A stretch of 64,000 nt of DNA from Pseudomonadota bacterium (lineage in GTDB: Bacteria > Pseudomonadota > Alphaproteobacteria > Rhodospirillales > Magnetospirillaceae): assembly GCA_021781575.1 (NCBI GenBank), contig JAJXWP010000005.1, forward strand, positions 62,001 through 126,000, written 5' to 3'. Numbering within the stretch: position 1 is the stretch's first letter; each line of letters starts with the position of its first letter. The notes below the pieces were generated by a model. That model worked only from the letters and a program-made list of their open reading frames with translations. It was not told the DNA's origin and made no database searches. The position numbers were made by a program, and so were the translations under genes. Positions 1 to 64,000 of the stretch are shown here, one piece after another.

Positions 1-621
1 GGCCTCGGTCAGCAGCTCGGCCATCCGCAGCGAGGGTGACGGGTCACGTTCCGACGGCTTCAACACGAAGGTGTTGCCGCAGGCCAAAGCGACCGGGAAC
101 ATCCACATGGGCACCATCACCGGGAAGTTGAACGGGGTGATGCCGGCGCAGACTCCCACCGGCTGGCGGATCGACCAACTGTCGATGCCGCCGCCGATCT
201 GATCGGAGAAGTCTCCCTTGAGGAGATGCGGGATGCCGCAGGCGAACTCCACCACCTCGATGCCGCGGGTCAGTTCCCCGCGGGCATCCCACAGCACTTT
301 GCCATGCTCGCGGGTGATCAGGGCGGTCAACTCATCGGCATTGCGTTCGAGCAGTTCCTTGAAGCGGAACAGCACCCGGGCGCGCCGCAACGGCGGCGTG
401 TTGGCCCAGGCGGGAAGTGCGGCGGTGGCCGCGGCGACGGCCGCCTCGATCTCGGCCGCCCCGCCCAGAGGAACCAGGGCCGCGACCTTGCCGGCCGCCG
501 GGTCGAACACCTCGCCCAAGCGGGCGCCGGAGCCGGGGAACGGCCGGCCGCCGATGAAGTGGGACAGCTTTGTGGGCGGAGCCTGATCGAAAGAGCTTGC
601 AGTCACGGTAGCCTCGTTCAT
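1..621 (-). CDS. mmsA: CoA-acylating methylmalonate-semialdehyde dehydrogenase, C-terminus cut off by the window edge
   Basis: Reading the minus strand from an ATG at 621 gives an open frame of 207 residues that leaves the window at base 1. The product begins [10 protein letters not shown], and the later stretches [39 protein letters not shown] and [18 protein letters not shown] are the conserved N-terminal half of MmsA-type aldehyde dehydrogenases. These oxidise (methyl)malonate semialdehyde to propionyl- or acetyl-CoA with NAD and CoA in valine and inositol breakdown. The catalytic cysteine half lies outside the window. The gene is divergent from an IclR-family regulator, with a palindrome between them, so control by that regulator is likely. 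Family is clear; the exact substrate is inferred. Confidence 0.9.
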
Positions 622-630
622 ATTGTTGTT

Positions 631-666
631 GTTCAAAATACTGAACTAGTATTCCGTATTTTGAAC
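631..666. promoter_or_regulatory. Palindromic operator between mmsA and the IclR-family gene
   Basis: A perfect 11-bp inverted repeat, GTTCAAAATAC (631-641) and GTATTTTGAAC (656-666), with a 14-bp spacer. A further TGAAC half-site lies inside at 642-646. It occupies the AT-rich centre of the 74-bp gap between two divergent starts (621 and 696). IclR-family proteins bind palindromes in such intergenic gaps, so this is the probable binding site, able to repress both directions. The symmetry is seen; the binding is inferred. Confidence 0.7.
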
Positions 667-695
667 GATTCGCCCACGGAGATCCTCGCCTGTCA

Positions 696-1532
696 ATGAA
701 AAAAGCCCCAACCCGTAATCGCCGTAAGGTGGAGCGAGACCAGCCGGACCGACCGAAAGGCTCCGTGCCGGCGATTTTTCGCGGCGTGCAAATCCTCGAT
801 CTGCTGGCTGCCAGCGGTGAAGCGCTGTCCCTGGCTGAGATCACCCAGCGCGTCGGGCTGCCGAAGAGCAGCGTGCTGGCGCTGTGCACCAGCCTGGTCT
901 CGACCAACCTGGCCCGTCGCACCGAGCAGGGCTATGCCCTGGGTCCGCAGGTCCTTGATTGGGCGCATACCTATCTGAACACCACCGACATCACCAAGGA
1001 GTTTGTCCGCACCACCGACGAGTTGGGCACGTTGCGCAAGGAGGGGGTGGTGCTGGCGGTGCTGGACGGCACCGATTCCGTCTATGTGGGCTGTCGCGTC
1101 GGCGTGCAGCCGTTGGGCGTGACCTACCGCATCGGCATGCGGCTGCCGGCCCATTGCACGGCTTCGGGCAAGGCCCTGCTCAGCACCCTGCCGGACGCCC
1201 GCTTGCGGGAATTGTACGGCATGGGCGCACTGCCGGCCTTGACACCGCACAGCCATACCGACCTGGCCGGTTTGAGCCGCGACCTCGCCGAGGTGCGCCG
1301 GCAGGGCTATGCCGTCGACCGCGAGGAAACGCGCCAAGGGATGGTTTGCATCGGGGCGCCGATCTTCGACGCCACCGGCAGCCACGCCGTTGCCGCGGTG
1401 GCCGTCAGCACCCTGGCCATCCAGGCGGCCGGCCATCTGGCCGAGCTGGCCGCCTCGGTCAGCGAACTGGCGCGCCTGCTGTCACGACGCCTCGGTGGCC
1501 GTGTGCCGCGACTGGCGATGCCCCGGGAATGA
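696..1532 (+). CDS. IclR-family transcriptional regulator
   Basis: 278 residues. After a basic, disordered first ~25 residues comes a winged-helix domain (about 26-90; FRGVQILDLLAASGE, then LSLAEITQRVGLPKSSVLAL). The C-terminal ~180 residues form the IclR effector-binding domain (YVGCRVGVQPLGVTYRIGM, AHCTASGKALL, GYAVDREETRQGMVCIGAPI). GGAG at 678-681 precedes the chosen ATG at a workable distance. Its position opposite mmsA suggests it controls branched-chain amino-acid or semialdehyde catabolism in response to a small acid. Family assignment is firm; target and ligand are inferred from context only. Confidence 0.88.
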   Translation: MKKAPTRNRRKVERDQPDRPKGSVPAIFRGVQILDLLAASGEALSLAEITQRVGLPKSSVLALCTSLVSTNLARRTEQGYALGPQVLDWAHTYLNTTDITKEFVRTTDELGTLRKEGVVLAVLDGTDSVYVGCRVGVQPLGVTYRIGMRLPAHCTASGKALLSTLPDARLRELYGMGALPALTPHSHTDLAGLSRDLAEVRRQGYAVDREETRQGMVCIGAPIFDATGSHAVAAVAVSTLAIQAAGHLAELAASVSELARLLSRRLGGRVPRLAMPRE

Positions 1533-1612
1533 GCTTCCGCTGGCCGGCGGACTCCGCCGGGGCTACTCTTTCGTCTTGCCCATGAACGGGGCGGGACAGT
1601 CAGGACGTCATC

Positions 1613-2167
1613 ATGAGCGATATCGGACAAGCGGAAGCAATGGGAACGGCGAAGGCAAAAGAACATCACTTGCTGAGATTCCATCGCCCGTACTTGCACT
1701 TGCACTCGGTGTTCGGCGACGACTGGTTCGCCCTGAAGGCCGAAACCTTTGCCCGGTTCTTTGGAACGCCCTTGTTTCTTGTGGCTCAGACCGTGATCGT
1801 GGCGGGATGGATCATCGTCAACGTTGTCGGGCTGACGAAATTTGACGTCTATCCTTTCATTCTTCTGAATCTTGCCTTTAGTTTGCAGGCCGCCTATGCG
1901 GCGCCGCTCATCCTGCTGGCGCAGACGCGGCAGGCCGACCGCGACAAAGCGCATGCGATGGCCGATGCCGAGCACCGCGACGCCCTCAACCGGGCCAGCG
2001 AGGAGCGGCAGGAGGTCGCCGCCCGCCAGACCGCACTGCTGGTCGAAATGGTGCGGCAGAACACAGATCTGACCGAAACCGTCAAGGTGCTGACCGAACG
2101 TGTCGAGGCATTGACCTCCGAGGTTCACGGCAAGATCGTCGATGGTCGGCCCGGGCACCAAGCTTAG
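1613..2167 (+). CDS. DUF1003 family membrane protein
   Basis: 184 residues. An N-terminal soluble part (HHLLRFHRPYLHLHSVFGDDWF) leads into two hydrophobic segments (about 47-70, FFGTPLFLVAQTVIVAGWII, and 78-103, around YPFILLNLAFSLQAAYAAP). The QTRQADRDKAHAMADAEHR stretch that follows is the DUF1003 signature. The C-terminal ~70 residues are a charged, heptad-like coiled coil (TERVEALTSEV). Molecular function is unknown. The gene stands alone, separated from the IclR gene by 80 bp; ATG is preceded by weak purines. The family call rests on the two-helix plus QxRQxxRD pattern. Confidence 0.72.
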   Translation: MSDIGQAEAMGTAKAKEHHLLRFHRPYLHLHSVFGDDWFALKAETFARFFGTPLFLVAQTVIVAGWIIVNVVGLTKFDVYPFILLNLAFSLQAAYAAPLILLAQTRQADRDKAHAMADAEHRDALNRASEERQEVAARQTALLVEMVRQNTDLTETVKVLTERVEALTSEVHGKIVDGRPGHQA

Positions 2168-2263
2168 GGTCTATTGATAAATAAGTGAATCGTCGCCGTC
2201 TTTTTTGACGGTTTGGGGATTCCCTTGGTGACTCGACGCTTATAGCATCGCCAAATGACATGA

Positions 2264-3179
2264 TCATGGCGGTGAAATCGCTACCTTTTCGACAGCCTCA
2301 TGCGCTTCGTCTCCTACCGGTATATCTTCTTCGGCGTCCTCGGAAGGTTCGGTCTTGAGGTTCGACAGCATCCTTCGACAATAGTCGATGACATATCCTG
2401 AGATTTCCTTGTAGGTCCCACAGGAGCCGAACTGCTTTTCCATTTGTTCGACGACTTTCGGTGCCGCCGCCAGAACCCTCGTCGTGATCGCTTGGACGCG
2501 GTGCTTGAGCTGGGTTGGCGACAAACCATTCTCTTCGGAGAACCGCTCCCAATGACGGCCATGGAGATGACCGCCCCGTTGCTTCGTGGCTGCCTTCATC
2601 GCGAGGTTCGTTCCGCGGCTTCAGGATGTGGGTGGACGGCATCCCGTAAGTCGGAAGCGCAAGGCGCCCGTCTTTCAATCGGATGACCGGCAGCTTGTCC
2701 TGGGCCCCTGCGGCCGACATGGTGATGCCCTCTTCGCCGACCAGTACCGGGCGGTCTGGCAGCAGGCGGATACACTCAGCAAGTTCGGCCTCGGTCAGGG
2801 GTCTGATGCCTGGTTCATGGGCGTAATCTTCCGGCCTCTTTCGGTGAATTTCCAAAGCGCCAGGAAGATCTCCACCCATATCCTCCAACATGGCGAACAC
2901 GTCGAGTTCGGAAATTTTCAGCACAGCACCGATAGTTTCCAGCGCACGGCCTTCCGGAAGAAGGTTCAGGAACCATGGGTACGCCACCTTTGGGTCATGC
3001 TCCCGTCGGTTCATCGGCATCGACAGTGAGATCGGAAATGCGCCGGACGTGCTCGGCCATTCCTCCGCGTAGCGGAAGACGATGTCGATTACGCTTTCCG
3101 ATTTGCGGACGAGGTGGCCGATCAGTTTGCCCTCGAAGCAGACTTCGAGGGCATCACCGGCAATGATCTCATGGTTCAA
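2264..3179 (-). pseudogene. HipA-like toxin kinase remnant with its catalytic core deleted
   Basis: From the ATG at 3179 the frame reads as a HipA N-terminal half: a sub-domain with FLNLLPEGRALETIGAVLKI, then SAAGAQDKLPV and HILKP, the expected ATP-lysine strand. At about 2600 it jumps directly to a HipA C-terminal tail (GRHWERFSEENGLSPTQL, then CRRMLSNL), which is in another reading frame and ends at 2264. The segment that should carry the kinase catalytic loop and Mg-binding motif is missing, roughly 150 residues by comparison with usual ~440-residue HipA. It therefore looks inactive. The start overlaps the stop of the upstream antitoxin gene by 4 bp, the normal hipBA arrangement. Confidence 0.8.
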
Positions 3180-3448
3180 AGGTCAAGCCCCCTCATTTTG
3201 CGATGTTCTTCGGAGTCGTGGTCGTCGGAGACGGTTGGTGATGACATGGTCATCTTGATCTCCAACGCGGCCATGAGCCGGAGTAGAAGGCCCACCTGGC
3301 AGGTCTCCTTGCCATTTTCGGCATCAACGATGAAGCGGATCCCGACGTTGGCGACCAGCGCGAGATCAGGCTGCGTCATACGAAGGGACTTGCGACGCCG
3401 TCGGATCAGAGCTCCGATTTCCGCTGCGCTGGTGATCTCATGGGTCAT
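3176..3448 (-). CDS. HipB-like Xre-family antitoxin
   Basis: 90 residues with a single helix-turn-helix domain (about 8-65): IGALIRRRRKSLRMTQPDLA, NVGIRFIVDAENGKETC and LLRLMAALEI, typical of HipB antitoxins that bind HipA and repress their own operon. The tail after residue 70 is acidic and probably disordered. Its stop overlaps the hipA remnant start by 4 bp. Three identical operator palindromes lie immediately upstream at 3464-3579. No good Shine-Dalgarno is visible before the ATG. The gene is intact although its partner toxin has lost the kinase core. Confidence 0.82.
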   Translation of the reverse strand: MTHEITSAAEIGALIRRRRKSLRMTQPDLALVANVGIRFIVDAENGKETCQVGLLLRLMAALEIKMTMSSPTVSDDHDSEEHRKMRGLDL

Positions 3449-3463
3449 GGGAGGTCACAAAAA

Positions 3464-3579
3464 TTTACCGAGCGGTAAAGCCTGCCGCGAAAACATACTT
3501 TTCGCAAGGTTAATTTACCGAGCGGTAAATTTTTGCCGATAATTTATGGGGAAACCGTATAAATTTACCGAGCGGTAAA
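3464..3579. promoter_or_regulatory. Three operator palindromes at exact 50-bp spacing
   Basis: TTTACCGAGCGGTAAA occurs identically at 3464-3479, 3514-3529 and 3564-3579. Each has 7-bp arms around a central AG. The second and third have symmetry extended by flanking AT (the third to 22 bp, 3561-3582). Their starts are exactly 50 bp apart. They lie just upstream of the hipB-like start at 3448, so they are the probable autoregulatory operators of that module. Repeats and spacing are seen; the bound protein is inferred from position. Confidence 0.8.
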
Positions 3580-3777
3580 TTTATTCATCAAGCTATTGTT
3601 GTCCGTGGCCTCTCGGAGAAGGGTGAAGTCCCTGACGGTCACCACCCCGGTGAAATCCTCCCGGTCGAAGGCGTTGATGACGGCCTTGCGGGTCAGGGCG
3701 ATGACGACGCCGAACCGCTGCCCGGAGGTGCGCCCCAAGTACGTGTTCATCGAGAACGTCGGCGCCATCCGCTCCAA
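3565..3777 (-). pseudogene. Unidentified gene fragment next to the hip operators
   Basis: Between about 3587 and 3695 the minus strand reads ALTRKAVINAFDREDFTGV followed by VTVRDFTLLREATDNN, with strongly C/G-ending codons typical of real genes here. Its frame terminates inside the third operator at 3565. The upstream part of the open frame is antisense to the methyltransferase remnant. It has no visible start or promoter and I do not recognise the family. The best reading is the 3' scrap of a gene left in a mosaic of broken genes; it could also be chance. Confidence 0.28.
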
Positions 3778-3937
3778 CGGCCTCAGGCGCGTGCTGAAGG
3801 ACCTCGCCGAGCTCGGCTACGACGCCGAGTGGCACACCATCCCGGCCGCCGCCGTCGGCGCCTGCGGCAACGCCGTGGTCCCGGCCGTGGTCCAGGTGCT
3901 CGGCGAGGCCATGCTGGCCTTGAACGCCGCAGCCTGA
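3700..3937 (+). pseudogene. C5 cytosine DNA methyltransferase (Dcm-type) remnant
   Basis: The plus strand encodes RPKYVFIENVGAIRSNGLRR then VLKDLAELGYDAEWHTIPAAAVGA, which is the motif IV (ENV) to motif VI region of phage-type C5 DNA methyltransferases. It then continues directly into CGNAVVPAVVQVLGEAM, the family's C-terminal motif X (GNAVVP). Motif VIII, the target-recognition domain and motif IX are absent, and nothing of the N-terminal SAM-binding motif I or the PC loop is visible upstream. It is therefore a doubly truncated gene with an in-frame internal deletion. Together with the hip genes it marks a decaying accessory patch. Confidence 0.72.
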
Positions 3938-4115
3938 CCTGAGCACATCCTTATGGCGGCCCCGCCATGGAAATCCCTATGGGCATCGGCGCAGCGCCTC
4001 GACGTTTCGTTCCCACTCTTTAGCCGATGAGGACAGCGAGCCGCCCGATCCCATTCGCGATCTCGCGGAGCGCGACGGAACGGTGCATGAGCGGCTCCTG
4101 CCGCAAATGATTTGT

Positions 4116-5456
4116 TCACTTCGGCTGACGACCGACGGAAGGTTTCGCAGCAGTTTTAAGCACGGCCTCCGGCGCCGGGGCGGGCCTCGGCGTCCGCGCC
4201 AGCTTGCGTGCCCCGTTCAGCTGTTTGTCGATCTCCGTGGTCATCGCGTTGGAGACGCCAGTGAACGCGGCGAACTCAGGCCAGCGGTCGACGGCGGCTC
4301 TGACGCGATCAACGATCTCCTCTGCCCGCCCCCGGGGCACGCCGACCTCGTCGGCCACGTCGAGGATGTTCGCCATCCCCGGCCTGCGCCCCTCGCCGCC
4401 GATGTCGAGCGCGTGCTCGCCCCCGGGCCCGGCAGAGAACGTGACGTCGTAGGCCGGTGAGACGCTCCACACCCCCGTCTCGGACATCAGGAAGCTGTGG
4501 TTCTTGGTGTGGTCGTCGCGGTTGTGGGCGAAGACGTTGAAGGCCATGCGGGTGAACATCTGCTCGACCGCCGCCTGATCCCTCGTCAGGCTCCTGGTGA
4601 GCTTGAGCAGGGTGGCGTAGCCCATGGACGGGAGCGTGTGGTCGACGTTCAGCAGACCACTGGCAGTGTGCATGTGAACGCGGCGGTTGCCGAGGCGATC
4701 GAACCGCTTGATGCCGAAGTAGCCGGGCCCCTTCGTGGCAGGAAATAGGATGGTGGGAGGCATGTCCACCTCGGCGGTTTTGGCCATCTCCGCGTAGGCG
4801 TGCTCGATGGCGCCGATGTCGAGCGGGTCGCCGACCGCGCGGAACTTGACGATCCAGTGCTCGTGGGCCTCCGGCAGGGCGTCGACGCCGTGGATCAGAC
4901 CGGCGTGGTCGGAGGACAGTCCGACGAGCGCCTTGGGGCGGGCGCCGTGAGGGGGGCCGCCGACCCGGAGCAGTTCGTCGAGCACCGCCTTGGGGCTGTC
5001 GTCCAGCACGCGCTGGGATTCCTCGGCCAGACGGTCGAGGTCGATGGCGCCGCCGTCGGCGGCGGCGAGGGCATGGTGTTCCGGCTTGTAGACGAGCGCG
5101 CCCATGCCGTGGCTCCCCACCCACGCCAGCCGATCCAGTGGTGTCAACTGGCCCGGCTGGATGCCGACGTCGCGCAACTTCCTGTCCATCAGCAGGCGCC
5201 CCCAGCCGTCGGGGAGGCTGTCGTTGAACACCCCGGGCAGGCGCTCGAAGACGCCGGTCGGCCCCTCGACCAGGCCGGGGAAGAGCTTGAGCCGGAACGG
5301 GGAGATTTCCAACCGGGAGGACAGGAACCCCGGGTCGTACTCGAAGTAGACGACCCGGTCGCGCCACGCCAGGCGCCCGACGGGCCTCCCGCCGCCGCCG
5401 AAGTCGATCTCCACCTTCAACTGGGTGATCCGCCTGAACTCCCTCTTCCCTGTCAT
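4116..5456 (-). CDS. HipA-type serine/threonine kinase toxin, intact
   Basis: 446 residues, full length for the family. The N-terminal domain (about 20-125) contains the HipA signature FNDSLPDGWGRLLMDRKLRD. The kinase domain follows, with GARPKALVGL (171-180), the ATP-binding lysine in WIVKF (K204), YFGIKRFDR (246-254), the catalytic loop HNRDDHTKNH (311-320) and Mg-binding PAYD (334-337). All expected catalytic residues are present, so activity is plausible. HipA proteins phosphorylate translation factors such as glutamyl-tRNA synthetase in characterised cases; the target here is unknown. Its ATG overlaps the antitoxin stop by 4 bp. The proline/alanine-rich tail is non-conserved. Confidence 0.87.
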   Translation of the reverse strand: MTGKREFRRITQLKVEIDFGGGGRPVGRLAWRDRVVYFEYDPGFLSSRLEISPFRLKLFPGLVEGPTGVFERLPGVFNDSLPDGWGRLLMDRKLRDVGIQPGQLTPLDRLAWVGSHGMGALVYKPEHHALAAADGGAIDLDRLAEESQRVLDDSPKAVLDELLRVGGPPHGARPKALVGLSSDHAGLIHGVDALPEAHEHWIVKFRAVGDPLDIGAIEHAYAEMAKTAEVDMPPTILFPATKGPGYFGIKRFDRLGNRRVHMHTASGLLNVDHTLPSMGYATLLKLTRSLTRDQAAVEQMFTRMAFNVFAHNRDDHTKNHSFLMSETGVWSVSPAYDVTFSAGPGGEHALDIGGEGRRPGMANILDVADEVGVPRGRAEEIVDRVRAAVDRWPEFAAFTGVSNAMTTEIDKQLNGARKLARTPRPAPAPEAVLKTAAKPSVGRQPK

Positions 5457-5770
5457 TTTCCTCTTCCCCTTCGACGGTGGTGCGTGGTCGGCGCCGACAC
5501 CACCTCGTCCATGGAAGCAAACTTGGGCATGGCGAACAGCCCCTCGAATCCGCCCTCTAGCCGAAGGGCGAAAGCGAGGCGCACCACGACCTCCAGCGAC
5601 GCCGCCCCCTTGGTCTCGAAGCGTTTGAGCGTGCCGTAGCTGACACCGGCGCGTTCCGCCAGCGCCTCCTGGGTCAGGTCGGCGGCCAGTCGCGCAGCCT
5701 TGATCCGCCCGGCCAGCATGCGGCAGATCTCCGTCGGCGACGCCAGTTCTATGGACAACATGTTATCCAT
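5453..5770 (-). CDS. HipB-like Xre-family antitoxin of the intact hip module
   Basis: 105 residues from the ATG at 5770. The HTH occupies about 14-70 (LAGRIKAARLAADLTQEALA, ERAGVSYGTLKRFETKGAAS), followed by VVRLAFALRLEGGFEGLF and a basic tail (HHRRRGRGK). It overlaps the toxin gene by 4 bp, so the pair is translationally coupled. Other in-frame ATGs lie at 5788 and 5761. None has a clear ribosome site; 5770 was chosen because it leaves the upstream palindrome free. It presumably neutralises the toxin and represses the operon. Confidence 0.8.
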   Translation of the reverse strand: MDNMLSIELASPTEICRMLAGRIKAARLAADLTQEALAERAGVSYGTLKRFETKGAASLEVVVRLAFALRLEGGFEGLFAMPKFASMDEVVSAPTTHHRRRGRGK

Positions 5771-5794
5771 ATTATGCCATATTATCATTTAACG

Positions 5795-5808
5795 GATAAT
5801 ATATTATC
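5795..5808. promoter_or_regulatory. AT-rich palindrome upstream of the second hip operon
   Basis: GATAATATATTATC is a perfect 14-bp palindrome 25 bp upstream of the chosen antitoxin start. Several TTATC/GATAA half-sites recur between 5763 and 5808, in a locally AT-rich stretch inside GC-rich DNA. This is the expected place for both the promoter and the antitoxin operator. Its sequence is unrelated to the operators at 3464-3579, so the two hip modules are probably regulated separately. Confidence 0.6.
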
Positions 5809-5821
5809 TGCTAACGGGGCT

Positions 5822-5911
5822 CGGAGCAAGCCCCTCGGCGATGCAAACGCCGAAGAGAAGCTCCGATGGCCCGGCCCCCCAAGGACATCCTTGACGCGCT
5901 CGGCCATGCCG
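5822..5911 (+). other. Nested hairpin followed by the start of a possibly truncated gene
   Basis: CGGAGC (5822-5827) pairs with GCTCCG (5860-5865) and, inside it, TCGGCG (5835-5840) pairs with CGCCGA (5848-5853). An ATG at 5866 then opens a frame beginning MARPPKDILDALGHAA that runs straight into the mobile repeat at 5912. This looks like the 5' end of a gene, perhaps a small regulator, broken by the repeat or by a deletion beside it. The function of the hairpin is unknown. Confidence 0.3.
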
Positions 5912-6220
5912 CTAGTGCACTGACACAAACTGAAGATACAGTTTGTGTCAGTGCACTAGCCTTGGTTTTTGACCCTCGCCGGGCGGGCGCATCCGCGCCC
6001 TTGGCCGCCGCCTCAACGGCGGCTGGTTGGCGGATTTCCTTGTTCCAGCGCCCATTGCGGGCGCGACCGTGCCGCCCGCTTGCGGGCAACCGACGCCCGC
6101 AGGGCGGCCCGGAGCATCGCGGAGGGTGGGCAAAGCCCACAACGGCGCGGATGCGCCCGCCCGGCGAGGGGCTTTGATAGACCTGGTGCAGTGAATCTTT
6201 TGAATAAGTCACTGCACTAG
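5912..6220. repeat. MITE-like modular repeat, copy A, with CTAG ends
   Basis: Bounded by CTAG at 5912 and 6217-6220. The left end is a 48-bp hairpin (5912-5959) with 21-bp perfect arms. The right end is a shorter hairpin (GTGCAGTGA 6186-6194 with TCACTGCAC 6209-6217). Outer termini match as an inverted repeat, CTAGTGCA(C/G)TGAC. The core is flanked by a perfect 27-bp inverted repeat (5973-5999 and 6144-6170). Known IS630 insertion preference, the TA of CTAG, fits these ends, so an IS630/Tc1-type passenger element is inferred. There is no credible coding frame. The right CTAG supplies the TAG stop of the neighbouring TPR lipoprotein gene. Confidence 0.8.
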
Positions 6221-6780
6221 ATCGGCTGCCCGGCCAGTGTGGCGCGCAGCCGGTCGGCCTCGTCCCGGACATCGTCGAGGTGCGGGTTGATGGCCAGGGC
6301 GGCTTCGAAGGCGCGCAATGCCGCCTTGTCCTGACCGTAGAGCATAAGAATCCGTCCAAGGCCCGCCAAGGCGCCGAAATGGCGCGGTTCAATGACCAGC
6401 ACCCGCTCGATGTCGGTGACCGCTTTGCCGTATTCGTCGCGCATGGCGTGTATCAGCGCCCGTTGGTCATAGGCTTCGGCAAAGTTCGGCGCCAATTCGA
6501 CGATCCGATTATAGGTTTCAAGCGCTCCGTCGAGGTCGCCGGTATGGGCCATCTCGGCGCCGCGCAGCATCAACGCATCGACATCGGCCCGCCCCGAGCT
6601 GGTCCAGGCGTGCAGGATGGCCAGTTCGATGCGACGCGCCTCGTCGGCGTTGGCGGTCGTCCGCAACCGAACGAACAGCCCGTCGAGGTCGGCCCGGGAA
6701 GTTACGCTGCGTGATGCCGTGCAACCCACCAATAGAGCCAGTATCAGCGATGTCGCAACGGGAGCCAGGATCCGCCTCAT
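6217..6780 (-). CDS. TPR-repeat lipoprotein
   Basis: 187 residues from the ATG at 6780. The frame is open further upstream, but that part is basic and leads into the rpmJ terminator region, while MRRILAPVATSLILALLVGC is a clean lipoprotein signal peptide with the lipobox cysteine near residue 20. Two to three TPR units follow (MLRGAEMAHTGDLDGALETY, NFAEAYDQRALIHAMRDEYG, HFGALAGLGRILMLYGQDKA). It probably acts as a periplasmic scaffold on an inner- or outer-membrane anchor; partner unknown. Its stop TAG (6219-6217) lies within the terminal CTAG of the mobile repeat, so the repeat sits exactly at the gene's end. Confidence 0.82.
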   Translation of the reverse strand: MRRILAPVATSLILALLVGCTASRSVTSRADLDGLFVRLRTTANADEARRIELAILHAWTSSGRADVDALMLRGAEMAHTGDLDGALETYNRIVELAPNFAEAYDQRALIHAMRDEYGKAVTDIERVLVIEPRHFGALAGLGRILMLYGQDKAALRAFEAALAINPHLDDVRDEADRLRATLAGQPI

Positions 6781-6885
6781 GGCACGGATTTGGGCATTCC
6801 CCTCGGCGCAACAAGGTGAGCGATGCAGCGGGATCGGATGATGGCGCCGCGACTTTCGTCTATCGCGCCGGAGCGGGTTGGGCCA

Positions 6886-6923
6886 AAGCAAAGGGCCGCA
6901 CCAGGAGGTGCGGCCCTTTGCTT
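6886..6923 (-). terminator. Strong hairpin downstream of rpmJ
   Basis: AAGCAAAGGGCCGCACC (6886-6902) pairs perfectly with 6907-6923 around the loop AGGA, giving a 17-bp stem. It lies 54 bp beyond the rpmJ stop. On the minus strand the 3' arm ends in TTTGCTTT, a modest T-rich end. The stem also precedes the TPR lipoprotein gene, which would need its own promoter after it. Confidence 0.7.
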
Positions 6924-6977
6924 GGGGCATTCACCGGGCTATGGCGGAGGCGGAATTGACCGCCGCCTCGCGGCCAC

Positions 6978-7103
6978 TCAGCCCTGGCGGGCCTTGAAAC
7001 GCGGGTTGGTCTTGTTGATCACATAGACGCGGCCCTTCCGACGGACCACCCGGCAGTTCTTGTCGCGCAGCTTGGCCGACTTCAGGGAGTTACGAATCTT
7101 CAT
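6978..7103 (-). CDS. rpmJ: Ribosomal protein bL36 (type B, long form)
   Basis: 41 residues starting [20 protein letters not shown], then [20 protein letters not shown]. This is the C-minus form of bL36: it has a single cysteine and lacks the CxxC...H zinc knuckle of the short 37-residue form, with the extended [11 protein letters not shown] end. It is a component of the large ribosomal subunit near the peptidyl-transferase region. The frame is open upstream, but the family always starts at MKIRNSL, hence the start at 7103. It is a monocistronic unit followed by a strong hairpin. Confidence 0.96.
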
Positions 7104-7237
7104 TGCCCTAATCCTCGACTCAGTTGAGCCAGCGCGCCAGATATCGAAATTAGGCCGCACCAGCCTTGACCGGAGGCGGGAACATACGCAACCCCCCCGT
7201 TCCTGTCAACCGCGGTTTCAATGTCCACGGCTCGCGA

Positions 7238-7558
7238 TCATGGCTGCGGAACATGCGAGAAGAAGGACTTGTCGTCCATCACCGGGGCCTGCTGGAATTG
7301 CTGGAACTGGTTGAAATTACCCACCCCGCTGCCGTTCTGCATCTGGACCCCGTAGGAGAACGAGCTGCCGGTCTGAGAGCCGCCGGAAGAGAACCGATTC
7401 GCCTGAGCGGGTTGAGGAGCCAGTTCGGGATCGGCAAACTGAGGCGTCCCGTCGGGATTGGTGCCGCCGATGGATACGGTGCTGAATGCAAAGGCATTGC
7501 CGGCGGCCAGAGGACAGCCGAGCATCAGCACAGCAAGAAACCACGCACGAGACTTCAT
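7238..7558 (-). CDS. Secreted hypothetical protein, Gln/Ser/Gly-rich
   Basis: 106 residues. A clear signal peptide (MKSRAWFLAVLMLGCPLAAG, cleavage probably after NAFA) precedes a low-complexity mature part rich in Q, S, G, N and F (SSGGSQTGSSFSYGVQMQNG, FNQFQQFQQAP). No domain is recognised. The composition suggests an extracytoplasmic, mostly disordered protein. It lies between rpmJ and mlaC on the same strand, but spacing of about 150 bp on either side argues against a tight operon. Real-gene status rests on the signal peptide and codon use. Confidence 0.6.
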   Translation of the reverse strand: MKSRAWFLAVLMLGCPLAAGNAFAFSTVSIGGTNPDGTPQFADPELAPQPAQANRFSSGGSQTGSSFSYGVQMQNGSGVGNFNQFQQFQQAPVMDDKSFFSHVPQP

Positions 7559-7675
7559 CGAAGGATCTCCTGTTCCGATGGCCGCATGGTAGCGCGGGGG
7601 GGCAAGTGAAACAAGCGCCGCGAACTGGTTTCATTTCGCTGCCGCCTGCGGGGTTCGGACGCGGGCGATCCACCC

Positions 7676-7714
7676 CGGGATGCGCCCGCCCGGCGAAGGG
7701 CAAACCAACGCTAG
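7676..7714. repeat. Remnant of the MITE-like repeat, ending in CTAG
   Basis: GGATGCGCCCGCCCGGCGAA and the following AGGGCAAACCAACGCTAG match one core arm plus inner border of copies A and B (compare the reverse complement of 5955-5999 and 57440-57475). The 48-bp end hairpin present in the full copies is absent here, the match stopping at the inner CTAG (7711-7714). That CTAG holds the TAG stop of mlaC. Confidence 0.65.
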
Positions 7715-8328
7715 CCAGCCTTCGCCAACGCCTCGGTCCGGTGCCTGATGGCCGCCAGCAAAGCCTCGACGTTGCCTTGATTGGCTCGCAGCACGGCGGA
7801 GAAATCCTGCCGCATCAGTTCGGTCAGACTGACGCCGCCGATACTTACGTCGCTGATCAGCCAACCGGGTCCGTCGCGCCGGACCAGGATCCAGTCGACC
7901 GCGATGGCTCCATTTCCGTCGAGCGACACAGCCGTTCGCACGATGCTCCTCCCGTCGGCTCCGATGGTGACGCCGACCACCGCCAGCCGGCCCGCAACCA
8001 CGTCGAATTGGGCTCCGTAGCGGGCCAGCATGTAGTCCTCGAAGACAACCAGATAGCGCCGGCGCTGCTGTGGAGGGGCGTCGGCCCAATAATGCCCGAG
8101 AATGAAATTCATGGCGTCCGGCATGTCGTAACGCTCATCCAGAAAATGGCGCAGAGTCTGAGTCTTCTGGTCCGCTGACATGCCAGGATCCGCCCGCAAC
8201 CGCATACTGCCCTGGATGAACTCCTCGACGAAGGCCCCGCCGTCGATCGGCTTTCCAACCTCGGCGGCGCGGCACCAGCCTTCCACCAGGAACACGGCGA
8301 GAACGGCGAGAACGGCAATCCATTTCAT
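7711..8328 (-). CDS. mlaC: MlaC/Ttg2D family phospholipid-binding periplasmic protein
   Basis: 205 residues from the ATG at 8328. MKWIAVLAVLAVFLVEGWCR then AAE is a Sec signal peptide, and an eight-codon upstream extension was excluded. The mature protein shows the MlaC pattern: RHFLDERYDMPDAMNFILGH, YLVVFEDYMLARYGAQF, then VDWILVRRDGPGWLISDVSI and GGVSLTELMRQDFSAVLRAN. MlaC ferries phospholipids between inner- and outer-membrane Mla complexes. No mlaFED genes lie beside it here, so it is an orphan or they are elsewhere. Its stop codon is in the CTAG of a repeat remnant. Confidence 0.88.
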   Translation of the reverse strand: MKWIAVLAVLAVFLVEGWCRAAEVGKPIDGGAFVEEFIQGSMRLRADPGMSADQKTQTLRHFLDERYDMPDAMNFILGHYWADAPPQQRRRYLVVFEDYMLARYGAQFDVVAGRLAVVGVTIGADGRSIVRTAVSLDGNGAIAVDWILVRRDGPGWLISDVSIGGVSLTELMRQDFSAVLRANQGNVEALLAAIRHRTEALAKAG

Positions 8329-8448
8329 TGGAGGCCTGCCCACACCACCCATTGGGAAGCTTCACAATCATCGATGGAGGGGGCTCGGGCAACGGCGCAA
8401 CAGAGGTGCCGCCGCACGCGATCGAGATATCGATTCGCATAATAAAAA

Positions 8449-8485
8449 AGCCGCCCGGCAGGCCTTGTCGGCTTGCCGGGCGGCT
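8449..8485 (-). terminator. Rho-independent terminator
   Basis: AGCCGCCCGGCA (8449-8460) pairs with TGCCGGGCGGCT (8474-8485). On the minus strand the stem is followed directly by TTTTTTATTATG, a classic U-tract. It ends the small Cys-rich gene at 8509-8757, 24 bp past its stop. Confidence 0.85.
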
Positions 8486-8508
8486 CCTTTCAATGGGGCG
8501 ACGTCCCG

Positions 8509-8757
8509 TTACCGGTCGACTGCCGGCTCAGCCGTGGCCCCCGAGGTGTTACTGCGACCGATCGAAGCTGCCACCATGCCCTCGCTTCTCGCCACCACGC
8601 CGGAGTTTCTCCAGCGGTGGACGGCCTCGGTCCGGGCGATAGCCCGACTGCGACACCAGTTCTCGAACTGGTGTTGACACGGCTTGCTGCAAAAGCTGCG
8701 GTCGTGGGCGGCGTCGTTGAGTTTCTTGCCGCACCACGCACATCGGCGTTCGTTCAT
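8509..8757 (-). CDS. Small zinc-finger-like hypothetical protein
   Basis: 82 residues from MNERRCAWCGKKLNDAAHDR. Cysteines in CAWC...FCSKPCQHQF form a treble-clef-like zinc site of the kind seen in small DUF-type zinc-ribbon proteins whose third and fourth ligands are CSKPC. The rest is basic (SRAIARTEAVHRWRN). An 11-residue upstream extension in the frame was rejected because the zinc motif normally begins near the N-terminus. A good terminator follows. Function unknown; nucleic-acid or protein binding is a guess. Confidence 0.6.
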   Translation of the reverse strand: MNERRCAWCGKKLNDAAHDRSFCSKPCQHQFENWCRSRAIARTEAVHRWRNSGVVARSEGMVAASIGRSNTSGATAEPAVDR

Positions 8758-8990
8758 TGGCTTCCTCCCGCGCAAAAGAACGCGGGGCACACTCTACATC
8801 CGGCCGCCCGCGGATAGCGCGGGCCTAAAAGGATTGGAGCCCCTGGCCTGTCGGGATAGGAAACTAATCCATTCGTTTGTGTAGCGTCACCACCGGTGCA
8901 AAATCACCGCAGATCCTTGCCGCGGCGGTGTCGCCTTCACGGTGTCATGTGGTAACATATTAGAAAATCATAAACTGGACGGGAGGCGTT

Positions 8991-9191
8991 ATGGCCAACG
9001 TCTATGACGACTTCGACAAGCGGGCTGAACACGCCAAGCGCTTCGCAGCGATCGTCCCGAAGGAATACGCTCCGCTTTACGATGCCCCGGCGAAGACGCA
9101 CAGCCGCCCTCGCGAGCATCCCGGCGAACCTCACCGACAGCAGAATCTGGGGGAAGAACTTCTGGCCGTAACCCCGGCCAGACATTGTTGA
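8991..9191 (+). CDS. Short hypothetical protein
   Basis: 66 residues, MANVYDDFDKRAEHAKRFAA then IVPKEYAPLYDAPAKTHSRP. A good ribosome site (GGGAGGCG) lies 4-11 bases before the ATG, and an AT-rich stretch (8950-8975) could hold a promoter. The first ~30 residues look like a genuine protein start. The rest, from about residue 35, is low-complexity and may be out of its original frame, so this could be the 5' end of a broken gene. No family recognised. Confidence 0.4.
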   Translation: MANVYDDFDKRAEHAKRFAAIVPKEYAPLYDAPAKTHSRPREHPGEPHRQQNLGEELLAVTPARHC

Positions 9192-9262
9192 TCGCGCGGC
9201 ACAAGGCCGCCGGCCATGCGACCGACGGAGGGATCTGTCGCATCTAGGAGCGGCGGATCAGG

Positions 9263-9345
9263 CGCGGCGGACAGCCGACTGTCCGCCGCGGTCCCGACGC
9301 CGCTCGGCCAAACGCGCCCGGAACATGCGCCAATGCGCGTTCCGG
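9263..9345 (-). terminator. Two hairpins between the ferredoxin gene and the 3' side
   Basis: 9263-9290 is a 12-bp perfect stem (CGCGGCGGACAG with its complement) around the loop CCGA. 9318-9345 is a stem of CCGGAA plus GCGC with a small bulge and CAAT loop. The second begins 9 bp beyond the ferredoxin stop. Neither has a T-run, so termination efficiency is uncertain. Confidence 0.45.
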
Positions 9346-9353
9346 ACCACTGA

Positions 9354-9548
9354 TCAGAGCGGAATGCAGGTGTCGTCCACCGGGCAGACCGACGCGCACT
9401 GCGGCGAATCATGAGCGCCTTCGCACTCCGTGCACTTGTTCGGGTCGATCGCGAACACGTCGCCGGCCATGCTGATGGCTTTCGAGGGGCATTCGAATTC
9501 GCAGGCGCCGCAGGCGGTACAGTTGGCGGCGACGATCTGGTAGGCCAT
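9354..9548 (-). CDS. 2[4Fe-4S] ferredoxin
   Basis: 64 residues with two cysteine clusters. Cluster I is [12 protein letters not shown] at 10-21 (CxxCxxCxxxCP). Cluster II is [18 protein letters not shown] at 38-55, which has eight residues between its second and third cysteines. That long inter-cysteine loop is typical of the FdxN/VnfF-like low-potential ferredoxins of proteobacteria. It is divergent from the NfnAB-like fusion gene, so it is a likely electron partner of that flavoprotein, supplying or receiving low-potential electrons. The ribosome site GGAGAG precedes the ATG. Confidence 0.92.
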
Positions 9549-9858
9549 TGTTCTCTCCTTTTGGGTTGGCCGTTGCGTGCAAAGGACAAAACCGAGTCAC
9601 CCTGCACCACTACATCCTTGGTGGCCGGATAATGCCCTAATGCATAAGCCCATTCCAGTGGAATGGCGACCATCACCGCAACTCCAATGCCTGTTCGCCG
9701 CATCGCGCAACTTTCGCTCGGACACTCAACTACTCACGGCTGAATCACTGGTTAGTCGGACCCTTCGGAGAGGCCTTCGGCCTGCGACATGGATGTTGAA
9801 CGGCCGATCAATGAAGATTAGGGTGCCGTCTCCCCTGGACAGAGCTGAGGAGCATCCG

Positions 9859-12819
9859 ATGTATTCGATCGTCCGTCACGAGACTTTCTCGGATGTCACC
9901 TTTCTCTGGGAAGTTCTTGCCCCCGACGCAGCCCGGGCGGCCCAGCCCGGACACTTCGTCATGGTGCGGCTGCATGATGGAGGGGAACGGATACCGCTGA
10001 CGGTGGCCGATTTCGACCGTGACGCCGGGACCATCACCATGGTCATCCAGGCGTTGGGAAAGACCACGCGCCAGATGCGTGACAGTTATCGCCAGGGCGA
10101 CAGCTTCGATGACTTCGTCGGCCCCCTGGGCCTACCCCAGCATATCGACAAGGTCGGCCATGTCGTCCTGGTCGGCGGCGGCTTGGGCGTGGCGCCGGTA
10201 TTCCCGCAACTGCGGGCATTCAAGGAGGCCGGCAACCGCACCACCAGCATCATGGGGTTCCGCAGCAAGGACCTGGTGTTCTGGGAGGACAAATTCGCCG
10301 GCCACAGCGACAGGCTGATCATCTGCACCGATGACGGCAGCTACGGCCGACCCGGCTTCGTCACTGCGGCGCTGCAGGACGTGCTTGAGACCGACAAGCC
10401 CGACCTGGTGATCGCCATCGGCCCGCTCCCGATGATGCATGCCTGCGCCGATACCACACGGCCTTATGGTGTGAAGACCATGGTCTCACTCAACACCATC
10501 ATGGTCGACGGCACCGGTATGTGCGGCTCCTGCCGCGTCACCGTCGGCGGCGAAGTCAAATTCGCCTGCGTCGAGGGACCCGATTTCGACGGCCATCAGA
10601 TTGATTTCGCGGAACTGCACACCCGCCAGAAGCGATTCAAGCCCCAGGAAACGCAGGCGGTTGAGGACATGGACCACGTCTGCAATCTGGAAAAGGTCCT
10701 GTTTGTCGATGGCAGGCGCACCTACAAGAAGATGTCGACCCTCGAACCGCATCAGGTGCCGATGCCCGAATACGACCCGCATGAACGGGCTCGCAATTTC
10801 AAGGAAGTCAATCTCGGCTATTCGATCAACCACGCCCTGCGCGAAGCCGAACGCTGCATCCAGTGCCACAAGCCGACCTGCATCGCCGGCTGCCCGGTCG
10901 GCATTGATATCCCCCGCTTCATCCGCCACCTGTTGATCCGCGACATCGACGGAGCGCTCGACGCCATTTACGACAACAGCATCTTCCCATCGGTCTGCGG
11001 TCGCGTCTGCCCGCAGGAGACGCAATGCGAGGCGCAATGCGTCATCGCCAAGGGCAAGAAGCTCGAGCCGGTGGCCATCGGCCGCCTCGAGCGCTTCGTC
11101 GGCGACCATGCGCAGCCGCCCAAGGCGACACCGCCGGCCAATGCCGGCCAGCTGGGCCGGGTCGCCATCGTCGGCTCCGGGCCGGCCGGCTTGGCCTGCG
11201 CCGCCGATCTGGCCCGCTTCGGCGCCGCGGTGACGGTCTATGAGGCGCTGCATGTGCTGGGCGGCGTGCTGCAATACGGTATCCCCGCCTTCCGCTTGCC
11301 ACGCCATATCATCGACCGCGAAATCCAGCGGCTGAAGGACATGGGCGTCCGCTTCGAGACCAACAAGGTAATCGGCAAAACCTTCACCATTCCGCAGCTG
11401 ACCGGCAAGATGGGCTTCGACGCGGTGTTCGTCGGTGCCGGCGCCGGCGCTCCCGCCTTCCTGGGGATCCCTGGGGAATTCGCCGGGCAGGTCTATTCGG
11501 CCAATGAATTCCTGACCCGCGTCAACCTGATGGGCGGCGACCAGTTCCCCTATCTCGATACGCCGATCAGTCTTGGCCAAAGCGTCGTGGTGATCGGGGC
11601 CGGCAACACCGCCATGGATTGCCTTCGCGTCGCCAAGCGCCTGGGAGCCCCCGTCGTGCGTTGCGTCTACCGCCGCACCGAGGCCGAAGCGCCGGCCCGG
11701 GTGGAGGAGATCCGCCACGCCAAGGAAGAGGGCATCGACTTCTTCTTCCTGCATTCACCGGTCGAAATCTTCACCGACGAGGCGGGCAATGTGCGCGGCC
11801 TCAAGGTGCAGAAGATGGCCTTGGGCGAGCCTGATGAGAAAGGCCGGCGCAAGCCCCTGCCCCTCGACGAGTTTGTCGAGTTGGATTGCGATACCGTCAT
11901 CTACGCCTTGGGCACCAAGGCCAACCCGATCATCGGGCAGGCCACTCCCGACCTGGCGCTCAACAAGTGGGGCAACATCGTCGCCGACGACAGCACCCAG
12001 GCCACCAACCTGCCCGGCGTCTTCGCCGGAGGCGACATCGTCACCGGAGGCGCCACCGTCATCCTGGCCATGGGTGCCGGCCGCCGGGCCGCCAAGGCGA
12101 TTGCCGCCTACCTGCAGAACGGCAAGTCGAAATGGCCGATTACCGCCGAGGATGCCGGAGCCTTCGTGCCGGCCCGCGCCGGCGGCAACCTCTGCCCGAA
12201 ATGTGGCCGGCCGACGGAAGGCGACGAGGAATACCTGTGCTGCGCCGACGCTACGCTTCAATGGCACTGCGCCGATTGCGGCAAAGTGAGCGAGGGTTTC
12301 GCCTTCCCCTACGGCATGTGCCCGCACTGTGGCGGCCGGCTGCAGGCACGGGCCGACCGCGAGATGAAGGGCGAGGCCGCATTGGACGGATTGCGGACCG
12401 CCTTCGAGATCGAACTGGGCGGGCAGGCTTTCTACCATCGTGCCGCCGCGAGCACCGACGATCCCCAACTGCAGGAGCTGTTCGGCAAGTTGGCGGCCAT
12501 GGAAAAGGAACACATGGATACGCTGTGCCGCCGCTACCATGTGGATGTCCCCCCGCCGTCGGCCGATTTCCGCCTGGACCTGGCGGTGGCGCATGCCGGC
12601 TTCAAGGAGGTTCCGGCCGATGCCGGGGGCCTGTTCCGCACCGCCATCCTGTTCGAGCAGCGCGCTGCCGCCTATTTCGCCGAAAAGAGCGACGAGCAGA
12701 GGAAAGGCACTACCGCCCACCAGCTATACCGCGAGCTGGCCGCCGAGGAGCGCGATCACGCGGCGCTTCTTGCCACCGAGTACGACCGCTGGAAGGCCAA
12801 CAAGCCGGGCATTCTCTGA
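9859..12819 (+). CDS. Fused NfnAB-type NAD(P)H:ferredoxin transhydrogenase with C-terminal zinc ribbons and rubrerythrin-like domain
   Basis: 986 residues from the ATG at 9859, behind GAGGAG; 94 upstream codons in frame are non-conserved. Domain order: (1) about 1-280, an NfnA/SudB-like FAD/NAD-binding reductase with a [2Fe-2S] site at C222, C225, C237 and D217 at the expected extra-ligand spacing. (2) About 300-765, an NfnB/GltD-like half with [4Fe-4S] cysteines C333/C336/C341/C345 and C380/C384/C390/C394, FAD fingerprint VAIVGSGPAGLACA (435 on) and NADP fingerprint VVVIGAGNTAMDC (577 on). (3) Zinc ribbons C779/C782, C804/C807, C821/C824. (4) About 840-975, a ferritin-like four-helix region with two ExxH motifs (EKEH, ERDH). 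NfnAB performs flavin-based electron bifurcation between NADH, NADPH and ferredoxin. The fused diiron domain suggests coupling to peroxide or oxygen protection, which is inference. Confidence 0.9.
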   Translation: MYSIVRHETFSDVTFLWEVLAPDAARAAQPGHFVMVRLHDGGERIPLTVADFDRDAGTITMVIQALGKTTRQMRDSYRQGDSFDDFVGPLGLPQHIDKVGHVVLVGGGLGVAPVFPQLRAFKEAGNRTTSIMGFRSKDLVFWEDKFAGHSDRLIICTDDGSYGRPGFVTAALQDVLETDKPDLVIAIGPLPMMHACADTTRPYGVKTMVSLNTIMVDGTGMCGSCRVTVGGEVKFACVEGPDFDGHQIDFAELHTRQKRFKPQETQAVEDMDHVCNLEKVLFVDGRRTYKKMSTLEPHQVPMPEYDPHERARNFKEVNLGYSINHALREAERCIQCHKPTCIAGCPVGIDIPRFIRHLLIRDIDGALDAIYDNSIFPSVCGRVCPQETQCEAQCVIAKGKKLEPVAIGRLERFVGDHAQPPKATPPANAGQLGRVAIVGSGPAGLACAADLARFGAAVTVYEALHVLGGVLQYGIPAFRLPRHIIDREIQRLKDMGVRFETNKVIGKTFTIPQLTGKMGFDAVFVGAGAGAPAFLGIPGEFAGQVYSANEFLTRVNLMGGDQFPYLDTPISLGQSVVVIGAGNTAMDCLRVAKRLGAPVVRCVYRRTEAEAPARVEEIRHAKEEGIDFFFLHSPVEIFTDEAGNVRGLKVQKMALGEPDEKGRRKPLPLDEFVELDCDTVIYALGTKANPIIGQATPDLALNKWGNIVADDSTQATNLPGVFAGGDIVTGGATVILAMGAGRRAAKAIAAYLQNGKSKWPITAEDAGAFVPARAGGNLCPKCGRPTEGDEEYLCCADATLQWHCADCGKVSEGFAFPYGMCPHCGGRLQARADREMKGEAALDGLRTAFEIELGGQAFYHRAAASTDDPQLQELFGKLAAMEKEHMDTLCRRYHVDVPPPSADFRLDLAVAHAGFKEVPADAGGLFRTAILFEQRAAAYFAEKSDEQRKGTTAHQLYRELAAEERDHAALLATEYDRWKANKPGIL

Positions 12820-12828
12820 GATCGCGCC

Positions 12829-12850
12829 CCCGGGGGGTAATCCCCCCGGG
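12829..12850. terminator. Hairpin between convergent genes
   Basis: CCCGGGGGG (12829-12837) pairs with CCCCCCGGG (12842-12850) around TAAT, 9 bp after the fusion-gene stop and 17 bp before the stop of the convergent glycosyltransferase gene. It probably serves both strands; there is no T-run. Confidence 0.55.
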
Positions 12851-12867
12851 CGGCTTGCCCGTCCGCC

Positions 12868-13797
12868 TCAGACCCGTACCATTTCCCCGAAGCTGGCGCA
12901 GGAATCGGAGATCAGACGGACCGGATCACCGATGCACAGGCGGCTTTGCACAAAGCGCCAGCAATCGGCGGAAAATATGGTTTTTCCCTCGTGCCGGAAG
13001 GACCACCGCCAAGCCCGCCCGGCCGCCCGCCGGGCGGCGAACCAGCCGTAGCGGCCTATGAGATGGGGGTGGTCACTGAAGAAATTGGCCATGGCCCGGT
13101 TGCCGTCGAAAAGGATCTGCCGGACGTTGGCCGAAACCCGGTGCTGATCGACCGGGCCCTGGAAAAAATAAATCGGCCGCTCGAGCACGGCCACCGGCGT
13201 CCGCGCGACCATGCGCAATTCGAGAGAATAATCCTGGACGAATATCCGTTCGTCGCAGCCGCCGCAATCCCGGAGCAACGATGTGCTGGCCAGCCAACAG
13301 GAAGGGGCCATCCGCGACATCGTCAGCGACGACCACAAGAAGTCCGCCACTACAGTGGGGCGGCTCGCATCATCGCCATCTTGACGGCAATACAATTCGT
13401 CGACGGAGCCGGGAATCTCCTCATAAGTGAGACCGTGACCAAATGCGAGGCGACATCCGTCGATCAGCGCATCTCGTAACCGGATCGTCGCGTCGGGCAA
13501 CAATATGTCGTCGCCATCCAACGCCTTCACTTGGGAGAATTTTGCCTCTTCCAGGGCTCGATTGAAAGCCCTGCTGGGCCCGGCATTACGTTGGGAAATG
13601 ATCGTAACGTTCGACCAATTTCTGGTGGCTTCGTTCAATATCCGCAAACTTCCGTCGGTGGATCCGTCATCGACGAAAATGAATTCACGCTGGAAGTCCC
13701 CCCGCTGTCGTGAGAGAGCCTCCAAGACCAACGGAAGAAAGCGTTCCTTGTTGTACACCGTGACAACAAAACTTACGCCGTCCTGAAGATTTTCCAT
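12868..13797 (-). CDS. Family 2 glycosyltransferase
   Basis: 309 residues from MENLQDGVSFVVTVYNKERF at 13797. The GT-A fold signature is complete: the N-terminal strand VSFVVTVYNKERFLPLVLEA, the nucleotide-binding FIFVDDGSTDGSL (about 42-54), the acceptor-side NAGPSRAFNRAL and the metal-binding ALDGDDILLPD (DxD equivalent, about 95). It transfers a sugar from a nucleotide sugar, probably to a surface polysaccharide or lipid-linked glycan, in the cytoplasm. No other polysaccharide genes are adjacent except a methyltransferase 90 bp upstream on the same strand, so the acceptor is unknown. Confidence 0.85.
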   Translation of the reverse strand: MENLQDGVSFVVTVYNKERFLPLVLEALSRQRGDFQREFIFVDDGSTDGSLRILNEATRNWSNVTIISQRNAGPSRAFNRALEEAKFSQVKALDGDDILLPDATIRLRDALIDGCRLAFGHGLTYEEIPGSVDELYCRQDGDDASRPTVVADFLWSSLTMSRMAPSCWLASTSLLRDCGGCDERIFVQDYSLELRMVARTPVAVLERPIYFFQGPVDQHRVSANVRQILFDGNRAMANFFSDHPHLIGRYGWFAARRAAGRAWRWSFRHEGKTIFSADCWRFVQSRLCIGDPVRLISDSCASFGEMVRV

Positions 13798-13887
13798 GCG
13801 GATCCCGCGTCCACGGTTGCGAGGGCAGGTATTTGGCCACACCTTAGCAAGCCTTGCGCGGATTGGATAGCTCCGGCCTGACCGAGG

Positions 13888-14502
13888 TCAGCCGATCGTC
13901 CGCCAAACGCTGGCCAGCCAGGACTGCTGCTCGTGCGGCACGCCGGCAGGCCGATAGTAGTGCGACAGTTCGACGAACCCGGCGCCTTCCAGATAGAACC
14001 GCCAAGCCTCCAGGTCATGGAAAACGCCGTAGCGACCGCCGTTCCATCCCTCCTCGTTCCGCCCTCGGGGATTGGAGGAGAACAGCACGCCGCGCGGCTT
14101 CAGCGTCATCCGCAACTCGGCCAGGACGCGCGGCAACGCGGCGCGGGCCACATGGAACAGTGACGCGTTGGCGAAAATGCCGTCGAACCGCGCCTGGGGC
14201 AGATCCAACTTGAAGAAATCCTGAAGCCAGACCTCGCAGCCGCTGAAGGCCCGCGCCATGGCGACGAACTGCTCGGCGCCGTCAAGGCCGATCGCCCGGT
14301 GACCGAGTTCGCTCAGCCGTTTGAGGTCCCGTCCCGGCCCGCAACCGAAATCGAGAATGGTGAAGGGCGGCTCCCCCTCGATGTGCTGGAGCAGCGCCTC
14401 GATATTCTGACTGACGTCATGGTCGCAGGTACCCTGCCAGAACCGTTCGGCCCGGCCGTTATAATGCTCGAGGGTGCGCGTGGCGATGTCTGTCGGATCC
14501 AA
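13888..14502 (-). CDS. Class I SAM-dependent methyltransferase
   Basis: 204 residues. SAM-binding motif I is ILDFGCGPGRDLKRLSELGH (49-68), with IGLDGAEQFVAMARAF as the acidic loop, then LDLPQARFDGIFANASLFHV and LKPRGVLFSSNPRGRNEEGW. These are the features of small UbiE/Tam-like enzymes acting on small molecules. The start is read as TTG at 14502 with AGGAG some 16 bases upstream, so it could begin elsewhere. The substrate is unknown. The same-strand glycosyltransferase immediately downstream suggests a shared operon. Confidence 0.8.
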   Translation of the reverse strand: MDPTDIATRTLEHYNGRAERFWQGTCDHDVSQNIEALLQHIEGEPPFTILDFGCGPGRDLKRLSELGHRAIGLDGAEQFVAMARAFSGCEVWLQDFFKLDLPQARFDGIFANASLFHVARAALPRVLAELRMTLKPRGVLFSSNPRGRNEEGWNGGRYGVFHDLEAWRFYLEGAGFVELSHYYRPAGVPHEQQSWLASVWRTIG

Positions 14503-14575
14503 ATGTTCCAGTGCCCTGCTCCTGCCCTGGCGAAGCCTTCGCTCAAAAATGACGCGCCTATAGTTTCAACGGCGC

Positions 14576-14881
14576 CTACAGGCGACGCAATTCCTTGACG
14601 GCCGAGGCGACGAAGGCCATCGCTTCGGCGCTGGAGGAAAAGCTCGATTCCTCGATCCCACTCTCTTCGTACAGCGCCAGGACGGCGTAGGCATGGCAGA
14701 TGCCGCCGTCCCCTTCCTCGCGCACCAGGAAGCTGGCGCCACCACCGCAGCCGCGGGAATAGGCCACGTAGCGGGTGCCGCGGCCCGTCGGCGCGCCGCG
14801 CGCCAGCGCCTCGTAATGACTCCGCCGCAGGGCTTGGTACAGCTTGACCCGCTCCGGCCGCCGGAAGCGATCGAACAACAT
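14576..14881 (-). CDS. Hypothetical protein, about 100 residues
   Basis: 101 residues, MLFDRFRRPERVKLYQALRR then SHYEALARGAPTGRGTRYVA. A glycine-rich stretch (YSRGCGGGASFLVREEGDGG) precedes a C-terminal amphipathic helix (SAEAMAFVASAVKELRRL). No recognised domain. Codon use is like that of its neighbours and the reading frame fills the gap between the methyltransferase and the next small genes on the same strand, so it is probably real. Confidence 0.55.
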   Translation of the reverse strand: MLFDRFRRPERVKLYQALRRSHYEALARGAPTGRGTRYVAYSRGCGGGASFLVREEGDGGICHAYAVLALYEESGIEESSFSSSAEAMAFVASAVKELRRL

Positions 14882-15033
14882 GCCGCCTCGCCAAATGAGA
14901 TCAGGTTATCCACCGCCGCGCCTCACAACCATGAGGCGTCAGCATCATGGTTCAATTGCGACAAATTCGCAAGTACCCATTCCCTGGGAACGCCGGCTTT
15001 TCCGGATGATGAGGGTGGCGACTGCGACCCATC

Positions 15034-15258
15034 TCAGGCTCCTTCGCTCCCACAGGAGCAGGAGCCGGCGATCTGGGCATCGGGGCACGGCACGTTTCCG
15101 TAGACACAGAACACGCAACACTCACCCTTGGGAGTATGCATCACTTCGCCGCAGCCCTTGCATTTCAGCTCGGACAATTGACCGGGCATCTCTTCCACCT
15201 GCACATGTCCGCAGTTTGGGCAGGTGACTTCGCAGGTATCGAACCACACATCGGCCAT
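15034..15258 (-). CDS. GDCCVxC-type small cysteine-rich protein
   Basis: 74 residues from MADVWFDTCEVTCPNCGHVQ. An N-terminal CPNCGH...CKGCGE zinc ribbon is followed by HTPKGECCVFCVYGNVPCPD, a variant of the GDCCVFCSYGxVPCP signature of short bacterial proteins often found near metal or stress genes. Function is not established. GAGGTG sits 8 bases before this ATG, whereas the upstream ATG at 15291 has no ribosome site, so the shorter form was chosen. The G-D of the motif is G-E here. Eleven cysteines in 74 residues suggest metal binding. Confidence 0.7.
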   Translation of the reverse strand: MADVWFDTCEVTCPNCGHVQVEEMPGQLSELKCKGCGEVMHTPKGECCVFCVYGNVPCPDAQIAGSCSCGSEGA

Positions 15259-15319
15259 GGGCACCTCGGGACAGAAGATCACCTGCTCCATATAGGAATT
15301 TTGACCTGCCGTTGCCGCC

Positions 15320-15520
15320 TTATCCCTTCCGCCTCGGCCGCTTTTTCATCCCAGCCGCCTCGGCCTCCTTTCGCTGGACGAACAGCTTGCCGGCCTGCGC
15401 CGCCGCAGCCCTGCTGATGTAGGTACCGCAATTGAACCGCTGGCCTTCGAAGGTCACGACCAGGGCGAATTTCTGCGGGCCGATTTCATCAACCTGTATG
15501 GAGGACGCCACAGAGGTCAT
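15320..15520 (-). CDS. Small hypothetical protein with basic tail
   Basis: 66 residues from MTSVASSIQVDEIGPQKFAL, chosen because AAAGGTGG lies 3-10 bases upstream. The central VVTFEGQRFNCGTYISRAAA, then AAQAGKLFVQRKEAEAAG looks like a small beta-rich unit followed by a helix, and the tail is MKKRPRRKG. No family recognised. It is similar in size and strand to its Cys-rich neighbour, but the two are not obviously coupled. Confidence 0.5.
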   Translation of the reverse strand: MTSVASSIQVDEIGPQKFALVVTFEGQRFNCGTYISRAAAAQAGKLFVQRKEAEAAGMKKRPRRKG

Positions 15521-16024
15521 TGTCCACCTTTCACCTGCATGCCGCAGGGGAAGCATCCTCGCCGGTCCGGCGGCGGGGCGCCTGACTGACAATGAGCGCA
15601 GAGGAACAATTCCTTACCACGTTGTTGGCAAGCCGGCCAATGCGTTGCCAAAGTAAGGCGCTGTGCCGAGCGCGGCTCTGAAGTCGCATCGAAAAGTCCC
15701 GGATGCCACGCGAGCGGCACGGAACTCGCCGAGTTCGGCCGCGCTTTTGAATCAGATCAATGAGGTGAACGGGTCTCGTGCTCTGTGGTCATCTGCCACG
15801 AGGCCGGCCTATGATCAAATGGCCCAGTGCCCCCATCTTTGGGGTAGACCCACCGAAGTGGCGTGCCGAAATGGACGATGACGAGCACTACGTTTTCGCG
15901 ATTACGCTATGAGGGGATTCGAAAGGCCATCCTATGGGAGCCATTGGCTCGCCGGTGCCTCCTCCGCCCGTATGATGGTCGCGGGCCTTGACCGGCATAC
16001 GGAATACCCGTAGCATCGAGCCCC
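15521..16024. other. Gene-free stretch
   Basis: About 500 bp without a credible gene. Short open frames on both strands have atypical composition and no ribosome sites. The GC content is lower than in the surroundings. It separates minus-strand small genes from the plus-strand toxin-antitoxin pair and presumably holds promoters for both. No strong palindrome or repeat was noticed. Confidence 0.5.
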
Positions 16025-16303
16025 ATGGACTACGAATGGGACGATGCCAAAGCTGCCGTCAATCTGGCCAAGCACGGGATCGATTTCCTTGATGCCATCG
16101 GCGCGCTGACCGATCCGCATCGGATCGAGGACATCGATGACCGCTTCGCCTACGGTAAGGAGCGCACCCGTACCATCGACATGACCCAAGGTAACGTCCT
16201 GTTCGTCGTCACGACCATGCGCGACGAACATCTGTGCCGCATCATTTCGGCCCGGAGGGCCACACGACATGAGCAAGACCGGTACTACGCGGGTACACAT
16301 TGA
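16025..16303 (+). CDS. brnT: BrnT-family type II toxin
   Basis: 92 residues, MDYEWDDAKAAVNLAKHGID then FLDAIGALTDPHRIEDIDDR. W-D-x-x-K-x-x-x-N-x-x-K-H-G-I-x-F, the central F-A-Y-G-K-E-R and the C-terminal RIISARRATRHEQDRY are the BrnT hallmarks (RelE-like fold RNase that cuts mRNA in the characterised Brucella protein). The residues usually involved in activity are present. The downstream antitoxin start lies 35 bp inside this gene, so translation is coupled. Confidence 0.88.
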   Translation: MDYEWDDAKAAVNLAKHGIDFLDAIGALTDPHRIEDIDDRFAYGKERTRTIDMTQGNVLFVVTTMRDEHLCRIISARRATRHEQDRYYAGTH

Positions 16304-16631
16304 GCCGGGACGGCCGGCGCCCGAAGGCCACACCGACTGGGAGCGGGTGCGCGCCATGACCGATGAGGAGGTGACCGCCGCAGCGCTGTCCGATCCCGAC
16401 GCCCAACCGATGACGGCGGAGCAACTGGCCGGCATGCGCCGGTTGCCCGATATCAAGTCGCTGCGGACCCGCCTCGGCATGACGCAGGAACAGTTTGCCC
16501 GCACCTATCGCTTGCCGCTCGGCACCGTGCGGGACTGGGAACAGGGACGGACCCGGCCCGATGCCCCGGCCCTGGCGTTGTTGGCGGTGATCGACCGTGA
16601 GCCGGAGGCGGCACGCCGCGCGCTCAACTGA
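16269..16631 (+). CDS. HTH-domain antitoxin paired with BrnT
   Basis: 120 residues. The N-terminal third resembles BrnA (DWERVRAMTDEEVTAAALSD PDAQPM), the toxin-binding part. The C-terminal half carries an Xre-type HTH (IKSLRTRLGMTQEQFARTYR, LPLGTVRDWEQGRTRPDAPA) rather than the ribbon-helix-helix of classical BrnA. It therefore probably both neutralises BrnT and represses the operon through the HTH. It overlaps the toxin gene by 35 bp. Confidence 0.82.
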   Translation: MSKTGTTRVHIEPGRPAPEGHTDWERVRAMTDEEVTAAALSDPDAQPMTAEQLAGMRRLPDIKSLRTRLGMTQEQFARTYRLPLGTVRDWEQGRTRPDAPALALLAVIDREPEAARRALN

Positions 16632-16703
16632 GGTTACAGGCGTTGGCAAGCGAGAGGCCACAAAAGGCGGCTTGCTCGCACACTTGGCTACAAAAGCGCA
16701 GAT

Positions 16704-16779
16704 TGGCGTCCCCTAGGGGATTCGAACCCCTGTTACCGCCGTGAGAGGGCGATGTCCTAGGCCTCTAGACGAAGGGGAC
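16704..16779 (-). tRNA. tRNA-Glu (anticodon CTC)
   Basis: The minus strand reads GTCCCCTTCGTCTAGAGGCC and so on, ending GGGGACGCCA. The 7-bp acceptor stem GTCCCCT/AGGGGAC, the D-arm with TAGAGGCCTA, the anticodon stem CCGCC-type with loop around CTC, and the T-arm with GGTTCGAAT are all present. CCA is encoded. Anticodon CTC decodes GAG. 76 nt including CCA. Confidence 0.95.
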
Positions 16780-16823
16780 ATGAGAGGCGCGAGGCGCCTA
16801 TGTAGCGAAGGACGGGTTGAGGA

Positions 16824-17336
16824 TCAAGCGTTTTTTACCGCCCCCTGTTCGGTTGCGGCAGCAAACGGCAGCGGTTCAAAACCGGCCGGGCCGGCGGGGC
16901 GGGGAATGACGCGCCAAGCTGTGACATCGGGAGCGCCGCCTTGCACCGGACCGATGATCACCCAAATCAGCGTCGGATCATTGGCCTGGGCGAGATCGCT
17001 GGCGGAAGGCAGCGCCGCCGCTTCGGGATGAGAATGGTAGTGGCCCAGCAGGATCTCGATCTCGCCTTCCGCCGCCTCGCGCTCCCGCAGTTGCCTCAGA
17101 AGAGCGATATGCGTGACGGGGTCCACTTCGAAATGCCGCCGTGGTTGTGGATGCCGGTTTGCGGCGGGAACGACCCGCGTTACCTGCCAGCGCGCCCCCG
17201 TGCCGGCACCATCCGCCGGCAAATACCGGCCAACCAACAGGCCGCAGCATTCCTCGGGATAGGCCGCCCGGGCGGCGGCGGCCATCGCCGTCCGAAGGGA
17301 CCCGCCGATGATCAGCGCGGCAGCCGACGCCCCCAT
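16824..17336 (-). CDS. M67-family JAMM metallopeptidase
   Basis: 170 residues. The JAMM/MPN+ site is intact: glutamates 28-29 in YPEECCGLLVG, then GHYHSHPEAAALPSASDLAQ (98-117) with H101, H103, S111 and D114 in the H-x-H-x7-S-x2-D arrangement. Bacterial members cleave C-terminal ubiquitin-like tails from small sulfur-carrier proteins such as ThiS, CysO or MoaD-like proteins. The start is not well supported by a ribosome site. The next gene upstream (17342) is 5 bp away on the same strand, so they are probably cotranscribed. Confidence 0.85.
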   Translation of the reverse strand: MGASAAALIIGGSLRTAMAAAARAAYPEECCGLLVGRYLPADGAGTGARWQVTRVVPAANRHPQPRRHFEVDPVTHIALLRQLREREAAEGEIEILLGHYHSHPEAAALPSASDLAQANDPTLIWVIIGPVQGGAPDVTAWRVIPRPAGPAGFEPLPFAAATEQGAVKNA

Positions 17337-17341
17337 CCCGG

Positions 17342-17701
17342 TCAGCGATGTGTGGTCAGCAAGATGACCGTACCGGCGATTTGCCCGTTGCGCGGGTCGA
17401 TGACCAGCAGGCGATCGCCGTCGGCGCCGGTGAATCGCAGAACGATCCGGTCGCCCGCCGTCGCCATCTGCTCGAAGCGGCTGCCGGCCGGCACGGGCAA
17501 TTCGGTCGAAAAATAGGATTCCGTTGCCCCGGCGCCACCGCCGGCGGCAGCCCGGGGGGTCGGAACGGATACCGTCTGGGTCGCCGGCGGCGCCGACGGC
17601 GACAGGCGATGGGTGTTGCGATAGAGGCCGTACCCCAGCAGGCCCAGCCCGAAGACGATCAGCAGCCCCATGCCGATCACTAATACCTTGAGTGCCTTCA
17701 T
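17342..17701 (-). CDS. DUF6476-like single-pass membrane protein
   Basis: 119 residues from MKALKVLVIGMGLLIVFGLG at 17701. One transmembrane helix (about 5-29) is followed by a proline/alanine linker and a C-terminal domain (ELPVPAGSRFEQMATAGDRI, VLRFTGADGDRLLVIDPRNG) that ends in a short hydrophobic strand. This matches the small DUF6476-type protein found in alphaproteobacteria next to rluD. Function unknown. Divergent from rluD across a 49-bp gap; upstream in-frame codons overlap rluD antisense and were discarded. Confidence 0.68.
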   Translation of the reverse strand: MKALKVLVIGMGLLIVFGLGLLGYGLYRNTHRLSPSAPPATQTVSVPTPRAAAGGGAGATESYFSTELPVPAGSRFEQMATAGDRIVLRFTGADGDRLLVIDPRNGQIAGTVILLTTHR

Positions 17702-17750
17702 CCTTTGGGCCAGCCTACGCGATTTGGACAACAGGACAGCCACCGACGCC

Positions 17751-18746
17751 ATGAGCGACGCCCGCGCAGCCACGGAAAACGAGACCTTACATACGCTTTC
17801 GGTGCAGCCCCCACAAGCCGGCATGCGGCTGGACAAGTGGCTGGCCGAAACCTTGCCCGAACTTTCCCGCTCCCGGCTCAAGAGCCTGATCGAAACCGGC
17901 AATGTCACGACGGAGCGGGGTCCGGCCACCGAACCGAGCCGCAAGGTCCAGGGCGGAGAATGCTACGCCGTCGTGATTCCTCCGCCGGTGGCGGCAGAAC
18001 CCGCTCCCCAGCCGATCGCGTTGACGGTGGTATACGAGGACGATGACCTTATCGTCATCGACAAGCCCGCCGGCATGGTGATCCACCCAGCCGCAGGTAA
18101 TACGGACTGTACGTTGGTTAATGCCCTGCTACACCATTGCACCGGGTCACTAAGCGGAATAGGCGGCGTCAGGCGCCCCGGAATCGTGCACCGTCTAGAT
18201 AAGGACACCAGCGGCCTGATCGTGGCGGCGAAAACCGACGCCGCGCACCGCGGGTTGGCCGAGCAGTTTGCCCACCACAGCATCACCCGCGCCTATCGGG
18301 CCGTGTGCTGGGGGGTGCCGATGCCCCGCCATGGCGAGGTCTTCGGCAACATCGGCCGAAGCCCGAGCGACCGCAAGAAGATGGCCGTGGTGAAAACGGG
18401 AGGAAAGGAAGCATTGACCCGATACCGGGTGCTGCGTGCGTTTGGAACGGTGGCAGCTCTGCTCGAATGTCGCTTGGCGACGGGCAGAACCCACCAGATC
18501 CGGGTGCATCTCGCCTCGATCGGTCATCCATTGATCGGCGACCCGGTGTATGGCCGCAGCCGGGGAGCCAGCCAGACCAAAGGCCTGAGCGCCGAACTAC
18601 GATCCGCCCTGCTTGGCTTTCCACGCCAGGCATTACATGCATTTCTGTTGGGGTTTACCCACCCCATCACCCATCAGATTCTCACCTTCGAAAGCCATAC
18701 ACCGCATGATTTCAACCACTTAACACATTCGTTAGAGGGCCTTTAA
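17751..18746 (+). CDS. rluD: 23S rRNA pseudouridine synthase RluD
   Basis: 331 residues from the ATG at 17751. An S4-like RNA-binding domain (about 20-80: RLDKWLAETLPELSRSRLKS) precedes the catalytic domain. The catalytic aspartate lies in GIVHRLDKDTSGLIVAAKTD, with the other RluA-family motifs ITRAYRAVCWG, LATGRTHQIRVHLASIGHPL and GFPRQALHAFLLGF. RluD modifies U1911, 1915 and 1917 of 23S rRNA helix 69. The frame is open upstream, but that part overlaps the divergent gene. It is followed by rpoH, as in many alphaproteobacteria. Confidence 0.94.
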   Translation: MSDARAATENETLHTLSVQPPQAGMRLDKWLAETLPELSRSRLKSLIETGNVTTERGPATEPSRKVQGGECYAVVIPPPVAAEPAPQPIALTVVYEDDDLIVIDKPAGMVIHPAAGNTDCTLVNALLHHCTGSLSGIGGVRRPGIVHRLDKDTSGLIVAAKTDAAHRGLAEQFAHHSITRAYRAVCWGVPMPRHGEVFGNIGRSPSDRKKMAVVKTGGKEALTRYRVLRAFGTVAALLECRLATGRTHQIRVHLASIGHPLIGDPVYGRSRGASQTKGLSAELRSALLGFPRQALHAFLLGFTHPITHQILTFESHTPHDFNHLTHSLEGL

Positions 18747-18887
18747 AAACATCTATACTCGACAACCAGACTGCGATATTGTTGCTTTGAAGGAGAGAGG
18801 GTTGGGCTGCCAGCCACCCGTCCTCAAATCGGCGCCGAAGGCTCCCCTTGGCGGGCGCACCGGGCGACCAGAGGAAGGAGAAGAGCA

Positions 18888-19772
18888 ATGTCGGTCATGT
18901 CGACTGGGTTGAACATCGCCCCCGAAGGAAACCTGTCGCGGTATCTGCAGGAAATTCGGAAGTTTCCCATGCTTGGCCCGCAGGAAGAGTACATGCTCGC
19001 CAAGCGGTACCGCGAGTCCGACGAATTGGACGCCGCCCACCGGCTGGTGACCAGCCACTTGCGCCTGGTTGCCAAGATCGCCATGGGCTACCGCGGCTAT
19101 GGCCTGCCGCTGGGCGAACTGATCAGCGAGGGCAATGTCGGCATGATGCAGGCCGTGCGCCGCTTCGACCCCGACCGCGGGTTCCGTTTGGCGACCTACG
19201 CCATGTGGTGGATCCGGGCGGCGATTCAGGAATACATCCTGCATTCCTGGTCGCTGGTGAAAATGGGCACCACCGCCGCGCAGAAAAAGCTGTTTTTCAA
19301 CCTTCGCAAGCTGAAAGGGCAGATGCAGGCCATCGAGGATGGCGACCTGTCACCCGAGAACGTCCGCAAGATCGCCGAGGAATTGGAGGTCTCGGAGGCT
19401 GATGTGGTCAGCATGAATGGCCGCCTGGCCAGCCCCGACCATTCACTGAATGCGCCGGTGCGCATCGACGGCGAAGGCGAATGGCAAGACTGGCTGGTCG
19501 ACGAGCGCGACGACCAGGAGACCGAACTGGCCGAGCGCGAAGAATTGGGCAATCGCCGGCATATGCTGGCTCATGCCCTGACCGGCCTCAATGAACGCGA
19601 ACGCCACATCCTGACTCAGCGCCGGCTTCTCGAGAACCCGGTGACGCTTGAGGATTTGAGCCAGCAATACGGTATCTCGCGGGAGCGCGTCCGGCAGATC
19701 GAGGTGCGCGCCTTCGAGAAACTCCAGAAGTCGATGAAGAACGCCCTCATCGAACAGCATACCCTGGCCTGA
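18888..19772 (+). CDS. rpoH: RNA polymerase sigma-32 (heat-shock sigma factor)
   Basis: 294 residues. Region 2 has LVTSHLRLVAKIAMGYRGYG and RRFDPDRGFRLATYAMWWIR; the RpoH box AQKKLFFNLRKL follows (about 131), then region 3 and a region-4 HTH (VTLEDLSQQYGISRERVRQI). The RpoH box distinguishes it from RpoD. It directs polymerase to chaperone and protease promoters. GGAAGGAGAAG lies before the ATG. The 141-bp gap upstream contains an imperfect GC-rich hairpin (about 18798-18822) that might affect translation or termination. It is followed by a convergent terminator. Confidence 0.96.
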   Translation: MSVMSTGLNIAPEGNLSRYLQEIRKFPMLGPQEEYMLAKRYRESDELDAAHRLVTSHLRLVAKIAMGYRGYGLPLGELISEGNVGMMQAVRRFDPDRGFRLATYAMWWIRAAIQEYILHSWSLVKMGTTAAQKKLFFNLRKLKGQMQAIEDGDLSPENVRKIAEELEVSEADVVSMNGRLASPDHSLNAPVRIDGEGEWQDWLVDERDDQETELAEREELGNRRHMLAHALTGLNERERHILTQRRLLENPVTLEDLSQQYGISRERVRQIEVRAFEKLQKSMKNALIEQHTLA

Positions 19773-19805
19773 TCGCCGCCACCCGACTGAACGATGGCGA
19801 GCCTA

Positions 19806-19832
19806 TGGCGGATGGTGGCGCACCATCCGCCA
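19806..19832. terminator. Convergent terminator after rpoH
   Basis: TGGCGGATGGTG (19806-19817) pairs perfectly with CACCATCCGCCA (19821-19832) around GCG. It lies 33 bp after the rpoH stop and 9 bp before the stop of the convergent membrane-protein gene. There is no T-run on either side. Confidence 0.65.
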
Positions 19833-19840
19833 GACCGCTA

Positions 19841-20356
19841 TCACGATCCGTCTTCCCGGGCCGGATCCTCGATACGGACGACCACCTCCTCCCCCCACTG
19901 CTCCACCAGCTTTCGCTGCTGAGCGGCGAGAACGATGGCACGCCGCTGCGAGGTGGCGGACAGGACCGTGGTGACCACCGGCGGCATCGCCAGATACAAC
20001 AGCCAGCCCAGCGCCGCCGCCCCGAACGACGTCAGCAGCATGGTCAGGCCGGTAATCTCCTGGATGGCGTAGGAGAGTTCGTGATGGCCGAACCACAGGG
20101 TGAAGAGCCACGGAGCAAGGCCGGAGAAATTCAGCCCGCCAACGCAGATCCAGGCATACCGGTTATCCCCGCGCTCCAGCAACGCGGCCACCAGGGTCGG
20201 CAGCAAACCGCAGAACATGACGAGCAGCGTCGGCAACGAGAACGGAATGAAGGCGATCATCGTCAACAGGATGAGCAGCCGGTTCGCCGTACGCTGCTTC
20301 ACCGGTTGCATCTGTGCCACTGGAGCGGAGCGTCCTTTCGTCGGTGTCTTGGCCAT
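19841..20356 (-). CDS. Polytopic membrane protein coupled to the pseudokinase gene
   Basis: 171 residues, MAKTPTKGRSAPVAQMQPVK at the start, then three to four hydrophobic segments (around LLILLTMIAFIPFSLPTLLV, YAWICVGGLNFSGLAPWLFT, ITGLTMLLTSFGAAALGWLL) and a cytoplasmic C-terminal helix (QRRAIVLAAQQRKLVEQWGE). No enzyme motif. Its ATG shares one base with the TGA of the upstream gene (TGATG), so translation is coupled. It is probably a partner or membrane anchor for the pseudokinase. Family not recognised. Confidence 0.7.
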   Translation of the reverse strand: MAKTPTKGRSAPVAQMQPVKQRTANRLLILLTMIAFIPFSLPTLLVMFCGLLPTLVAALLERGDNRYAWICVGGLNFSGLAPWLFTLWFGHHELSYAIQEITGLTMLLTSFGAAALGWLLYLAMPPVVTTVLSATSQRRAIVLAAQQRKLVEQWGEEVVVRIEDPAREDGS

Positions 20357-22368
20357 CACAACACCTTCGCGATGAGAAGCAGCGTCACTGTGATGAAGGC
20401 GATGGTCACCGAAACGAGCGCGGCGACCTGCTGAGCCGTGCGAACGGCCTCACCCTTCTGCACACGGCCGGCCTCGATATCCAGGATCTCGCGCTGCGCC
20501 GCCACCCATTCGGCCCGCGCCTCCTCGAACCCCTGCTGATCGAGGTGCCGGTCCTCCGGATTGTCGAGCAGCCGGGACAACTCGACCAGGCTCCCCTCCC
20601 GGGCGATGCGCACAGCTTCTTTCTCCAGTTCCCGCCGCTTCTCACGGCCGTGAAAGCCGTTGATGACCGGTGCCATGAGCGCGGCGGTCCATGCCGCCAA
20701 TCCGTAAAGTCCGCCCTGACCGACCCGCCATTGGATTGTCGCCAGCAGATTGAGCATCCCCAGCACCGAGCGCGCCGGGTCGGGCAGCGCCAGATCCGAC
20801 ATTTGGCGCTCGATATCGAAATTGGTACGGGCCGCAACGAACGCCGCGACATGACGATCGACAGGCCAACCCTTGCCTTCGGCCTTCTTGGCCGATGCAT
20901 TCAACGCCGGCAGCAGGTCCCGCAACTCAAGGACGTAGCTGTCGACGGTCAGCGGGCTGATGCAGGGCATCGCTTCGTTGAGTTCATACAGCACCCGCTC
21001 GACGCCGTTGCCAATGGTGCCGCGGTCGAGGAAGACCTTTTGTGCTCGAATATGGGCCTCGAGCACCGAATTGTCGGGATTGTAGGCGTCGCGTGTCTCA
21101 AACCAGGCGCGGGTGGTTTCGCGCATCAATGCTTCGGCTATGATGCGCAGGTCGCGACCTTCGACCATCGCCAGGGCCAACAGCGAGCCGAACCCGTCGG
21201 GCATGACGGCCAATCCCTTGTAGCGGATCGGCGCGCGGCCATCCAGGATCATGCAGACCTTGCTGACCAGGATGTCCGCCGCTCCACGCTTGTCCGCGTC
21301 GGCCCCGGCGGCTTGCACGGCGGTCGCGACCGCATTGGCCTTTTCCTTGTTGTCCAGCGACCGGCGCAGCCAAAGTTCGACGCGTCCATCGAGGACGAAG
21401 GGCGCCGCCGCCTCCCAGTGGCGTGCCATGGCGATGGCCAGTTCGCGGCTGGTGAAATACTCGGTATTGTTGAAGGCGAAGCCGCGCGCCGCCCGCTTTT
21501 CGATCTTCGCCACCAGGGGCGACAGGCGACGCCCGTGCAGCCACAGTTCCAACGCTTCGTTGTCCCACCGCTCGTGGGCGTCGTCGCAAAGCGTGCCGCG
21601 CAGGATCTCGATCATCGGCAGCGGCATGCGGGCGTCGCCGATCAACACGCCGTAACTGCCTTGAACGATCTTCTGGCGGATGACCGCCTCGTCATCGAGG
21701 GACGGGACCGGGCTCATGCCCTGCAGCAGGATGGCCAGCGAGGCGCCGAACGCATAGACATCGTCGGCCGATGTCCCGGCGCCACGCCCCGACGCATGGG
21801 TCATGGCCGATTCGATCGGCTCGATCAGCGCCGGCTGCTCGTAAGCCGGCGGAACCGTGGCGCAATCACCGAGGACAATGCGGTCCTTGGCGGCGCTCGC
21901 CCAGAACATGTTGGTCGGGCGGATGGCGCGATGAGTCAGGCTGGCCGCCTTGAGCGCTTTCAGCGCCGCCACCACCGGGTTGACGATCTTGCGCACGGCG
22001 TCGACTTCCTCGACGCATTTGAATTCGGTGGTCAGGCTCGCCGTCACCCGCCCGCCCAGCGGGCGCGCATAGACGAGGACCATCACCTTGCGATTGGCCG
22101 GCGGCCAGTCGACCACGCCCCATTCGAGCAAGGTCATCAAACCGGCGCATTCCACCCCTTTGAGGGCCCGCAGGGCGTTGATCCGCACGGGAAAGCCGGG
22201 GCGCGCCACGAGGGCGAAGACCACCTTGGCCTGGTCGCGCCGATCTTCGGCATGAAAAGCCTGGGCGCTGGGCGTCGCCAAGTCGGGCAGTGCCGATCCG
22301 GGATAGATCAGGTACCGTTCCCGTAGGGTGACCGGACTCCCCACCCCTTTCTGCTGCTCATTGGCCAT
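20356..22368 (-). CDS. Membrane-anchored protein-kinase-like (pseudokinase) protein
   Basis: 670 residues. Residues ~20-260 follow a eukaryotic-like kinase fold, but the key motifs are degenerate: HRAIRPTNMFW (146-156) replaces HRDxKPxN, so the catalytic aspartate is alanine, and LGDCA (166-170) replaces DFG. No glycine-rich loop is evident. SADDVYAFGASLAILLQG is the usual helix F-type segment. The middle ~300 residues are helical and unrecognised. A predicted transmembrane pair sits near 535-560 (LATIQWRV...GLAAWTAALMAP) and a C-terminal helix at ~645-668 (VAALVSVTIAFITVTLLLIA). It is likely a scaffold or sensor rather than an active kinase. Confidence 0.7.
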   Translation of the reverse strand: MANEQQKGVGSPVTLRERYLIYPGSALPDLATPSAQAFHAEDRRDQAKVVFALVARPGFPVRINALRALKGVECAGLMTLLEWGVVDWPPANRKVMVLVYARPLGGRVTASLTTEFKCVEEVDAVRKIVNPVVAALKALKAASLTHRAIRPTNMFWASAAKDRIVLGDCATVPPAYEQPALIEPIESAMTHASGRGAGTSADDVYAFGASLAILLQGMSPVPSLDDEAVIRQKIVQGSYGVLIGDARMPLPMIEILRGTLCDDAHERWDNEALELWLHGRRLSPLVAKIEKRAARGFAFNNTEYFTSRELAIAMARHWEAAAPFVLDGRVELWLRRSLDNKEKANAVATAVQAAGADADKRGAADILVSKVCMILDGRAPIRYKGLAVMPDGFGSLLALAMVEGRDLRIIAEALMRETTRAWFETRDAYNPDNSVLEAHIRAQKVFLDRGTIGNGVERVLYELNEAMPCISPLTVDSYVLELRDLLPALNASAKKAEGKGWPVDRHVAAFVAARTNFDIERQMSDLALPDPARSVLGMLNLLATIQWRVGQGGLYGLAAWTAALMAPVINGFHGREKRRELEKEAVRIAREGSLVELSRLLDNPEDRHLDQQGFEEARAEWVAAQREILDIEAGRVQKGEAVRTAQQVAALVSVTIAFITVTLLLIAKVL

Positions 22369-22436
22369 CCGCGTCGGTCCCTGCGCCCCCCACCGGGGAA
22401 TTTACGCGGTGGAGCAGCCGGACTCAAGGAGAGCTC

Positions 22437-23726
22437 TCAGTCGGCGAACGGATCGTGGACGAGGATGGTGTCTTCCCGTTCGGGGCTGGTCGACAACAAG
22501 GCCACCGGCGCTTCGATCAATTCTTCGATGCGGCGGACGTATTTGATCGCCGCCGCCGGAAGCTGAACCCAGGAGCGGGCGCCGTGCGTGCTTTCCTGCC
22601 AGCCTTCGATGGTCTCGTAGATCGGCTCGACCTGAGACTGGCGCGCCATTGACGCCGGCAGGTGATGCAGCACCTGGTCGCCGCACCGGTAACCGGTGCA
22701 GATCTTCAGCTCATCGAGGCCATCCAGCACGTCCAGCTTGGTCAGGGCGATGCCGTTGATTCCGCCGACCTTCATCGCCTGGCGCACGAGGACCGCGTCG
22801 AACCAGCCGCAGCGCCGGCGGCGGCCGGTCACCGTGCCAAACTCATGGCCACGGTCGCCGATCAGGTTGCCGATCTCATTGTTCAGTTCGGTGGGAAACG
22901 GCCCCGAGCCGACGCGGGTCGTATAGGCCTTGCAGATGCCGAGCACATACCCGACCTGTCCGGGCCCGACGCCGGAACCCGAGGCGGCCTGCCCCGACAC
23001 GGTGTTGGACGAGGTAACGAAGGGATAGGTTCCATGATCGACATCGAGCATGGCGCCTTGCGCTCCTTCGTAGAGAATGCGCCGCCCGGCCCGCCGGACC
23101 TCGTCGAGGCGCTCCCACACCACATCGGCGTAGGGCAGGATACGCGGGGCGATCTCTTTCAGTTGGGTGAGCAGGTCGCCACCTTCGACCTCGGCCATGC
23201 CCAAGCCGCGCAGCAGCGCGTTGTGATGGGCCAACAGGCGCTCGATCTTCATCTCCAGCACGCTGTCGTCGGCCAGATCGCAGACACGGATGGCACGCCG
23301 GGCCACCTTGTCTTCGTAGGCGGGGCCGATACCGCGCCCGGTGGTGCCGATCTTGGCGCTGCCGCTGGCTTCCTCCCTGGCCCGGTCGATATGTCCGTGC
23401 AGCGGCAGGATCAGCACCGCATTCTCGGCCAGTTTGAGAATGTCGGGTGTAATGTTCACCCCCAGGCTGCCGATGCGCTCGATCTCCGCCAGCAACGCCC
23501 AGGGATCGACGACAACGCCGTTGCCGATGATCGACAGCTTCCCGCGCACCACGCCCGAGGGCAGCAGCGACAGCTTGTAGGTGACGCCGTTGACCACAAG
23601 CGTATGGCCGGCATTGTGGCCGCCCTGGAAGCGCACCACCACGTCGGCGCGCTCGCTCAGCCAATCGACGACCTTGCCCTTGCCCTCGTCGCCCCACTGG
23701 GCTCCGACAACCGCGACATTCGCCAT
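22437..23726 (-). CDS. purA: Adenylosuccinate synthetase
   Basis: 429 residues, the usual length. It begins [20 protein letters not shown] with the GTP-binding GDEGKGK loop. Further signatures are [25 protein letters not shown], the IMP-binding region [20 protein letters not shown] and the [10 protein letters not shown] segment. It joins IMP and aspartate, using GTP, to adenylosuccinate in AMP synthesis. It lies 14 bp downstream of hisZ on the same strand, so nucleotide and histidine precursors are co-expressed. Confidence 0.97.
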
Positions 23727-23740
23727 AGCCAGCTACTCCC

Positions 23741-24865
23741 CTATTGCACCGCGACAGCGCGGTCGGCCACCAACATGTGGCCACATGCGAGACGCCGGGC
23801 CTCGGCCTCGACATCGATGACTTGGTCCAAGCCCGCCACGGTCACCCAGCCTTCGGCCCTAAGGCGACGCCCAATCGCGGCGGGCGTCCCCAGCGGCAGG
23901 AAGATGCGGTTGGGAGAGGTTGGTCCCGGCAGCGCATCGATGACCGTGTCCATGAACAAGGTGGCACCGGTAGCAGCTTCGCCATGGGCGGCATAGCGAC
24001 CGCCACGCCCCAGCTCTCCCGACGCGCGACGGGAGAAGATGGTGAACGCCACCCCCGTGTGATACTCGAAACCCCGATTTTCCACCGGGTCGATGGTCAG
24101 CGTGAGAGCCGGCGCCGCATCCCGCACCAGGCGCACCACTTCGGCCAGATGCTGCCGCTCGGCGGCGGCGGCAGGCGGCAGGTCGAGTGCCGCCAGCTTG
24201 GCCAACGCAGGCGCTGCCGGCCCGACGGCCTCAATCAACGCGCCCAGGAGGGCCGCAGCCTTGCCGCCGGTGGCCGAGACCGTCGCCACGTCCTTGTGGT
24301 CCAGAGCGTCGCGCAACCCCTCGCCCTCGCCCAAGCTGTCGACGACCAGCGGCACCAGGGTCGGCAATGTCAGGTCGACGCTGACCTCCTCGACCCCCAA
24401 CTCGACCAGGGCTTGGGCGGCCAGCAGAACCACCTCGGCATCGGCAGCCGGGCCGGCGGCGCCGATCAGCTCGATGCCCGCCTGGCCAAACTGGCGTTCG
24501 GGCCGAAGCTGGCTGCCTTTCACCCGCAGCACTTGGCCGGCATAGGACAGGCGCAACGGTCTGGGCGCGTTGGCCAGGCGCGTGGTGGCGATGCGCGCCG
24601 CCTGAAGAGTCATGTCGGCGCGGACCGCCATCATCCGCTGGGTAACCGGGTCCATTACCCGGAACGTATGTTTCGCCATGGCGGCACCGGCGCCGCCCAG
24701 CAGGCTTTCTTCGAATTCGATCAGCGGCGGCTTGACCCGGTCGTAGCCCTGAGCGGCGAACGCCGCCATCAGGCGCGCGACCACGTCCGCCTCATAGGCG
24801 GCGTGCGGTGGCAGGATATCGCGAAGGCCAGCAGGCAGCAGCGCGCGGTCGGCAAAGTCGGTCAT
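23741..24865 (-). CDS. hisZ: ATP phosphoribosyltransferase regulatory subunit
   Basis: 374 residues related to histidyl-tRNA synthetase but without its anticodon-binding domain. The LPAGLRDILPPHAAYEADVV start, KPPLIEFEESLLG, FRVMDPVTQRMMAVRADMTL and LSYAGQVLRVK are class-II synthetase-like motifs. The late GFEYHTGVAFTIFSR keeps the histidine A-like region. HisZ activates the short catalytic HisG in an octameric complex in the first step of histidine synthesis, so a short HisG is predicted elsewhere in the genome. The gene precedes purA. Confidence 0.93.
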   Translation of the reverse strand: MTDFADRALLPAGLRDILPPHAAYEADVVARLMAAFAAQGYDRVKPPLIEFEESLLGGAGAAMAKHTFRVMDPVTQRMMAVRADMTLQAARIATTRLANAPRPLRLSYAGQVLRVKGSQLRPERQFGQAGIELIGAAGPAADAEVVLLAAQALVELGVEEVSVDLTLPTLVPLVVDSLGEGEGLRDALDHKDVATVSATGGKAAALLGALIEAVGPAAPALAKLAALDLPPAAAAERQHLAEVVRLVRDAAPALTLTIDPVENRGFEYHTGVAFTIFSRRASGELGRGGRYAAHGEAATGATLFMDTVIDALPGPTSPNRIFLPLGTPAAIGRRLRAEGWVTVAGLDQVIDVEAEARRLACGHMLVADRAVAVQ

Positions 24866-24964
24866 GTGAAAGTCGTCGAGTCACGCGAACCGGGAGAATG
24901 CCCGGCGCACAAAGGCCTCCCCGTTTACCCCGATTACCGGCTCCCGGCAATCGGAAAAGACGGG

Positions 24965-26356
24965 TCAGTTCGTTGCCGGACCGCGCAGGATCAGCTCGTC
25001 GAGGTATCGCATCACACCCTTCGACGCCTCCGCGGCCAACTGGACCTCGCCCACCGCGCCGTCCACGTCACCCAATCGGTAGAGCCGAGCCGCCTCGATG
25101 CCATGAGCATGGACATCGCGGTGGGGGGGGTCCAGCAGGGAGAATGCCCGGTGGCCACGCACCCCCTGCTCCGCGACGGCGTCATACCATTTGCCCAACC
25201 GGCAGGTATGGTGGTCAGACAGTTCGGCAGGGTCGAGCCTGGTCTTGCCAACCAGCATTTCCGCCAGATTTTTGCGCCACGCCATGTGGTCGCATTTGGC
25301 CAGGTAAAGCGTCAGATCCTTCAGTTCCATGCCGGTCAGATCCGACATCGCCGCTCGAACCAGCGGCTCGGCCCGGTCGATCAGGTCGATGACGGTATTG
25401 ATCGCCGCGACATTGTTCTCGGTCATGTGGGCAATCGCCCCGATCGCCTCGGCAACTTCCTGCGAAGCACCGGCCTGCTGGGTCAAAATGGCCGAAATGT
25501 CCTGCATCCGACCGCTCAAGGAGTCGATCTGGGCGCCCAACTCGCGCATGCCTTGACCGTTTTCTGCGATCACCGACCGCCCTTCCTCGACGGCCGCCGC
25601 GCCGTCCTGCATAGAAGCGACGATTGTCCCCATCTCGGTCCGCAGATGCTCGATACGAGCCCGGATGTCCACCGTCGCCTTGGCGGTCTGATTGGCCAGA
25701 TGTTTGACCTCGTTGGCGACAACGGCAAATCCTTTGCCCGCCTCGCCGGCGCGCGCCGCCTCGATGGTGGCGTTCAAGGCCAGCAGGTTGGTCTGCGTGG
25801 CGATCGCTTCGATCTGGTTGACGATGTCGCCGATCTGGGCGGAAGCCTGGGACAGATTGGCCACCCGATGGGCCGCGCCATCGACCGCCTGGGCGATATT
25901 CTCCATGCTGGACACTGCCTGGTCGGCCGCCCGCTGCCCCACGCCGGCAAGCCGCTGGGCCGATTGGGCGGCATCTGACGCAGCCCCGGCATTGCGGGAG
26001 ATTTCGTGTACCGAGCTGACCAGTTCCTCTGTCGCCGCGGCGATCGCCTGAGCCCTTCGGTCGACTTCCGTCACCTCGCGCATCATCTCCGCCGCCGCGG
26101 TGACCGCTTCGGTGGACTGGACAGAGGTCTCGACGACCCTGCCGGCCTCTGCCAGGCCGCGCTCGTGCAGGCTGTCGGCCAACTGGCGCAGTTTTCGCGA
26201 AATGGGGCAGTCGCCCGCGGGAATCGAGAGGTATTTGCCCGCCGCAAGCAGGTCCAGGGATCGGAGAATCTGGTCCGTCCGCAATCCCGTTTCGTCGGCG
26301 TTGGCCGCTTCGCATATGGCCGGTTGAGCCGGCGCGAGCCTCCGGAAGCTGAACAT
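24965..26356 (-). CDS. Cytoplasmic methyl-accepting chemoreceptor with C-terminal CZB zinc-binding domain
   Basis: 463 residues from the ATG at 26356; a TTG six codons earlier is possible. No transmembrane segment or N-terminal sensor is visible. The signalling domain is complete, with the hairpin-tip [20 protein letters not shown], then [20 protein letters not shown]. The C-terminal ~120 residues form a CZB domain: [36 protein letters not shown] and [13 protein letters not shown] supply the conserved 3-His/1-Cys zinc site. In studied cases such receptors sense zinc or oxidants such as HOCl. The ligand here is inferred from the family. Confidence 0.88.
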
Positions 26357-26424
26357 TTCCCCGTCCTGTCCCAACCTCTATTGATCAGGCCTTAAGGGAA
26401 ACTTCGCCTTGTTTCAATTAAAAA

Positions 26425-26455
26425 CCGTGAAGCCCCATTAATTAGGACTTCACGG
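26425..26455 (-). terminator. Rho-independent terminator of serA
   Basis: CCGTGAAG (26425-26432) pairs with CTTCACGG (26448-26455). On the minus strand the stem is followed by TTTTTAATTG. It is 44 bp past the serA stop. Confidence 0.8.
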
Positions 26456-26498
26456 CCCTTCGATATTACTATTGCAATAAACCTACCGTTGCACGGAA

Positions 26499-28076
26499 CT
26501 AAAACCGCAATGCTTTTGCTTGTACGACATTCGGAATTGCCCGCACCTTGTCCAACAACGCCTCGGTCAATGGCTGGTCGACGCGGATCAGGGCGATGGC
26601 GTTACCCCCGGCCTCGGAGCGCCCCAGGTGGAAGGTGGCGATATTCACCCCGGCCTCGCCCAGGGTGGTACCCAGGCGGCCGATGAAGCCTGGTTTGTCG
26701 TTGTTGGTGACGTAAAGCATGTTGGGGCCGAGTTCGGCCTCGATCGGGATCTCCTTGATGGCGACGATCCGCGGCTTGTCGCCGCCGAACAACGTTCCGG
26801 CAACACTGCGGGAACGCTGGTCGGTGGTCACCGTCAAGGTAATCAGCGTGTGGTAATCGCCGCATTTCTCATTCTTCGTTTCGGTGATCGCGATTTCGCG
26901 ATCCTTGGCGATGACCGGCGCGTTGACCATGTTGACCGTTTCGACGAAGGGCTTCAACAGCCCTTCCAGCAGGAGCGCCGTCAGCGGCTTGGTATTCAGT
27001 TCCGCCACCTGCCCCTCATAGGCCACCGACACCGCCTTCAAGCCGTGCTCGGTGATCTGCCCGGCGAAGCTGCCCAGTTGGTGGGCCAAGGTCATGTAGG
27101 GCCTCAGCTTGGGCGCATCCTCGGCCGACACCGAGGGAATATTGAGGGCATTGGTCACCGCGCCGGTCAACAGATAGTCGGACATCTGCTCGGCCACCTG
27201 CAGGGCCACGTTCTCTTGAGCTTCCGTCGTCGAAGCGCCGAGATGGGGCGTGCAGATCACCTTGTCCGAGCCGAACAGGATATTCGCCTTGGCCGGTTCC
27301 TCGGCAAATACGTCGAACGCCGCGCCGGCCACCTGACCTGCATCGATGGCCGCCTTCAGGTCGGCCTCGTTGACCAATCCGCCGCGGGCGCAGTTGATGA
27401 TGCGCACACCCTTCCTGGTCTTGGCCAAGGCCTTGGCGTCGATCAGATTGCGGGTGGCTTCGGTGAGCGGTGTGTGCAGAGTGATGAAATCAGCCCGGGT
27501 CAGCAGTTCGTCCAGTTCGACCTTTTCGATTCCCAGATCCTTGGCCCGTTCCTGCGACAGGAAAGGATCGTAGGCGATCACCTTCATGTGCAAACCGATC
27601 GCCCGGTCAGCGACGATGGAGCCGATATTGCCGCAGCCGACGACCCCCAGGGTCTTGTTGGTCAGCTCGACCCCCATGAATTTCGATTTTTCCCATTTGC
27701 CGGCATGGGTCGAGGCATTGGCCTGGGCAATATCACGGGCCAGGGCGAACATCAGGGCGATGGCGTGCTCGGCGGTGGTGATGGAGTTGCCGAACGGCGT
27801 GTTCATCACCACGACGCCGCGCGCCGTGGCCGCCGGTACGTCCACGTTGTCAACCCCGATGCCGGCACGGCCGACCACTTTAAGGTTGGTGGCGGCGGCG
27901 AGGATCTCGGCTGTCACCTTGGTGTTGGAACGGATGGCCAAGCCGTCATAGGCGCCGACGATGGCCTTCAGTTCGTCGGGAGCAAGGCCGACCTTGACGT
28001 CGGTCTCGATGCCGCGGTCCTTGAAGATCTGGACGGCGGCGGGGCTCAACTTGTCGCTGATGAGAACTCTTGGCAT
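26499..28076 (-). CDS. serA: D-3-phosphoglycerate dehydrogenase
   Basis: 525 residues, the long form. The NAD-binding and catalytic parts show GRAGIGVDNVDVPAATARGV, VVGCGNIGSIVADRAIGL, INCARGGLVNEADL and the catalytic histidine in CTPHLGASTTEAQENVA. An allosteric-substrate-binding domain (~330-450) and a C-terminal ACT domain (~455-525; LYVTNNDKPGFIGRLGTTLG) follow, typical of serine-regulated enzymes. It makes 3-phosphohydroxypyruvate, the substrate of SerC, encoded just upstream. serC and serA are separated by a 92-bp palindromic repeat but are probably one unit, ended by the terminator at 26425. Confidence 0.97.
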   Translation of the reverse strand: MPRVLISDKLSPAAVQIFKDRGIETDVKVGLAPDELKAIVGAYDGLAIRSNTKVTAEILAAATNLKVVGRAGIGVDNVDVPAATARGVVVMNTPFGNSITTAEHAIALMFALARDIAQANASTHAGKWEKSKFMGVELTNKTLGVVGCGNIGSIVADRAIGLHMKVIAYDPFLSQERAKDLGIEKVELDELLTRADFITLHTPLTEATRNLIDAKALAKTRKGVRIINCARGGLVNEADLKAAIDAGQVAGAAFDVFAEEPAKANILFGSDKVICTPHLGASTTEAQENVALQVAEQMSDYLLTGAVTNALNIPSVSAEDAPKLRPYMTLAHQLGSFAGQITEHGLKAVSVAYEGQVAELNTKPLTALLLEGLLKPFVETVNMVNAPVIAKDREIAITETKNEKCGDYHTLITLTVTTDQRSRSVAGTLFGGDKPRIVAIKEIPIEAELGPNMLYVTNNDKPGFIGRLGTTLGEAGVNIATFHLGRSEAGGNAIALIRVDQPLTEALLDKVRAIPNVVQAKALRF

Positions 28077-28092
28077 GTGGATATCTCCCCCG

Positions 28093-28161
28093 GTTCGTCA
28101 TCCCCGCGCAAGCGGGGATCCATGGAACGGTTGGATGCCCGCCTGCGCGGGCATGACGAAC
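28093..28161. repeat. REP-like palindromic repeat between serC and serA
   Basis: GTTCGTCAT (28093-28101) and ATGACGAAC (28153-28161) form perfect 9-bp outer arms. Inside are two smaller GC hairpins, CCCCGCGCAAGCGGGG and GCCCGCCTGCGCGGGC. This layout matches the common dispersed GTCATCCCCGC...GCGGGCATGAC repeats of many proteobacteria. In this position it could stabilise or attenuate the serC-serA transcript. Confidence 0.75.
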
Positions 28162-28168
28162 AAAAGCG

Positions 28169-29344
28169 TCAGGCTTTCGACGAGAATTCGGCCTCGACCT
28201 GGGCGAAGGCCCAGTCCAGCCACGGCGTAAGCTTTTCGATGTCGGCGGTTTCCACGGTGGCGCCGCCCCAGATGCGCAGTCCGGGAGGAGCATCGCGATA
28301 GGCGCCGATGTCCATGGCCACGCCTTCCTTCTCGAGGATAGAGGCGATCTTCTTGGCTGCCGCCGCCTGGTCATCGGGCGACAACTTGACGAAGAACGGC
28401 GCCTTGATCTTGAGGCAGATCGAGGTGCAGGAGCGGCTGGCCGGATCTTCGGCCAGGAAGGCGGCCCAACTCGACTTGGCGACCCAGGCTTCCAAGGCCT
28501 TCAAGTTGGCTTCCGAACGGCCGATCAGGGCCTTGAGGCCGCCAAGCTGCTCGGCCCAGCGCAAGGAATCGATTTGATCTTCGACCGCGATCATCGACGG
28601 AGTGTTAATGGTCTCGCCTTTGAAGATGCCGTCGATCAGCTTGCCGCCCTTGGTCATGCGAAAGATCTTCGGCAGCGGCCACGCCGGCTTGTAATTCTCC
28701 AGCCGCGCCACGGCGCGGGGGCTCAAGACCAGCATGCCGTGGGCGCCTTCGCCCCCTAGCACCTTTTGCCAGGACCAGGTGGCGACGTCGATCTTCTTCC
28801 ACGGAATGTCCATGGCGAACACCGCCGACGTAGCATCGGCGATGACCAGACCCTTGCGGTCGTCGCGGATCCAATCGCCGTTGGCAACCCGCACGCCCGA
28901 GGTCGTGCCGTTCCAGGTGAATATCACATCGCGATCGAAGTCCACCTGACCGAGGTCGGGCAGCTTGCCGTACTCGGCCTTGAACACACGGACGTCGGAC
29001 AGCTTCAGCTGCTTGGTGACATCGGTCACCCAACCTTCGCCGAAGCTTTCCCAGGCCAGCATATCGACACCGCGTTCGCCCAGCAGCGACCACATCGCCA
29101 TCTCGACGGCCCCGGTATCGGATGCCGGCACGATGCCGATCAGGTAATCATCGGGAAGACCGAGGATGGCGCGGCTGCGGTCAAGAACCTCGGCCAGCTT
29201 GGCCTTGCCGATCTTGGCCCGATGCGACCGGCCGACAGCGGCATCGGCCAAAGCCTGAAGCGACCAGCCGGGACGCTTGGCACAGGGACCGGAAGAAAAA
29301 TGGGGATTTGCCGGCCGAACCGTCGGCCGCTGGGAAACTGTCAT
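28169..29344 (-). CDS. serC: Phosphoserine aminotransferase
   Basis: 391 residues of the longer alphaproteobacterial/archaeal-type Ser[16 protein letters not shown]-like start ([18 protein letters not shown]), substrate-binding [34 protein letters not shown] and the PLP lysine in [20 protein letters not shown] are all present. It converts phosphohydroxypyruvate and glutamate to phosphoserine and oxoglutarate in serine synthesis, and also has a PLP-synthesis role. The ribosome site AAGGGAGGG lies in one arm of a short leader hairpin. Confidence 0.95.
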
Positions 29345-29351
29345 GGAATCA

Positions 29352-29371
29352 ACCCTCCCTTGCAGAAGGGA
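29352..29371 (-). promoter_or_regulatory. Leader hairpin overlapping the serC ribosome site
   Basis: On the minus strand TCCCTT (29371-29366) pairs with AAGGGA (29361-29356) around CTGC, and the 3' arm is part of the AAGGGAGGG Shine-Dalgarno of serC. This could hide the ribosome site. A serC leader RNA motif is known in alphaproteobacteria, but I cannot confirm that this matches its consensus. Confidence 0.4.
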
Positions 29372-29466
29372 CGCGACCCGTTGGGGGATCGTGGCCCGGC
29401 GCGAGTGTGGCAGCCGGGAGCCGGTTCGTCAATCGCCGTGGGAAACGAGTTCCCGTGGCGAGTTCA

Positions 29467-30429
29467 CTACTCCTTCAAAGCGCGCAGGACCAGATCGCGG
29501 TCGGCATTGCCGCCTGACAGGACCAGCCCGACCCGGCCGCCACGATCGGCATCGGCCAGCATGGCGGCCAGCGGTGCGGCACCGGCGCCCTCCGCCAGAT
29601 TATGGGTGTCGGCCAGGTAATGCCGGATGGCGGCTAGAATGGCCTCGTCGGTCACCGTCACCACCGCATCGGCACCGGCGGCGATGACGCCCACGGCGAC
29701 CGGATCCGGAACACGGCAGGCCAAGCCGTCGGCCAGAGTGTTGGCGGTGGGAGTGGTCATCACGCGGCCCGCCCAGAAACTATCGGCATAGGCCGGCGCG
29801 GTGTCAGCCACCACGCCGACGATGCGGGTCGTCAGGCCCAGGGCGTCCCGCGCGGCGATCATTCCGCAAATCCCCGACCCCATGCCGATAGGCACGTAGA
29901 CGGTATCAAGCGGCGGTGCCGCCCGCAGGAATTCCAGCGCATAACTGGCCACGCCCTGCACCAGCCAGGGATGGAACGGCCGGACCAGATGCAGGCCGCC
30001 AGTCTCCGCCAATCTGGCGGCGTGTTCGGCGGCCTCCTGGAAATCATCACCGAATTCGACAAGTTCGGCGCCATGGGCGCGAATCGCCGCATTCTTTTCC
30101 GGACTGTTCCCCAGGGGAACGACGATCACGGCACGCACGCCCGACCGCCGCGCCGCCCAGGCGATGCTCTGGCCATGGTTGCCGCGGGTCGCCGTGATGA
30201 CGCCCGGCAGGTCCGGGATGGAGTCGCGCAAACGATGCAGATAGGCGATGCCGCCGCGCAGCTTGAAAGCGCCGATGGGCGTGTGGTTCTCGTGCTTGAC
30301 CCAGACCTCGCAGCCGGCTCGTTCGCTCAACAGCGGCCAGACGTATTGCGGCGTCGGCGCCATCGCCTGGTAGACAAGACGGGCCGCCGCCTCGATCTCG
30401 CCAAGCAGGGCGGAAGCGCCACCACTCAT
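29467..30429 (-). CDS. PLP-dependent serine/threonine dehydratase family enzyme
   Basis: 320 residues of fold-type II. The PLP lysine is in HENHTPIGAFKLRGGIAYLH, the glycine-rich phosphate loop in YVPIGMGSGICGMI, and TATRGNHGQSIAWAARRSGV is the substrate SxGN-like loop. LVLSGGNADRDLVL is the C-terminal serine/glycine motif. There is no regulatory ACT domain. Candidates are catabolic threonine dehydratase, threo-3-hydroxyaspartate ammonia-lyase or the EutB-type hydroxyectoine enzyme; sequence alone does not decide. The 4-bp overlap with thiD indicates cotranscription. Confidence 0.82.
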   Translation of the reverse strand: MSGGASALLGEIEAAARLVYQAMAPTPQYVWPLLSERAGCEVWVKHENHTPIGAFKLRGGIAYLHRLRDSIPDLPGVITATRGNHGQSIAWAARRSGVRAVIVVPLGNSPEKNAAIRAHGAELVEFGDDFQEAAEHAARLAETGGLHLVRPFHPWLVQGVASYALEFLRAAPPLDTVYVPIGMGSGICGMIAARDALGLTTRIVGVVADTAPAYADSFWAGRVMTTPTANTLADGLACRVPDPVAVGVIAAGADAVVTVTDEAILAAIRHYLADTHNLAEGAGAAPLAAMLADADRGGRVGLVLSGGNADRDLVLRALKE

Positions 30430-31235
30430 CGCTCGACCTCGAACGGCTGCACCGTATGGGCATGGTTCAGCGGCCCGTGGCCGTGGCCATAGCCGGGAGC
30501 GGTGGAGATGGCCAGCATCACATAGTGCCGCGCCCGCGCCACCGCGTCCTGCAGCGACAGTTTCTGGGCCAGGCCCGTGGCGATCGCCGATGCCAGGGTG
30601 CAGCCGGTGCCGTGGGTACTGGTGCTGTCGATGCGGACGCTCTCGAACAATCGGACCCCGTCGGCGGCAACCAAGACGTCGACGAGGCGCGAGCCGTCCA
30701 TATGGCCTCCCTTGACCAGCACGGCGGCCGGCCCGAGGGCGCAGAGGCGCCTGCCGGCTTCCACCATGCCGCCAACGTCGGTGATGGACAAGCCGGTCAG
30801 CGCTTCCGCTTCGGGAATGTTGGGGGTGACCACGGCGGCACGGCGGATCAGCTTGGTCATGAGGGCCTGGTGGGCAGCGTCATCGAGCAGCTTATGGCCG
30901 CCCTTGGCCACCATGACGGGGTCGACCACCAGCGGCACGCCGGGCGCGTGTGCATCGAGCGTCGCATCAATGGCGTCGATCACCTCGGCCTTGCTCAGCA
31001 TGCCGGTCTTCACCGCATCGGCACCTATGTCATCCAGAACCAGAGCCATCTGCTGCTCGATGAACACCGGCGGGATGTCGAAGATGCCGAACACACCACG
31101 GGTGTTCTGCGCCGTCAGCGCGGTGATGGCGCTGGCGGCATAGCCGCCCAGCGCGGTGACCGTCTTGATGTCGGCCTGGATGCCGGCACCACCCCCCGAG
31201 TCGGAGCCGGCAACGATGAGGACACGACCCCGCAC
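30426..31235 (-). CDS. thiD: Hydroxymethylpyrimidine (phosphate) kinase
   Basis: 269 residues of the ribokinase-like family. VLIVAGSDSGGGAGIQADIK, GGYAASAITALTAQNT, VDPVMVAKGGHKLLDD and the C-terminal anion-hole motif STSTHGTGCTLASAIATGLA are ThiD signatures. It phosphorylates HMP and HMP-P for thiamine synthesis in the cytoplasm. The start is GTG at 31235, whose bases overlap the TAG of glmM (TAGTG). No thiE or other thiamine gene is next to it. Confidence 0.94.
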   Translation of the reverse strand: MRGRVLIVAGSDSGGGAGIQADIKTVTALGGYAASAITALTAQNTRGVFGIFDIPPVFIEQQMALVLDDIGADAVKTGMLSKAEVIDAIDATLDAHAPGVPLVVDPVMVAKGGHKLLDDAAHQALMTKLIRRAAVVTPNIPEAEALTGLSITDVGGMVEAGRRLCALGPAAVLVKGGHMDGSRLVDVLVAADGVRLFESVRIDSTSTHGTGCTLASAIATGLAQKLSLQDAVARARHYVMLAISTAPGYGHGHGPLNHAHTVQPFEVER

Positions 31236-32602
31236 TAGGATACTCCCGCCGCTTTCTCGATGGCGCCGACGATGTCGCCGACGACGCTGCCGATCACGCC
31301 GTCGTCTTCCCCTTCCGCCATCACCCGGATCAGCGGCTCGGTGCCCGAGCGGCGGATCAACAGGCGTCCGGTTCCGACAAGGCGCGATTCGCCGGCGGCA
31401 ATGGCCGCGATGACGGTGCGGTCGTCCAGCACGAGACCGTTCAGGGCCGCCGGGACACGGACGTTCCTCAGTACCTGCGGCAGTGGCGTGAACAGGCGCA
31501 ACACCTCGCTGGCAGGGCGAGCCGATTCGACGATGGCAGCCAGCACCTGCAGCGCCGCCACCAATCCGTCGCCGGTCGTCGAATGATCGGACAGGATGAT
31601 GTGCCCCGACTGTTCGCCGCCGACGTTGAAGCCGTCGCGCCGCATCTTTTCCAGCACATAGCGGTCACCGACGGCGGTGCGATGAAGGGACAGCCCCTCG
31701 GCCGCCAGGAAGCGCTCCAGCCCCAGGTTCGACATCACGGTCGCAACGACGCCGTCGCCCTTAAGGTTGCCGTTGCGCCGCCACGTCCGAGCGATCAGGG
31801 CCATCAGCTGGTCTCCGTCGATCAGCATCCCTTGCTCATCGCTCAACACCACGCGGTCGGCATCGCCGTCCAGCGCGATGCCGAGATGAGCGCCATGCGC
31901 CACCACCTGGCTGCGCAGGGCATCGGTGGCCAGCGACCCGCACCCCTTGTTGATGTTGAACCCGTCCGGCGAGATTCCGAGGGGAACCACCTCGGCGCCC
32001 AATTCCCATAGGATGGTCGGCGCCACCTTGTAGGCGGCGCCGTTGGCGCAATCGACGACGATCTTCAGGCCGTCGAGCCGCAAGCCGCGGGGGAAGGTGT
32101 TCTTGGTGTACTCGATATAGCGACCGACCGCGTCATCGAGGCGCCGCGCCCGGCCAAGCCGCGACGGCGCCACCAGATGGGCCGACAGGCCGTTTTCCAT
32201 GTGGGCTTCGATGGCACTTTCCGCCTGGTCGGACAGCTTGTACCCGTCCGGGCCGAACAGCTTGATGCCGTTATCCTCGTAAGGGTTGTGCGAGGCCGAA
32301 ATCATCACGCCCAGGTCGGCGCGCAAGGAGCGTGTCAGCATAGCCACCGCCGGCGTCGGCAACGGCCCCAGCAGCACCACATCCATGCCCACCGAGATGA
32401 AGCCGGCGGTCAGAGCGGGCTCCAGCAGATAGCCGGACAACCGCGTGTCTTTGCCGATGACGACGGTATGCCGATGACTGCCGCGGGTGAAATGATGACC
32501 GGCCGCCATACCCAGTTTCATGGCGGTCTCGGCGGTCATCGGCTCGGCATTGGCGGTTCCCCGTACCCCGTCGGTGCCGAAGAGCTTTCGGGTCATATTC
32601 AA
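31235..32602 (-). CDS. glmM: Phosphoglucosamine mutase
   Basis: 455 residues. [20 protein letters not shown] at the start, the phosphoserine active site in [17 protein letters not shown] (about 98-114), the Mg-binding DGDADR in [16 protein letters not shown], the sugar-binding GEQSGHII and the C-terminal phosphate-binding [15 protein letters not shown] are all present. It makes glucosamine-1-phosphate for peptidoglycan and lipopolysaccharide. The TAG stop overlaps the thiD GTG, and folP lies 70 bp upstream, in the common ftsH-folP-glmM order. Confidence 0.96.
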
Positions 32603-32672
32603 TTCCAGAAGTCAGAGACAAGAAGTCAGATGCCAGATTAGCCTCTTCTCTGTCCATTGACATCTGGGCTTG

Positions 32673-33818
32673 TCAGATATCGGGTATTCGGCATCCCTGC
32701 CAGATCGTCACCGCTTGCACCGTCTCGGCGACATCATGGACACGCAGGATCTGAACGCCCTGTTCGATACCCGCCAGGGCTGCCGCCAGCGAGCCGGAAA
32801 GGCGACGATCCGCCACGGCTCCCCCGGACATCCTGCCGATGAAGCTCTTGCGACTCACCCCCAGGAGGACCGGAACACCAAGGCTATGATAAAGGCCGAG
32901 GCGAGCCATGACCTGACGATTGTGTTCGACCGTCTTGCCGAAGCCGATCCCGGGATCGACACAGAGACGGTCTGCGGAAATTCCCGCAGCGCGGCAGGCG
33001 GCAAGACGGTTCGCCAGATAGTCGTAGACATCGAGCGGCGCGAAGCGATAGGCCGGTGCCGCCTGCATCGTTCCGGGCTCGCCCTGCATGTGCATGAGCA
33101 CGATGGCGGCGCCGCTGGCCGCCGCCACGGCAAGCGCATTTTCATCATCGGTGAGCGCCGTGATGTCGTTGATAATGGCCGCCCCCGCTTCCACCGAAGC
33201 ACCCATCACCGCGGCATGGCGGGTATCGACGGATATCACCGCCCCCTTTTCCGCCAGGGCGCGCACCACTGGCAGGATGCGGCGCATCTCTTCCTCAGGT
33301 CCGACCGGCGCCGAGCCCGGGCGAGTCGATTCGCCGCCGACGTCCAGGATGTCGGCTCCCGCTTCCAGCAGGGCCACGCCGTGGGCCACCGCGTCGGCCG
33401 CGGCGAAGAACTTGCCGCCGTCGGAAAAGCTGTCCGGTGTGACGTTGACGATGCCCATGATCCGCGGCCGGTCCAGGTCGAGGCCGGCAAACCGTGGGCG
33501 ATTGGCCGCCAAGGCGCGCAGCAGACGGCCGACATGCACCGCCATCGCTTCGCCCTCGGCCTCGGACCATTCCAGCACTTCGGGAAAGGGCGCCACCGAT
33601 TCGAATACCCGCTCGCCTTCGCGCAACCACAGCCTGCACATGGCGAATGCGAGCGGGCCGCCGGCCAACCCCCACCCTCGGCCTGAAGCGACAGCGGCCG
33701 CCGCGGCACTGCCGGCCAGCGTGCCGGCCGGCCCGAGGTAAAGACGCTGGGCCAAGCCCTCATGCGACAAGCCCCGCGGAAGGGCGGGGCTTGCCTCTAG
33801 AACGGACGGAGTGGTCAC
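32673..33818 (-). CDS. folP: Dihydropteroate synthase
   Basis: 381 residues. The catalytic TIM barrel occupies about 120-375: [59 protein letters not shown], the dihydropterin loop near [11 protein letters not shown], and [13 protein letters not shown]. About 115 extra N-terminal residues, of unclear role, are common in alphaproteobacterial FolP. The enzyme joins p-aminobenzoate to dihydropterin pyrophosphate and is the sulfonamide target. Its ATG overlaps the ftsH stop by 4 bp. A perfect GC hairpin lies inside codons 9-17. Confidence 0.94.
33768..33793 (-). other. Terminator-like hairpin inside the start of folP
   Basis: CAAGCCCCGC (33768-33777) pairs perfectly with GCGGGGCTTG (33784-33793) around GGAAGG. 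It lies 22 bp beyond the ftsH stop but within the folP reading frame. There is no T-run. It may attenuate readthrough from ftsH or shape folP translation. Confidence 0.45.
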
Positions 33819-35755
33819 GACCCGGGCTGGGGTTCCGCACCCGGGCCAAACCCAGGTTGGCCTTTCGCCCCGGCGCTCGGCACGGAGGAGCGGCGCGGCG
33901 GCAGGTCGCGCGTCGCCTTATTGCCGGGCTCATCCGAACCGTTGTCCCGGATCACCGGCTCACCGCGCAGCAACTGGCGGATCTCGTCGCCCGACAGCGT
34001 CTCGAATTCCAGCAGTCCGCGCGCCAGCGCATGCAATTGGTCAAGATTTTCGGTCAGCGTCTTGCGAGCCTGGTTGTAGGCCGTGTCGATGATCCGGCGA
34101 ACCTCTTCATCGATAGTCTTCGCCGTAGCCTCCGAAAGATTCTTGTGCGTGGTCACCGAGTGGCCGAGGAATACCTCCTGGTCATTCTCGCCGTAGGTCA
34201 GCGGTCCCAGCTTCTCGCTCATGCCCCACTCGGTCACCATCCGGCGGGCCATGTCGGTGGCCATCTTGATGTCGGAGGAGGCGCCGGTGGTCACCTTCTC
34301 CACGCCGAAGACCATTTCCTCAGCCAGACGGCCCCCCATGGCGACGGCCAAGTCCGCCTTCAGCTTGCCGCGCGAGACGGAGATGCGGTCGCCCTCCGGC
34401 AGACGCATGACCATGCCGAGCGCGCGACCGCGTGGAATGATCGTCGCCTTGTGGATCGGGTCGGATTCCTCCTCGTGCAGGGCGACGATGGCGTGGCCGG
34501 CCTCGTGATAGGCAGTGAGGCGCTTTTCCTCTTCCGTCATTACCATGGAGCGGCGCTCGGCGCCCATCATCACCTTGTCCTTGGCGGCCTCGAACTCCAG
34601 CATGGTAACGACGCGCTTGCCGGCGCGGGCGGCCAACAGGGCGGCTTCGTTGACCAGATTGGCCAAGTCGGCGCCGGAGAAACCCGGGGTGCCGCGGGCG
34701 ATGGTGCGCGGCTCAACGTCCGGCGCCAGCGGCACTTTGCGCATATGGACCTTCAGAATCTTCTCGCGGCCAAGCACGTCGGGATTGGGCACCACCACCT
34801 GGCGGTCGAAGCGGCCGGGCCTGAGCAGTGCCGGGTCGAGCACGTCAGGGCGGTTGGTGGCGGCGATGAGAATGACCCCCTCGTTCGACTCGAAACCGTC
34901 CATCTCAACCAGCAACTGATTCAGGGTCTGCTCGCGCTCGTCGTTGCCGCCGCCCAGGCCGGCGCCGCGGTGACGCCCGACGGCGTCGATTTCATCGATA
35001 AAGATGATGCAGGGGGCATTCTTCTTGCCCTGCTCAAACATGTCGCGGACGCGCGATGCGCCGACGCCGACGAACATCTCGACGAAATCCGAACCGGAGA
35101 TGGTGAAGAAGGGCACATTGGCCTCGCCGGCGATGGCGCGCGCCAACAGCGTCTTGCCGGTGCCGGGTGGGCCAACCAGCAACACGCCCTTCGGGATCTT
35201 GCCGCCAAGGCGCTGAAATTTCTGAGGATCCTTGAGGAATTCGACGATTTCCTCAAGCTCCTGCTTGGCCTCGTCGATTCCGGCCACATCCTCGAAGGTG
35301 ACGCGGCCGGTCTTTTCGGTCAGCAGTCGAGCCCGGCTCTTGCCGAACCCCATGGCCTTGCCGCCGGTCGACTGCATCTGTCGCATGAAGAAGATCCACA
35401 CGCCGACAACCAGCAGCATGGGGAACCAGGACAGGATGTAGTTCCAGAAGGTTTGTGTTTCCTCGCTTTTCGGCAGGGCCGAAATGCGCACGTTCGCCTT
35501 GCGCAACTGGGGCACGATGTTCACGTCAGGCGGCGCATAGGTGCTGAAGGTCCGCCCATCGGTGAAATGCCCGCTGATCTGCTCGCCCTGGATGGTCACA
35601 TCGGCGACCCGTCCGCTTTCAACCTCGGTCAGGAAGTCGGAATAGGCGTAGCTGGTGCTGCCATGCGGCGACGACGTGTTCTGGAACAGGTTGAAGAGGG
35701 CCGCCAGCAACACGGCGATGATGACCCACAACACCAGATTCTTGCTAAAATTCAT
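33815..35755 (-). CDS. ftsH: ATP-dependent zinc metalloprotease FtsH
   Basis: 646 residues. Two transmembrane helices (about 6-24 and 112-130) flank a periplasmic domain. The AAA module has Walker [19 protein letters not shown], the pore-loop [17 protein letters not shown], Walker [17 protein letters not shown] and the arginine-finger region RPGRFDR. The protease site is HEAGH (about 421) with the third zinc ligand in [16 protein letters not shown]. It degrades membrane and regulatory proteins, RpoH among them in known systems. The C-terminal tail is proline/glycine-rich. It lies downstream of tilS as in most proteobacteria. Confidence 0.97.
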
Positions 35756-35858
35756 TCAGCGATCCCTTGATGGGCGGAAACCAACTCATCCCGCCGTACC
35801 ATCCGTAACATGGCCGTTGCAACAGCCCTTACGGCCTAAAGATAATGCCGTCCGTCGC

Positions 35859-37172
35859 CTAAACAAGGCAATGCCTTGCTCCGGCAAGGGGGAAAGCCGG
35901 CGTGAAAGCGATCTGTTCGGCGATCGGCACGGCTGGCACTGGCCTTTTGTATCCTAAGTGGGGAACGGCACAAATTCCATGACGATCGACAATTGCCGGG
36001 ACCGTAATGCGCACGGCCTCCGGCAAGGCAGGGCGGTCGACGGCATCACGGATGGCCTGCCAACCTCTGCGACCGAGCGCCGCCACCTGCGCCGGCCCCT
36101 CGCCGGAATAGCTTACGCTATACCGCCCATCCCACAGCACCACCCCGCCCGCGTCGAGCGGCAGCGGACCGGCGACGGCATCCGGCTCGCGGCAAACCAG
36201 CACGCCGGCCGCCGTCGGCGCAAGCACGCATCCGGCGAATGTGCGACGGACTTTCAGGCCGCCGCGCAACTCAGCGTGAACACGCTCCAGTCTTTCCAGG
36301 CGCGGCGGATAGACCGAGCCGCCGATCGTGCGACACAGCCGCGCCACCAGGCGCAGAGAAATCTCCTCCGGCGCCTCGGCCATGCGGCGGGCGTCGAAGC
36401 GGGCAAATCCGGCGGCATGAAGAACGACGCAGCGCACCACCAGATCGGTGGTCGCCTGCTCGAGCGCCTGGCGCGCCCGGCCCAGCCGATGCGCGGTAGC
36501 GGCAAGGCGCCCGGCATCCATTCCTTCGGACGACAGTTCGGGCATCAGGCGACGCAGGCGACTTCTGCCGAACCGCTCGCTGCGATTGGACGGATCCTCG
36601 ATCCATGGCTGCCCTATCGCCTCCAGGCTGGCCGCCAGACGGGTCCGCGGAACCGCCAGTAAAGGCCGCAACAGGCGGACCTCCGCCGTCTCGGCGACCC
36701 GCGCCATGGCGGCAAGGCCATCCACCCCGCTGCCTCGCGCCAGTCGCATCAGCAATGTTTCCGCCTGGTCGTCGAGGTGATGGGCAAGCAGCAGATGCAG
36801 GACGCCGGCCGCCCTGCACCACCGCCGCAGCAGTGCATAACGCGCCTCGCGGGCGGCCGCCTGAAGGCCGGTCGTAGGCTTGGTTCCGGACCACCGCAGG
36901 ATGTGATGGGAAACGCCGCGGGCGGCCAGCCACCGCCCGACCTGCTCGGCCTCGCCCGCCGCCTCAGGGCGCAAACCGTGGTCGACGGTGAGACCGACCA
37001 CGGTGCCGCCGCGGCCGGCCGCCCAGCGCGCCGCAAGCAGCAGCAGAGCCAAGCTGTCGGCGCCGCCCGAGACAGCGACGGCCAGTTGCGGGTGCCGCTC
37101 GAACGGGCCCAATGAGGCCATGAGGTCGGCGAATTCGTCGTCGCCGAGAGGGCGGTGCCCGTCAACACCCAA
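35859..37172 (-). CDS. tilS: tRNA(Ile)-lysidine synthase
   Basis: 437 residues. The PP-loop ATP pyrophosphatase motif AVSGGADSLALLLLAARWA (about 33-51) and LLAHHLDDQAETLLMRLARG are diagnostic, and PFLR-type substrate-recognition residues follow (EVRLLRPLLAVPRTRL). The C-terminal half is less conserved. TilS converts the wobble C of tRNA-Ile(CAU) to lysidine. The best frame start is TTG at 37172, which overlaps the upstream cpoB stop. The order cpoB-tilS-ftsH is conserved in the class. Confidence 0.93.
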   Translation of the reverse strand: MGVDGHRPLGDDEFADLMASLGPFERHPQLAVAVSGGADSLALLLLAARWAAGRGGTVVGLTVDHGLRPEAAGEAEQVGRWLAARGVSHHILRWSGTKPTTGLQAAAREARYALLRRWCRAAGVLHLLLAHHLDDQAETLLMRLARGSGVDGLAAMARVAETAEVRLLRPLLAVPRTRLAASLEAIGQPWIEDPSNRSERFGRSRLRRLMPELSSEGMDAGRLAATAHRLGRARQALEQATTDLVVRCVVLHAAGFARFDARRMAEAPEEISLRLVARLCRTIGGSVYPPRLERLERVHAELRGGLKVRRTFAGCVLAPTAAGVLVCREPDAVAGPLPLDAGGVVLWDGRYSVSYSGEGPAQVAALGRRGWQAIRDAVDRPALPEAVRITVPAIVDRHGICAVPHLGYKRPVPAVPIAEQIAFTPAFPLAGARHCLV

Positions 37173-38124
37173 GCTTGCGCTTCTCCGCCGCGGACTGACG
37201 CTTCAGGTTCTCGGCCGCGTCGGGGAATTCGGCCGAAAACCGGTGCAGCGCGGCGCAGGCGTCTTTCTTCTTGCCCAGATTGCTCATCGACAGGCCGACC
37301 TTGAGCAGGCTTTCACCCGCCTTCGGCGATTTGCGGTATTTCTCGTAGACGTCGAGGAAGATGACTGCGGCCTGGTCGTACCGCCCTTGCGAATAGGGGA
37401 TCTGGCCACGCCAATACATGGCATTGCCGGCCAACGGATCACGGGGGTGCTGGGCGATGAAGGCCTGGAATGCGGCGTTCGCCGCGTCATAGTCGGAATT
37501 GCGCAACAGGCCGAAGGCGTAGTCGTATTGTTCCTGCGGTGTCTTACCCACCAGGGTTGGCGCCGCCGACGGCTGGGCGGCCTTCTGTTCAGGACCCGAC
37601 TTGGCTCCGTGATGGACCAGGAAACCCGCTGCCGGCGCCAATCCCTGGGGCTCACTTCCGGCCGCACCACCGGCCGCACCCGCGGCAGCGGCGCCCGTGG
37701 CGCCCGCCACCGGCGTGCCGGCGACGGCGGCTGGAGCCGCCGTGATGCCCGCCTTGGCTTCCAGTTCCTTGAAGCGGAAATCGTTGTCGGCCTGCATGCG
37801 CTCGATCTTGGCGCTCAACTCCCTGATGCCAAAATTGGCCTTTTCCACCTGCCCGGTGACATTCTGGAGCTGCGTTTCAAGAGCGGTGATGCGGTCATCG
37901 AGAAGGCTGTAGGCGTTGCCCGACATGCTCCCGCCGCTGCCCCCGCCGTCGCCGGCGGCCTGACCGGTCTGCCCGCGGTATACCTGGCTCTGCAAGGTGT
38001 TGAGGTCGCGTTCCAGGCGGTCCAGCCGGTCTACCAGGCCGCGCGTGTCGGCGTCCTGCGCCCGGACGCCCGCACTTTCGAAAAGGAGACCCACCGCCAG
38101 GGCCAATACGAACAGCGCTCGCAT
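37162..38124 (-). CDS. cpoB: Cell division coordinator CpoB (YbgF), Tol-Pal associated
   Basis: 320 residues from MRALFVLALAVGLLFESAGV, a signal peptide; 42 upstream in-frame codons were rejected. The N-terminal coiled coil (GLVDRLDRLERDLNTLQSQV, LLDDRITALETQLQNVTGQV) trimerises YbgF proteins. A proline/alanine linker leads to C-terminal TPRs (QEQYDYAFGLLRNSDYDAAN, MYWRGQIPYSQGRYDQAAVI). CpoB links TolA to peptidoglycan synthesis at the division site in E. coli. Stop and tilS start overlap. Confidence 0.92.
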   Translation of the reverse strand: MRALFVLALAVGLLFESAGVRAQDADTRGLVDRLDRLERDLNTLQSQVYRGQTGQAAGDGGGSGGSMSGNAYSLLDDRITALETQLQNVTGQVEKANFGIRELSAKIERMQADNDFRFKELEAKAGITAAPAAVAGTPVAGATGAAAAGAAGGAAGSEPQGLAPAAGFLVHHGAKSGPEQKAAQPSAAPTLVGKTPQEQYDYAFGLLRNSDYDAANAAFQAFIAQHPRDPLAGNAMYWRGQIPYSQGRYDQAAVIFLDVYEKYRKSPKAGESLLKVGLSMSNLGKKKDACAALHRFSAEFPDAAENLKRQSAAEKRKLGC

Positions 38125-38287
38125 ATCGACACGTACCTTCCAACTATTATCGTTTGCGTTCCCCTTCGCCGGCCGGATCCTGTGGTTTCCAAGCGCAGCG
38201 AAGGTTACCTCGCCGACGAAATCCTTCCGCCTCCGGCATCGGGATGGCAACGGGGATACAGCATACCCGTTCCGCAGGCAAAATTAA

Positions 38288-38314
38288 GGCGCCTGCCGTC
38301 ATACGGCAGGCGCC
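38288..38314 (-). terminator. Terminator after pal
   Basis: GGCGCCTGCCG (38288-38298) pairs with CGGCAGGCGCC (38304-38314). On the minus strand the stem is followed by TTAATTTTGCC. It lies 38 bp beyond the pal stop, so cpoB probably has its own promoter or relies on readthrough. Confidence 0.75.
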
Positions 38315-38351
38315 CTAACTTTACTCAAGTTGCGTTCGGACGGAAGTCCGA

Positions 38352-38846
38352 TTACTGCACCACGCCGACGGCGCGACGGTTCTGAGCCCAGGCGGCTTCG
38401 TTGGAACCGAGAACAGCCGGACGCTCCTTGCCGTAGGAAATGGTCTTCAGACGAGCCGCAGGAACGCCCTGGGCGACCAGGAAGTCCTTGACCGAATTGG
38501 CGCGGCGCTCGCCGAGGGCGAGGTTGTATTCGCGGGTGCCGCGTTCGTCGCAATGGCCCTCGATGACCAACTGGTCATTCGGGAACTTCTTCAAGAAGGC
38601 CACCCACTTGGTCAGCTCATCGCGGGCTGCGGGCTTCAGGTTGTACTTGTCGAAATCGAAGAACACGCGGTCACCGACGTTCTTCACGAAGTCGGCCTGG
38701 CTGCCGGGCGTGACTTCCGTGGCGGTGGCGGTCGGCGCTGCCGGCGGCTGAGCGCTCGTTGTAGCCTTGCCACCGGCGGCTTCTTCGGTGCTGCAGGCGC
38801 CCAACAGGGCAACGGCCGCAACCATGCACAGATAACGCATCTTCAT
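38352..38846 (-). CDS. pal: Peptidoglycan-associated lipoprotein Pal
   Basis: 164 residues. Lipoprotein signal MKMRYLCMVAAVALLGACS, with the lipidated cysteine at 18. After a short threonine/alanine linker, an OmpA-like peptidoglycan-binding domain (about 55-164) shows RVFFDFDKYNLKPAARDELT, VIEGHCDERGTREYNLALGE and RRANSVKDFLVAQGVPAARL. It anchors the outer membrane to peptidoglycan and binds TolB. It is preceded by tolB with a 155-bp gap and followed by a terminator. Confidence 0.97.
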   Translation of the reverse strand: MKMRYLCMVAAVALLGACSTEEAAGGKATTSAQPPAAPTATATEVTPGSQADFVKNVGDRVFFDFDKYNLKPAARDELTKWVAFLKKFPNDQLVIEGHCDERGTREYNLALGERRANSVKDFLVAQGVPAARLKTISYGKERPAVLGSNEAAWAQNRRAVGVVQ

Positions 38847-39001
38847 CTACTAATCTCCCCCTCTACAGGATGGATCGATATGGAATGGATCTGACTGAAA
38901 GGCACCATCTGCTGCCGGTACACTTTCCAAAGGACAACGACATTCGGACTCGTTGCAGCCGTTTGAATTCCCTTTCGGCGACGGAATATACTTTCGATGA
39001 C

Positions 39002-40333
39002 TTAGGGAATCAAGGGGGACCACGCAGGATCCGACCCGTCAAGCGGTGTTACGATCTGCCGCTCGTTGTATCCTGTCAGGTCGATGCTGTACAATTTTGT
39101 TGTACCGCCTCGTCCGCGAGAATCCGTCGGCGTCTGCTGCCAGAACGCCAAGACACGGCCATTGGGCGCCCAAGTGGGGCCTTCCACGAGGAATCCATGA
39201 GCCAGTAATCGCTCGCCGGACCCATCCGGACGCATAACACCGATGTAAAATCCATCACCCTTGAACTTGGTGAAGGCGATGAGGTCTCCGCGCGGCGACC
39301 AGACAGGCGTCGCGTAACGCCCGTCACCAAAGCTGATGCGCTGCTGGTTCGATCCGTCCGCGTTCATTACATACAGCTGTTGCGTACCGCTGCGATCGGA
39401 ATTGAAGGTAATCTTCGTCCCGTCAGGCGAATAGCATGGCGAAGTGTCGATGAACGGATCGTTGGTCAGGCGTGTGACATGGCGAGTCCGCAGGTCCATT
39501 TCATAGATATTGGTGACCCCGTCCTTCGCCAAGCTCATGATGACCTTGTTCCCATCGGGCGAAAACCGCGGAGCGAATGTCATCCCGGGAAAATCACCAA
39601 GAAGTTCCCGTCTCCCGCTGTCCAGGTGCAGGACATAGACGCGCGGCTGATTGTGATAGTAGGACATATAGGTGATTTCGCGCTGGTTGGGCGAGAACCG
39701 CGGTGTCAGGACCAGTTCCTGCCCGTCCGTCAGAAAGCGGTGGTTCTCGCCGTCCTGATCCATGATGGCCAAGCGCTTGATCCGCCTCTTCTGCGGGCCG
39801 CTCTCCGCCACATAGACGATCTGCGTGTCGAAATAACCGTCCTCGCCGGTGATCCGCTTATAAATGGCATCGGCGATCATATGGGCGATGCGCCGCCAGC
39901 CTTGCGGCGCGGCGTTATAAGCCTGGCCGATCATCTGGGTCTCGGCGTAGACGTCCCACAGGCGGAACTCCACCCGCAAGCGGCCGTCCTGCGTTTCCTC
40001 GACCCGGCCCTGCACCAGAGCCTGGGCGTTAATCGCCTTCCAATCGGCGAAACGCGGCTGGACCTGAAGGGAGTCCACCGTCTGGATGAACGCCTTCCGG
40101 TCGATCGGCTTGAACAGGCCGGACCGTTCCAGGTCGGCGGAAATCACTCCAGCGATGTCCTGGCCCATCTGGGCTTCCTGGCCGCTCACCCCGGCGAAAT
40201 TGGTCACCGCGATGGGCATGGGCTGGAGGTTCGGCTTGTTGATGTCGATCTGCACCTGGGCGGCCGCAGGCACGGCCCACAGCCCCACCACGGCCAGAGC
40301 AAAGCAAAGTGCTTTCAAGACGGGTATTCTCAT
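39002..40333 (-). CDS. tolB: Tol-Pal system beta-propeller protein TolB
   Basis: 443 residues. Signal peptide [20 protein letters not shown], cleaved after AAAQ. The N-terminal domain ([20 protein letters not shown]) is followed by a six-bladed WD40-like propeller of PD40 repeats ([60 protein letters not shown]). TolB is periplasmic and shuttles between TolA and Pal. Its ATG overlaps the tolA stop by 4 bp. Confidence 0.97.
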
Positions 40334-41268
40334 CGGACGGCGTCCCTGGGATCAAAATTCAGCACAAGGTCTTTTAACGCGTCGTATTTTCCCGGCGGCA
40401 GCTTGATCGGCGAGCAGGTATAGACTGCCCGGCGCGCGCTGTCGGCGGCCGACCGGAAATAACTGTCGGCGATGTAGCGCGGATCATCGACGATATCGGC
40501 TCGCGCCACGCTGCCGTCGGAATTCAGCAACACATGGATCTTGACGATCAGCGTCGCGGCGTCGCGCGCCCCCGGGTCGAAATTCCAGCAGCGCCGGAAC
40601 CACGCGGCAACGTAGTCCTTGTCGCTCATGCTGACCGGCTCGGACGGAATGTTGGAGTTGGAATTCACCGTCCTGTTCGATGCCGCGGCCTGCCGCTGCG
40701 GTTGTGGTGCCGGCGCCGGCTTCGAGTCGTGGCGTAACTTGTCGACCGACTTCAGCAGACTGTCGAAATCATCCGGCGGCGGCGGCGGCTTTTTCAGCCG
40801 CGGCTTGATGTCCTTCAGCAGGTCCGGCTTCGGCTGCTCCTTGGGCGGCTCGGGCTTTGGTTCCGGCGGCTTCGGCTTGGGCGCCGGAACCGGAATCGGT
40901 TCTGGCTCGGGCTCGGGTTCTGGTTTCGGCGGCGGCGGCGGCACCGGCTTTGGCGGCTCGGGCTTGGGCGGCTCGGGCTTGGGCGGTTCGGGCTTGGGCG
41001 GCTCGGGAGTCGGTTCCTGCTTCGGCGGCTCGGCAGGCTTTTCCACCGGCTTGGGCGCCTCCACCTGGCGCGGCGGGGGATTGGTCCTATCGCCGATCTG
41101 GGCCAGTTCGACGACGACCGGCTCGGCGATTTCGGGCGGCGGCGAAAGGAGATGGGGCAGGCCGAAGACGGCGATCACCACGATGAAGAGGTGCAGCGCC
41201 GCCGAGCAAATCAGGCCCAGCCGCAATTCCCGCGCGTCACCGGCCGAACGACCCCGATGGAAGGCCAT
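40330..41268 (-). CDS. tolA: Tol-Pal system protein TolA
   Basis: 312 residues. One N-terminal transmembrane helix (about 18-36, [20 protein letters not shown]) anchors it to TolQR. Residues ~55-150 are a proline/lysine/glutamate-rich rod of EPPKPEP-type repeats, extending through the periplasm instead of the long alanine/lysine helix of E. coli TolA. The C-terminal domain (about 215-312; [20 protein letters not shown]) resembles the TonB/TolA C-terminus that binds TolB/Pal. It lies 6 bp downstream of tolR. Confidence 0.92.
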
Positions 41269-41274
41269 GATAAG

Positions 41275-41730
41275 TCAGTGGGCTCCCTTTCGGGCAGGCT
41301 GGGCCGCCTGCTGGGTGACCAGGGCGACGTGAGGGAAGCCGGCGGCGTTGAGCTGCCCCATCACCTCCATCACCCGGCCGTAGTTGATGGCGGAGTCACC
41401 GCGGACGAATATGCGATTGTCGGGCTTGGCGGCGGTAATCGCCCTCAAGCGCGGCGCCAGTTCGTCGAGTTGAACCTCGGTCTCCTGCAGGAAGATCCGG
41501 CCTTTGGCGTCGACCGACACGGCGATCGGCTGATCGTCGCCCTTCAGTTGCCCGGCATTGGTTTTCGGCAGATCAACCGGCACACCGGCGGTTAACAGCG
41601 GCGCGGTGACCATGAAGATCACCAGTAGCACCAGCATCACGTCGACCATCGGCGTAACGTTGATGTCCGCCATCGGCCGGAAATTCCGGCGCTGGCTGCG
41701 GCGTCCGCCGCCTCCCAGGGACGCGCCCAT
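41275..41730 (-). CDS. tolR: Tol-Pal system protein TolR
   Basis: 151 residues from MGASLGGGGRRSQRRNFRPM; upstream in-frame codons are antisense-like sequence inside tolQ. The single transmembrane helix with the proton-conducting aspartate is in ADINVTPMVDVMLVLLVIFM, followed by a periplasmic ExbD/TolR domain (TEVQLDELAPRLRAITAAKP). With TolQ it forms the proton-driven motor that energises TolA. It is 4 bp downstream of tolQ. Confidence 0.96.
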   Translation of the reverse strand: MGASLGGGGRRSQRRNFRPMADINVTPMVDVMLVLLVIFMVTAPLLTAGVPVDLPKTNAGQLKGDDQPIAVSVDAKGRIFLQETEVQLDELAPRLRAITAAKPDNRIFVRGDSAINYGRVMEVMGQLNAAGFPHVALVTQQAAQPARKGAH

Positions 41731-41734
41731 AAGT

Positions 41735-42457
41735 CTAAGCCTTTTCCTCGAGCTGGCGAGACAGGATGGCGCCGAATTCGCCGGCAAACGCCTCGAGCCG
41801 CTTGGCATAGCGGTCGACATCCGCCGACAGCTTGTTGTAGGCGAGCACCGCCGGAATGGCGGCAACCAGGCCGAGGGCGGTGGCGAACAGAGCCTCGGCG
41901 ATACCCGGGGCGACGACCGCCAGGCTGGTATTCTTGGTGGCACCGATATGATGGAAGCTGTTCATGATGCCCCACACGGTGCCGAACAGCCCGATGAACG
42001 GCGCCGTCGACCCGACCGAGGCGAGAAAGCCCATGCGGGCCTCAAGCTGCTCCATCTCGCGACCGAGGGTCACCTGCATGACCCGATCGATGCGCTGCGG
42101 CAGGCTGAGCCGAACCGCCTCGCGATCGGCCAACCCCTTTGCCGCGGAACGACGCCATTCACGCATCGCGGCGACGAAGATCGACGACATCGGTTCAAGC
42201 GGACGCGAGCCGATGCGGTCGTACAGTTCTTCGAGCGAGCCCCCCGACCAGAAACTCTCCTCGAAATGGTCGGCCTTCTGCATCAGCCCGCGCAGGCGGA
42301 ACCATTTGTCGAAGATGATCGCCCAGCACCAGAACGAGGCCAGGATCAATGCCGCCATCACGATCTTGACGATGATGTCGGCTTGCAGGAACAGGCTCCA
42401 CATCGACAAATCGGTCGCCGCCGATCCTGCGAGAGTTGCGGTTTGTACGGGATCCAT
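41735..42457 (-). CDS. tolQ: Tol-Pal system protein TolQ
   Basis: 240 residues, three transmembrane helices (about 20-45, 140-165, 180-205) of the MotA/TolQ/ExbB family. Conserved features are MGFLASVGSTAPFIGLFGTV and the following WGIMNSFHH, and IAEALFATALGLVAAIPAVL. It forms the pentameric motor stator channel with TolR. It follows ybgC by 4 bp in the classical ybgC-tolQ-tolR-tolA order. Confidence 0.97.
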   Translation of the reverse strand: MDPVQTATLAGSAATDLSMWSLFLQADIIVKIVMAALILASFWCWAIIFDKWFRLRGLMQKADHFEESFWSGGSLEELYDRIGSRPLEPMSSIFVAAMREWRRSAAKGLADREAVRLSLPQRIDRVMQVTLGREMEQLEARMGFLASVGSTAPFIGLFGTVWGIMNSFHHIGATKNTSLAVVAPGIAEALFATALGLVAAIPAVLAYNKLSADVDRYAKRLEAFAGEFGAILSRQLEEKA

Positions 42458-42461
42458 GGCT

Positions 42462-42911
42462 CTAGTCCGCTTCTTGAGTAAGGAAGTTCTTCAGTTTGTC
42501 GCGCACGGCGGCAGGAATGCGGGTCGCGATGCCGGCCATGTGCATGCACACCAGCCGGACCGTCAGCCGCGCCAGCTCCTCTTCGCCGCGACGAACGGAT
42601 TGGACGAGTTGCAGGCTGGCCCCACCCAGGTGAACAAGTTCTGAACACACCACCAATGCGTCGTCGAGGCGGGCCGAGCGGAGAAAGTCGATCTCGCAGC
42701 TGCGGACGGCAAAAAGCAGGCCCTGCGTCGTGTGCAAGGCGACATGGTCGATATTCAGAAGGCGCATCATTTCGGTGCGCGCCCGCTCGGCGAAAACAAG
42801 ATAAGCGGCGTGGTAGACCACTCCGCCGGCATCGGTCTCGGCATAGTAGACGCGCAAAGGGTAGTGGTGCCGCTTTCCGTCCAGCCAGCCGGAGGTCGCA
42901 CATTCACTCAT
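42462..42911 (-). CDS. ybgC: Acyl-CoA thioesterase YbgC (Tol-Pal associated)
   Basis: 149 residues, a single hot-dog 4HBT domain. [20 protein letters not shown] contains the catalytic aspartate (D27 region, ETDAGG) and the YHAAY motif, and [20 protein letters not shown] completes the pattern. It hydrolyses short-chain or malonyl acyl-CoA and is linked to phospholipid synthesis in the Tol-Pal operon. Its start overlaps the ruvB stop by 8 bp. Confidence 0.94.
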
Positions 42912-43956
42912 CGAACCCCTCCCCCGACGCGTCCTCGTCCAGCAGATCGAACTGCGCCGGCCGGCACACCGGCACCAGCCCGAGGTGGCGAAAGCCTGCC
43001 GCGGCCAGGACGCGACCGCGCGGAGTCCGCTGCAGCAGACCCTGCTGGAGCAGGAATGGCTCGATCACCTCTTCGATGGTATCGCGCTGCTCAGACAAGG
43101 CGGCGGCCAATGTCTCCACCCCCACCGGCCCGCCGCCGTAGTTCTCGGCGATGCAGCTCAGGTAGCGCCGATCCATGGCGTCCAAGCCGAGTTGATCGAC
43201 ACCGAGTCGGTTCAGCCCGTCATTGGCGACGGCTGCCGTCACCGGCAAAGTATCGGCGACCACCGCGAAGTCACGGACACGGCGCAGCAGGCGCCCCGCC
43301 ACCCGGGGTGTCCCGCGCGAGCGGCGGGCGATCTCGCCGGCTCCGTCCCTGGTCATCGGGCAGCCGAGGACGCGGGCGCCGCGGCTGACGATCAACTCCA
43401 GTTCTTCCGGAGTATAGAAATTCATCCGCAGCGGAATGCCGAATCGTTCGCGCAAGGGTGTGGTCAGCAGTCCCGAGCGTGTCGTCGCCCCGACGAGCGT
43501 AAAGGGCGCCAAGTCGATGCGGACCGACCGTGCCGCCGGCCCTTCGCCGATGATCAGGTCGAGTTGAAAATCCTCCATCGCCGGATAGAGGACCTCTTCT
43601 ATGGCAGGATTAAGGCGATGAATTTCATCGATAAAAAGAACATCGCGGGGTTCGAGGTTGGTCAACAGCGCCGCCAGATCCCCGGCCTTGGCGATGACCG
43701 GGCCGGAGGTGGCGCGAAAGCCCACGCCCAACTCGCGGGCGACGATCTGCGCGAGCGTCGTCTTGCCCAGGCCCGGCGGTCCGAAAAACAAGGTGTGATC
43801 GAGCGCTTCGCCGCGAGCCCGCGCGGCGGCGATGAACACACTCAAATTAGCGCAGGCATCGCGCTGGCCGACGAAATCGCCGAGGGAAAGCGGCCTCAGG
43901 CTCGCCTCCGTATCCCCCGGCGTCGCCTCCGGACCAACCAGGCGAGGCGCCGTCAT
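42904..43956 (-). CDS. ruvB: Holliday junction branch-migration ATPase RuvB
   Basis: 350 residues. Walker [21 protein letters not shown], Walker [12 protein letters not shown], sensor region [20 protein letters not shown] and the C-terminal winged helix ([20 protein letters not shown]) are complete. It drives branch migration with RuvA during recombination repair. A 4-bp overlap with ruvA shows a coupled operon. Confidence 0.98.
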
Positions 43957-44588
43957 CTCGTCACCTCCTGGGCCAGTTCCTTAAGGGCGGCGCGGATCAG
44001 GGCCGAGGCAGCGGCCCCCGGCCCCAGCCCCACCGAAGCCCTGAGTATGGCGCCATGGGCCTCGACGCGGCGATAGCCCAGGTTGACCAAGGCGGAGATA
44101 CCATCTTCCAGCGGTCCCGCTTCAAGCGGCGCCATGCCTGCGACGGACTGGCCGACACTGGTCGCCGCCAAGCCGGGCAAAGCGATGCCCACGGCTTTGT
44201 CCTTCAACTCGGTCATCAGGCGCACCGCCAGTTTCGGGCCAACCCCCTGGGCACGGCTCAACATGGCCTTATCACCGGCGGAAATCGCCCGCGACAGCTC
44301 TTCCGCCGACAAGGCGGAGAGAATAGCCAAGCCGACCTTGCTGCCGACCCCCTGCACGGTCAGCAGCAGGCGGAACCACTCCCGTTCGCTCTCGTCGACG
44401 AAGCCATAAAGGTGGATGTGGTCTTCCCGCACATGGGTCTCGACGAACAGCTGCGCCGCCTGCCCCACTCCAGGCAGCCGCGCCAAGGTTCGGCTCGAGC
44501 AGAAGAGCAGATAGCCGACCCCGCCGACGTCTACGACGGCCCAGTCGTCGCCGGTCGCATCCACCAGCCCTTTCAACTTGGCAATCAT
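43953..44588 (-). CDS. ruvA: Holliday junction DNA helicase subunit RuvA
   Basis: 211 residues from [20 protein letters not shown]; the in-frame upstream extension lies antisense-like inside ruvC. Domain I is an OB fold with [20 protein letters not shown], domain II has two helix-hairpin-helix motifs ([40 protein letters not shown]), and a flexible linker leads to the C-terminal RuvB-binding domain ([20 protein letters not shown]). It tetramerises on the junction. Overlaps ruvC by 4 bp. Confidence 0.97.
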
Positions 44589-45091
44589 CGACCGGCCTCC
44601 ATGGCCGCCAAGACCTTTCGGGCCGTACCGCGGTGGTGGGCATGGCAGATGGCCACCGCCAACGCATCCGCGGCATCGGCGGACTCCGCCCGGCATCCCG
44701 GCAGCAGCTGGCGGACCATCATCCCAACCTGGTCCTTCGCCGCCTGGCCCGTACCGACGATCGCCTTCTTCACCAGCCTCGGAGCGTATTCGGCGACCAT
44801 CAGCCCATTGAGCCCGGCAGCGGCAAGCACGGCGCCGCGCGCCTGCCCCAGCTTCAGTGTCGAGCCCGGATTGCGATTGACGAAGGTCTCCTCGACCGCC
44901 GCCTCTCCCGGAGAAAATTGCTCGATCACCGCCTGGACGCCGCGGTGCAACTGGGCCAGCCGCTCGGCCAAGGACAGCCGCTCGTCAGACGGAACGATCC
45001 CGTCGGCGACCCAGCGGAGGTGGTTGCCCGCCGCATCGATCACGCCCCAGCCGGTGGTGCGCAGTCCGGGATCGAGGCCGAGGATCTTCAT
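44585..45091 (-). CDS. ruvC: Crossover junction endodeoxyribonuclease RuvC
   Basis: 168 residues from [20 protein letters not shown] at 45091. Acidic catalytic residues are visible in LGLDPG (D7), AAVEETFVN (E-E), and the C-terminal [18 protein letters not shown] (two aspartates). It cuts Holliday junctions symmetrically. The ATG shares a base with the yebC TGA (TGATG). Fifty-one upstream in-frame codons overlap yebC in another frame and were dropped. Confidence 0.97.
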
Positions 45092-45843
45092 CAGGCGGAA
45101 AGCCGCTCCATGATGTCCTGAGGGATGTCGAAATTGGCCTGGACCCGCTGAACGTCGTCGTTGTCGTCCAACACCTCGAGCAGCTTCATCAAGGTCTGCG
45201 CAGCCTGCTCGTCGGTCACCGGTACGGTGGTCTGAGCTCGCCAATCGAGCCGGGCGCTGGCAGGCGGCCCGAACTTTGCCTCAAGCGCTTCGCGCACGGC
45301 GTTGAGGTCATCGGGCGCACAGCTGACGTCGTGCCCGTCATCGCTCGATTCCACATTATCGGCCCCGGCCTCCAGCGCCGCCTCGAACATGGCATCGGCA
45401 GTCGCCGTCGCCGCCGGGTAGTGGATGGCGCCGACCCGGTCGAACATGAAGCTGACCGAGTTGGTTTCGCCCAGGCTGCCACCGTTCTTGCTGAATGCCG
45501 AACGGATTTCGGAAGCGGTGCGGTTGCGATTATCGGTGAGTGCTTCGACGATGATCGCCACCGAGCCGGGGCCATAGCCCTCGTAGCGGACTTCCTCGTA
45601 GTTGCTGTCGCCTTCGCCGCCCGCACCCCGCTTGATCGCGCGCTCGATGGTGTCTTTCGGCATGTTCGCTTCTCGCGCCGCCAGAACGGCAGCCCGAAGC
45701 CTCGGGTTGGCCGCCGGATCGGGAATCCCCGACTTAGCCGACACGGTCAGTTCGCGGATCAGCTTGGTGAACACCTTGGCGCGCTTTGCGTCCTGCGCGC
45801 CTTTCCGGTGCATGATATTCTTGAATTGTGAATGCCCAGCCAT
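45091..45843 (-). CDS. yebC: YebC/PmpR family translation or transcription factor
   Basis: 250 residues from [20 protein letters not shown] at 45843, chosen over a TTG three codons earlier. All family blocks are present: [60 protein letters not shown] and [20 protein letters not shown]. YebC proteins were described as transcriptional regulators, and more recent work on some members supports a ribosome-associated role. It heads the yebC-ruvC-ruvA-ruvB-ybgC-tol unit. Confidence 0.96.
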
Positions 45844-46105
45844 ACTCGCCAAAGCCCTATTGTAGGGATTCCCGTCGCTATACCATATATTGTGGAATCG
45901 TCTAGCAGGAAGTCACGGCTCCCGCCATACCGGGCGTGCACTATGGCAAGAATTGCCGAAGAGGGAAAGCGCCCACCTCCTCATCGCTCGAATATGACGG
46001 GCGGATCGTCGACCGAGCATCGGCCGCCCTGCGCCCGCACTGCGACGGTTGAACGATTTCGCAAGGCCCGCTATCCATGTATCCTAATGATAATAATTCA
46101 TCGGG

Positions 46106-48250
46106 ATGTTCCAGAAAATGCGGCTGCCGATCGCCTACAAGCTTCCTGTTCTTTTCGTTTCTCTGGCGTCGATCACTGCCATCGTGATCGGCACGCTCGC
46201 CTACACGAAGGGCTCCTCCGACCTTACAGACGCGGCCAAGGGCAAGCTCGAGGCGACGGTAGAGGGCCGCAAGGTCGAGCTGGACCGTTACCTCGAAGGG
46301 GTTCGCCAGGACATCCTGATCCTCGCCGGCATCAAGACCGTGGCCGACGGCCTGACGGAATTCGATTACGGATATAAGGCGATCAAGGGCGGCAAGGATC
46401 AACTGCGCAAACTCTACGCGACGGAGCCGGACGCTGCGAAGCGCCGCTCAGTTGACAGCGCGAACGACGGCTCCGACTACTCGGACGTCCACGCCCGCTA
46501 CCATGGCTGGTTCCGCAATTTCATGGCGGCCAAGGGCTTCCCCGACATCTTCCTGGTCAATCCGGACGGAGCCGTCGTCTATTCCGTCAGCAAGGGGGCC
46601 GACTACGCCACCAATCTCATGACCGGCAAATGGAAGGACGGTGACCTCGCCCGGCTGTTCCACCGTATCGCCGCCGCCCCACAGAAGGGACAGGTGTTTT
46701 TCACTGACGTCAGCGCTTTCGCCGAGATGGGGGGCGAGCCGGCCAGCTTCATCGGCGCACCGGTGATCGGCGATGACGGCCAATATCTCGGCGCGCTGAT
46801 CTTCCAGATGCCCATCGGCCGAATCAACGACATCATGCAATTGGCCGTCGGGATGGGGCAAACCGGCCAGACCTACCTGGTCGGCGCCGACAAGACCCTG
46901 CGCAGTCAACCGCGACTGTCCACCACAGCGGCCATCCTGCGCCAGCGTGTCGACAATGCCGCGGTCGAAGCGGCCCTGGCCGGACACAAAGGTGTCGTCA
47001 GGGTGAGCAGCCTGCGCGGTGAGCCGGCCGTGGCGGTCTATGCCCCGCTGTCGTTCCTCGGCACCCAGTGGGCGGTGATCGGGGAAATCGAACTGGCGGA
47101 AGTCACCGCGCCCGCCCATGCGATGGGCCAGTTCATGCTGATCGGCGGGGCGATCGTGCTGATCGCGGTTGTTGCGATCGGGCTGGCGGTTGCCCGCAAT
47201 ACCACATCGCCCTTGAGCGCCATGACCACGGCCATGGGGTCCTTGGCCTCGGGTCACCTTGATACTGTCATCCCAGCCCTGCATCGCACCGATGAGATCG
47301 GCGAAATGGCTCAAGCGGTTCAGGTGTTCAAGGATAACGCCTTGCAGATGGATCGCCTGCAGAAACAACAGGCGGACCTCAAGCGGCAGGCCGAAATGGA
47401 CCGCCGCCAAGCCATGCGGGACATGGCCGACAACTTCGAGACTAGCGTCAGGTCGGTCGTCGACGGCGTATCTTCCGCAGCCGGCGACATGAAACAGACG
47501 GCGGAAGTCATGTCCCGTACCGCCGACGCCACCACCTTGCAATCTTCCACCGCCGCTCAGGCGGCGGCCGAGGCAGCCGGCAACGTGCGTTCCGTGGCCG
47601 ACGCCAGCACCCAGCTATCCAGCTCGATCTCGGATATCGCCGCCCATGTGGCCCGTTCGGCGGAAATCGCCGGTATTGCCGTCGGCGAGGCGCAACGCGC
47701 CGACCAGATGGTGAAAGGATTGGCCGATGCGGCGCAGAAGATCGGTGAAGTGGTCGACCTGATCAACGCCATCGCCGCGCAAACCAATCTGCTGGCGCTG
47801 AACGCCACGATTGAGGCGGCGCGGGCGGGGGACGCCGGAAAAGGCTTCGCGGTGGTAGCCGGCGAGGTGAAGACTTTGGCCTCCCAGACGGGCCGCGCCA
47901 CTGAGGAAATTTCGGTCCAGATCGGCAATGTGCAGCGCGCGACGCAAGACGCCGTCGCCGCCATTCACGGAATCGCCGGTACGATCACTCAGATCAACGA
48001 CATCGCCTCCACCATGTCGGTGGCGGTCGAGACACAGGGCGCCACCACCCGGGAAATCGCCCGAAGCGTCGCGCTGGCAGCCGAAGGGACCCGCGTCGTC
48101 ACCAGCAACATCTCGGGCGTAACGGCGACGGCCGCCGATGCCGAACGCGCCGCCGAACAGGTGTTGAGCGCAGCCGCCGGCCTGTCGCGGCAGTCAGAGC
48201 AGTTGCGTACGCAGGTCGACAGTTTCCTGGCCAATATCCGCGCACATTGA
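46106..48250 (+). CDS. Transmembrane methyl-accepting chemotaxis protein
   Basis: 714 residues. The first transmembrane helix (about 12-32, [20 protein letters not shown]) is followed by a large dCache-like periplasmic sensor (~35-335, with [20 protein letters not shown] and [12 protein letters not shown]). A second helix (~342-362, [20 protein letters not shown]), a HAMP domain ([20 protein letters not shown]) and the signalling domain with the tip [20 protein letters not shown] come next. The ligand is unknown. The gene is monocistronic. Its TGA stop lies in the first bases of a mobile-repeat copy. Confidence 0.93.
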
Positions 48251-48417
48251 GGCGGCGGCCAAGGGCGCGAATGCGCCCGCCCGGCGAGGGGCTTGATGCA
48301 ATGCCGTTAACTTAGGCCAGTGAGGCTCTCCCGCCCCACTCGAAAGCCAAAGTTAAACGGTATTCGGGCTCGATGGGACCTGGTGCATTGAACGATCTGA
48401 ATGGTTCAATACACTAG
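48247..48417. repeat. MITE-like repeat, rearranged copy C
   Basis: TTGAGGCGGCGGCCAAGGGC at 48247 onward matches the reverse complement of the left core of copy A (5973-6016). The far end (48375-48417) is a version of the right-end hairpin, GTGCATTGAAC pairing with GTTCAATACAC, ending CTAG (48414-48417). The rest of the core is missing, and an unrelated palindromic insert occupies 48299-48371. The terminal CTAG supplies the TAG stop of the DUF1178 gene. Confidence 0.7.
48299..48371. repeat. Short palindromic insert nested in repeat copy C
   Basis: AATGCCGTTAACTTAGG (48300-48316) and CCAAAGTTAAACGGTATT (48347-48364) are an imperfect inverted repeat. The insert is bracketed by GATG at 48295-48298 and 48372-48375, which looks like a 4-bp target duplication; copy A is uninterrupted at the corresponding place. 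It is probably a second, smaller hairpin element. Confidence 0.5.
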
Positions 48418-48824
48418 GCGTCCTGGCGCGACGGCCAGGGTAGGGGCAGAACCTCAATGCCCTCGTCGATGAGAGCCCGCGTCTCGGCCGCCGAGGCTTC
48501 CCCGTACACCGGGCGCCTATCGGTTTCGCCGTAATGCATGCGCCGCGCCTCATCAGGGAAGCGGTCCCCGACATAGGCACAGTTGTCCTCGACGGCACGA
48601 CGCAGGGCGAGCAGCGCCTCGCGCAGGTCGGAACCCGCCTTCGTGCCAGCCGTTTCCCGGCCCTTGATCAGGCGCGGCGCCATCGGCGCCTTGCGTGTCC
48701 GGCGCTCACCGCAAACCGGGCATGCTATTTCGCCGGCAGCCGCCTGGGTCTCGTAGGAGGCCCCATCCCGGAACCAGCCTTCGAATTCGTGCTCTTGGCA
48801 ACAGATGAGGTTAAACAGGATCAT
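48414..48824 (-). CDS. DUF1178 zinc-ribbon protein
   Basis: 136 residues from MILFNLICCQEHEFEGWFRD. The N-terminal C-x-x-C...C-P-V-C-G pattern (FNLICCQEHEFEGWF, IACPVCGERRTRKAPMAP) is the DUF1178 zinc-ribbon signature. The C-terminal helical part with GDRFPDEARRMHYGETDRRP and IYGEAS-like VYGEASAAETRALIDEGI is also family-typical. Function unknown, conserved in alphaproteobacteria, usually next to the nitrilase gene as here. Its TAG stop is within the CTAG of repeat copy C. Confidence 0.88.
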   Translation of the reverse strand: MILFNLICCQEHEFEGWFRDGASYETQAAAGEIACPVCGERRTRKAPMAPRLIKGRETAGTKAGSDLREALLALRRAVEDNCAYVGDRFPDEARRMHYGETDRRPVYGEASAAETRALIDEGIEVLPLPWPSRQDA

Positions 48825-48881
48825 TTCGGTGATATTGCAACAAAGACGGCGCCGGCACAATGCCGCCTCGATCGGCTCGCG

Positions 48882-49703
48882 TCAGACCGGCTCGGCATAA
48901 CCCCGGTCATGGGTAAGTGCGGGGATCTTGCGCCGTGCCTCGTCGACTTCCGCCGGGTCGATTTCCGCCATGATGAAGCCGGGCTGCTCGCCCGCATCGG
49001 CCAGGATCGACCCCCAGGGCGAGACGATCAGGGCATGGCCGAAAGTCTGCCGGCCGCCAACATGTTCGCCGCACTGGGCGGGAGCGAAAATGTAACACCC
49101 GGTCTCGATGGCGCGGGCACGCAACAGCACATGCCAATGGGCGCGGCCGGTGGTTCGGGTGAATGCCGCGGGAACGGCAAGGAATCGCGCACCCGCCTTC
49201 GCCAGGCTGCGGTAAAGATAAGCAAACCGCAAATCGTAGCAGATTGACAACCCCAGGCCGCCCCACGGCAGACCGGCCACGACACCCTGCGAGCCAGCGG
49301 CAAAAGTGGCGGATTCCTTGTAGGTCTCCCCATTCCCGAGGTCGACGTCGAACATATGGATCTTGTCGTACTTCGCTACCACGTCGCCGCGCGGATCGAT
49401 GACGAAACTGCGGTTGGCCACCCATCCGTCATCCAGCAGGACGGCCAAAGAGCCGCAATGCAGCCACAGCCGAGTTTCGGCGGCCAATTCGCGGAAAGCG
49501 GCCAGAGCCTTGTGGCCATCCTCGGGCATGGCATTGGCGGTAATGTTCTTGCGGCCCCATTCCATCATGGCGACGTTTTCCGGCATCAGCACCAGTTCGG
49601 CGCCGGCGGCACGGGCGTCGCAGGCCAGGGTCGCGGCTGCCTGAATGTTGGCATCCAGGTCGTTGCCGGCGTTCACTTGGATGCAAGCGGCCTTGAAGCT
49701 CAT
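48882..49703 (-). CDS. Carbon-nitrogen hydrolase (Nit1/NitFhit-like amidase)
   Basis: 273 residues with the Glu-Lys-Cys triad at E42 (VLMPENVAMMEW), K114 (KYDKIHMFDVDL) and C155 (GLSICYDLRFAYLYRSLAKA). The HMFDVDL and CYDLRFAYLYR forms match the Nit1/deaminated-glutathione amidase branch, which repairs a metabolite made by side reactions of transaminases. The start overlaps grxC by 4 bp, a pairing with glutaredoxin that suits a glutathione-linked role. Confidence 0.88.
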   Translation of the reverse strand: MSFKAACIQVNAGNDLDANIQAAATLACDARAAGAELVLMPENVAMMEWGRKNITANAMPEDGHKALAAFRELAAETRLWLHCGSLAVLLDDGWVANRSFVIDPRGDVVAKYDKIHMFDVDLGNGETYKESATFAAGSQGVVAGLPWGGLGLSICYDLRFAYLYRSLAKAGARFLAVPAAFTRTTGRAHWHVLLRARAIETGCYIFAPAQCGEHVGGRQTFGHALIVSPWGSILADAGEQPGFIMAEIDPAEVDEARRKIPALTHDRGYAEPV

Positions 49704-49963
49704 GCCACCAGTCCGAGCATGCGGTCGAGCTTCCCCTGGCTATCAAGGGCGTGCAGGTCGTCGCATCCGCCCACATGGTGCCCGTCGATGAAGATCTGCG
49801 GCACCGTGTGGCGGCCGTCGGCCCGCCGCGTCATCGCGTCACGCAGATCCCGGGATCCGCCCACGTCGATTTCATGAAACGCCACCCCTTTGCGGGTCAA
49901 CAGCGCCTTGGCGCGGATGCAGTAAGGACAAATCTCGGTGGTGTAGATTTCAACTTCGGCCAT
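49700..49963 (-). CDS. grxC: Glutaredoxin 3
   Basis: 87 residues, MAEVEIYTTEICPYCIRAKA, with the dithiol active site C12-P-Y-C15. HTVPQIFIDGHHVGGCDDLH provides the cis-proline (TVPQ) and GG-C-DDL glutathione-binding motifs. It reduces disulfides with glutathione in the cytoplasm. It is followed, with a 4-bp overlap, by the nitrilase gene. Confidence 0.96.
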   Translation of the reverse strand: MAEVEIYTTEICPYCIRAKALLTRKGVAFHEIDVGGSRDLRDAMTRRADGRHTVPQIFIDGHHVGGCDDLHALDSQGKLDRMLGLVA

Positions 49964-50122
49964 CGGCTTCTCCAGACAATGCTCCCCTGAATATAGCGGC
50001 GCCCGGCACCGACGCCAGCGTATCCGCCCGGATTCGGCTCGGCCAGAAGCCGCCGACGGTATTTACCACCAAGACGGCACGATAACCAAGGCACCGCCGC
50101 CCATCCCGGCAATCCGGCGGGG

Positions 50123-50881
50123 TCACCCGCGGGCAAGCACGACGCGGGCCAGAGTCAGCACATCCACCGATGCCGCTCCGCTCGAAAGAAGAGCCCGGGC
50201 GCATTCGTCAATGGTGGCGCCGGTGGTCATCACGTCATCGACCAGGACGACCCGCCTGCCGATGATCCAGGCGGGATCCGCGATGGCGAAGGCACCCCTT
50301 ACGTTCTGCTGCCGCTGCTGCCGCCCCATGGTGCCTTGCGGCTGGGTCTGCCGGATCCGCCGCAACGCGTCCGGCCTCCACGGTACGCCGGACAGGCGAC
50401 TCAACACCCCGGCCAACAGCCCCGCCTGATTGTAGCGGCGATGAAATAGGCGCCACCGATGCAACGGGACCGGTACGATGAGTTCGGCCTCGGCGAGCAG
50501 ATCCGCGCCGGCCCGCGCCATCCAACGGGCGAAATGGGGTGCGAAGCCAGTCTTATCGGCATGTTTGAATCGAAGGATCAGTGGCTTGCTGGCGTCGTCG
50601 TAGCGCAGTACAGCCCGCGCCCGGCCAAATTGCGGGGGCTTGGCAGCGCAAGCGCCGCAGACTGCCGCCGGCCCGAGATCGCTGTCGAACGGATGGCCGC
50701 ACCGCCGGCATAGGGGCGGGCCGAGGAAGACCATGCGACTCCAGCAGGGCGGGCATAAGCCCCCCATGGTCTCGGTCACAGTTCCGCAGGACAGACAGCG
50801 CGGCGGCAATACCAGATCTACCGCCAGCCGTGCGACCCGTCCCAGCCCGGAAATTGCGGTTCGCAGGATCAATTCCGTCAC
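50123..50881 (-). CDS. comF: ComF family amidophosphoribosyltransferase-like protein
   Basis: 252 residues. An N-terminal double zinc ribbon (PPRCLSCGTVTETMGGLCPP, CRRCGHPFDSDLGPAAVCGA) precedes a type I phosphoribosyltransferase fold with the PRPP loop RRVVLVDDVMTTGATIDECA. The linker has DLLAEAELIVPVPLHRWRLF and RRYNQAGLLAG. ComF proteins serve in DNA uptake in competent bacteria, and homologues are widespread in bacteria not known to be competent. Divergent from the methyltransferase gene. A downstream gap of 160 bp precedes grxC. Confidence 0.9.
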   Translation of the reverse strand: MTELILRTAISGLGRVARLAVDLVLPPRCLSCGTVTETMGGLCPPCWSRMVFLGPPLCRRCGHPFDSDLGPAAVCGACAAKPPQFGRARAVLRYDDASKPLILRFKHADKTGFAPHFARWMARAGADLLAEAELIVPVPLHRWRLFHRRYNQAGLLAGVLSRLSGVPWRPDALRRIRQTQPQGTMGRQQRQQNVRGAFAIADPAWIIGRRVVLVDDVMTTGATIDECARALLSSGAASVDVLTLARVVLARG

Positions 50882-50974
50882 TTGTTCAACCTATGGCAGA
50901 TTCTTCCTTTCGACAATGGCGTCACGTCCTGATTCCTGTTTGCAGCGGCGCCCCGGCGTGCCATATAGCGGGCG

Positions 50975-51886
50975 ATGCTCGATGTTCTCGTCTTCGATCG
51001 CCGACAGGTTCGGCGCCAGCGCGATCGCGCGGCGGCGCGTCTGGCCGAACACGACTTTCTGTTGCGCGAGGTAGCCGACCGCTTGGCCGATCGCCTTCTC
51101 GACGTAACCAGGCGTTTCCCGACGGCCCTGGACATCGGCTGCCATACCGGCCAGCTGGCGGAAACCTTGAATGGGCGCGGTGGCATCGAGACCTTGGTGC
51201 AGTGCGACCTGTCGCCGGTCATGGCGGCCAAAGCCGCCCAGGCATCGGGCGCAGCGACCGTTACAGCCGACGAAGAGTTTCTGCCCTTCGCCGCCGAGTC
51301 ATTCGACCTGGTGATGAGCAACCTGTCGCTGCATTGGGTCAATGATTTGCCTGGCACGCTCCTGCAAATCCGGCACATCCTGAAAAAAGACGGCCTGCTC
51401 ATCGCCACGATGCTCGGCGGCGATACGTTGTGGGAACTGCGCGAGTGCCTGCTGGAAGCGGAACTGGCTGAAGAAGGTGGCGCAGGCCCCCGCGTGTCCC
51501 CTTTCACCGACGTTCGTGATGCCGGCGCGCTGCTGCAGCGGGCCGGGTTTGCATTGCCGGTCGTCGACGCCGACACCATCACGGTCACTTATGGTGACGC
51601 CATGCGGCTATTCGCCGACTTGCGCGGCATGGGCGAAACCAACGCAGTCACCGACCGCCGAAAGGGCCTTAGCCGCCGGATGACGCTGTTGCGCGCTCTG
51701 TCACTCTACGAAGAGCGGTTCAAGGGTGACGGCGGCCGTCTGCCGGCGACCTTCCAAATCTTGACGCTGACCGCTTGGCGCCCTCATCCCTCCCAGCAAA
51801 AGCCGCTTGCTCCCGGGGCCGGTCGAGTCAACCTGGCCGAGGCTCTGAACGATTGCGAGCGGCCGGGTGCGATGCCGGATACCTGA
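50975..51886 (+). CDS. SAM-dependent methyltransferase, NDUFAF5/BioC-like
   Basis: 303 residues, MLDVLVFDRRQVRRQRDRAA at the start. The SAM site is TALDIGCHTGQLAETLNGRG (about 51-70), followed by VQCDLSPVMAAKAAQASG, LPFAAESFDLVMSNLSLHWV and LLQIRHILKKDGLLIATMLG. The FDRRxVRRxRDRAA start and SLHWVNDLP are characteristic of the NDUFAF5-type family of alphaproteobacteria and mitochondria. In mitochondria this protein hydroxylates an arginine of complex I assembly; the bacterial role is not established. A BioC-like role is the alternative. Confidence 0.85.
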   Translation: MLDVLVFDRRQVRRQRDRAAARLAEHDFLLREVADRLADRLLDVTRRFPTALDIGCHTGQLAETLNGRGGIETLVQCDLSPVMAAKAAQASGAATVTADEEFLPFAAESFDLVMSNLSLHWVNDLPGTLLQIRHILKKDGLLIATMLGGDTLWELRECLLEAELAEEGGAGPRVSPFTDVRDAGALLQRAGFALPVVDADTITVTYGDAMRLFADLRGMGETNAVTDRRKGLSRRMTLLRALSLYEERFKGDGGRLPATFQILTLTAWRPHPSQQKPLAPGAGRVNLAEALNDCERPGAMPDT

Positions 51887-51978
51887 AGTGCCTGCCCGGA
51901 GCCGCCGGTCTTCCCGGCCACCCGGTGACGCAATGCTGGCGGTCGACGCCCGGCGACAATTCGGCTAGCCTTGCCGCC

Positions 51979-52689
51979 ATGTTGTTCCCCGGCCCTTTGA
52001 CGCGCGGCACTCTGTTGCGCCGCTACAAGCGCTTTCTCAGCGACATCCAACTCGACTCGGGTGAACTGGTCACGGCGCACGTGGCCAATTCGGGAGCCAT
52101 GCTCGGACTGTCCGATCCCGGCCTGGAAGTCTGGCTGTCTCATTCGCCGAAGCCGAGCCGCAAGTTGCCTTGGAGTTGGGAAATGGCGCGGATCGATGGA
52201 CGGCTGGTGGGGATCAATACCATGCACCCGAACGCGATCGTGGCCGAGGCAATCGCCGGTGGACAAATCGACCAATTGGTCGGCTACGAAGGCCTGCGGA
52301 GAGAGGTTCCTTACGGCCGCGCGTCGAGGATCGATCTGTTGCTGTCGTCCCCCGGACGCCCCACATGTTTCGTCGAAGTGAAGAATGTCCACCTGAAACG
52401 CGGCGACGCCGCCAGTTTTCCCGACGCCGTCACGGCGCGAGGCGCCAAGCATCTGGCCGAACTCGCTGACATGGCGGCGGCGGGAGAGCGGGCGGTTATG
52501 CTGTTCCTGGTGCAGCGAGAGGACTGTCGCTTCTTTTCACCGGCCGAAGACATCGATCCGACCTACGCGCGGGCGTTGCGTCACGCAATTGCCGCAGGCG
52601 TCGAAGTAATCTGCTATGATTGCCGCTTAAGTCTGGAAGGTATCGACGTGCGGGGACCTCTCCCCATTCGCCTGGAGGGCGAAACTTAA
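51979..52689 (+). CDS. sfsA: SfsA family DNA-binding protein / putative nuclease
   Basis: 236 residues from MLFPGPLTRGTLLRRYKRFL; 68 earlier in-frame codons overlap the preceding gene and were dropped. The OB-like N-terminus (AHVANSGAMLGLSDPGLEVW) and nuclease-fold motifs (ASRIDLLLSSPGRPTCFVEV, KNVHLKRGDAASFPDAVTAR, GAKHLAELADMAAAGERAVM) match SfsA, named in E. coli for stimulating maltose genes. Its biochemical role is uncertain, though the E-V-K-N core resembles PD-(D/E)xK nucleases. Map follows by 19 bp. Confidence 0.92.
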   Translation: MLFPGPLTRGTLLRRYKRFLSDIQLDSGELVTAHVANSGAMLGLSDPGLEVWLSHSPKPSRKLPWSWEMARIDGRLVGINTMHPNAIVAEAIAGGQIDQLVGYEGLRREVPYGRASRIDLLLSSPGRPTCFVEVKNVHLKRGDAASFPDAVTARGAKHLAELADMAAAGERAVMLFLVQREDCRFFSPAEDIDPTYARALRHAIAAGVEVICYDCRLSLEGIDVRGPLPIRLEGET

Positions 52690-52708
52690 GATTTGGACGA
52701 ACCGAGAC

Positions 52709-53521
52709 ATGGAACGAGATGATTCGCGGCGTGAAGCCACGCGCATTCCTCTGCACAGCCCCGAGGACTTCGAGGGCATGCGCCGGGCGGGCCGACTGGC
52801 CGCCGAGTGCCTTGACTTCATAACGCCCTACGTGGTGCCCGGCGTGACAACCGCCGAACTCGACCGGCTGTGCCACGAGTTTACCGTGAACGCCGGGGCA
52901 ATACCGGCGCCCTTGAACTACCGCGGCTTCCCGAAGTCCATCTGCACTTCCGTCAACCACGTGGTCTGCCACGGCATTCCAGGCGAAAAAGTGCTGGAGG
53001 AAGGTGATGTGGTGAACATCGACGTCACCCCCATCCTCGACGGCTGGCATGGCGACGCCAGCCGCATGTACTATGTCGGGAAGGTCGGTGTGAAGGCGCG
53101 CCGGCTATGTGAGGTGACCTACGAGGCCCTGATGCGCGGCATCGAGGCGGTGCGGCCGGGGGCCACCTTGGGCGATGTCGGCCATGCGATCCAAAAATTC
53201 GTCGAATCGCACCGCTTTTCCATCGTGCGCGATTTTTGCGGGCACGGACTGGGCCGGGTCTTCCACGAGCCGCCCAATGTCATGCATTACGGCAAGCCCG
53301 GATACGGCGTGATGCTCGAAGAAGGTATGTTCTTCACCATCGAACCGATGGTCAATGCCGGACGCCATGAAACCAAGATCCTGTCGGACGGCTGGACGGC
53401 GGTCACCAAGGACCGCAGCCTATCGGCGCAGTTCGAACATTCCATCGGCGTGACCAGGGACGGCTGCGAGATTTTTACGCTTTCGCCCAAAGGGCTGCAC
53501 TGCCCGCCTTACGACATCTAG
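52709..53521 (+). CDS. map: Type I methionine aminopeptidase
   Basis: 270 residues. The five metal ligands of the pita-bread fold are visible: D in VVNIDVTPILDGWHGDASRM (two aspartates), H in FCGHGLGRVFHEPPNVMHYG, and E in FFTIEPMVNAGRHETKILSD and FEHSIGVTRDG. The substrate-side PLNYRGFPKSICTSVNHVVC is typical of type I. It removes N-terminal methionine from nascent proteins. The gene sits between sfsA and radC, probably one operon. The TAG stop here also lies in a CTAG, but no repeat is present. Confidence 0.96.
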   Translation: MERDDSRREATRIPLHSPEDFEGMRRAGRLAAECLDFITPYVVPGVTTAELDRLCHEFTVNAGAIPAPLNYRGFPKSICTSVNHVVCHGIPGEKVLEEGDVVNIDVTPILDGWHGDASRMYYVGKVGVKARRLCEVTYEALMRGIEAVRPGATLGDVGHAIQKFVESHRFSIVRDFCGHGLGRVFHEPPNVMHYGKPGYGVMLEEGMFFTIEPMVNAGRHETKILSDGWTAVTKDRSLSAQFEHSIGVTRDGCEIFTLSPKGLHCPPYDI

Positions 53522-53540
53522 CCTGGGTCCCGCCGGACCG

Positions 53541-54236
53541 ATGGCTTCTGCCGACACCCCTGGGCAGCCTCACTATCATGGTCATCGGCAACGGCTGCGC
53601 AAGCGGTTCCTCGATGGCGGAGCCGATGCCCTGCCCGATTACGAGCTATTGGAACTGCTCCTGTTCCTGGGCATTCCGCAAAGGGACGTGAAGCCGCTGG
53701 CCAAGACGCTGTTGGCCCTTTTCGGCGATTTCCGCGGTGTCCTCACCGCCGATCTCGACGCTTTGATCGCGGTCGGCGGCATCAAGGAGAACGCCGCCTG
53801 CGCCATCAAGATCGTCGCCGCGGCGGCGGAACGCCTTGCCCGCCAGGAGGTCATCGACCGGCCGGTTTTGTCGTCGTGGGACAAGCTGATCGACTACTGC
53901 CGGATCCATATGGCCCATCTTCACCGGGAGCAATTTGACCTGCTGTTCCTTGACCGGCGCAACGCGCTGATCGCCGCCGAAACGCAGCAGAAAGGAACGG
54001 TGGACCAGACCCCCGTCTATCCGCGCGAGGTCGTGAAGCGCGCCCTGGAACTGAACGCCTCGGCCATCATCATGGTACACAATCATCCCTCCGGCGATCC
54101 CTCCCCCAGCCGCGCCGACATCGAGATCACCCGACAGGTCCGCGATGCCGCCAAGGGGGTGGCGATTACCCTCCATGACCATCTGATCATCGGCAGAACG
54201 GGCCACTGCAGTTTCAAGGCGCTGGGGCTGATCTGA
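53541..54236 (+). CDS. radC: RadC family JAMM-domain protein
   Basis: 231 residues. A helix-hairpin-helix-like N-terminal part (LPDYELLELLLFLGIPQRDV, LIAVGGIKENAACAIKIVAA) is followed by the JAMM domain with the metal motif IIMVHNHPSGDPSPSRADIE (H-x-H-x7-S-x2-D). The name comes from a mis-assigned DNA-repair locus; the actual substrate is unknown. It ends with a strong palindromic terminator. Confidence 0.93.
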   Translation: MASADTPGQPHYHGHRQRLRKRFLDGGADALPDYELLELLLFLGIPQRDVKPLAKTLLALFGDFRGVLTADLDALIAVGGIKENAACAIKIVAAAAERLARQEVIDRPVLSSWDKLIDYCRIHMAHLHREQFDLLFLDRRNALIAAETQQKGTVDQTPVYPREVVKRALELNASAIIMVHNHPSGDPSPSRADIEITRQVRDAAKGVAITLHDHLIIGRTGHCSFKALGLI

Positions 54237-54238
54237 GG

Positions 54239-54283
54239 CAATGACGCAATCACAAGATTCAGCGCGTGATGATTGCGTCATTG
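54239..54283. terminator. Palindrome after radC
   Basis: CAATGACGCAATCA (54239-54252) and TGATTGCGTCATTG (54270-54283) are perfect 14-bp arms with a 17-nt loop, starting 2 bp after the radC stop. There is no T-run. It could end transcription of the sfsA-map-radC group and of the convergent dedA gene, or be a dispersed palindrome. Confidence 0.6.
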
Positions 54284-54315
54284 CGTGGCGTACCGGAGTG
54301 GCCAGAGCACAACTG

Positions 54316-55032
54316 TTACCTTCTGCCGGAGCCGGAACACCGGGCTCTTGAGCGGCGATGCCTGTCGACCGGGCCAGGCAAGGCCCTCAGCGCCTCTTCC
54401 TCCAGCGCTTTTTGGTGGCGGCGGACATAGCGCGCCAAGCCAACCACGGTGGCGGCGCCGACGGCCATGGTGACCCAACCGACCGGCCCGGCAAACCGAT
54501 GCGCTTGCTTGCCCAGCAGATAGGCCGAAGTGCCGTACAATGTTGCCCACACGACGCCCCCGGCCGCGTTGCTGATCAGAAAATACCTCCATGGCATGCG
54601 GTTGGCCCCTGCCAGCAGCGCCGCGAGGACGCGCAGCACTGCCACCAGGCGGCCCCAAAAGACCACCTTCCCCCCATGGCGAAGGAACAGATATTGGCCC
54701 AACTTGAGCTGGCGCTCGCCGATCCTGAGGCGCCGCCCGTAGCGGACCAGGAGGCGAAAGCCGAATTCACGGCCAATCCAATAGCCGAGGTTATCGCCCA
54801 TCACTGCGCCACCGGAGGCGGCGGCGATCACCAGCATGATATCAAGCCGACCCGTGCTGCCTGCGGCGATGGCCGCGCCAACCAAGGTCAGCTCTCCCGG
54901 AAGTGGAAGTCCCGCGCTTTCCAGAGCAACCAGGACGAACACCGCCCAATAGCCGTAATGAGCGACGAATTGTTCGACAGCCGAGGGCCTGACCAGCTCC
55001 AGCACCGTTCGCTCCGTGCTGATTATTGTCAA
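54316..55032 (-). CDS. DedA family membrane protein
   Basis: 238 residues. Family features: AVFVLVALESAGLPLPGELT, GDNLGYWIGREFGFRLL, the conserved arginine-containing FLRHGGKVVFWGRLVAVLRV and LAGANRMPWRYFLISNAAGG. DedA/VTT proteins are transporters or scramblases, some implicated in recycling undecaprenyl phosphate or phosphatidylethanolamine. About five hydrophobic segments are present and the tail is basic. The start is uncertain: TTG at 55032 is the longest reading. Divergent from a MarR-type gene. Confidence 0.87.
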   Translation of the reverse strand: MTIISTERTVLELVRPSAVEQFVAHYGYWAVFVLVALESAGLPLPGELTLVGAAIAAGSTGRLDIMLVIAAASGGAVMGDNLGYWIGREFGFRLLVRYGRRLRIGERQLKLGQYLFLRHGGKVVFWGRLVAVLRVLAALLAGANRMPWRYFLISNAAGGVVWATLYGTSAYLLGKQAHRFAGPVGWVTMAVGAATVVGLARYVRRHQKALEEEALRALPGPVDRHRRSRARCSGSGRR

Positions 55033-55130
55033 AAATCACTATTCGGCTCCAGGACATCGAGCAAAGATTTCATTGGCGCGGAATTGATTTGGGATTGCGT
55101 GTCGCCGGTTGCGCCCATATCATCAGGCCC

Positions 55131-55586
55131 GTGAGCGAGCCTTATTTCAACATAGTCCGCTTGGTCGAAAGACTGCACCGCCATTTTCTGGATGTGCTGA
55201 GAGCCGAGCTGCGCCGAATGAACGTTGAAGACATCAACGCGGTTCAGGCCCTTCTTCTGCACAACATCGGCGAAGACGATGTGGTCATCCGCGACCTTAA
55301 GGATCGCGGCTACTATCACGGGTCCAACGTATCCTATAACATCAAGAAGCTCACCGAGTTCGAGTACCTATCGCAGGAACGGTGTGCCCATGACCGCCGA
55401 TCGATTCGCCTCAAGCTGACCGACAAAGGCGCACGCCTGCGCGATGCCATCGGCGACCTTCAGAACCACCTCGCATCCAAGCTCGGCGCCGCCTCCGAAA
55501 TACAGGACGGGCTGGACGGGGCCGGGCATGCCTTGCTCCGCCTGGAGCGCATCTGGACCGATTTCATCCGTTACGGTCGCGAATAG
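55131..55586 (+). CDS. MarR-family winged-helix regulator (LdtR-like)
   Basis: 151 residues from GTG at 55131 (VSEPYFNIVRLVERLHRHFL); an ATG at 55026 in frame gives 35 more residues but overlaps the divergent dedA start region and looks non-conserved. The winged helix shows RRMNVEDINAVQALLLHNIG, VVIRDLKDRGYYHGSNVSYN and RRSIRLKLTDKGARLRDAIG. The YFNIVRLVERLHRHFLDVLR start resembles LdtR of Rhizobiales, which controls cell-wall L,D-transpeptidase genes. That role here is inferred by similarity only. Its end overlaps the convergent Sel1 gene by 16 bp. Confidence 0.78.
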   Translation: MSEPYFNIVRLVERLHRHFLDVLRAELRRMNVEDINAVQALLLHNIGEDDVVIRDLKDRGYYHGSNVSYNIKKLTEFEYLSQERCAHDRRSIRLKLTDKGARLRDAIGDLQNHLASKLGAASEIQDGLDGAGHALLRLERIWTDFIRYGRE

Positions 55587-56125
55587 CCCTCGGCCGGGGC
55601 CAGGCGGTGTTGTTCCGCCAATCTGTCGAGAAGCCGGGCCGCGTCGCGGTCTCCTCCTGCGGCGGCTTGGCGCAGCCAAAGCATCCCTTCGACCGCGTTC
55701 GCCTTCACGCCGCGGCCGTCCAGCGCCATTTCCCCCATGCGGCCACGGGCCTCTGCATTGCCGGCCTCGGCCGCGCGCTTGTACAGACCGAACGCCAGAC
55801 GACGATCCAGCGGGATGCCCCGGCCGAGTTCGGCGAATTGGCCGGCGCGAAGCAACGCCTGCGGCTCGCCGCGATCGGCGGCGGCTTTATACCAACGCCA
55901 TGCCGTAATGTCGCTTCGCGGCATTCCCCAGCCATTTTCAGCCATGCGCCCCAACAACAGGCAGGCTTCGACATTTCCCTGCTGGGCGAGCGGTCGAAGT
56001 TCGCTCAGCGCCGCAGCGTAATGCCCTGCGACCAAGGCTCTGCGCCCCTGGCCGAGGTCGGCCCAAGCGGCGCATGGCCAGCAGCAAACGGCGGCAACCA
56101 AACAGAGCAGCTTCGAACGCATCAT
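55571..56125 (-). CDS. Secreted Sel1-like repeat protein
   Basis: 184 residues from MMRSKLLCLVAAVCCWPCAA, a signal peptide cut after AWA; a longer in-frame start was rejected. Three to four Sel1 repeats follow (ACLLLGRMAENGWGMPRSDI, ALLRAGQFAELGRGIPLDRR, ARGRMGEMALDGRGVKANAV), a TPR-related scaffold for protein contacts in the periplasm. Partner unknown. The 3' end overlaps the convergent MarR gene. Confidence 0.85.
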   Translation of the reverse strand: MMRSKLLCLVAAVCCWPCAAWADLGQGRRALVAGHYAAALSELRPLAQQGNVEACLLLGRMAENGWGMPRSDITAWRWYKAAADRGEPQALLRAGQFAELGRGIPLDRRLAFGLYKRAAEAGNAEARGRMGEMALDGRGVKANAVEGMLWLRQAAAGGDRDAARLLDRLAEQHRLAPAEGYSRP

Positions 56126-56267
56126 GAATTCCTTGGCGGAAGGTTGGCTGTTTTCCCTATTATCAGGTAAAAATGGAAATAAAGAAGCGGCGGTGATCAC
56201 ACCGAGTCCGCCCACTCTTGAGGGTCACGAGGACAAAGACGGAAGGCGATCGCGCCAAAGGACTGCC

Positions 56268-57215
56268 ATGCCCGAACAGAGTGCGGATAAACATCAGACC
56301 GGCAGCCTGGCGCCCAGTTTTCGGGTTCTGCTGGTCTCGAAGGACAATCTTTTCGCCCGGATCGCGCGCACCAAGCTGGAAGGCTGGGGCTACTCGGTTC
56401 GCATCGAGGAGGACCTGGCGGCCGCCGCCCAGTGGTGCCGAGTGGATCCCTTCAACCTGGTCATCGTCGACTTCGACCTTCCCGACGGCGGCGGCGAGCG
56501 TTTGTGCCGTGAACTGCGTGAAACGCCGCGGCCGGATTACCTGTATCTGCTGGCCTATGGCAGCCCGGCCGACAAGGAGCACGCGATCCTAGCATTGGAG
56601 GCCGGTGCCGACAGCTATACCGTGAAACCCCTCCATCCGGCGGAACTGCGGCTGCGCCTGGAACAGGCCGGGCGGATACTGTCGGCCAACAAGGCACTTT
56701 TGCAGGACCAGGGAACCGATCTGGTCACCGGCCTGCTGGGCAGTCAGGCGTTCGAGCGTGTCTTCGCCGTTCTCTACGCCCAATGCCAACGAACCGGCAG
56801 TACCGGCAGCCTGATGTTCGTCGAGGTGATGCAGGCCGACGACCTGCGGCGCCGCCTTGGAGCGCCGGCGCTCGACACCATCGATGCCGAGTTGGCCCGC
56901 CGTCTGGCGGATGTGCCGCGGCAAAGCGATATCGTAACCCGGCTCGCTCCGGGCCGGTTCTGCTTGCTGCTGACCAATACCAGCAGCCTGCAATGCCATG
57001 TGGTGGTTCAACGCATCCGCCAGGCGCTGCAAAACCTTTGCGTCGTCATCGAGGGCAAGGCGCTGCTGCCGCGCATGAAAATTTCCATGACAGACTTCCC
57101 TGCACCGACATCAACACCGTCGCAACTGCTGGGGCGGTCGCCATCGGCGGCCATGGCGATCGTCGGGCCGGAAGATCCGCTGCCCGATGGCCCCCTTTTT
57201 CCGACGGCTCTCTAG
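56268..57215 (+). CDS. Response regulator with receiver domain and degenerate GGDEF-like domain
   Basis: 315 residues from MPEQSADKHQTGSLAPSFRV, preceded by GGA. The receiver domain (about 20-140) has phosphoacceptor D in NLVIVDFDLPDGGGERLCRE, the switch alanine/threonine region LLAYGSPADKEHAI and lysine in SYTVKPLHPAELRLR. The C-terminal part (about 150-290) keeps a GGDEF-like layout (DLVTGLLGSQAFERVFAVLY ... VTRLAPGRFCLLLTN), but the GG(D/E)EF motif is replaced by APGRF, so cyclic-di-GMP synthesis is unlikely. The TAG stop (57213-57215) lies in the CTAG of repeat copy B. Confidence 0.75.
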   Translation: MPEQSADKHQTGSLAPSFRVLLVSKDNLFARIARTKLEGWGYSVRIEEDLAAAAQWCRVDPFNLVIVDFDLPDGGGERLCRELRETPRPDYLYLLAYGSPADKEHAILALEAGADSYTVKPLHPAELRLRLEQAGRILSANKALLQDQGTDLVTGLLGSQAFERVFAVLYAQCQRTGSTGSLMFVEVMQADDLRRRLGAPALDTIDAELARRLADVPRQSDIVTRLAPGRFCLLLTNTSSLQCHVVVQRIRQALQNLCVVIEGKALLPRMKISMTDFPAPTSTPSQLLGRSPSAAMAIVGPEDPLPDGPLFPTAL

Positions 57216-57521
57216 GGGCAGTGACTTATTCAAAAGGTTCACTGCACCAGGTCTATCAAAGCCCCTCGCCAGGCGGGCGCGTCCGCGTCCTTGGCCGCGC
57301 CCGCAATGGGCGCTGGAACAAGGAAAACCGCCAGCCAGCCGCCGTTGAGGCGGCGGCCGTGCCGCCCGCTTGCGGGCAAACGACGCCCGCAGGGCGGCCC
57401 GGAGCTTTGCGGAGGGTGGGCGAAGCCCACAACGGTGCGGATGCACCCGCCCGGCGAGGGGCGAAAACCAAGGCTAGTGCACCGACACAAACTGAATCTT
57501 CAGTTTGTGTCGGTGCACTAG
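57212..57521. repeat. MITE-like modular repeat, copy B, inverted relative to copy A
   Basis: Begins CTAG at 57212 and ends CTAG at 57518-57521. It carries the shorter hairpin at the left (57219-57250) and the 44-48-bp perfect-arm hairpin (GTGCACCGACACAAACTGAA ... TTCAGTTTGTGTCGGTGCAC) at the right. Its core shares both segments of copy A, but one of them is inverted relative to the ends. Both terminal CTAGs provide TAG stops: for the response-regulator gene on the left and for the CpaC-like gene on the right. Confidence 0.82.
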
Positions 57522-58039
57522 CGCCCGGTCGGCGGCACCGGATTGGCCGGTACGGGACTGAACGCACTTGCCTGGGGCTGCTGGGCGATCGGCTGAACCG
57601 ACGGCGATGCCGCCGGAGCGCCGCCGCCGGCCGCGTTCGCCTCCGGCGAGGGCACCCGCAGACACCGGTTGCCCACGCAGGAGTAGTCCCTGGTGACCGG
57701 TCCGTCGGCACCCGGGACATGGACGGCGACGTGGCGGTCCGATCCGGTGGTGACCACCAGGCTCAGCGACAGTAGCGGACGGTCGTTGTCATCCAAAGCA
57801 ATGAGGTTGGTTTCCCCCGGCGCCTTGCCGAAGATATACAGCAGCCTCGGGCTTTCCAAGCTGACATCGGCGATGCCTGGATTGCCGACGATCAGCCGCC
57901 GCACCGGCTTGGCCAGGTGGATCACCCGCGCCTTGTCGTAGATCACCACCATGAGCGGGCCATCCGCGGCCCGCACCGCATCGCCGAGGCAAACCGCCGC
58001 GCTGAGCGCGATTGCCAGAACTGCAGCCGTCTTAACCAT
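57518..58039 (-). CDS. Secreted protein with CpaC/RcpA N-terminal domain only
   Basis: 173 residues from MVKTAAVLAIALSAAVCLGD, a signal peptide cut after VRA. The mature N-terminal ~90 residues (VIHLAKPVRRLIVGNPGIAD, SPRLLYIFGKAPGETNLIAL) match the pilus-assembly N-terminal domain (BON/N0-like) of CpaC/RcpA secretins. The secretin pore domain is absent; instead there is a short Cys-containing stretch (DYSCVGNRCLRVP) and an alanine/proline/glutamine-rich tail. It is probably a Tad-system accessory in the periplasm. Its TAG stop lies in the terminal CTAG of repeat copy B. Confidence 0.78.
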   Translation of the reverse strand: MVKTAAVLAIALSAAVCLGDAVRAADGPLMVVIYDKARVIHLAKPVRRLIVGNPGIADVSLESPRLLYIFGKAPGETNLIALDDNDRPLLSLSLVVTTGSDRHVAVHVPGADGPVTRDYSCVGNRCLRVPSPEANAAGGGAPAASPSVQPIAQQPQASAFSPVPANPVPPTGR

Positions 58040-58154
58040 GCCGGATCTCCCCCGCTTCAGCGGCGCTGAGGTAGCGTTTCCCCGCTGTAGTTTCCTCAAA
58101 CAATCTGCCGTATCCTCCATCGGGCATGCTGCCCCTTACCTTTGGATATGGCCC

Positions 58155-58928
58155 ATGATTCGTAGTCTTGCCTTCGCAACGCTGGGCGCCACTTTGACCC
58201 TTGCCGCCTGTGCCGGCCTGGACACCTCGACGACGGAAAGCCAGGACAAGCAGTCCGAACTGGTGGACGCGGCGACACGCAACGCCGCTCAGGCCGCCGA
58301 GGCCGCCTACGACTATCGGACGGCCGCCGCCAGTTGGAACACGCTCTTCCAACGCCACCCCAACGATGCTGGTCTGGCGTTGGCCCTGGCCCGCGACCTG
58401 CGCTATAACGGGCAACCGCAGCAAGCGATCACGATCGCCGGCGGGTTCCTCGAACGGCATGGCGCCTCGCCCGCCCTGCTCGCCGAACTCGGCAAGGGCT
58501 ATCTGGCCGCCGATCGGCTGCCCCTGGCTGAGCAGGCGCTGCGCCGCGCCGCCAAAGCCGCGCCGCGGGACTGGGAAGCACAGTCGGCCCTGGGGGTGGC
58601 GCTGGACTACCAGGGAAAATACACGGCCGCCCAGCAGGCTTATGCGCTGGCTCTGCAAGCCTCGCCCGACAACCCGATCATTCTCAACAACCTGGGCCTG
58701 TCGCAAGCCGAGGCGGGGCAATTGGCCGCCGCCCAGGCAACCTTGCAGAAGGCGGCAGATCAGCCGGCGGCCACCGCCCAGGTCCGCCAGAACTTGGCGC
58801 TCCTGAAGGCGCTGGCCGGTGACTTCGACTCCGCCGAACGACTGTCCCGTCAGGATCTGCCGCCCGACGCCGTGCGCGCCAATGCCGCCTATTACCGGCT
58901 GCTGGCCGGCGCGGCACGTGTGCCGTGA
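58155..58928 (+). CDS. tadD: TadD-like TPR lipoprotein
   Basis: 257 residues from MIRSLAFATLGATLTLAACA, a lipoprotein signal with the cysteine at 19. At least five TPR units follow (NAAQAAEAAYDYRTAAASWN, ALALARDLRYNGQPQQAITI, LLAELGKGYLAADRLPLAEQ, AQSALGVALDYQGKYTAAQQ, ILNNLGLSQAEAGQLAAAQA). TadD is a Flp pilus assembly pilotin-like lipoprotein. The gene is divergent from the CpaC-like gene and convergent with tadC. Confidence 0.85.
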   Translation: MIRSLAFATLGATLTLAACAGLDTSTTESQDKQSELVDAATRNAAQAAEAAYDYRTAAASWNTLFQRHPNDAGLALALARDLRYNGQPQQAITIAGGFLERHGASPALLAELGKGYLAADRLPLAEQALRRAAKAAPRDWEAQSALGVALDYQGKYTAAQQAYALALQASPDNPIILNNLGLSQAEAGQLAAAQATLQKAADQPAATAQVRQNLALLKALAGDFDSAERLSRQDLPPDAVRANAAYYRLLAGAARVP

Positions 58929-58946
58929 AGCGACTCTGATCATCGC

Positions 58947-59912
58947 TCAATGCCCGGCCATGATGCGGCTGACCTGGATCGCCGCCGGCCCGATGATGAC
59001 GATGAACAGTACCGGCAGGAAGAAGATGATCATCGGCACGGTGAGCTTCGCCGGCAGCGCCGCTGCCTTCTTTTCCGCAAGCGCCATGCGCGCCTCGCGG
59101 TTCTCCTGCGACAACACCCGCAACGCTACCGACACCGGCGTGCCGTAACGCTCGGTCTGCACCAGCGCTGTGCACAACGACTTGACGGCCGCAAGCCCGG
59201 TCCGTTCGGCGAGGTTCTCGTAGGCCTGCCGACGATCGCCGAGGAAGGCCAATTCGGCCGAGGTCAAGGCGATTTCTTCGGCGATGACCGGAGCGCTGGT
59301 CGCCATTTCCTCGGTCACCCGCTGAAAGGCGGTTTCGACGGACACGCCCGCCTCGACGCAGATGACCATCAGATCAAGAGCGTCCGGGAAAGCTCGCGAC
59401 AGAGCGAACTGACGGCGCTTGATGGCGTTGGTCAGCAGGATGCTGGGCAGGTAGGCGCCGAAAACCGCCGCCAGCAGGCAAACGACCAATTTGGACGATA
59501 CCTTCCAGGTGGCGAAGCCGGGCGCCGAAAGATACAGAAGCGCCAGCACCAGCATGGCGATCGGTACGACAACGCGGGCGAACACGAAAACGACGGCGGC
59601 CGATTGCCGCCGCCACCCGGCCTGTGCAAGCCTGGCCTTGAGCTCCTTGTCTTCGATCAGGTTCTGCAGTTTCAGTCGATCGAGCACCGCTTTCATCAGG
59701 CCGACATGACGTTTCGCCTGGAATCGGGCACCCCGTCCTTGCAAAGCCGCTCGCTGACGGGCCGAAAGCTCCCGCCGCCGGGCGGCCACCGCCTTGAGGC
59801 GCGAGGCCAGATTGTCCCGCTGCAGGAAGGGCAAGCCGGCGGCCACCACCGAAATGAAGGCGGCAAACGCGGCCATTCCGACGATGACGGTGGAGAGATC
59901 GGGCAGGGTCAT
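58947..59912 (-). CDS. tadC: Tad secretion system inner-membrane protein TadC
   Basis: 321 residues of the type II secretion F family. Three or four transmembrane segments (near 5-25, 105-125, 130-150, 295-318) surround a cytoplasmic domain with LSRAFPDALDLMVICVEAGV, SVETAFQRVTEEMA and LRVLSQENREARMALAEKKA. It forms the platform with TadB on which the ATPase TadA acts. Overlaps tadB by 4 bp. Confidence 0.92.
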   Translation of the reverse strand: MTLPDLSTVIVGMAAFAAFISVVAAGLPFLQRDNLASRLKAVAARRRELSARQRAALQGRGARFQAKRHVGLMKAVLDRLKLQNLIEDKELKARLAQAGWRRQSAAVVFVFARVVVPIAMLVLALLYLSAPGFATWKVSSKLVVCLLAAVFGAYLPSILLTNAIKRRQFALSRAFPDALDLMVICVEAGVSVETAFQRVTEEMATSAPVIAEEIALTSAELAFLGDRRQAYENLAERTGLAAVKSLCTALVQTERYGTPVSVALRVLSQENREARMALAEKKAAALPAKLTVPMIIFFLPVLFIVIIGPAAIQVSRIMAGH

Positions 59913-60907
59913 ATGTCGAATTGGATCATCTGACGCATCACCAGCACGCCGGTGCCCATGATGCAGACGCCGAGGAACAGCAGGAAATGCCCAATGTCGG
60001 TGCGGAACAGCGTACCGATGTAATCCGGTGCAACGACACTCAGAATCAGACCGACGATGATCGGCAGAGAGCCGATGATCCCCGCCGAGGCCTTGGCCTC
60101 GCTGGACATCGCCTGAACCTTGTCGCGCATGCGTTTGCGCGCCCGCAATACCTCTGAAAGCTTGGCTAGGGTTTCCGCCAGATTGCCGCCGGTGGTCTGC
60201 TGGATGGCGATCACGATGGCGAAAAAACGCAACTCGGCGGTGGGCACGCGATCGATCGCCTTCTGCAGCGCATCGTCAAGCGTCAGGCCGAGGCGCTGCG
60301 CCTCGACCATGAGGCGGAATTCGGTGCCCACCGGATCGGGCATCTCGCGGGCGATCATGGCAAAACATTCGCCGACCGGCAGGCCCGAGCGGATGCCTCG
60401 CACGATGACGTCGATGGCATCAGCGAAATGGCCGGTGAACCTCTTGAGGCGACGGCCGATCAGGGTCTTGAGGAGAAGGCGCGGCAGGCCGAGCCCGGCG
60501 GCGATGGCGAAGGCGACGATGCCGAGCGGCGGCAAAGCCGCGACATAGGCCAGCGTGGCAGCCAGAAGGCCGGCCAGGATACTGCCCGAGACAAACTGTC
60601 GCACGGTGATTGACCACCCCGCCTGGGTCAATTCCTCGCGCAGCTTGTAGCCGCGTTTCTTGAGGCGGGCATCTTCCAGTTCCTTCAATTTGGCGTGCAC
60701 CGCCTTGCGGCGTGGTGCCGGGGCGGCGGCCCCGGCCTTGGAAACCGCCGGTTCCTTTCCCTTCACTCCGCCGATCGTCTGGCTGATTCTCCGGCGCAAT
60801 CGGGCCTTCGGACCGTAGACGACGGAATAGACGAGGACACCGGCCACGGCACCGACCAGCAGGAGCACCGTGACGAAGAGGAGCAGGCCGGTCGGCAGGC
60901 CATTCAT
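59909..60907 (-). CDS. tadB: Tad secretion system inner-membrane protein TadB
   Basis: 332 residues from [20 protein letters not shown] at 60907; the much longer open frame upstream is antisense-type sequence within tadA. Type II secretion F domain with FTGHFADAIDVIVRGIRSGL, AQRLGLTLDDALQKAIDRVP and AIVIAIQQTTGGNLAETLAK. It has a long basic N-terminal cytoplasmic linker. Overlaps tadA by 4 bp and tadC by 4 bp, so tadA-tadB-tadC are translationally coupled. Confidence 0.92.
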   Translation of the reverse strand: MNGLPTGLLLFVTVLLLVGAVAGVLVYSVVYGPKARLRRRISQTIGGVKGKEPAVSKAGAAAPAPRRKAVHAKLKELEDARLKKRGYKLREELTQAGWSITVRQFVSGSILAGLLAATLAYVAALPPLGIVAFAIAAGLGLPRLLLKTLIGRRLKRFTGHFADAIDVIVRGIRSGLPVGECFAMIAREMPDPVGTEFRLMVEAQRLGLTLDDALQKAIDRVPTAELRFFAIVIAIQQTTGGNLAETLAKLSEVLRARKRMRDKVQAMSSEAKASAGIIGSLPIIVGLILSVVAPDYIGTLFRTDIGHFLLFLGVCIMGTGVLVMRQMIQFDI

Positions 60908-62307
60908 TCTTCCAGCGCCTCCGCAAGGTCGCGCTCCAGGCCGAAATACTTGGCTCGATCCCAGAATTTTGGCCTCAATCCGGTCGGAGCATGGCGGCCG
61001 ATGATGCGGCCTTGGCTGTCCTCGCCCTGAATCTCGAACACATAGAGATCCTGCAAGGTCACTACGTCGCCTTCCATGCCGACCACCTCGGTGACATGCG
61101 TGATCCGTCGGGACCCGTCGCGCAGCCGAGCCGCCTGGATGATCACCTGAATGGCTCCAGCGATCTGTTCGCGCACGGTTTTGCTGGGCAGGTTGTAGCC
61201 TCCCATGGCGATCATGTTCTCGATACGGCTGATGCATTCGCGGGGGTTGTTGGCGTGGATGGTGCCCATCGAGCCGTCATGCCCCGTATTCATCGCCTGC
61301 AGCAGGTCGAAAGCCTCGGCGCCGCGCACTTCACCGACGATGATGCGTTCGGGACGCATGCGAAGGCAGTTCCGCACCAGGTCGCGCATGGTCACCGCGC
61401 CGACCCCTTCCAGGTTGGGCGGCCGGGTCTCCAACCGAACCACATGCGGCTGCTGGAGTTGCAGTTCGGCGGCATCCTCGCAGGTGATCACCCGCTCGCC
61501 CTTATCGATATAGCGGGTCAGGCAGTTGAGCAGCGTCGTCTTGCCGGAACCGGTTCCCCCGGAGATGATCGTATTGATCCGGGCGGCGCCGATCACCTGC
61601 AGGAGGCTCGCCCCTTTCGGCGTGATGCTGCCATAACTGACGAGCCTTTCCAGGGTCAGCTTGTCTTTCTTGAATTTCCGGATGGTCAGGGCCGGCCCGT
61701 CGATAGACAGCGGCGGCGCGATCACATTGACGCGCGAACCATCCATCAGACGGGCGTCGCAAATCGGGCTGGCCTCGTCGACCCGACGGCCCACCGCCGA
61801 GACAATACGTTGGCAGATGTTCATCAACTGGGCGTTGTCGCGGAACCGCACCTCGGTCAATTCGATGCGCCCGCCCGTCTCGATGTAGACCTTGTCGGCG
61901 CCATTGACCATGATGTCGGCGATATCGTCCCGGGCAAGCAGCGGTTCGAGCGGACCAAGGCCCAACACATCGTTGCAGATGTCGGTGATCACCAGCTGCT
62001 GCTCGGATGCCGACAACACCATGGCACGCATGCTGATGATCTCGGAGACGATGTCCGAAATCTCCTCGCGCACCGCCACCGGATCGAGCTTGCCCAACTC
62101 GGTCAGGTCAACCGAGTCAATCAGATCATTGAACACGGCGACCTTCACGTCCTGCAGCCGCTGGTCCATTTCAGACCCCTTGGCGACAGGAGGCGAAGGC
62201 TGCACCGCGGCGGGTCGGGCCTCGGCAAGGACCGGCTCCGGCGGATGCGCCGGCCAGGCCTCCGTCTTGGCGGCTCCGTCAGGGGGAGCGGTGCGCTTGC
62301 CGAACAT
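60904..62307 (-). CDS. tadA: Tad pilus assembly ATPase TadA (CpaF)
   Basis: 467 residues of the type II/IV secretion ATPase (GspE/VirB11-like) family. Walker A is [20 protein letters not shown], Asp-box [20 protein letters not shown], Walker B-like [20 protein letters not shown] and the His box [20 protein letters not shown] are all intact. The N-terminal ~60 residues are proline/alanine-rich. It powers Flp pilus assembly at the inner membrane. Encoded 6 bp after the cpaE-like gene. Confidence 0.95.
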
Positions 62308-62313
62308 GGCTCC

Positions 62314-63540
62314 TCACTTGACCAGCTTGGCTTTCTTCAGCCAGCTCGAGAACATCTCGCCGGCCGGCGTACGCCGGGGCGCAACGGTCGGACCGCGGTG
62401 GGCGACCAGCAGCGCCAGCTGCCGGATCGGGTCAACCAGCTTGTGGGTTTTCGCCGCTTCTCCCAGCATCTGCCCGTTGTTAGACGCCTCGCCGAAAATG
62501 GGATCGAAGGGCAGGCACAAGGCCGGTTTGACTTTCAGCGTTTCCTCAAAATCCTTGGCGGAAAGCTGGGTCTTCTTGTAGGAGTCCAGCTTGTTGAGAA
62601 CGAGGTGAGTCGGCGCGTCGGCGCCACGCCGCTGGCCGACTTCGTCGAGAAGCGCCTTGGCATCCCGCAGGTTGGGCAAGTCCGGCTGCGCGACGATGAT
62701 CAGATCATCTGCCCGCTCAAGTGCATGGGCAATCCAGGGCGCCCACAGATGTGGCAGATCGACCAGCACCAGCGGCGCCATCTGGCGGGTCAAATCGAGC
62801 AGCTTGTCCACCGCCTCAACCTCGATCGGCGGCCACGAGCGGAGTTCGCTGGGGCTGGGAAGAAGCTGCAGGCAATCGTCGTATTTGACCAGGATGCGGT
62901 CGAGCAGTTGGGCGTCGATGCGTTCCGGCTCGCCCAGCAATTCGCCGACCGTCTGCCGAGCCTCGACATTGAACGCCAGGCCCACGGTGCCGAATGCCAA
63001 GTCAAGGTCGAGCAGGATCATCTCCTCGCCGGTGGCCTTGGACAGGCTCCAGGCGACATTGTGGGCCAGCGTACTGCTGCCCGCACCGCCGCGGGCTCCG
63101 AAAAAAACGACCAACCGTCCGCGCGGCGCCGAGGCGCGGTCGGAAAACAGGCTCTCGACGGCCCCCAGCAACTGCTTGGCCGACACCGGCGCGACAAAGT
63201 ATTCCGAGACGCCGCGCGACAGCAGATTGCGATAGATTTCGATGTCGTTCACATGGCCGATCACCAGCACACGCGACCCCGCGACGCAGACCTCGGCGAG
63301 GCGCCCCAGGCGCTCCAGCAGGCCACCCTGGTCGCCGTTGTCCTCGACGATGACAAGCGGCGGAGTGGCGTTGTCGTGATAGTGCTCGATGGCCGCCCCC
63401 AACCCCCCGGGGCGCAGCGCAATGCGTGATTTGCCGAGCAGGCGGTCCTGACGGAACTGCTCGAAGATCTGCTCGACCTCCGTCGTCGCGTGGAAGCAGT
63501 CTATGGCGAGCCGATAGATCACAGTCTCACTGGCCTCCAC
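62314..63540 (-). CDS. cpaE: CpaE/TadZ-type pilus localisation ATPase
   Basis: 408 residues. An atypical receiver-like N-terminal domain (about 1-130, without clear phosphoacceptor) precedes a MinD/ParA-like ATPase: deviant Walker A FFGARGGAGSSTLAHNVAWS, LLDLDLAFGTVGLAFNVEAR and LVLVDLPHLWAPWIAHALER, with LVLNKLDSYKKTQLSAKDFE as the nucleotide-base motif. Such proteins position the Tad machine at the pole. The start overlaps the cpaD-like gene by 14 bp. Confidence 0.92.
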   Translation of the reverse strand: MEASETVIYRLAIDCFHATTEVEQIFEQFRQDRLLGKSRIALRPGGLGAAIEHYHDNATPPLVIVEDNGDQGGLLERLGRLAEVCVAGSRVLVIGHVNDIEIYRNLLSRGVSEYFVAPVSAKQLLGAVESLFSDRASAPRGRLVVFFGARGGAGSSTLAHNVAWSLSKATGEEMILLDLDLAFGTVGLAFNVEARQTVGELLGEPERIDAQLLDRILVKYDDCLQLLPSPSELRSWPPIEVEAVDKLLDLTRQMAPLVLVDLPHLWAPWIAHALERADDLIIVAQPDLPNLRDAKALLDEVGQRRGADAPTHLVLNKLDSYKKTQLSAKDFEETLKVKPALCLPFDPIFGEASNNGQMLGEAAKTHKLVDPIRQLALLVAHRGPTVAPRRTPAGEMFSSWLKKAKLVK

Positions 63541-64000
63541 CTGCGCTGCTGCTCGTGCTCCGGGCTTCCCAGGGAAGCGGCACCGACCACGGCGCGGCGC
63601 CCTGGTTCAACTTGTCGATCACCACATCGCTGCGGTCGCCCTGACGCCCCTCGATGGGTCGGGCCTCGACCAGATCGCGCGGGTCGGCCACCATGGCGCC
63701 CAGATTGCGCTGCGTGGCGCAGCCGAAGTTGGCGAAGGGCGCGTTGCGGTCACCCGTGGCCCAATCGTAACAATCGGGCAACTGGGCGACATTGGTGGTG
63801 AAGCGCAGCAGCGCCGTTCCCGGCGGAATGGCGGGTTCGTCGATGATCAGCTGCAAACGCAGCTCTCGGACCTTGAGACCGCCATCTAGCAGCACGGCGG
63901 CAACATGATGGGCGTAGGCCCGTGCCGCCTTGTCGGCGGCGCCGGCGGCGCCTACCGAAATGTCCACCAGGCCGGTGCCGCGGTGCAGGAACTGAGTGCC
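63527..64000 (-). CDS. cpaD: CpaD-like pilus assembly protein, N-terminus outside the window
   Basis: The frame is open from the stop at 63527 to the window end, 157 residues. NAPFANFGCATQRNLGAMVA and DPRDLVEARPIEGRQGDRSD are the conserved C-terminal CpaD motif, with the invariant FGCATQxNLAxMV. CpaD is a Tad-system protein thought to act at the outer membrane or periplasm. A GTG at 63967 is probably internal, since the preceding codons remain coding-like. The secretin gene (cpaC/rcpA) should lie just beyond the window. Confidence 0.88.
   Translation of the reverse strand, partial: GTQFLHRGTGLVDISVGAAGAADKAARAYAHHVAAVLLDGGLKVRELRLQLIIDEPAIPPGTALLRFTTNVAQLPDCYDWATGDRNAPFANFGCATQRNLGAMVADPRDLVEARPIEGRQGDRSDVVIDKLNQGAAPWSVPLPWEARSTSSSAGGGQ

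Follow-up and report, generated by a model that had tools for sequence, protein, structure and literature searches.

A single-chain NfnAB-type flavoprotein with a ferritin-like diiron tail in a Magnetospirillaceae bacterium, and the nif linkage of its relatives

The tailed Nfn gene and its divergent ferredoxin

The window, a stretch of 64,000 nucleotides from a member of the Magnetospirillaceae, carries a single open reading frame of 986 amino acids (positions 9859–12819, forward strand) whose product combines, in this order, an NfnA domain, an NfnB domain, a ribbon with eight cysteines and a ferritin-like diiron domain; in addition to the reading frame itself, the gene is defined by full-length relatives (73–92% identity) and by an end-to-end match to the model PRK12775, and it is the single copy of its type in this genome. 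A likely ribosome-binding site, GAGGAG, was read directly from the sequence ahead of the ATG (9847–9852, forward strand), and the N-terminal start MY(S/P/Q/T)I(V/L) is conserved among the relatives; the reading frame stays open upstream to position 9577. The presence of both Nfn subunits in one chain, proposed in a first-pass annotation of this DNA, was confirmed by profile matches to PRK12778 (residues 1–754, 991 bits, under the cut-off of 1103), to gltA/TIGR01316 (556 bits, cut-off 472) and to PRK06222 (384 bits, cut-off 220). The AlphaFold2 model of the whole protein has a pLDDT of 79 and a pTM of 0.64.

The same domain order is found over the full length of the NCBIfam family NF009413/PRK12775 (putative trifunctional ... 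ferritin domain-containing protein); residues 1–986 align to model positions 1–1006 with 1854.8 bits, just under the cut-off of 1895, and the protein therefore falls outside formal membership. This family is an uncharacterised automatic model, catalogued without a function; our literature search found no paper on an NfnAB with a fused rubrerythrin, or under the PRK12775 name, and the main survey of Nfn enzymes describes four patterns, A to D, none of them with a ferritin-like tail (PMC6405883). The fusion as such has therefore already been catalogued, while the clade of tailed Nfn proteins and its linkage to nif operons, described below, appear to be undescribed in searchable papers.

A gene for a 64-residue 2[4Fe-4S] ferredoxin of the YfhL type (9354–9548, reverse strand), already noted in the first-pass annotation, is indeed present in divergent orientation. 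It is the only YfhL-type copy in the genome and resembles an FdxN-like ferredoxin that directly follows nifB in genome G379 (64% identity over 58 residues to L122:11368-11556); without a ferredoxin of the FdxN type, R. capsulatus is not fully diazotrophic (PMC10936413). We infer that this ferredoxin is the partner of the enzyme in the window genome. As a general partner of the family it was rejected, its gene being a direct neighbor only in the congener G006. Blocks beside both genes are conserved with G006 in the 310-bp intergenic region (9549–9858), and include a palindrome, TTGA-N8-TCAA, near the Nfn gene; the spacing of this palindrome is wrong for a classical FNR/FixK box, and no such box is claimed. 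Neither a NifA site (TGT-N10-ACA) nor a sigma-54 -24/-12 motif was found in the divergent region near the gene. The genome carries a nifHDK-ENX-V-B cluster (C70, L164) and an rnf cluster (C17, L198), and the tailed Nfn gene adjoins neither of them; the nifB–nifT stretch of its nif cluster contains no YfhL-type ferredoxin gene.

Cofactor ligands of the core and the tail

The NfnA (NfnS) domain, with FAD/NAD-binding and [2Fe-2S] parts, spans residues 1–275 (9859–10683, forward strand; 322 bits to 5jca_S, fold match to 4yry_C with Z 27.1), and the NfnB (NfnL) domain, with two [4Fe-4S] clusters, a bifurcating-type FAD and an NADP(H) site, spans residues ~296–760 (10744–12138, forward strand). The predicted structure of this core best matches NfnI; the NfnB domain matches 5jca_L with Z 44.4 (rmsd 2.1, 456 residues aligned), whereas matches to GltD are lower (Z 37–39). 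Alignment to the Nfn sequences of P. furiosus and T. maritima identified the ligands of the [2Fe-2S] cluster in NfnA (D217, C222, C225, C237) and of the two [4Fe-4S] clusters in NfnB (C333, C336, C341, C345, C380, C384, C390, C394, with E411), and thus bears out the earlier statement that all three Fe-S sites are preserved. The NAD-site loop of NfnA, VGGGLGVAP at residue 105, retains the VGGG of NfnI.

The residues linked to bifurcation are likewise in place: R479, R614 and E411 correspond to R201, R333 and E126 of the P. furiosus enzyme. In the latter, ligation by E126 holds the two electron branches coupled (PMC9503767), and R201 and R333 have been tied to bifurcation; conservation of R333 is reported to be confined to bifurcating enzymes (PMC12921514). 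R479, R614 and the [4Fe-4S] cysteines with E411 occur in 37 of 37 alignment rows; wherever rows have letters, the Asp/Cys3 set, the cysteines with their glutamate and both arginines are invariant, with the exception of one serine at the aspartate position. GltD (6s6s_G) has other residues in place of both arginines, and PyrK has a cysteine in place of the [2Fe-2S] aspartate. A replacement of bifurcation-critical residues around the flavins (R479, R614, E411, D217), which would have spoken against a bifurcating enzyme, was not found; the core is best read, from its sequence, as a predicted ferredoxin-reducing Nfn of the bifurcating type.

The ribbon that follows the core (residues 779–824; 12193–12330, forward strand) contains eight cysteines, C779/C782/C794/C795 and C804/C807/C821/C824, which are invariant among the relatives (18 of 18). 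The first-pass annotation had counted three Cys-pair zinc ribbons; the sequence rather suggests two Cys4 sites, the second of which has the spacing of rubredoxin (C804-x2-C807-x13-C821-x2-C824). Rubredoxin-like profile matches are weak and under cut-off; RUBY_RBDX scores 12–16 bits on the tail, against a cut-off of 26.5, despite the CxxC-x13-CxxC pattern, and model confidence is low at residues 789–798 of the ribbon.

The ferritin-like domain (residues ~839–979; 12373–12795, forward strand) is predicted to form a four-helix bundle with a diiron site. The tail alone matches PF02915 with 37.3 bits (cut-off 22.8), the best stretch covering one helical hairpin (residues 845–891), and its AlphaFold2 model has a pLDDT of 79. 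The two ExxH motifs noted previously are part of a complete six-ligand set of the type E/ExxH/E/ExxH (E852, E882, H885, E933, E964, H967); none of these ligands has been lost in any of the 17–18 relatives aligned (the neighboring E850 aside), and, judged by eye, they and the eight cysteines are also kept in a 33%-identical tail from the Acidobacteriota. The best fold matches of the tail are ferritins, namely bacterioferritin and ferritin with Z 13–14, values that are only moderately specific for helical bundles; by sequence and by Foldseek the tail lies near the COG1633-type proteins 2fzf and 2oh3, and it has weak matches to the iron exporter MbfA and to the EncB ferritin-like cargo. No PDB rubrerythrin is among the matches listed for the tail, which is no evidence of absence.

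Classical rubrerythrin, as in the D. vulgaris site, has an extra glutamate ligand three residues past the glutamate of helix C. The equivalent position, 936, is an alanine here and in most relatives. The earlier designation as a rubrerythrin domain thus holds for the PF02915 assignment and the E/ExxH/E/ExxH ligands and fails for the extra helix-C glutamate; with a bacterioferritin/erythrin-like site, the tail is better termed rubrerythrin-like with a bacterioferritin-type site than a classical rubrerythrin. It shares the ferritin-like bundle and its ligand motifs with rubrerythrin, ferriperoxin and the COG1633 proteins, and has a putative counterpart of the rubredoxin-like Cys4 of rubrerythrin; in contrast to these proteins, the Cys4 site here stands before the bundle, four further cysteines are present, the extra helix-C glutamate is missing, and the tail is fused to, or encoded adjoining, an Nfn.

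Phylogeny and gene neighborhoods

In a tree of 43 NfnABs, the tailed proteins form one clade (support 100/100), apart from every tail-less NfnAB sampled; a survey for the same architecture recovered relatives in which the tail is fused, and others in which a gene of its own, immediately downstream of a single-chain NfnAB that has no tail, encodes it (L012, L013, L014, L015, L121, L017). L017 and the nif-linked group, both with split genes, branch off early within the tailed clade; the fused state is therefore probably a derived one that has been reversed in places or has arisen more than once. The split tail gene adjoining NfnAB also provides a fusion-partner argument for an association of core and tail. 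The distribution of tailed Nfn is patchy outside the Anaeromyxobacteraceae: it was found in 23 of 24 genomes of this family, in 19 of 317 genomes of the window's order, in 2 of 337 in the class sample and in 2 of 398 in the phylum sample; a search for the tail on plasmids gave no match.

Gene neighborhoods of the relatives were derived from gene calls by a custom script, with trained codon use for the Anaeromyxobacteraceae; nif genes were identified by NCBIfam models, NifW scoring under its cut-off. The split pair closes a collinear nif cluster in six genomes, which belong to three families; all six have the order iscA-nifV-nifW-NfnAB-tail in a single orientation, and the four with a long enough retrieved stretch also show nifHDKEN, nifX, a NifX-associated gene and fdxIII ahead of it. 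The nif-linked NfnABs are 77–87% identical to one another and are separated from their neighbors by short intergenic gaps, which indicates that the arrangement has been retained over real divergence; the three that were tested in the tree group together (91/93), and the synteny may go back to a single linkage event. Other neighborhoods differ. G047 and G1048 have the fused gene in divergent orientation to apbE-rnfABCD; in L012, which lacks nifH, PFOR and a ferredoxin of the YfhL type come after the split pair; XdhC, MocA, SufS and SufU lie downstream in loci of the G050 type, and SufS/SufU are among the neighbors in loci of the L124 type. The common theme of these neighbors is low-potential, oxygen-labile Fe-S and Mo enzymes; the Anaeromyxobacteraceae neighborhoods have no shared metabolic gene.

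NifH was detected above cut-off in 7 of 11 distinct tail-bearing genomes. It was not found in the tail-bearing genome G557, which is 100% complete, nor in two closed Anaeromyxobacteraceae genomes that contain the fusion; within this family, nifH occurs in 15 of 24 genomes, compared to 23 of 24 for tailed Nfn. An obligatory link to nif, as judged by presence and absence, was rejected on account of several tail-bearing genomes without nifH; nitrogenase cannot be the sole client, and the role of the enzyme is wider. The earlier suggestion that the protein could feed nitrogenase is clearly strengthened by the nif-operon synteny in six genomes; the window's own gene lies away from its nif cluster.

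Possible electron flow and its alternatives

The reading that we favor, tentatively, is that of a ferredoxin-reducing Nfn of the bifurcating type that has its own rubredoxin-like/ferritin-like module for handling oxygen or peroxide; given the pair at the end of the nif cluster in six relatives, the enzyme is probably a donor of electrons, perhaps protected from oxygen, to nitrogenase and enzymes like it. NADPH would be oxidized at the FAD of NfnB; one electron would pass through the Asp-ligated [2Fe-2S] cluster and the FAD of NfnA to NAD+, and the other would reach a 2[4Fe-4S] ferredoxin by way of both [4Fe-4S] clusters. This ferredoxin, here probably the divergent FdxN-like one, could in turn reduce nitrogenase and other low-potential enzymes. 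In the tail, electrons may move from the rubredoxin-like Cys4 to the diiron site, intramolecularly in the fused forms; peroxide or oxygen would be reduced there, a reaction for which the tail has diiron ligands and a rubredoxin-like site, and this would shield the enzyme and its oxygen-sensitive clients. Self-protection of a bifurcating enzyme in a microaerobe, as the first-pass annotation had it, is no more than plausible. Within the favored reading, the domains, the conserved ligands and bifurcation residues, the single clade, the split form and the linkage to nif, rnf or PFOR were observed; the direction of electron flow, the identity of the ferredoxin, the chemistry of the tail and the coupling of core and tail are what we infer. 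Some observations count against it, namely the tail-bearing genomes without nifH, a nif synteny that may be one linkage event, the distance of the window's own gene from nif and rnf, the divergent promoter region without NifA or sigma-54 sites, and a diiron set that lacks rubrerythrin's extra glutamate and has ferritins as its best fold matches.

Known systems cover parts of this architecture. NfnI/NfnAB of P. furiosus (5JCA) and T. maritima (4YLF) has the same cofactor ligands, bifurcation-linked residues and fold (Z 44), whereas the protein described here is a single chain with NfnA first, has an extra ribbon and ferritin-like tail, and belongs to a deep clade of its own. Single-chain Nfn enzymes of pattern B, including AadN of R. 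palustris, share the NfnA-NfnB chain (PMC6405883, PMC9973337); no ferritin-like tail has been described for them. A comparable pairing of a bifurcating core with rubrerythrin was predicted for Rub-Bfu (PMC9304861), in which the core is of the HydBC type (clade 57), not Nfn, and the rubrerythrin is a separate gene.

A general defense against oxygen and peroxide is an unlikely but not negligible alternative: the protein would be an NAD(P)H peroxidase or oxidase with Nfn as mere electron feed, and the linkage to nif, rnf and PFOR would reflect protection of oxygen-labile enzymes. The invariant tail ligands and the higher frequency of tailed Nfn than of nifH in the Anaeromyxobacteraceae agree with it, and there are precedents, as self-sufficient oxygen reduction has been shown for the FDP-rubredoxin-NROR fusion oxidase of Trichomonas (PMC9364112), and the rubrerythrin-like peroxidase FNR-dependent ferriperoxin has been shown to work (PMC3317640), a precedent for the favored reading as well. 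The Trichomonas protein likewise unites an NAD(P)H flavoprotein, rubredoxin and a diiron site in one chain; it differs in consisting of a flavodiiron protein and NROR, with no Nfn, no ferritin-like part and no ferredoxin branch. For defense an NROR-like flavoprotein would suffice, yet every residue of the low-potential branch and of bifurcation is kept here, and the genes are linked to ferredoxin-using gene sets.

Iron handling, with the tail as a ferroxidase or ferric reductase that provides iron for building Fe-S or nitrogenase cofactors and receives electrons from the flavoprotein, is improbable; the bacterioferritin-like ligand set and fold, the weak matches to MbfA and EncB cargo, SufS/SufU in L124-type loci and iscA-nifV-nifW in the nif clusters fit this role, but the rubredoxin-spaced Cys4 beside the bundle points to electron transfer, and the XdhC/MocA neighbors to Mo enzymes rather than iron storage. 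It is more doubtful still that the tail is a high-potential acceptor, with the diiron site reducing O2 or H2O2 and so driving the uphill transfer from NADPH to nif-type ferredoxin, comparable to quinone in FixABCX; the retention of all low-potential branch residues, the covalent tail with its Cys4 relay and the prediction for Rub-Bfu would accord with this, but the protein retains NfnI's NAD-site loop, and NAD+ is thus probably still the acceptor. Least probable is a non-bifurcating, GltD-like or Xfn-like NADPH oxidoreductase with another acceptor, to which the NCBIfam names (glutamate synthase, polyprenylphenol hydroxylase) would come nearer and which could appeal to Nfn homologs not all bifurcating with the same substrates (PMC6405883), since R479, R614, E411 and D217 match NfnI and not GltD or PyrK, and NfnI is the best structural match (Z 44.4).

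The favored reading, an Nfn-type ferredoxin reductase with its own oxygen-handling module, touches on an open question, the source of low-potential electrons in aerobic and microaerobic diazotrophs. The routes known so far are FixABCX, Rnf and PFOR/NifJ. Some diazotrophs have been reported without any known ferredoxin- or flavodoxin-reducing route; a mutated form of AadN, the single-chain Nfn enzyme of R. palustris, is able to feed nitrogenase, and the authors of that work suggested Nfn relatives as the missing electron donors (PMC9973337). An Nfn-family enzyme with a built-in diiron module in a nif operon is a testable candidate for a further electron route, and it is relevant to the survival of oxygen-sensitive bifurcating chemistry in bacteria that respire; if the tail did serve as the high-potential acceptor, one polypeptide would both remove oxygen and make nitrogenase-grade electrons.

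Intergenic region and toxin-antitoxin candidates

Upstream of the fused Nfn gene, the block GATGTTGAACGGCCGATCAATGAAGATTAGGG (window ~9790-9825, + strand), which includes the palindrome TTGA-N8-TCAA, is nearly identical in the intergenic region of a congener (G006), whereas the middle of this region has diverged between the two genomes; the block is a possible regulator site. Elsewhere in the window, a gene for a HipA-resembling protein of 446 aa is preceded by a small helix-turn-helix gene (4116-5788, - strand; probably a HipBA-type toxin-antitoxin pair), and two short, overlapping genes (16025-16631, + strand) resemble a BrnT/BrnA toxin-antitoxin pair.

Gene neighborhoods in relatives

Downstream of the fused gene in the genome G050, XdhC-like pieces, a MocA-type cytidylyltransferase, a SufS-like desulfurase and a SufU-like scaffold (L124:11665-15221) constitute a molybdenum/Fe-S maturation set, found whole or in part in four congeners (G050, G051, G052, G054). 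In a Rubrivivax MAG (L012:9071-14034), the NfnAB-tail pair is followed in one run by genes for pyruvate:ferredoxin oxidoreductase (1221 aa), a protein resembling dihydroorotate dehydrogenase, and a ferredoxin of the YfhL type.

A second Nfn-like reading frame

Separate from the window's Nfn gene, the same genome carries a long Nfn-like ORF of 1178 aa (G000:C6:102956-104605, - strand; loci L007/L008). Along its length it matches NfnB first and NfnA after, the reversed arrangement termed Pattern C Nfn in the literature; fused Nfn may thus occur in two forms in this genome.
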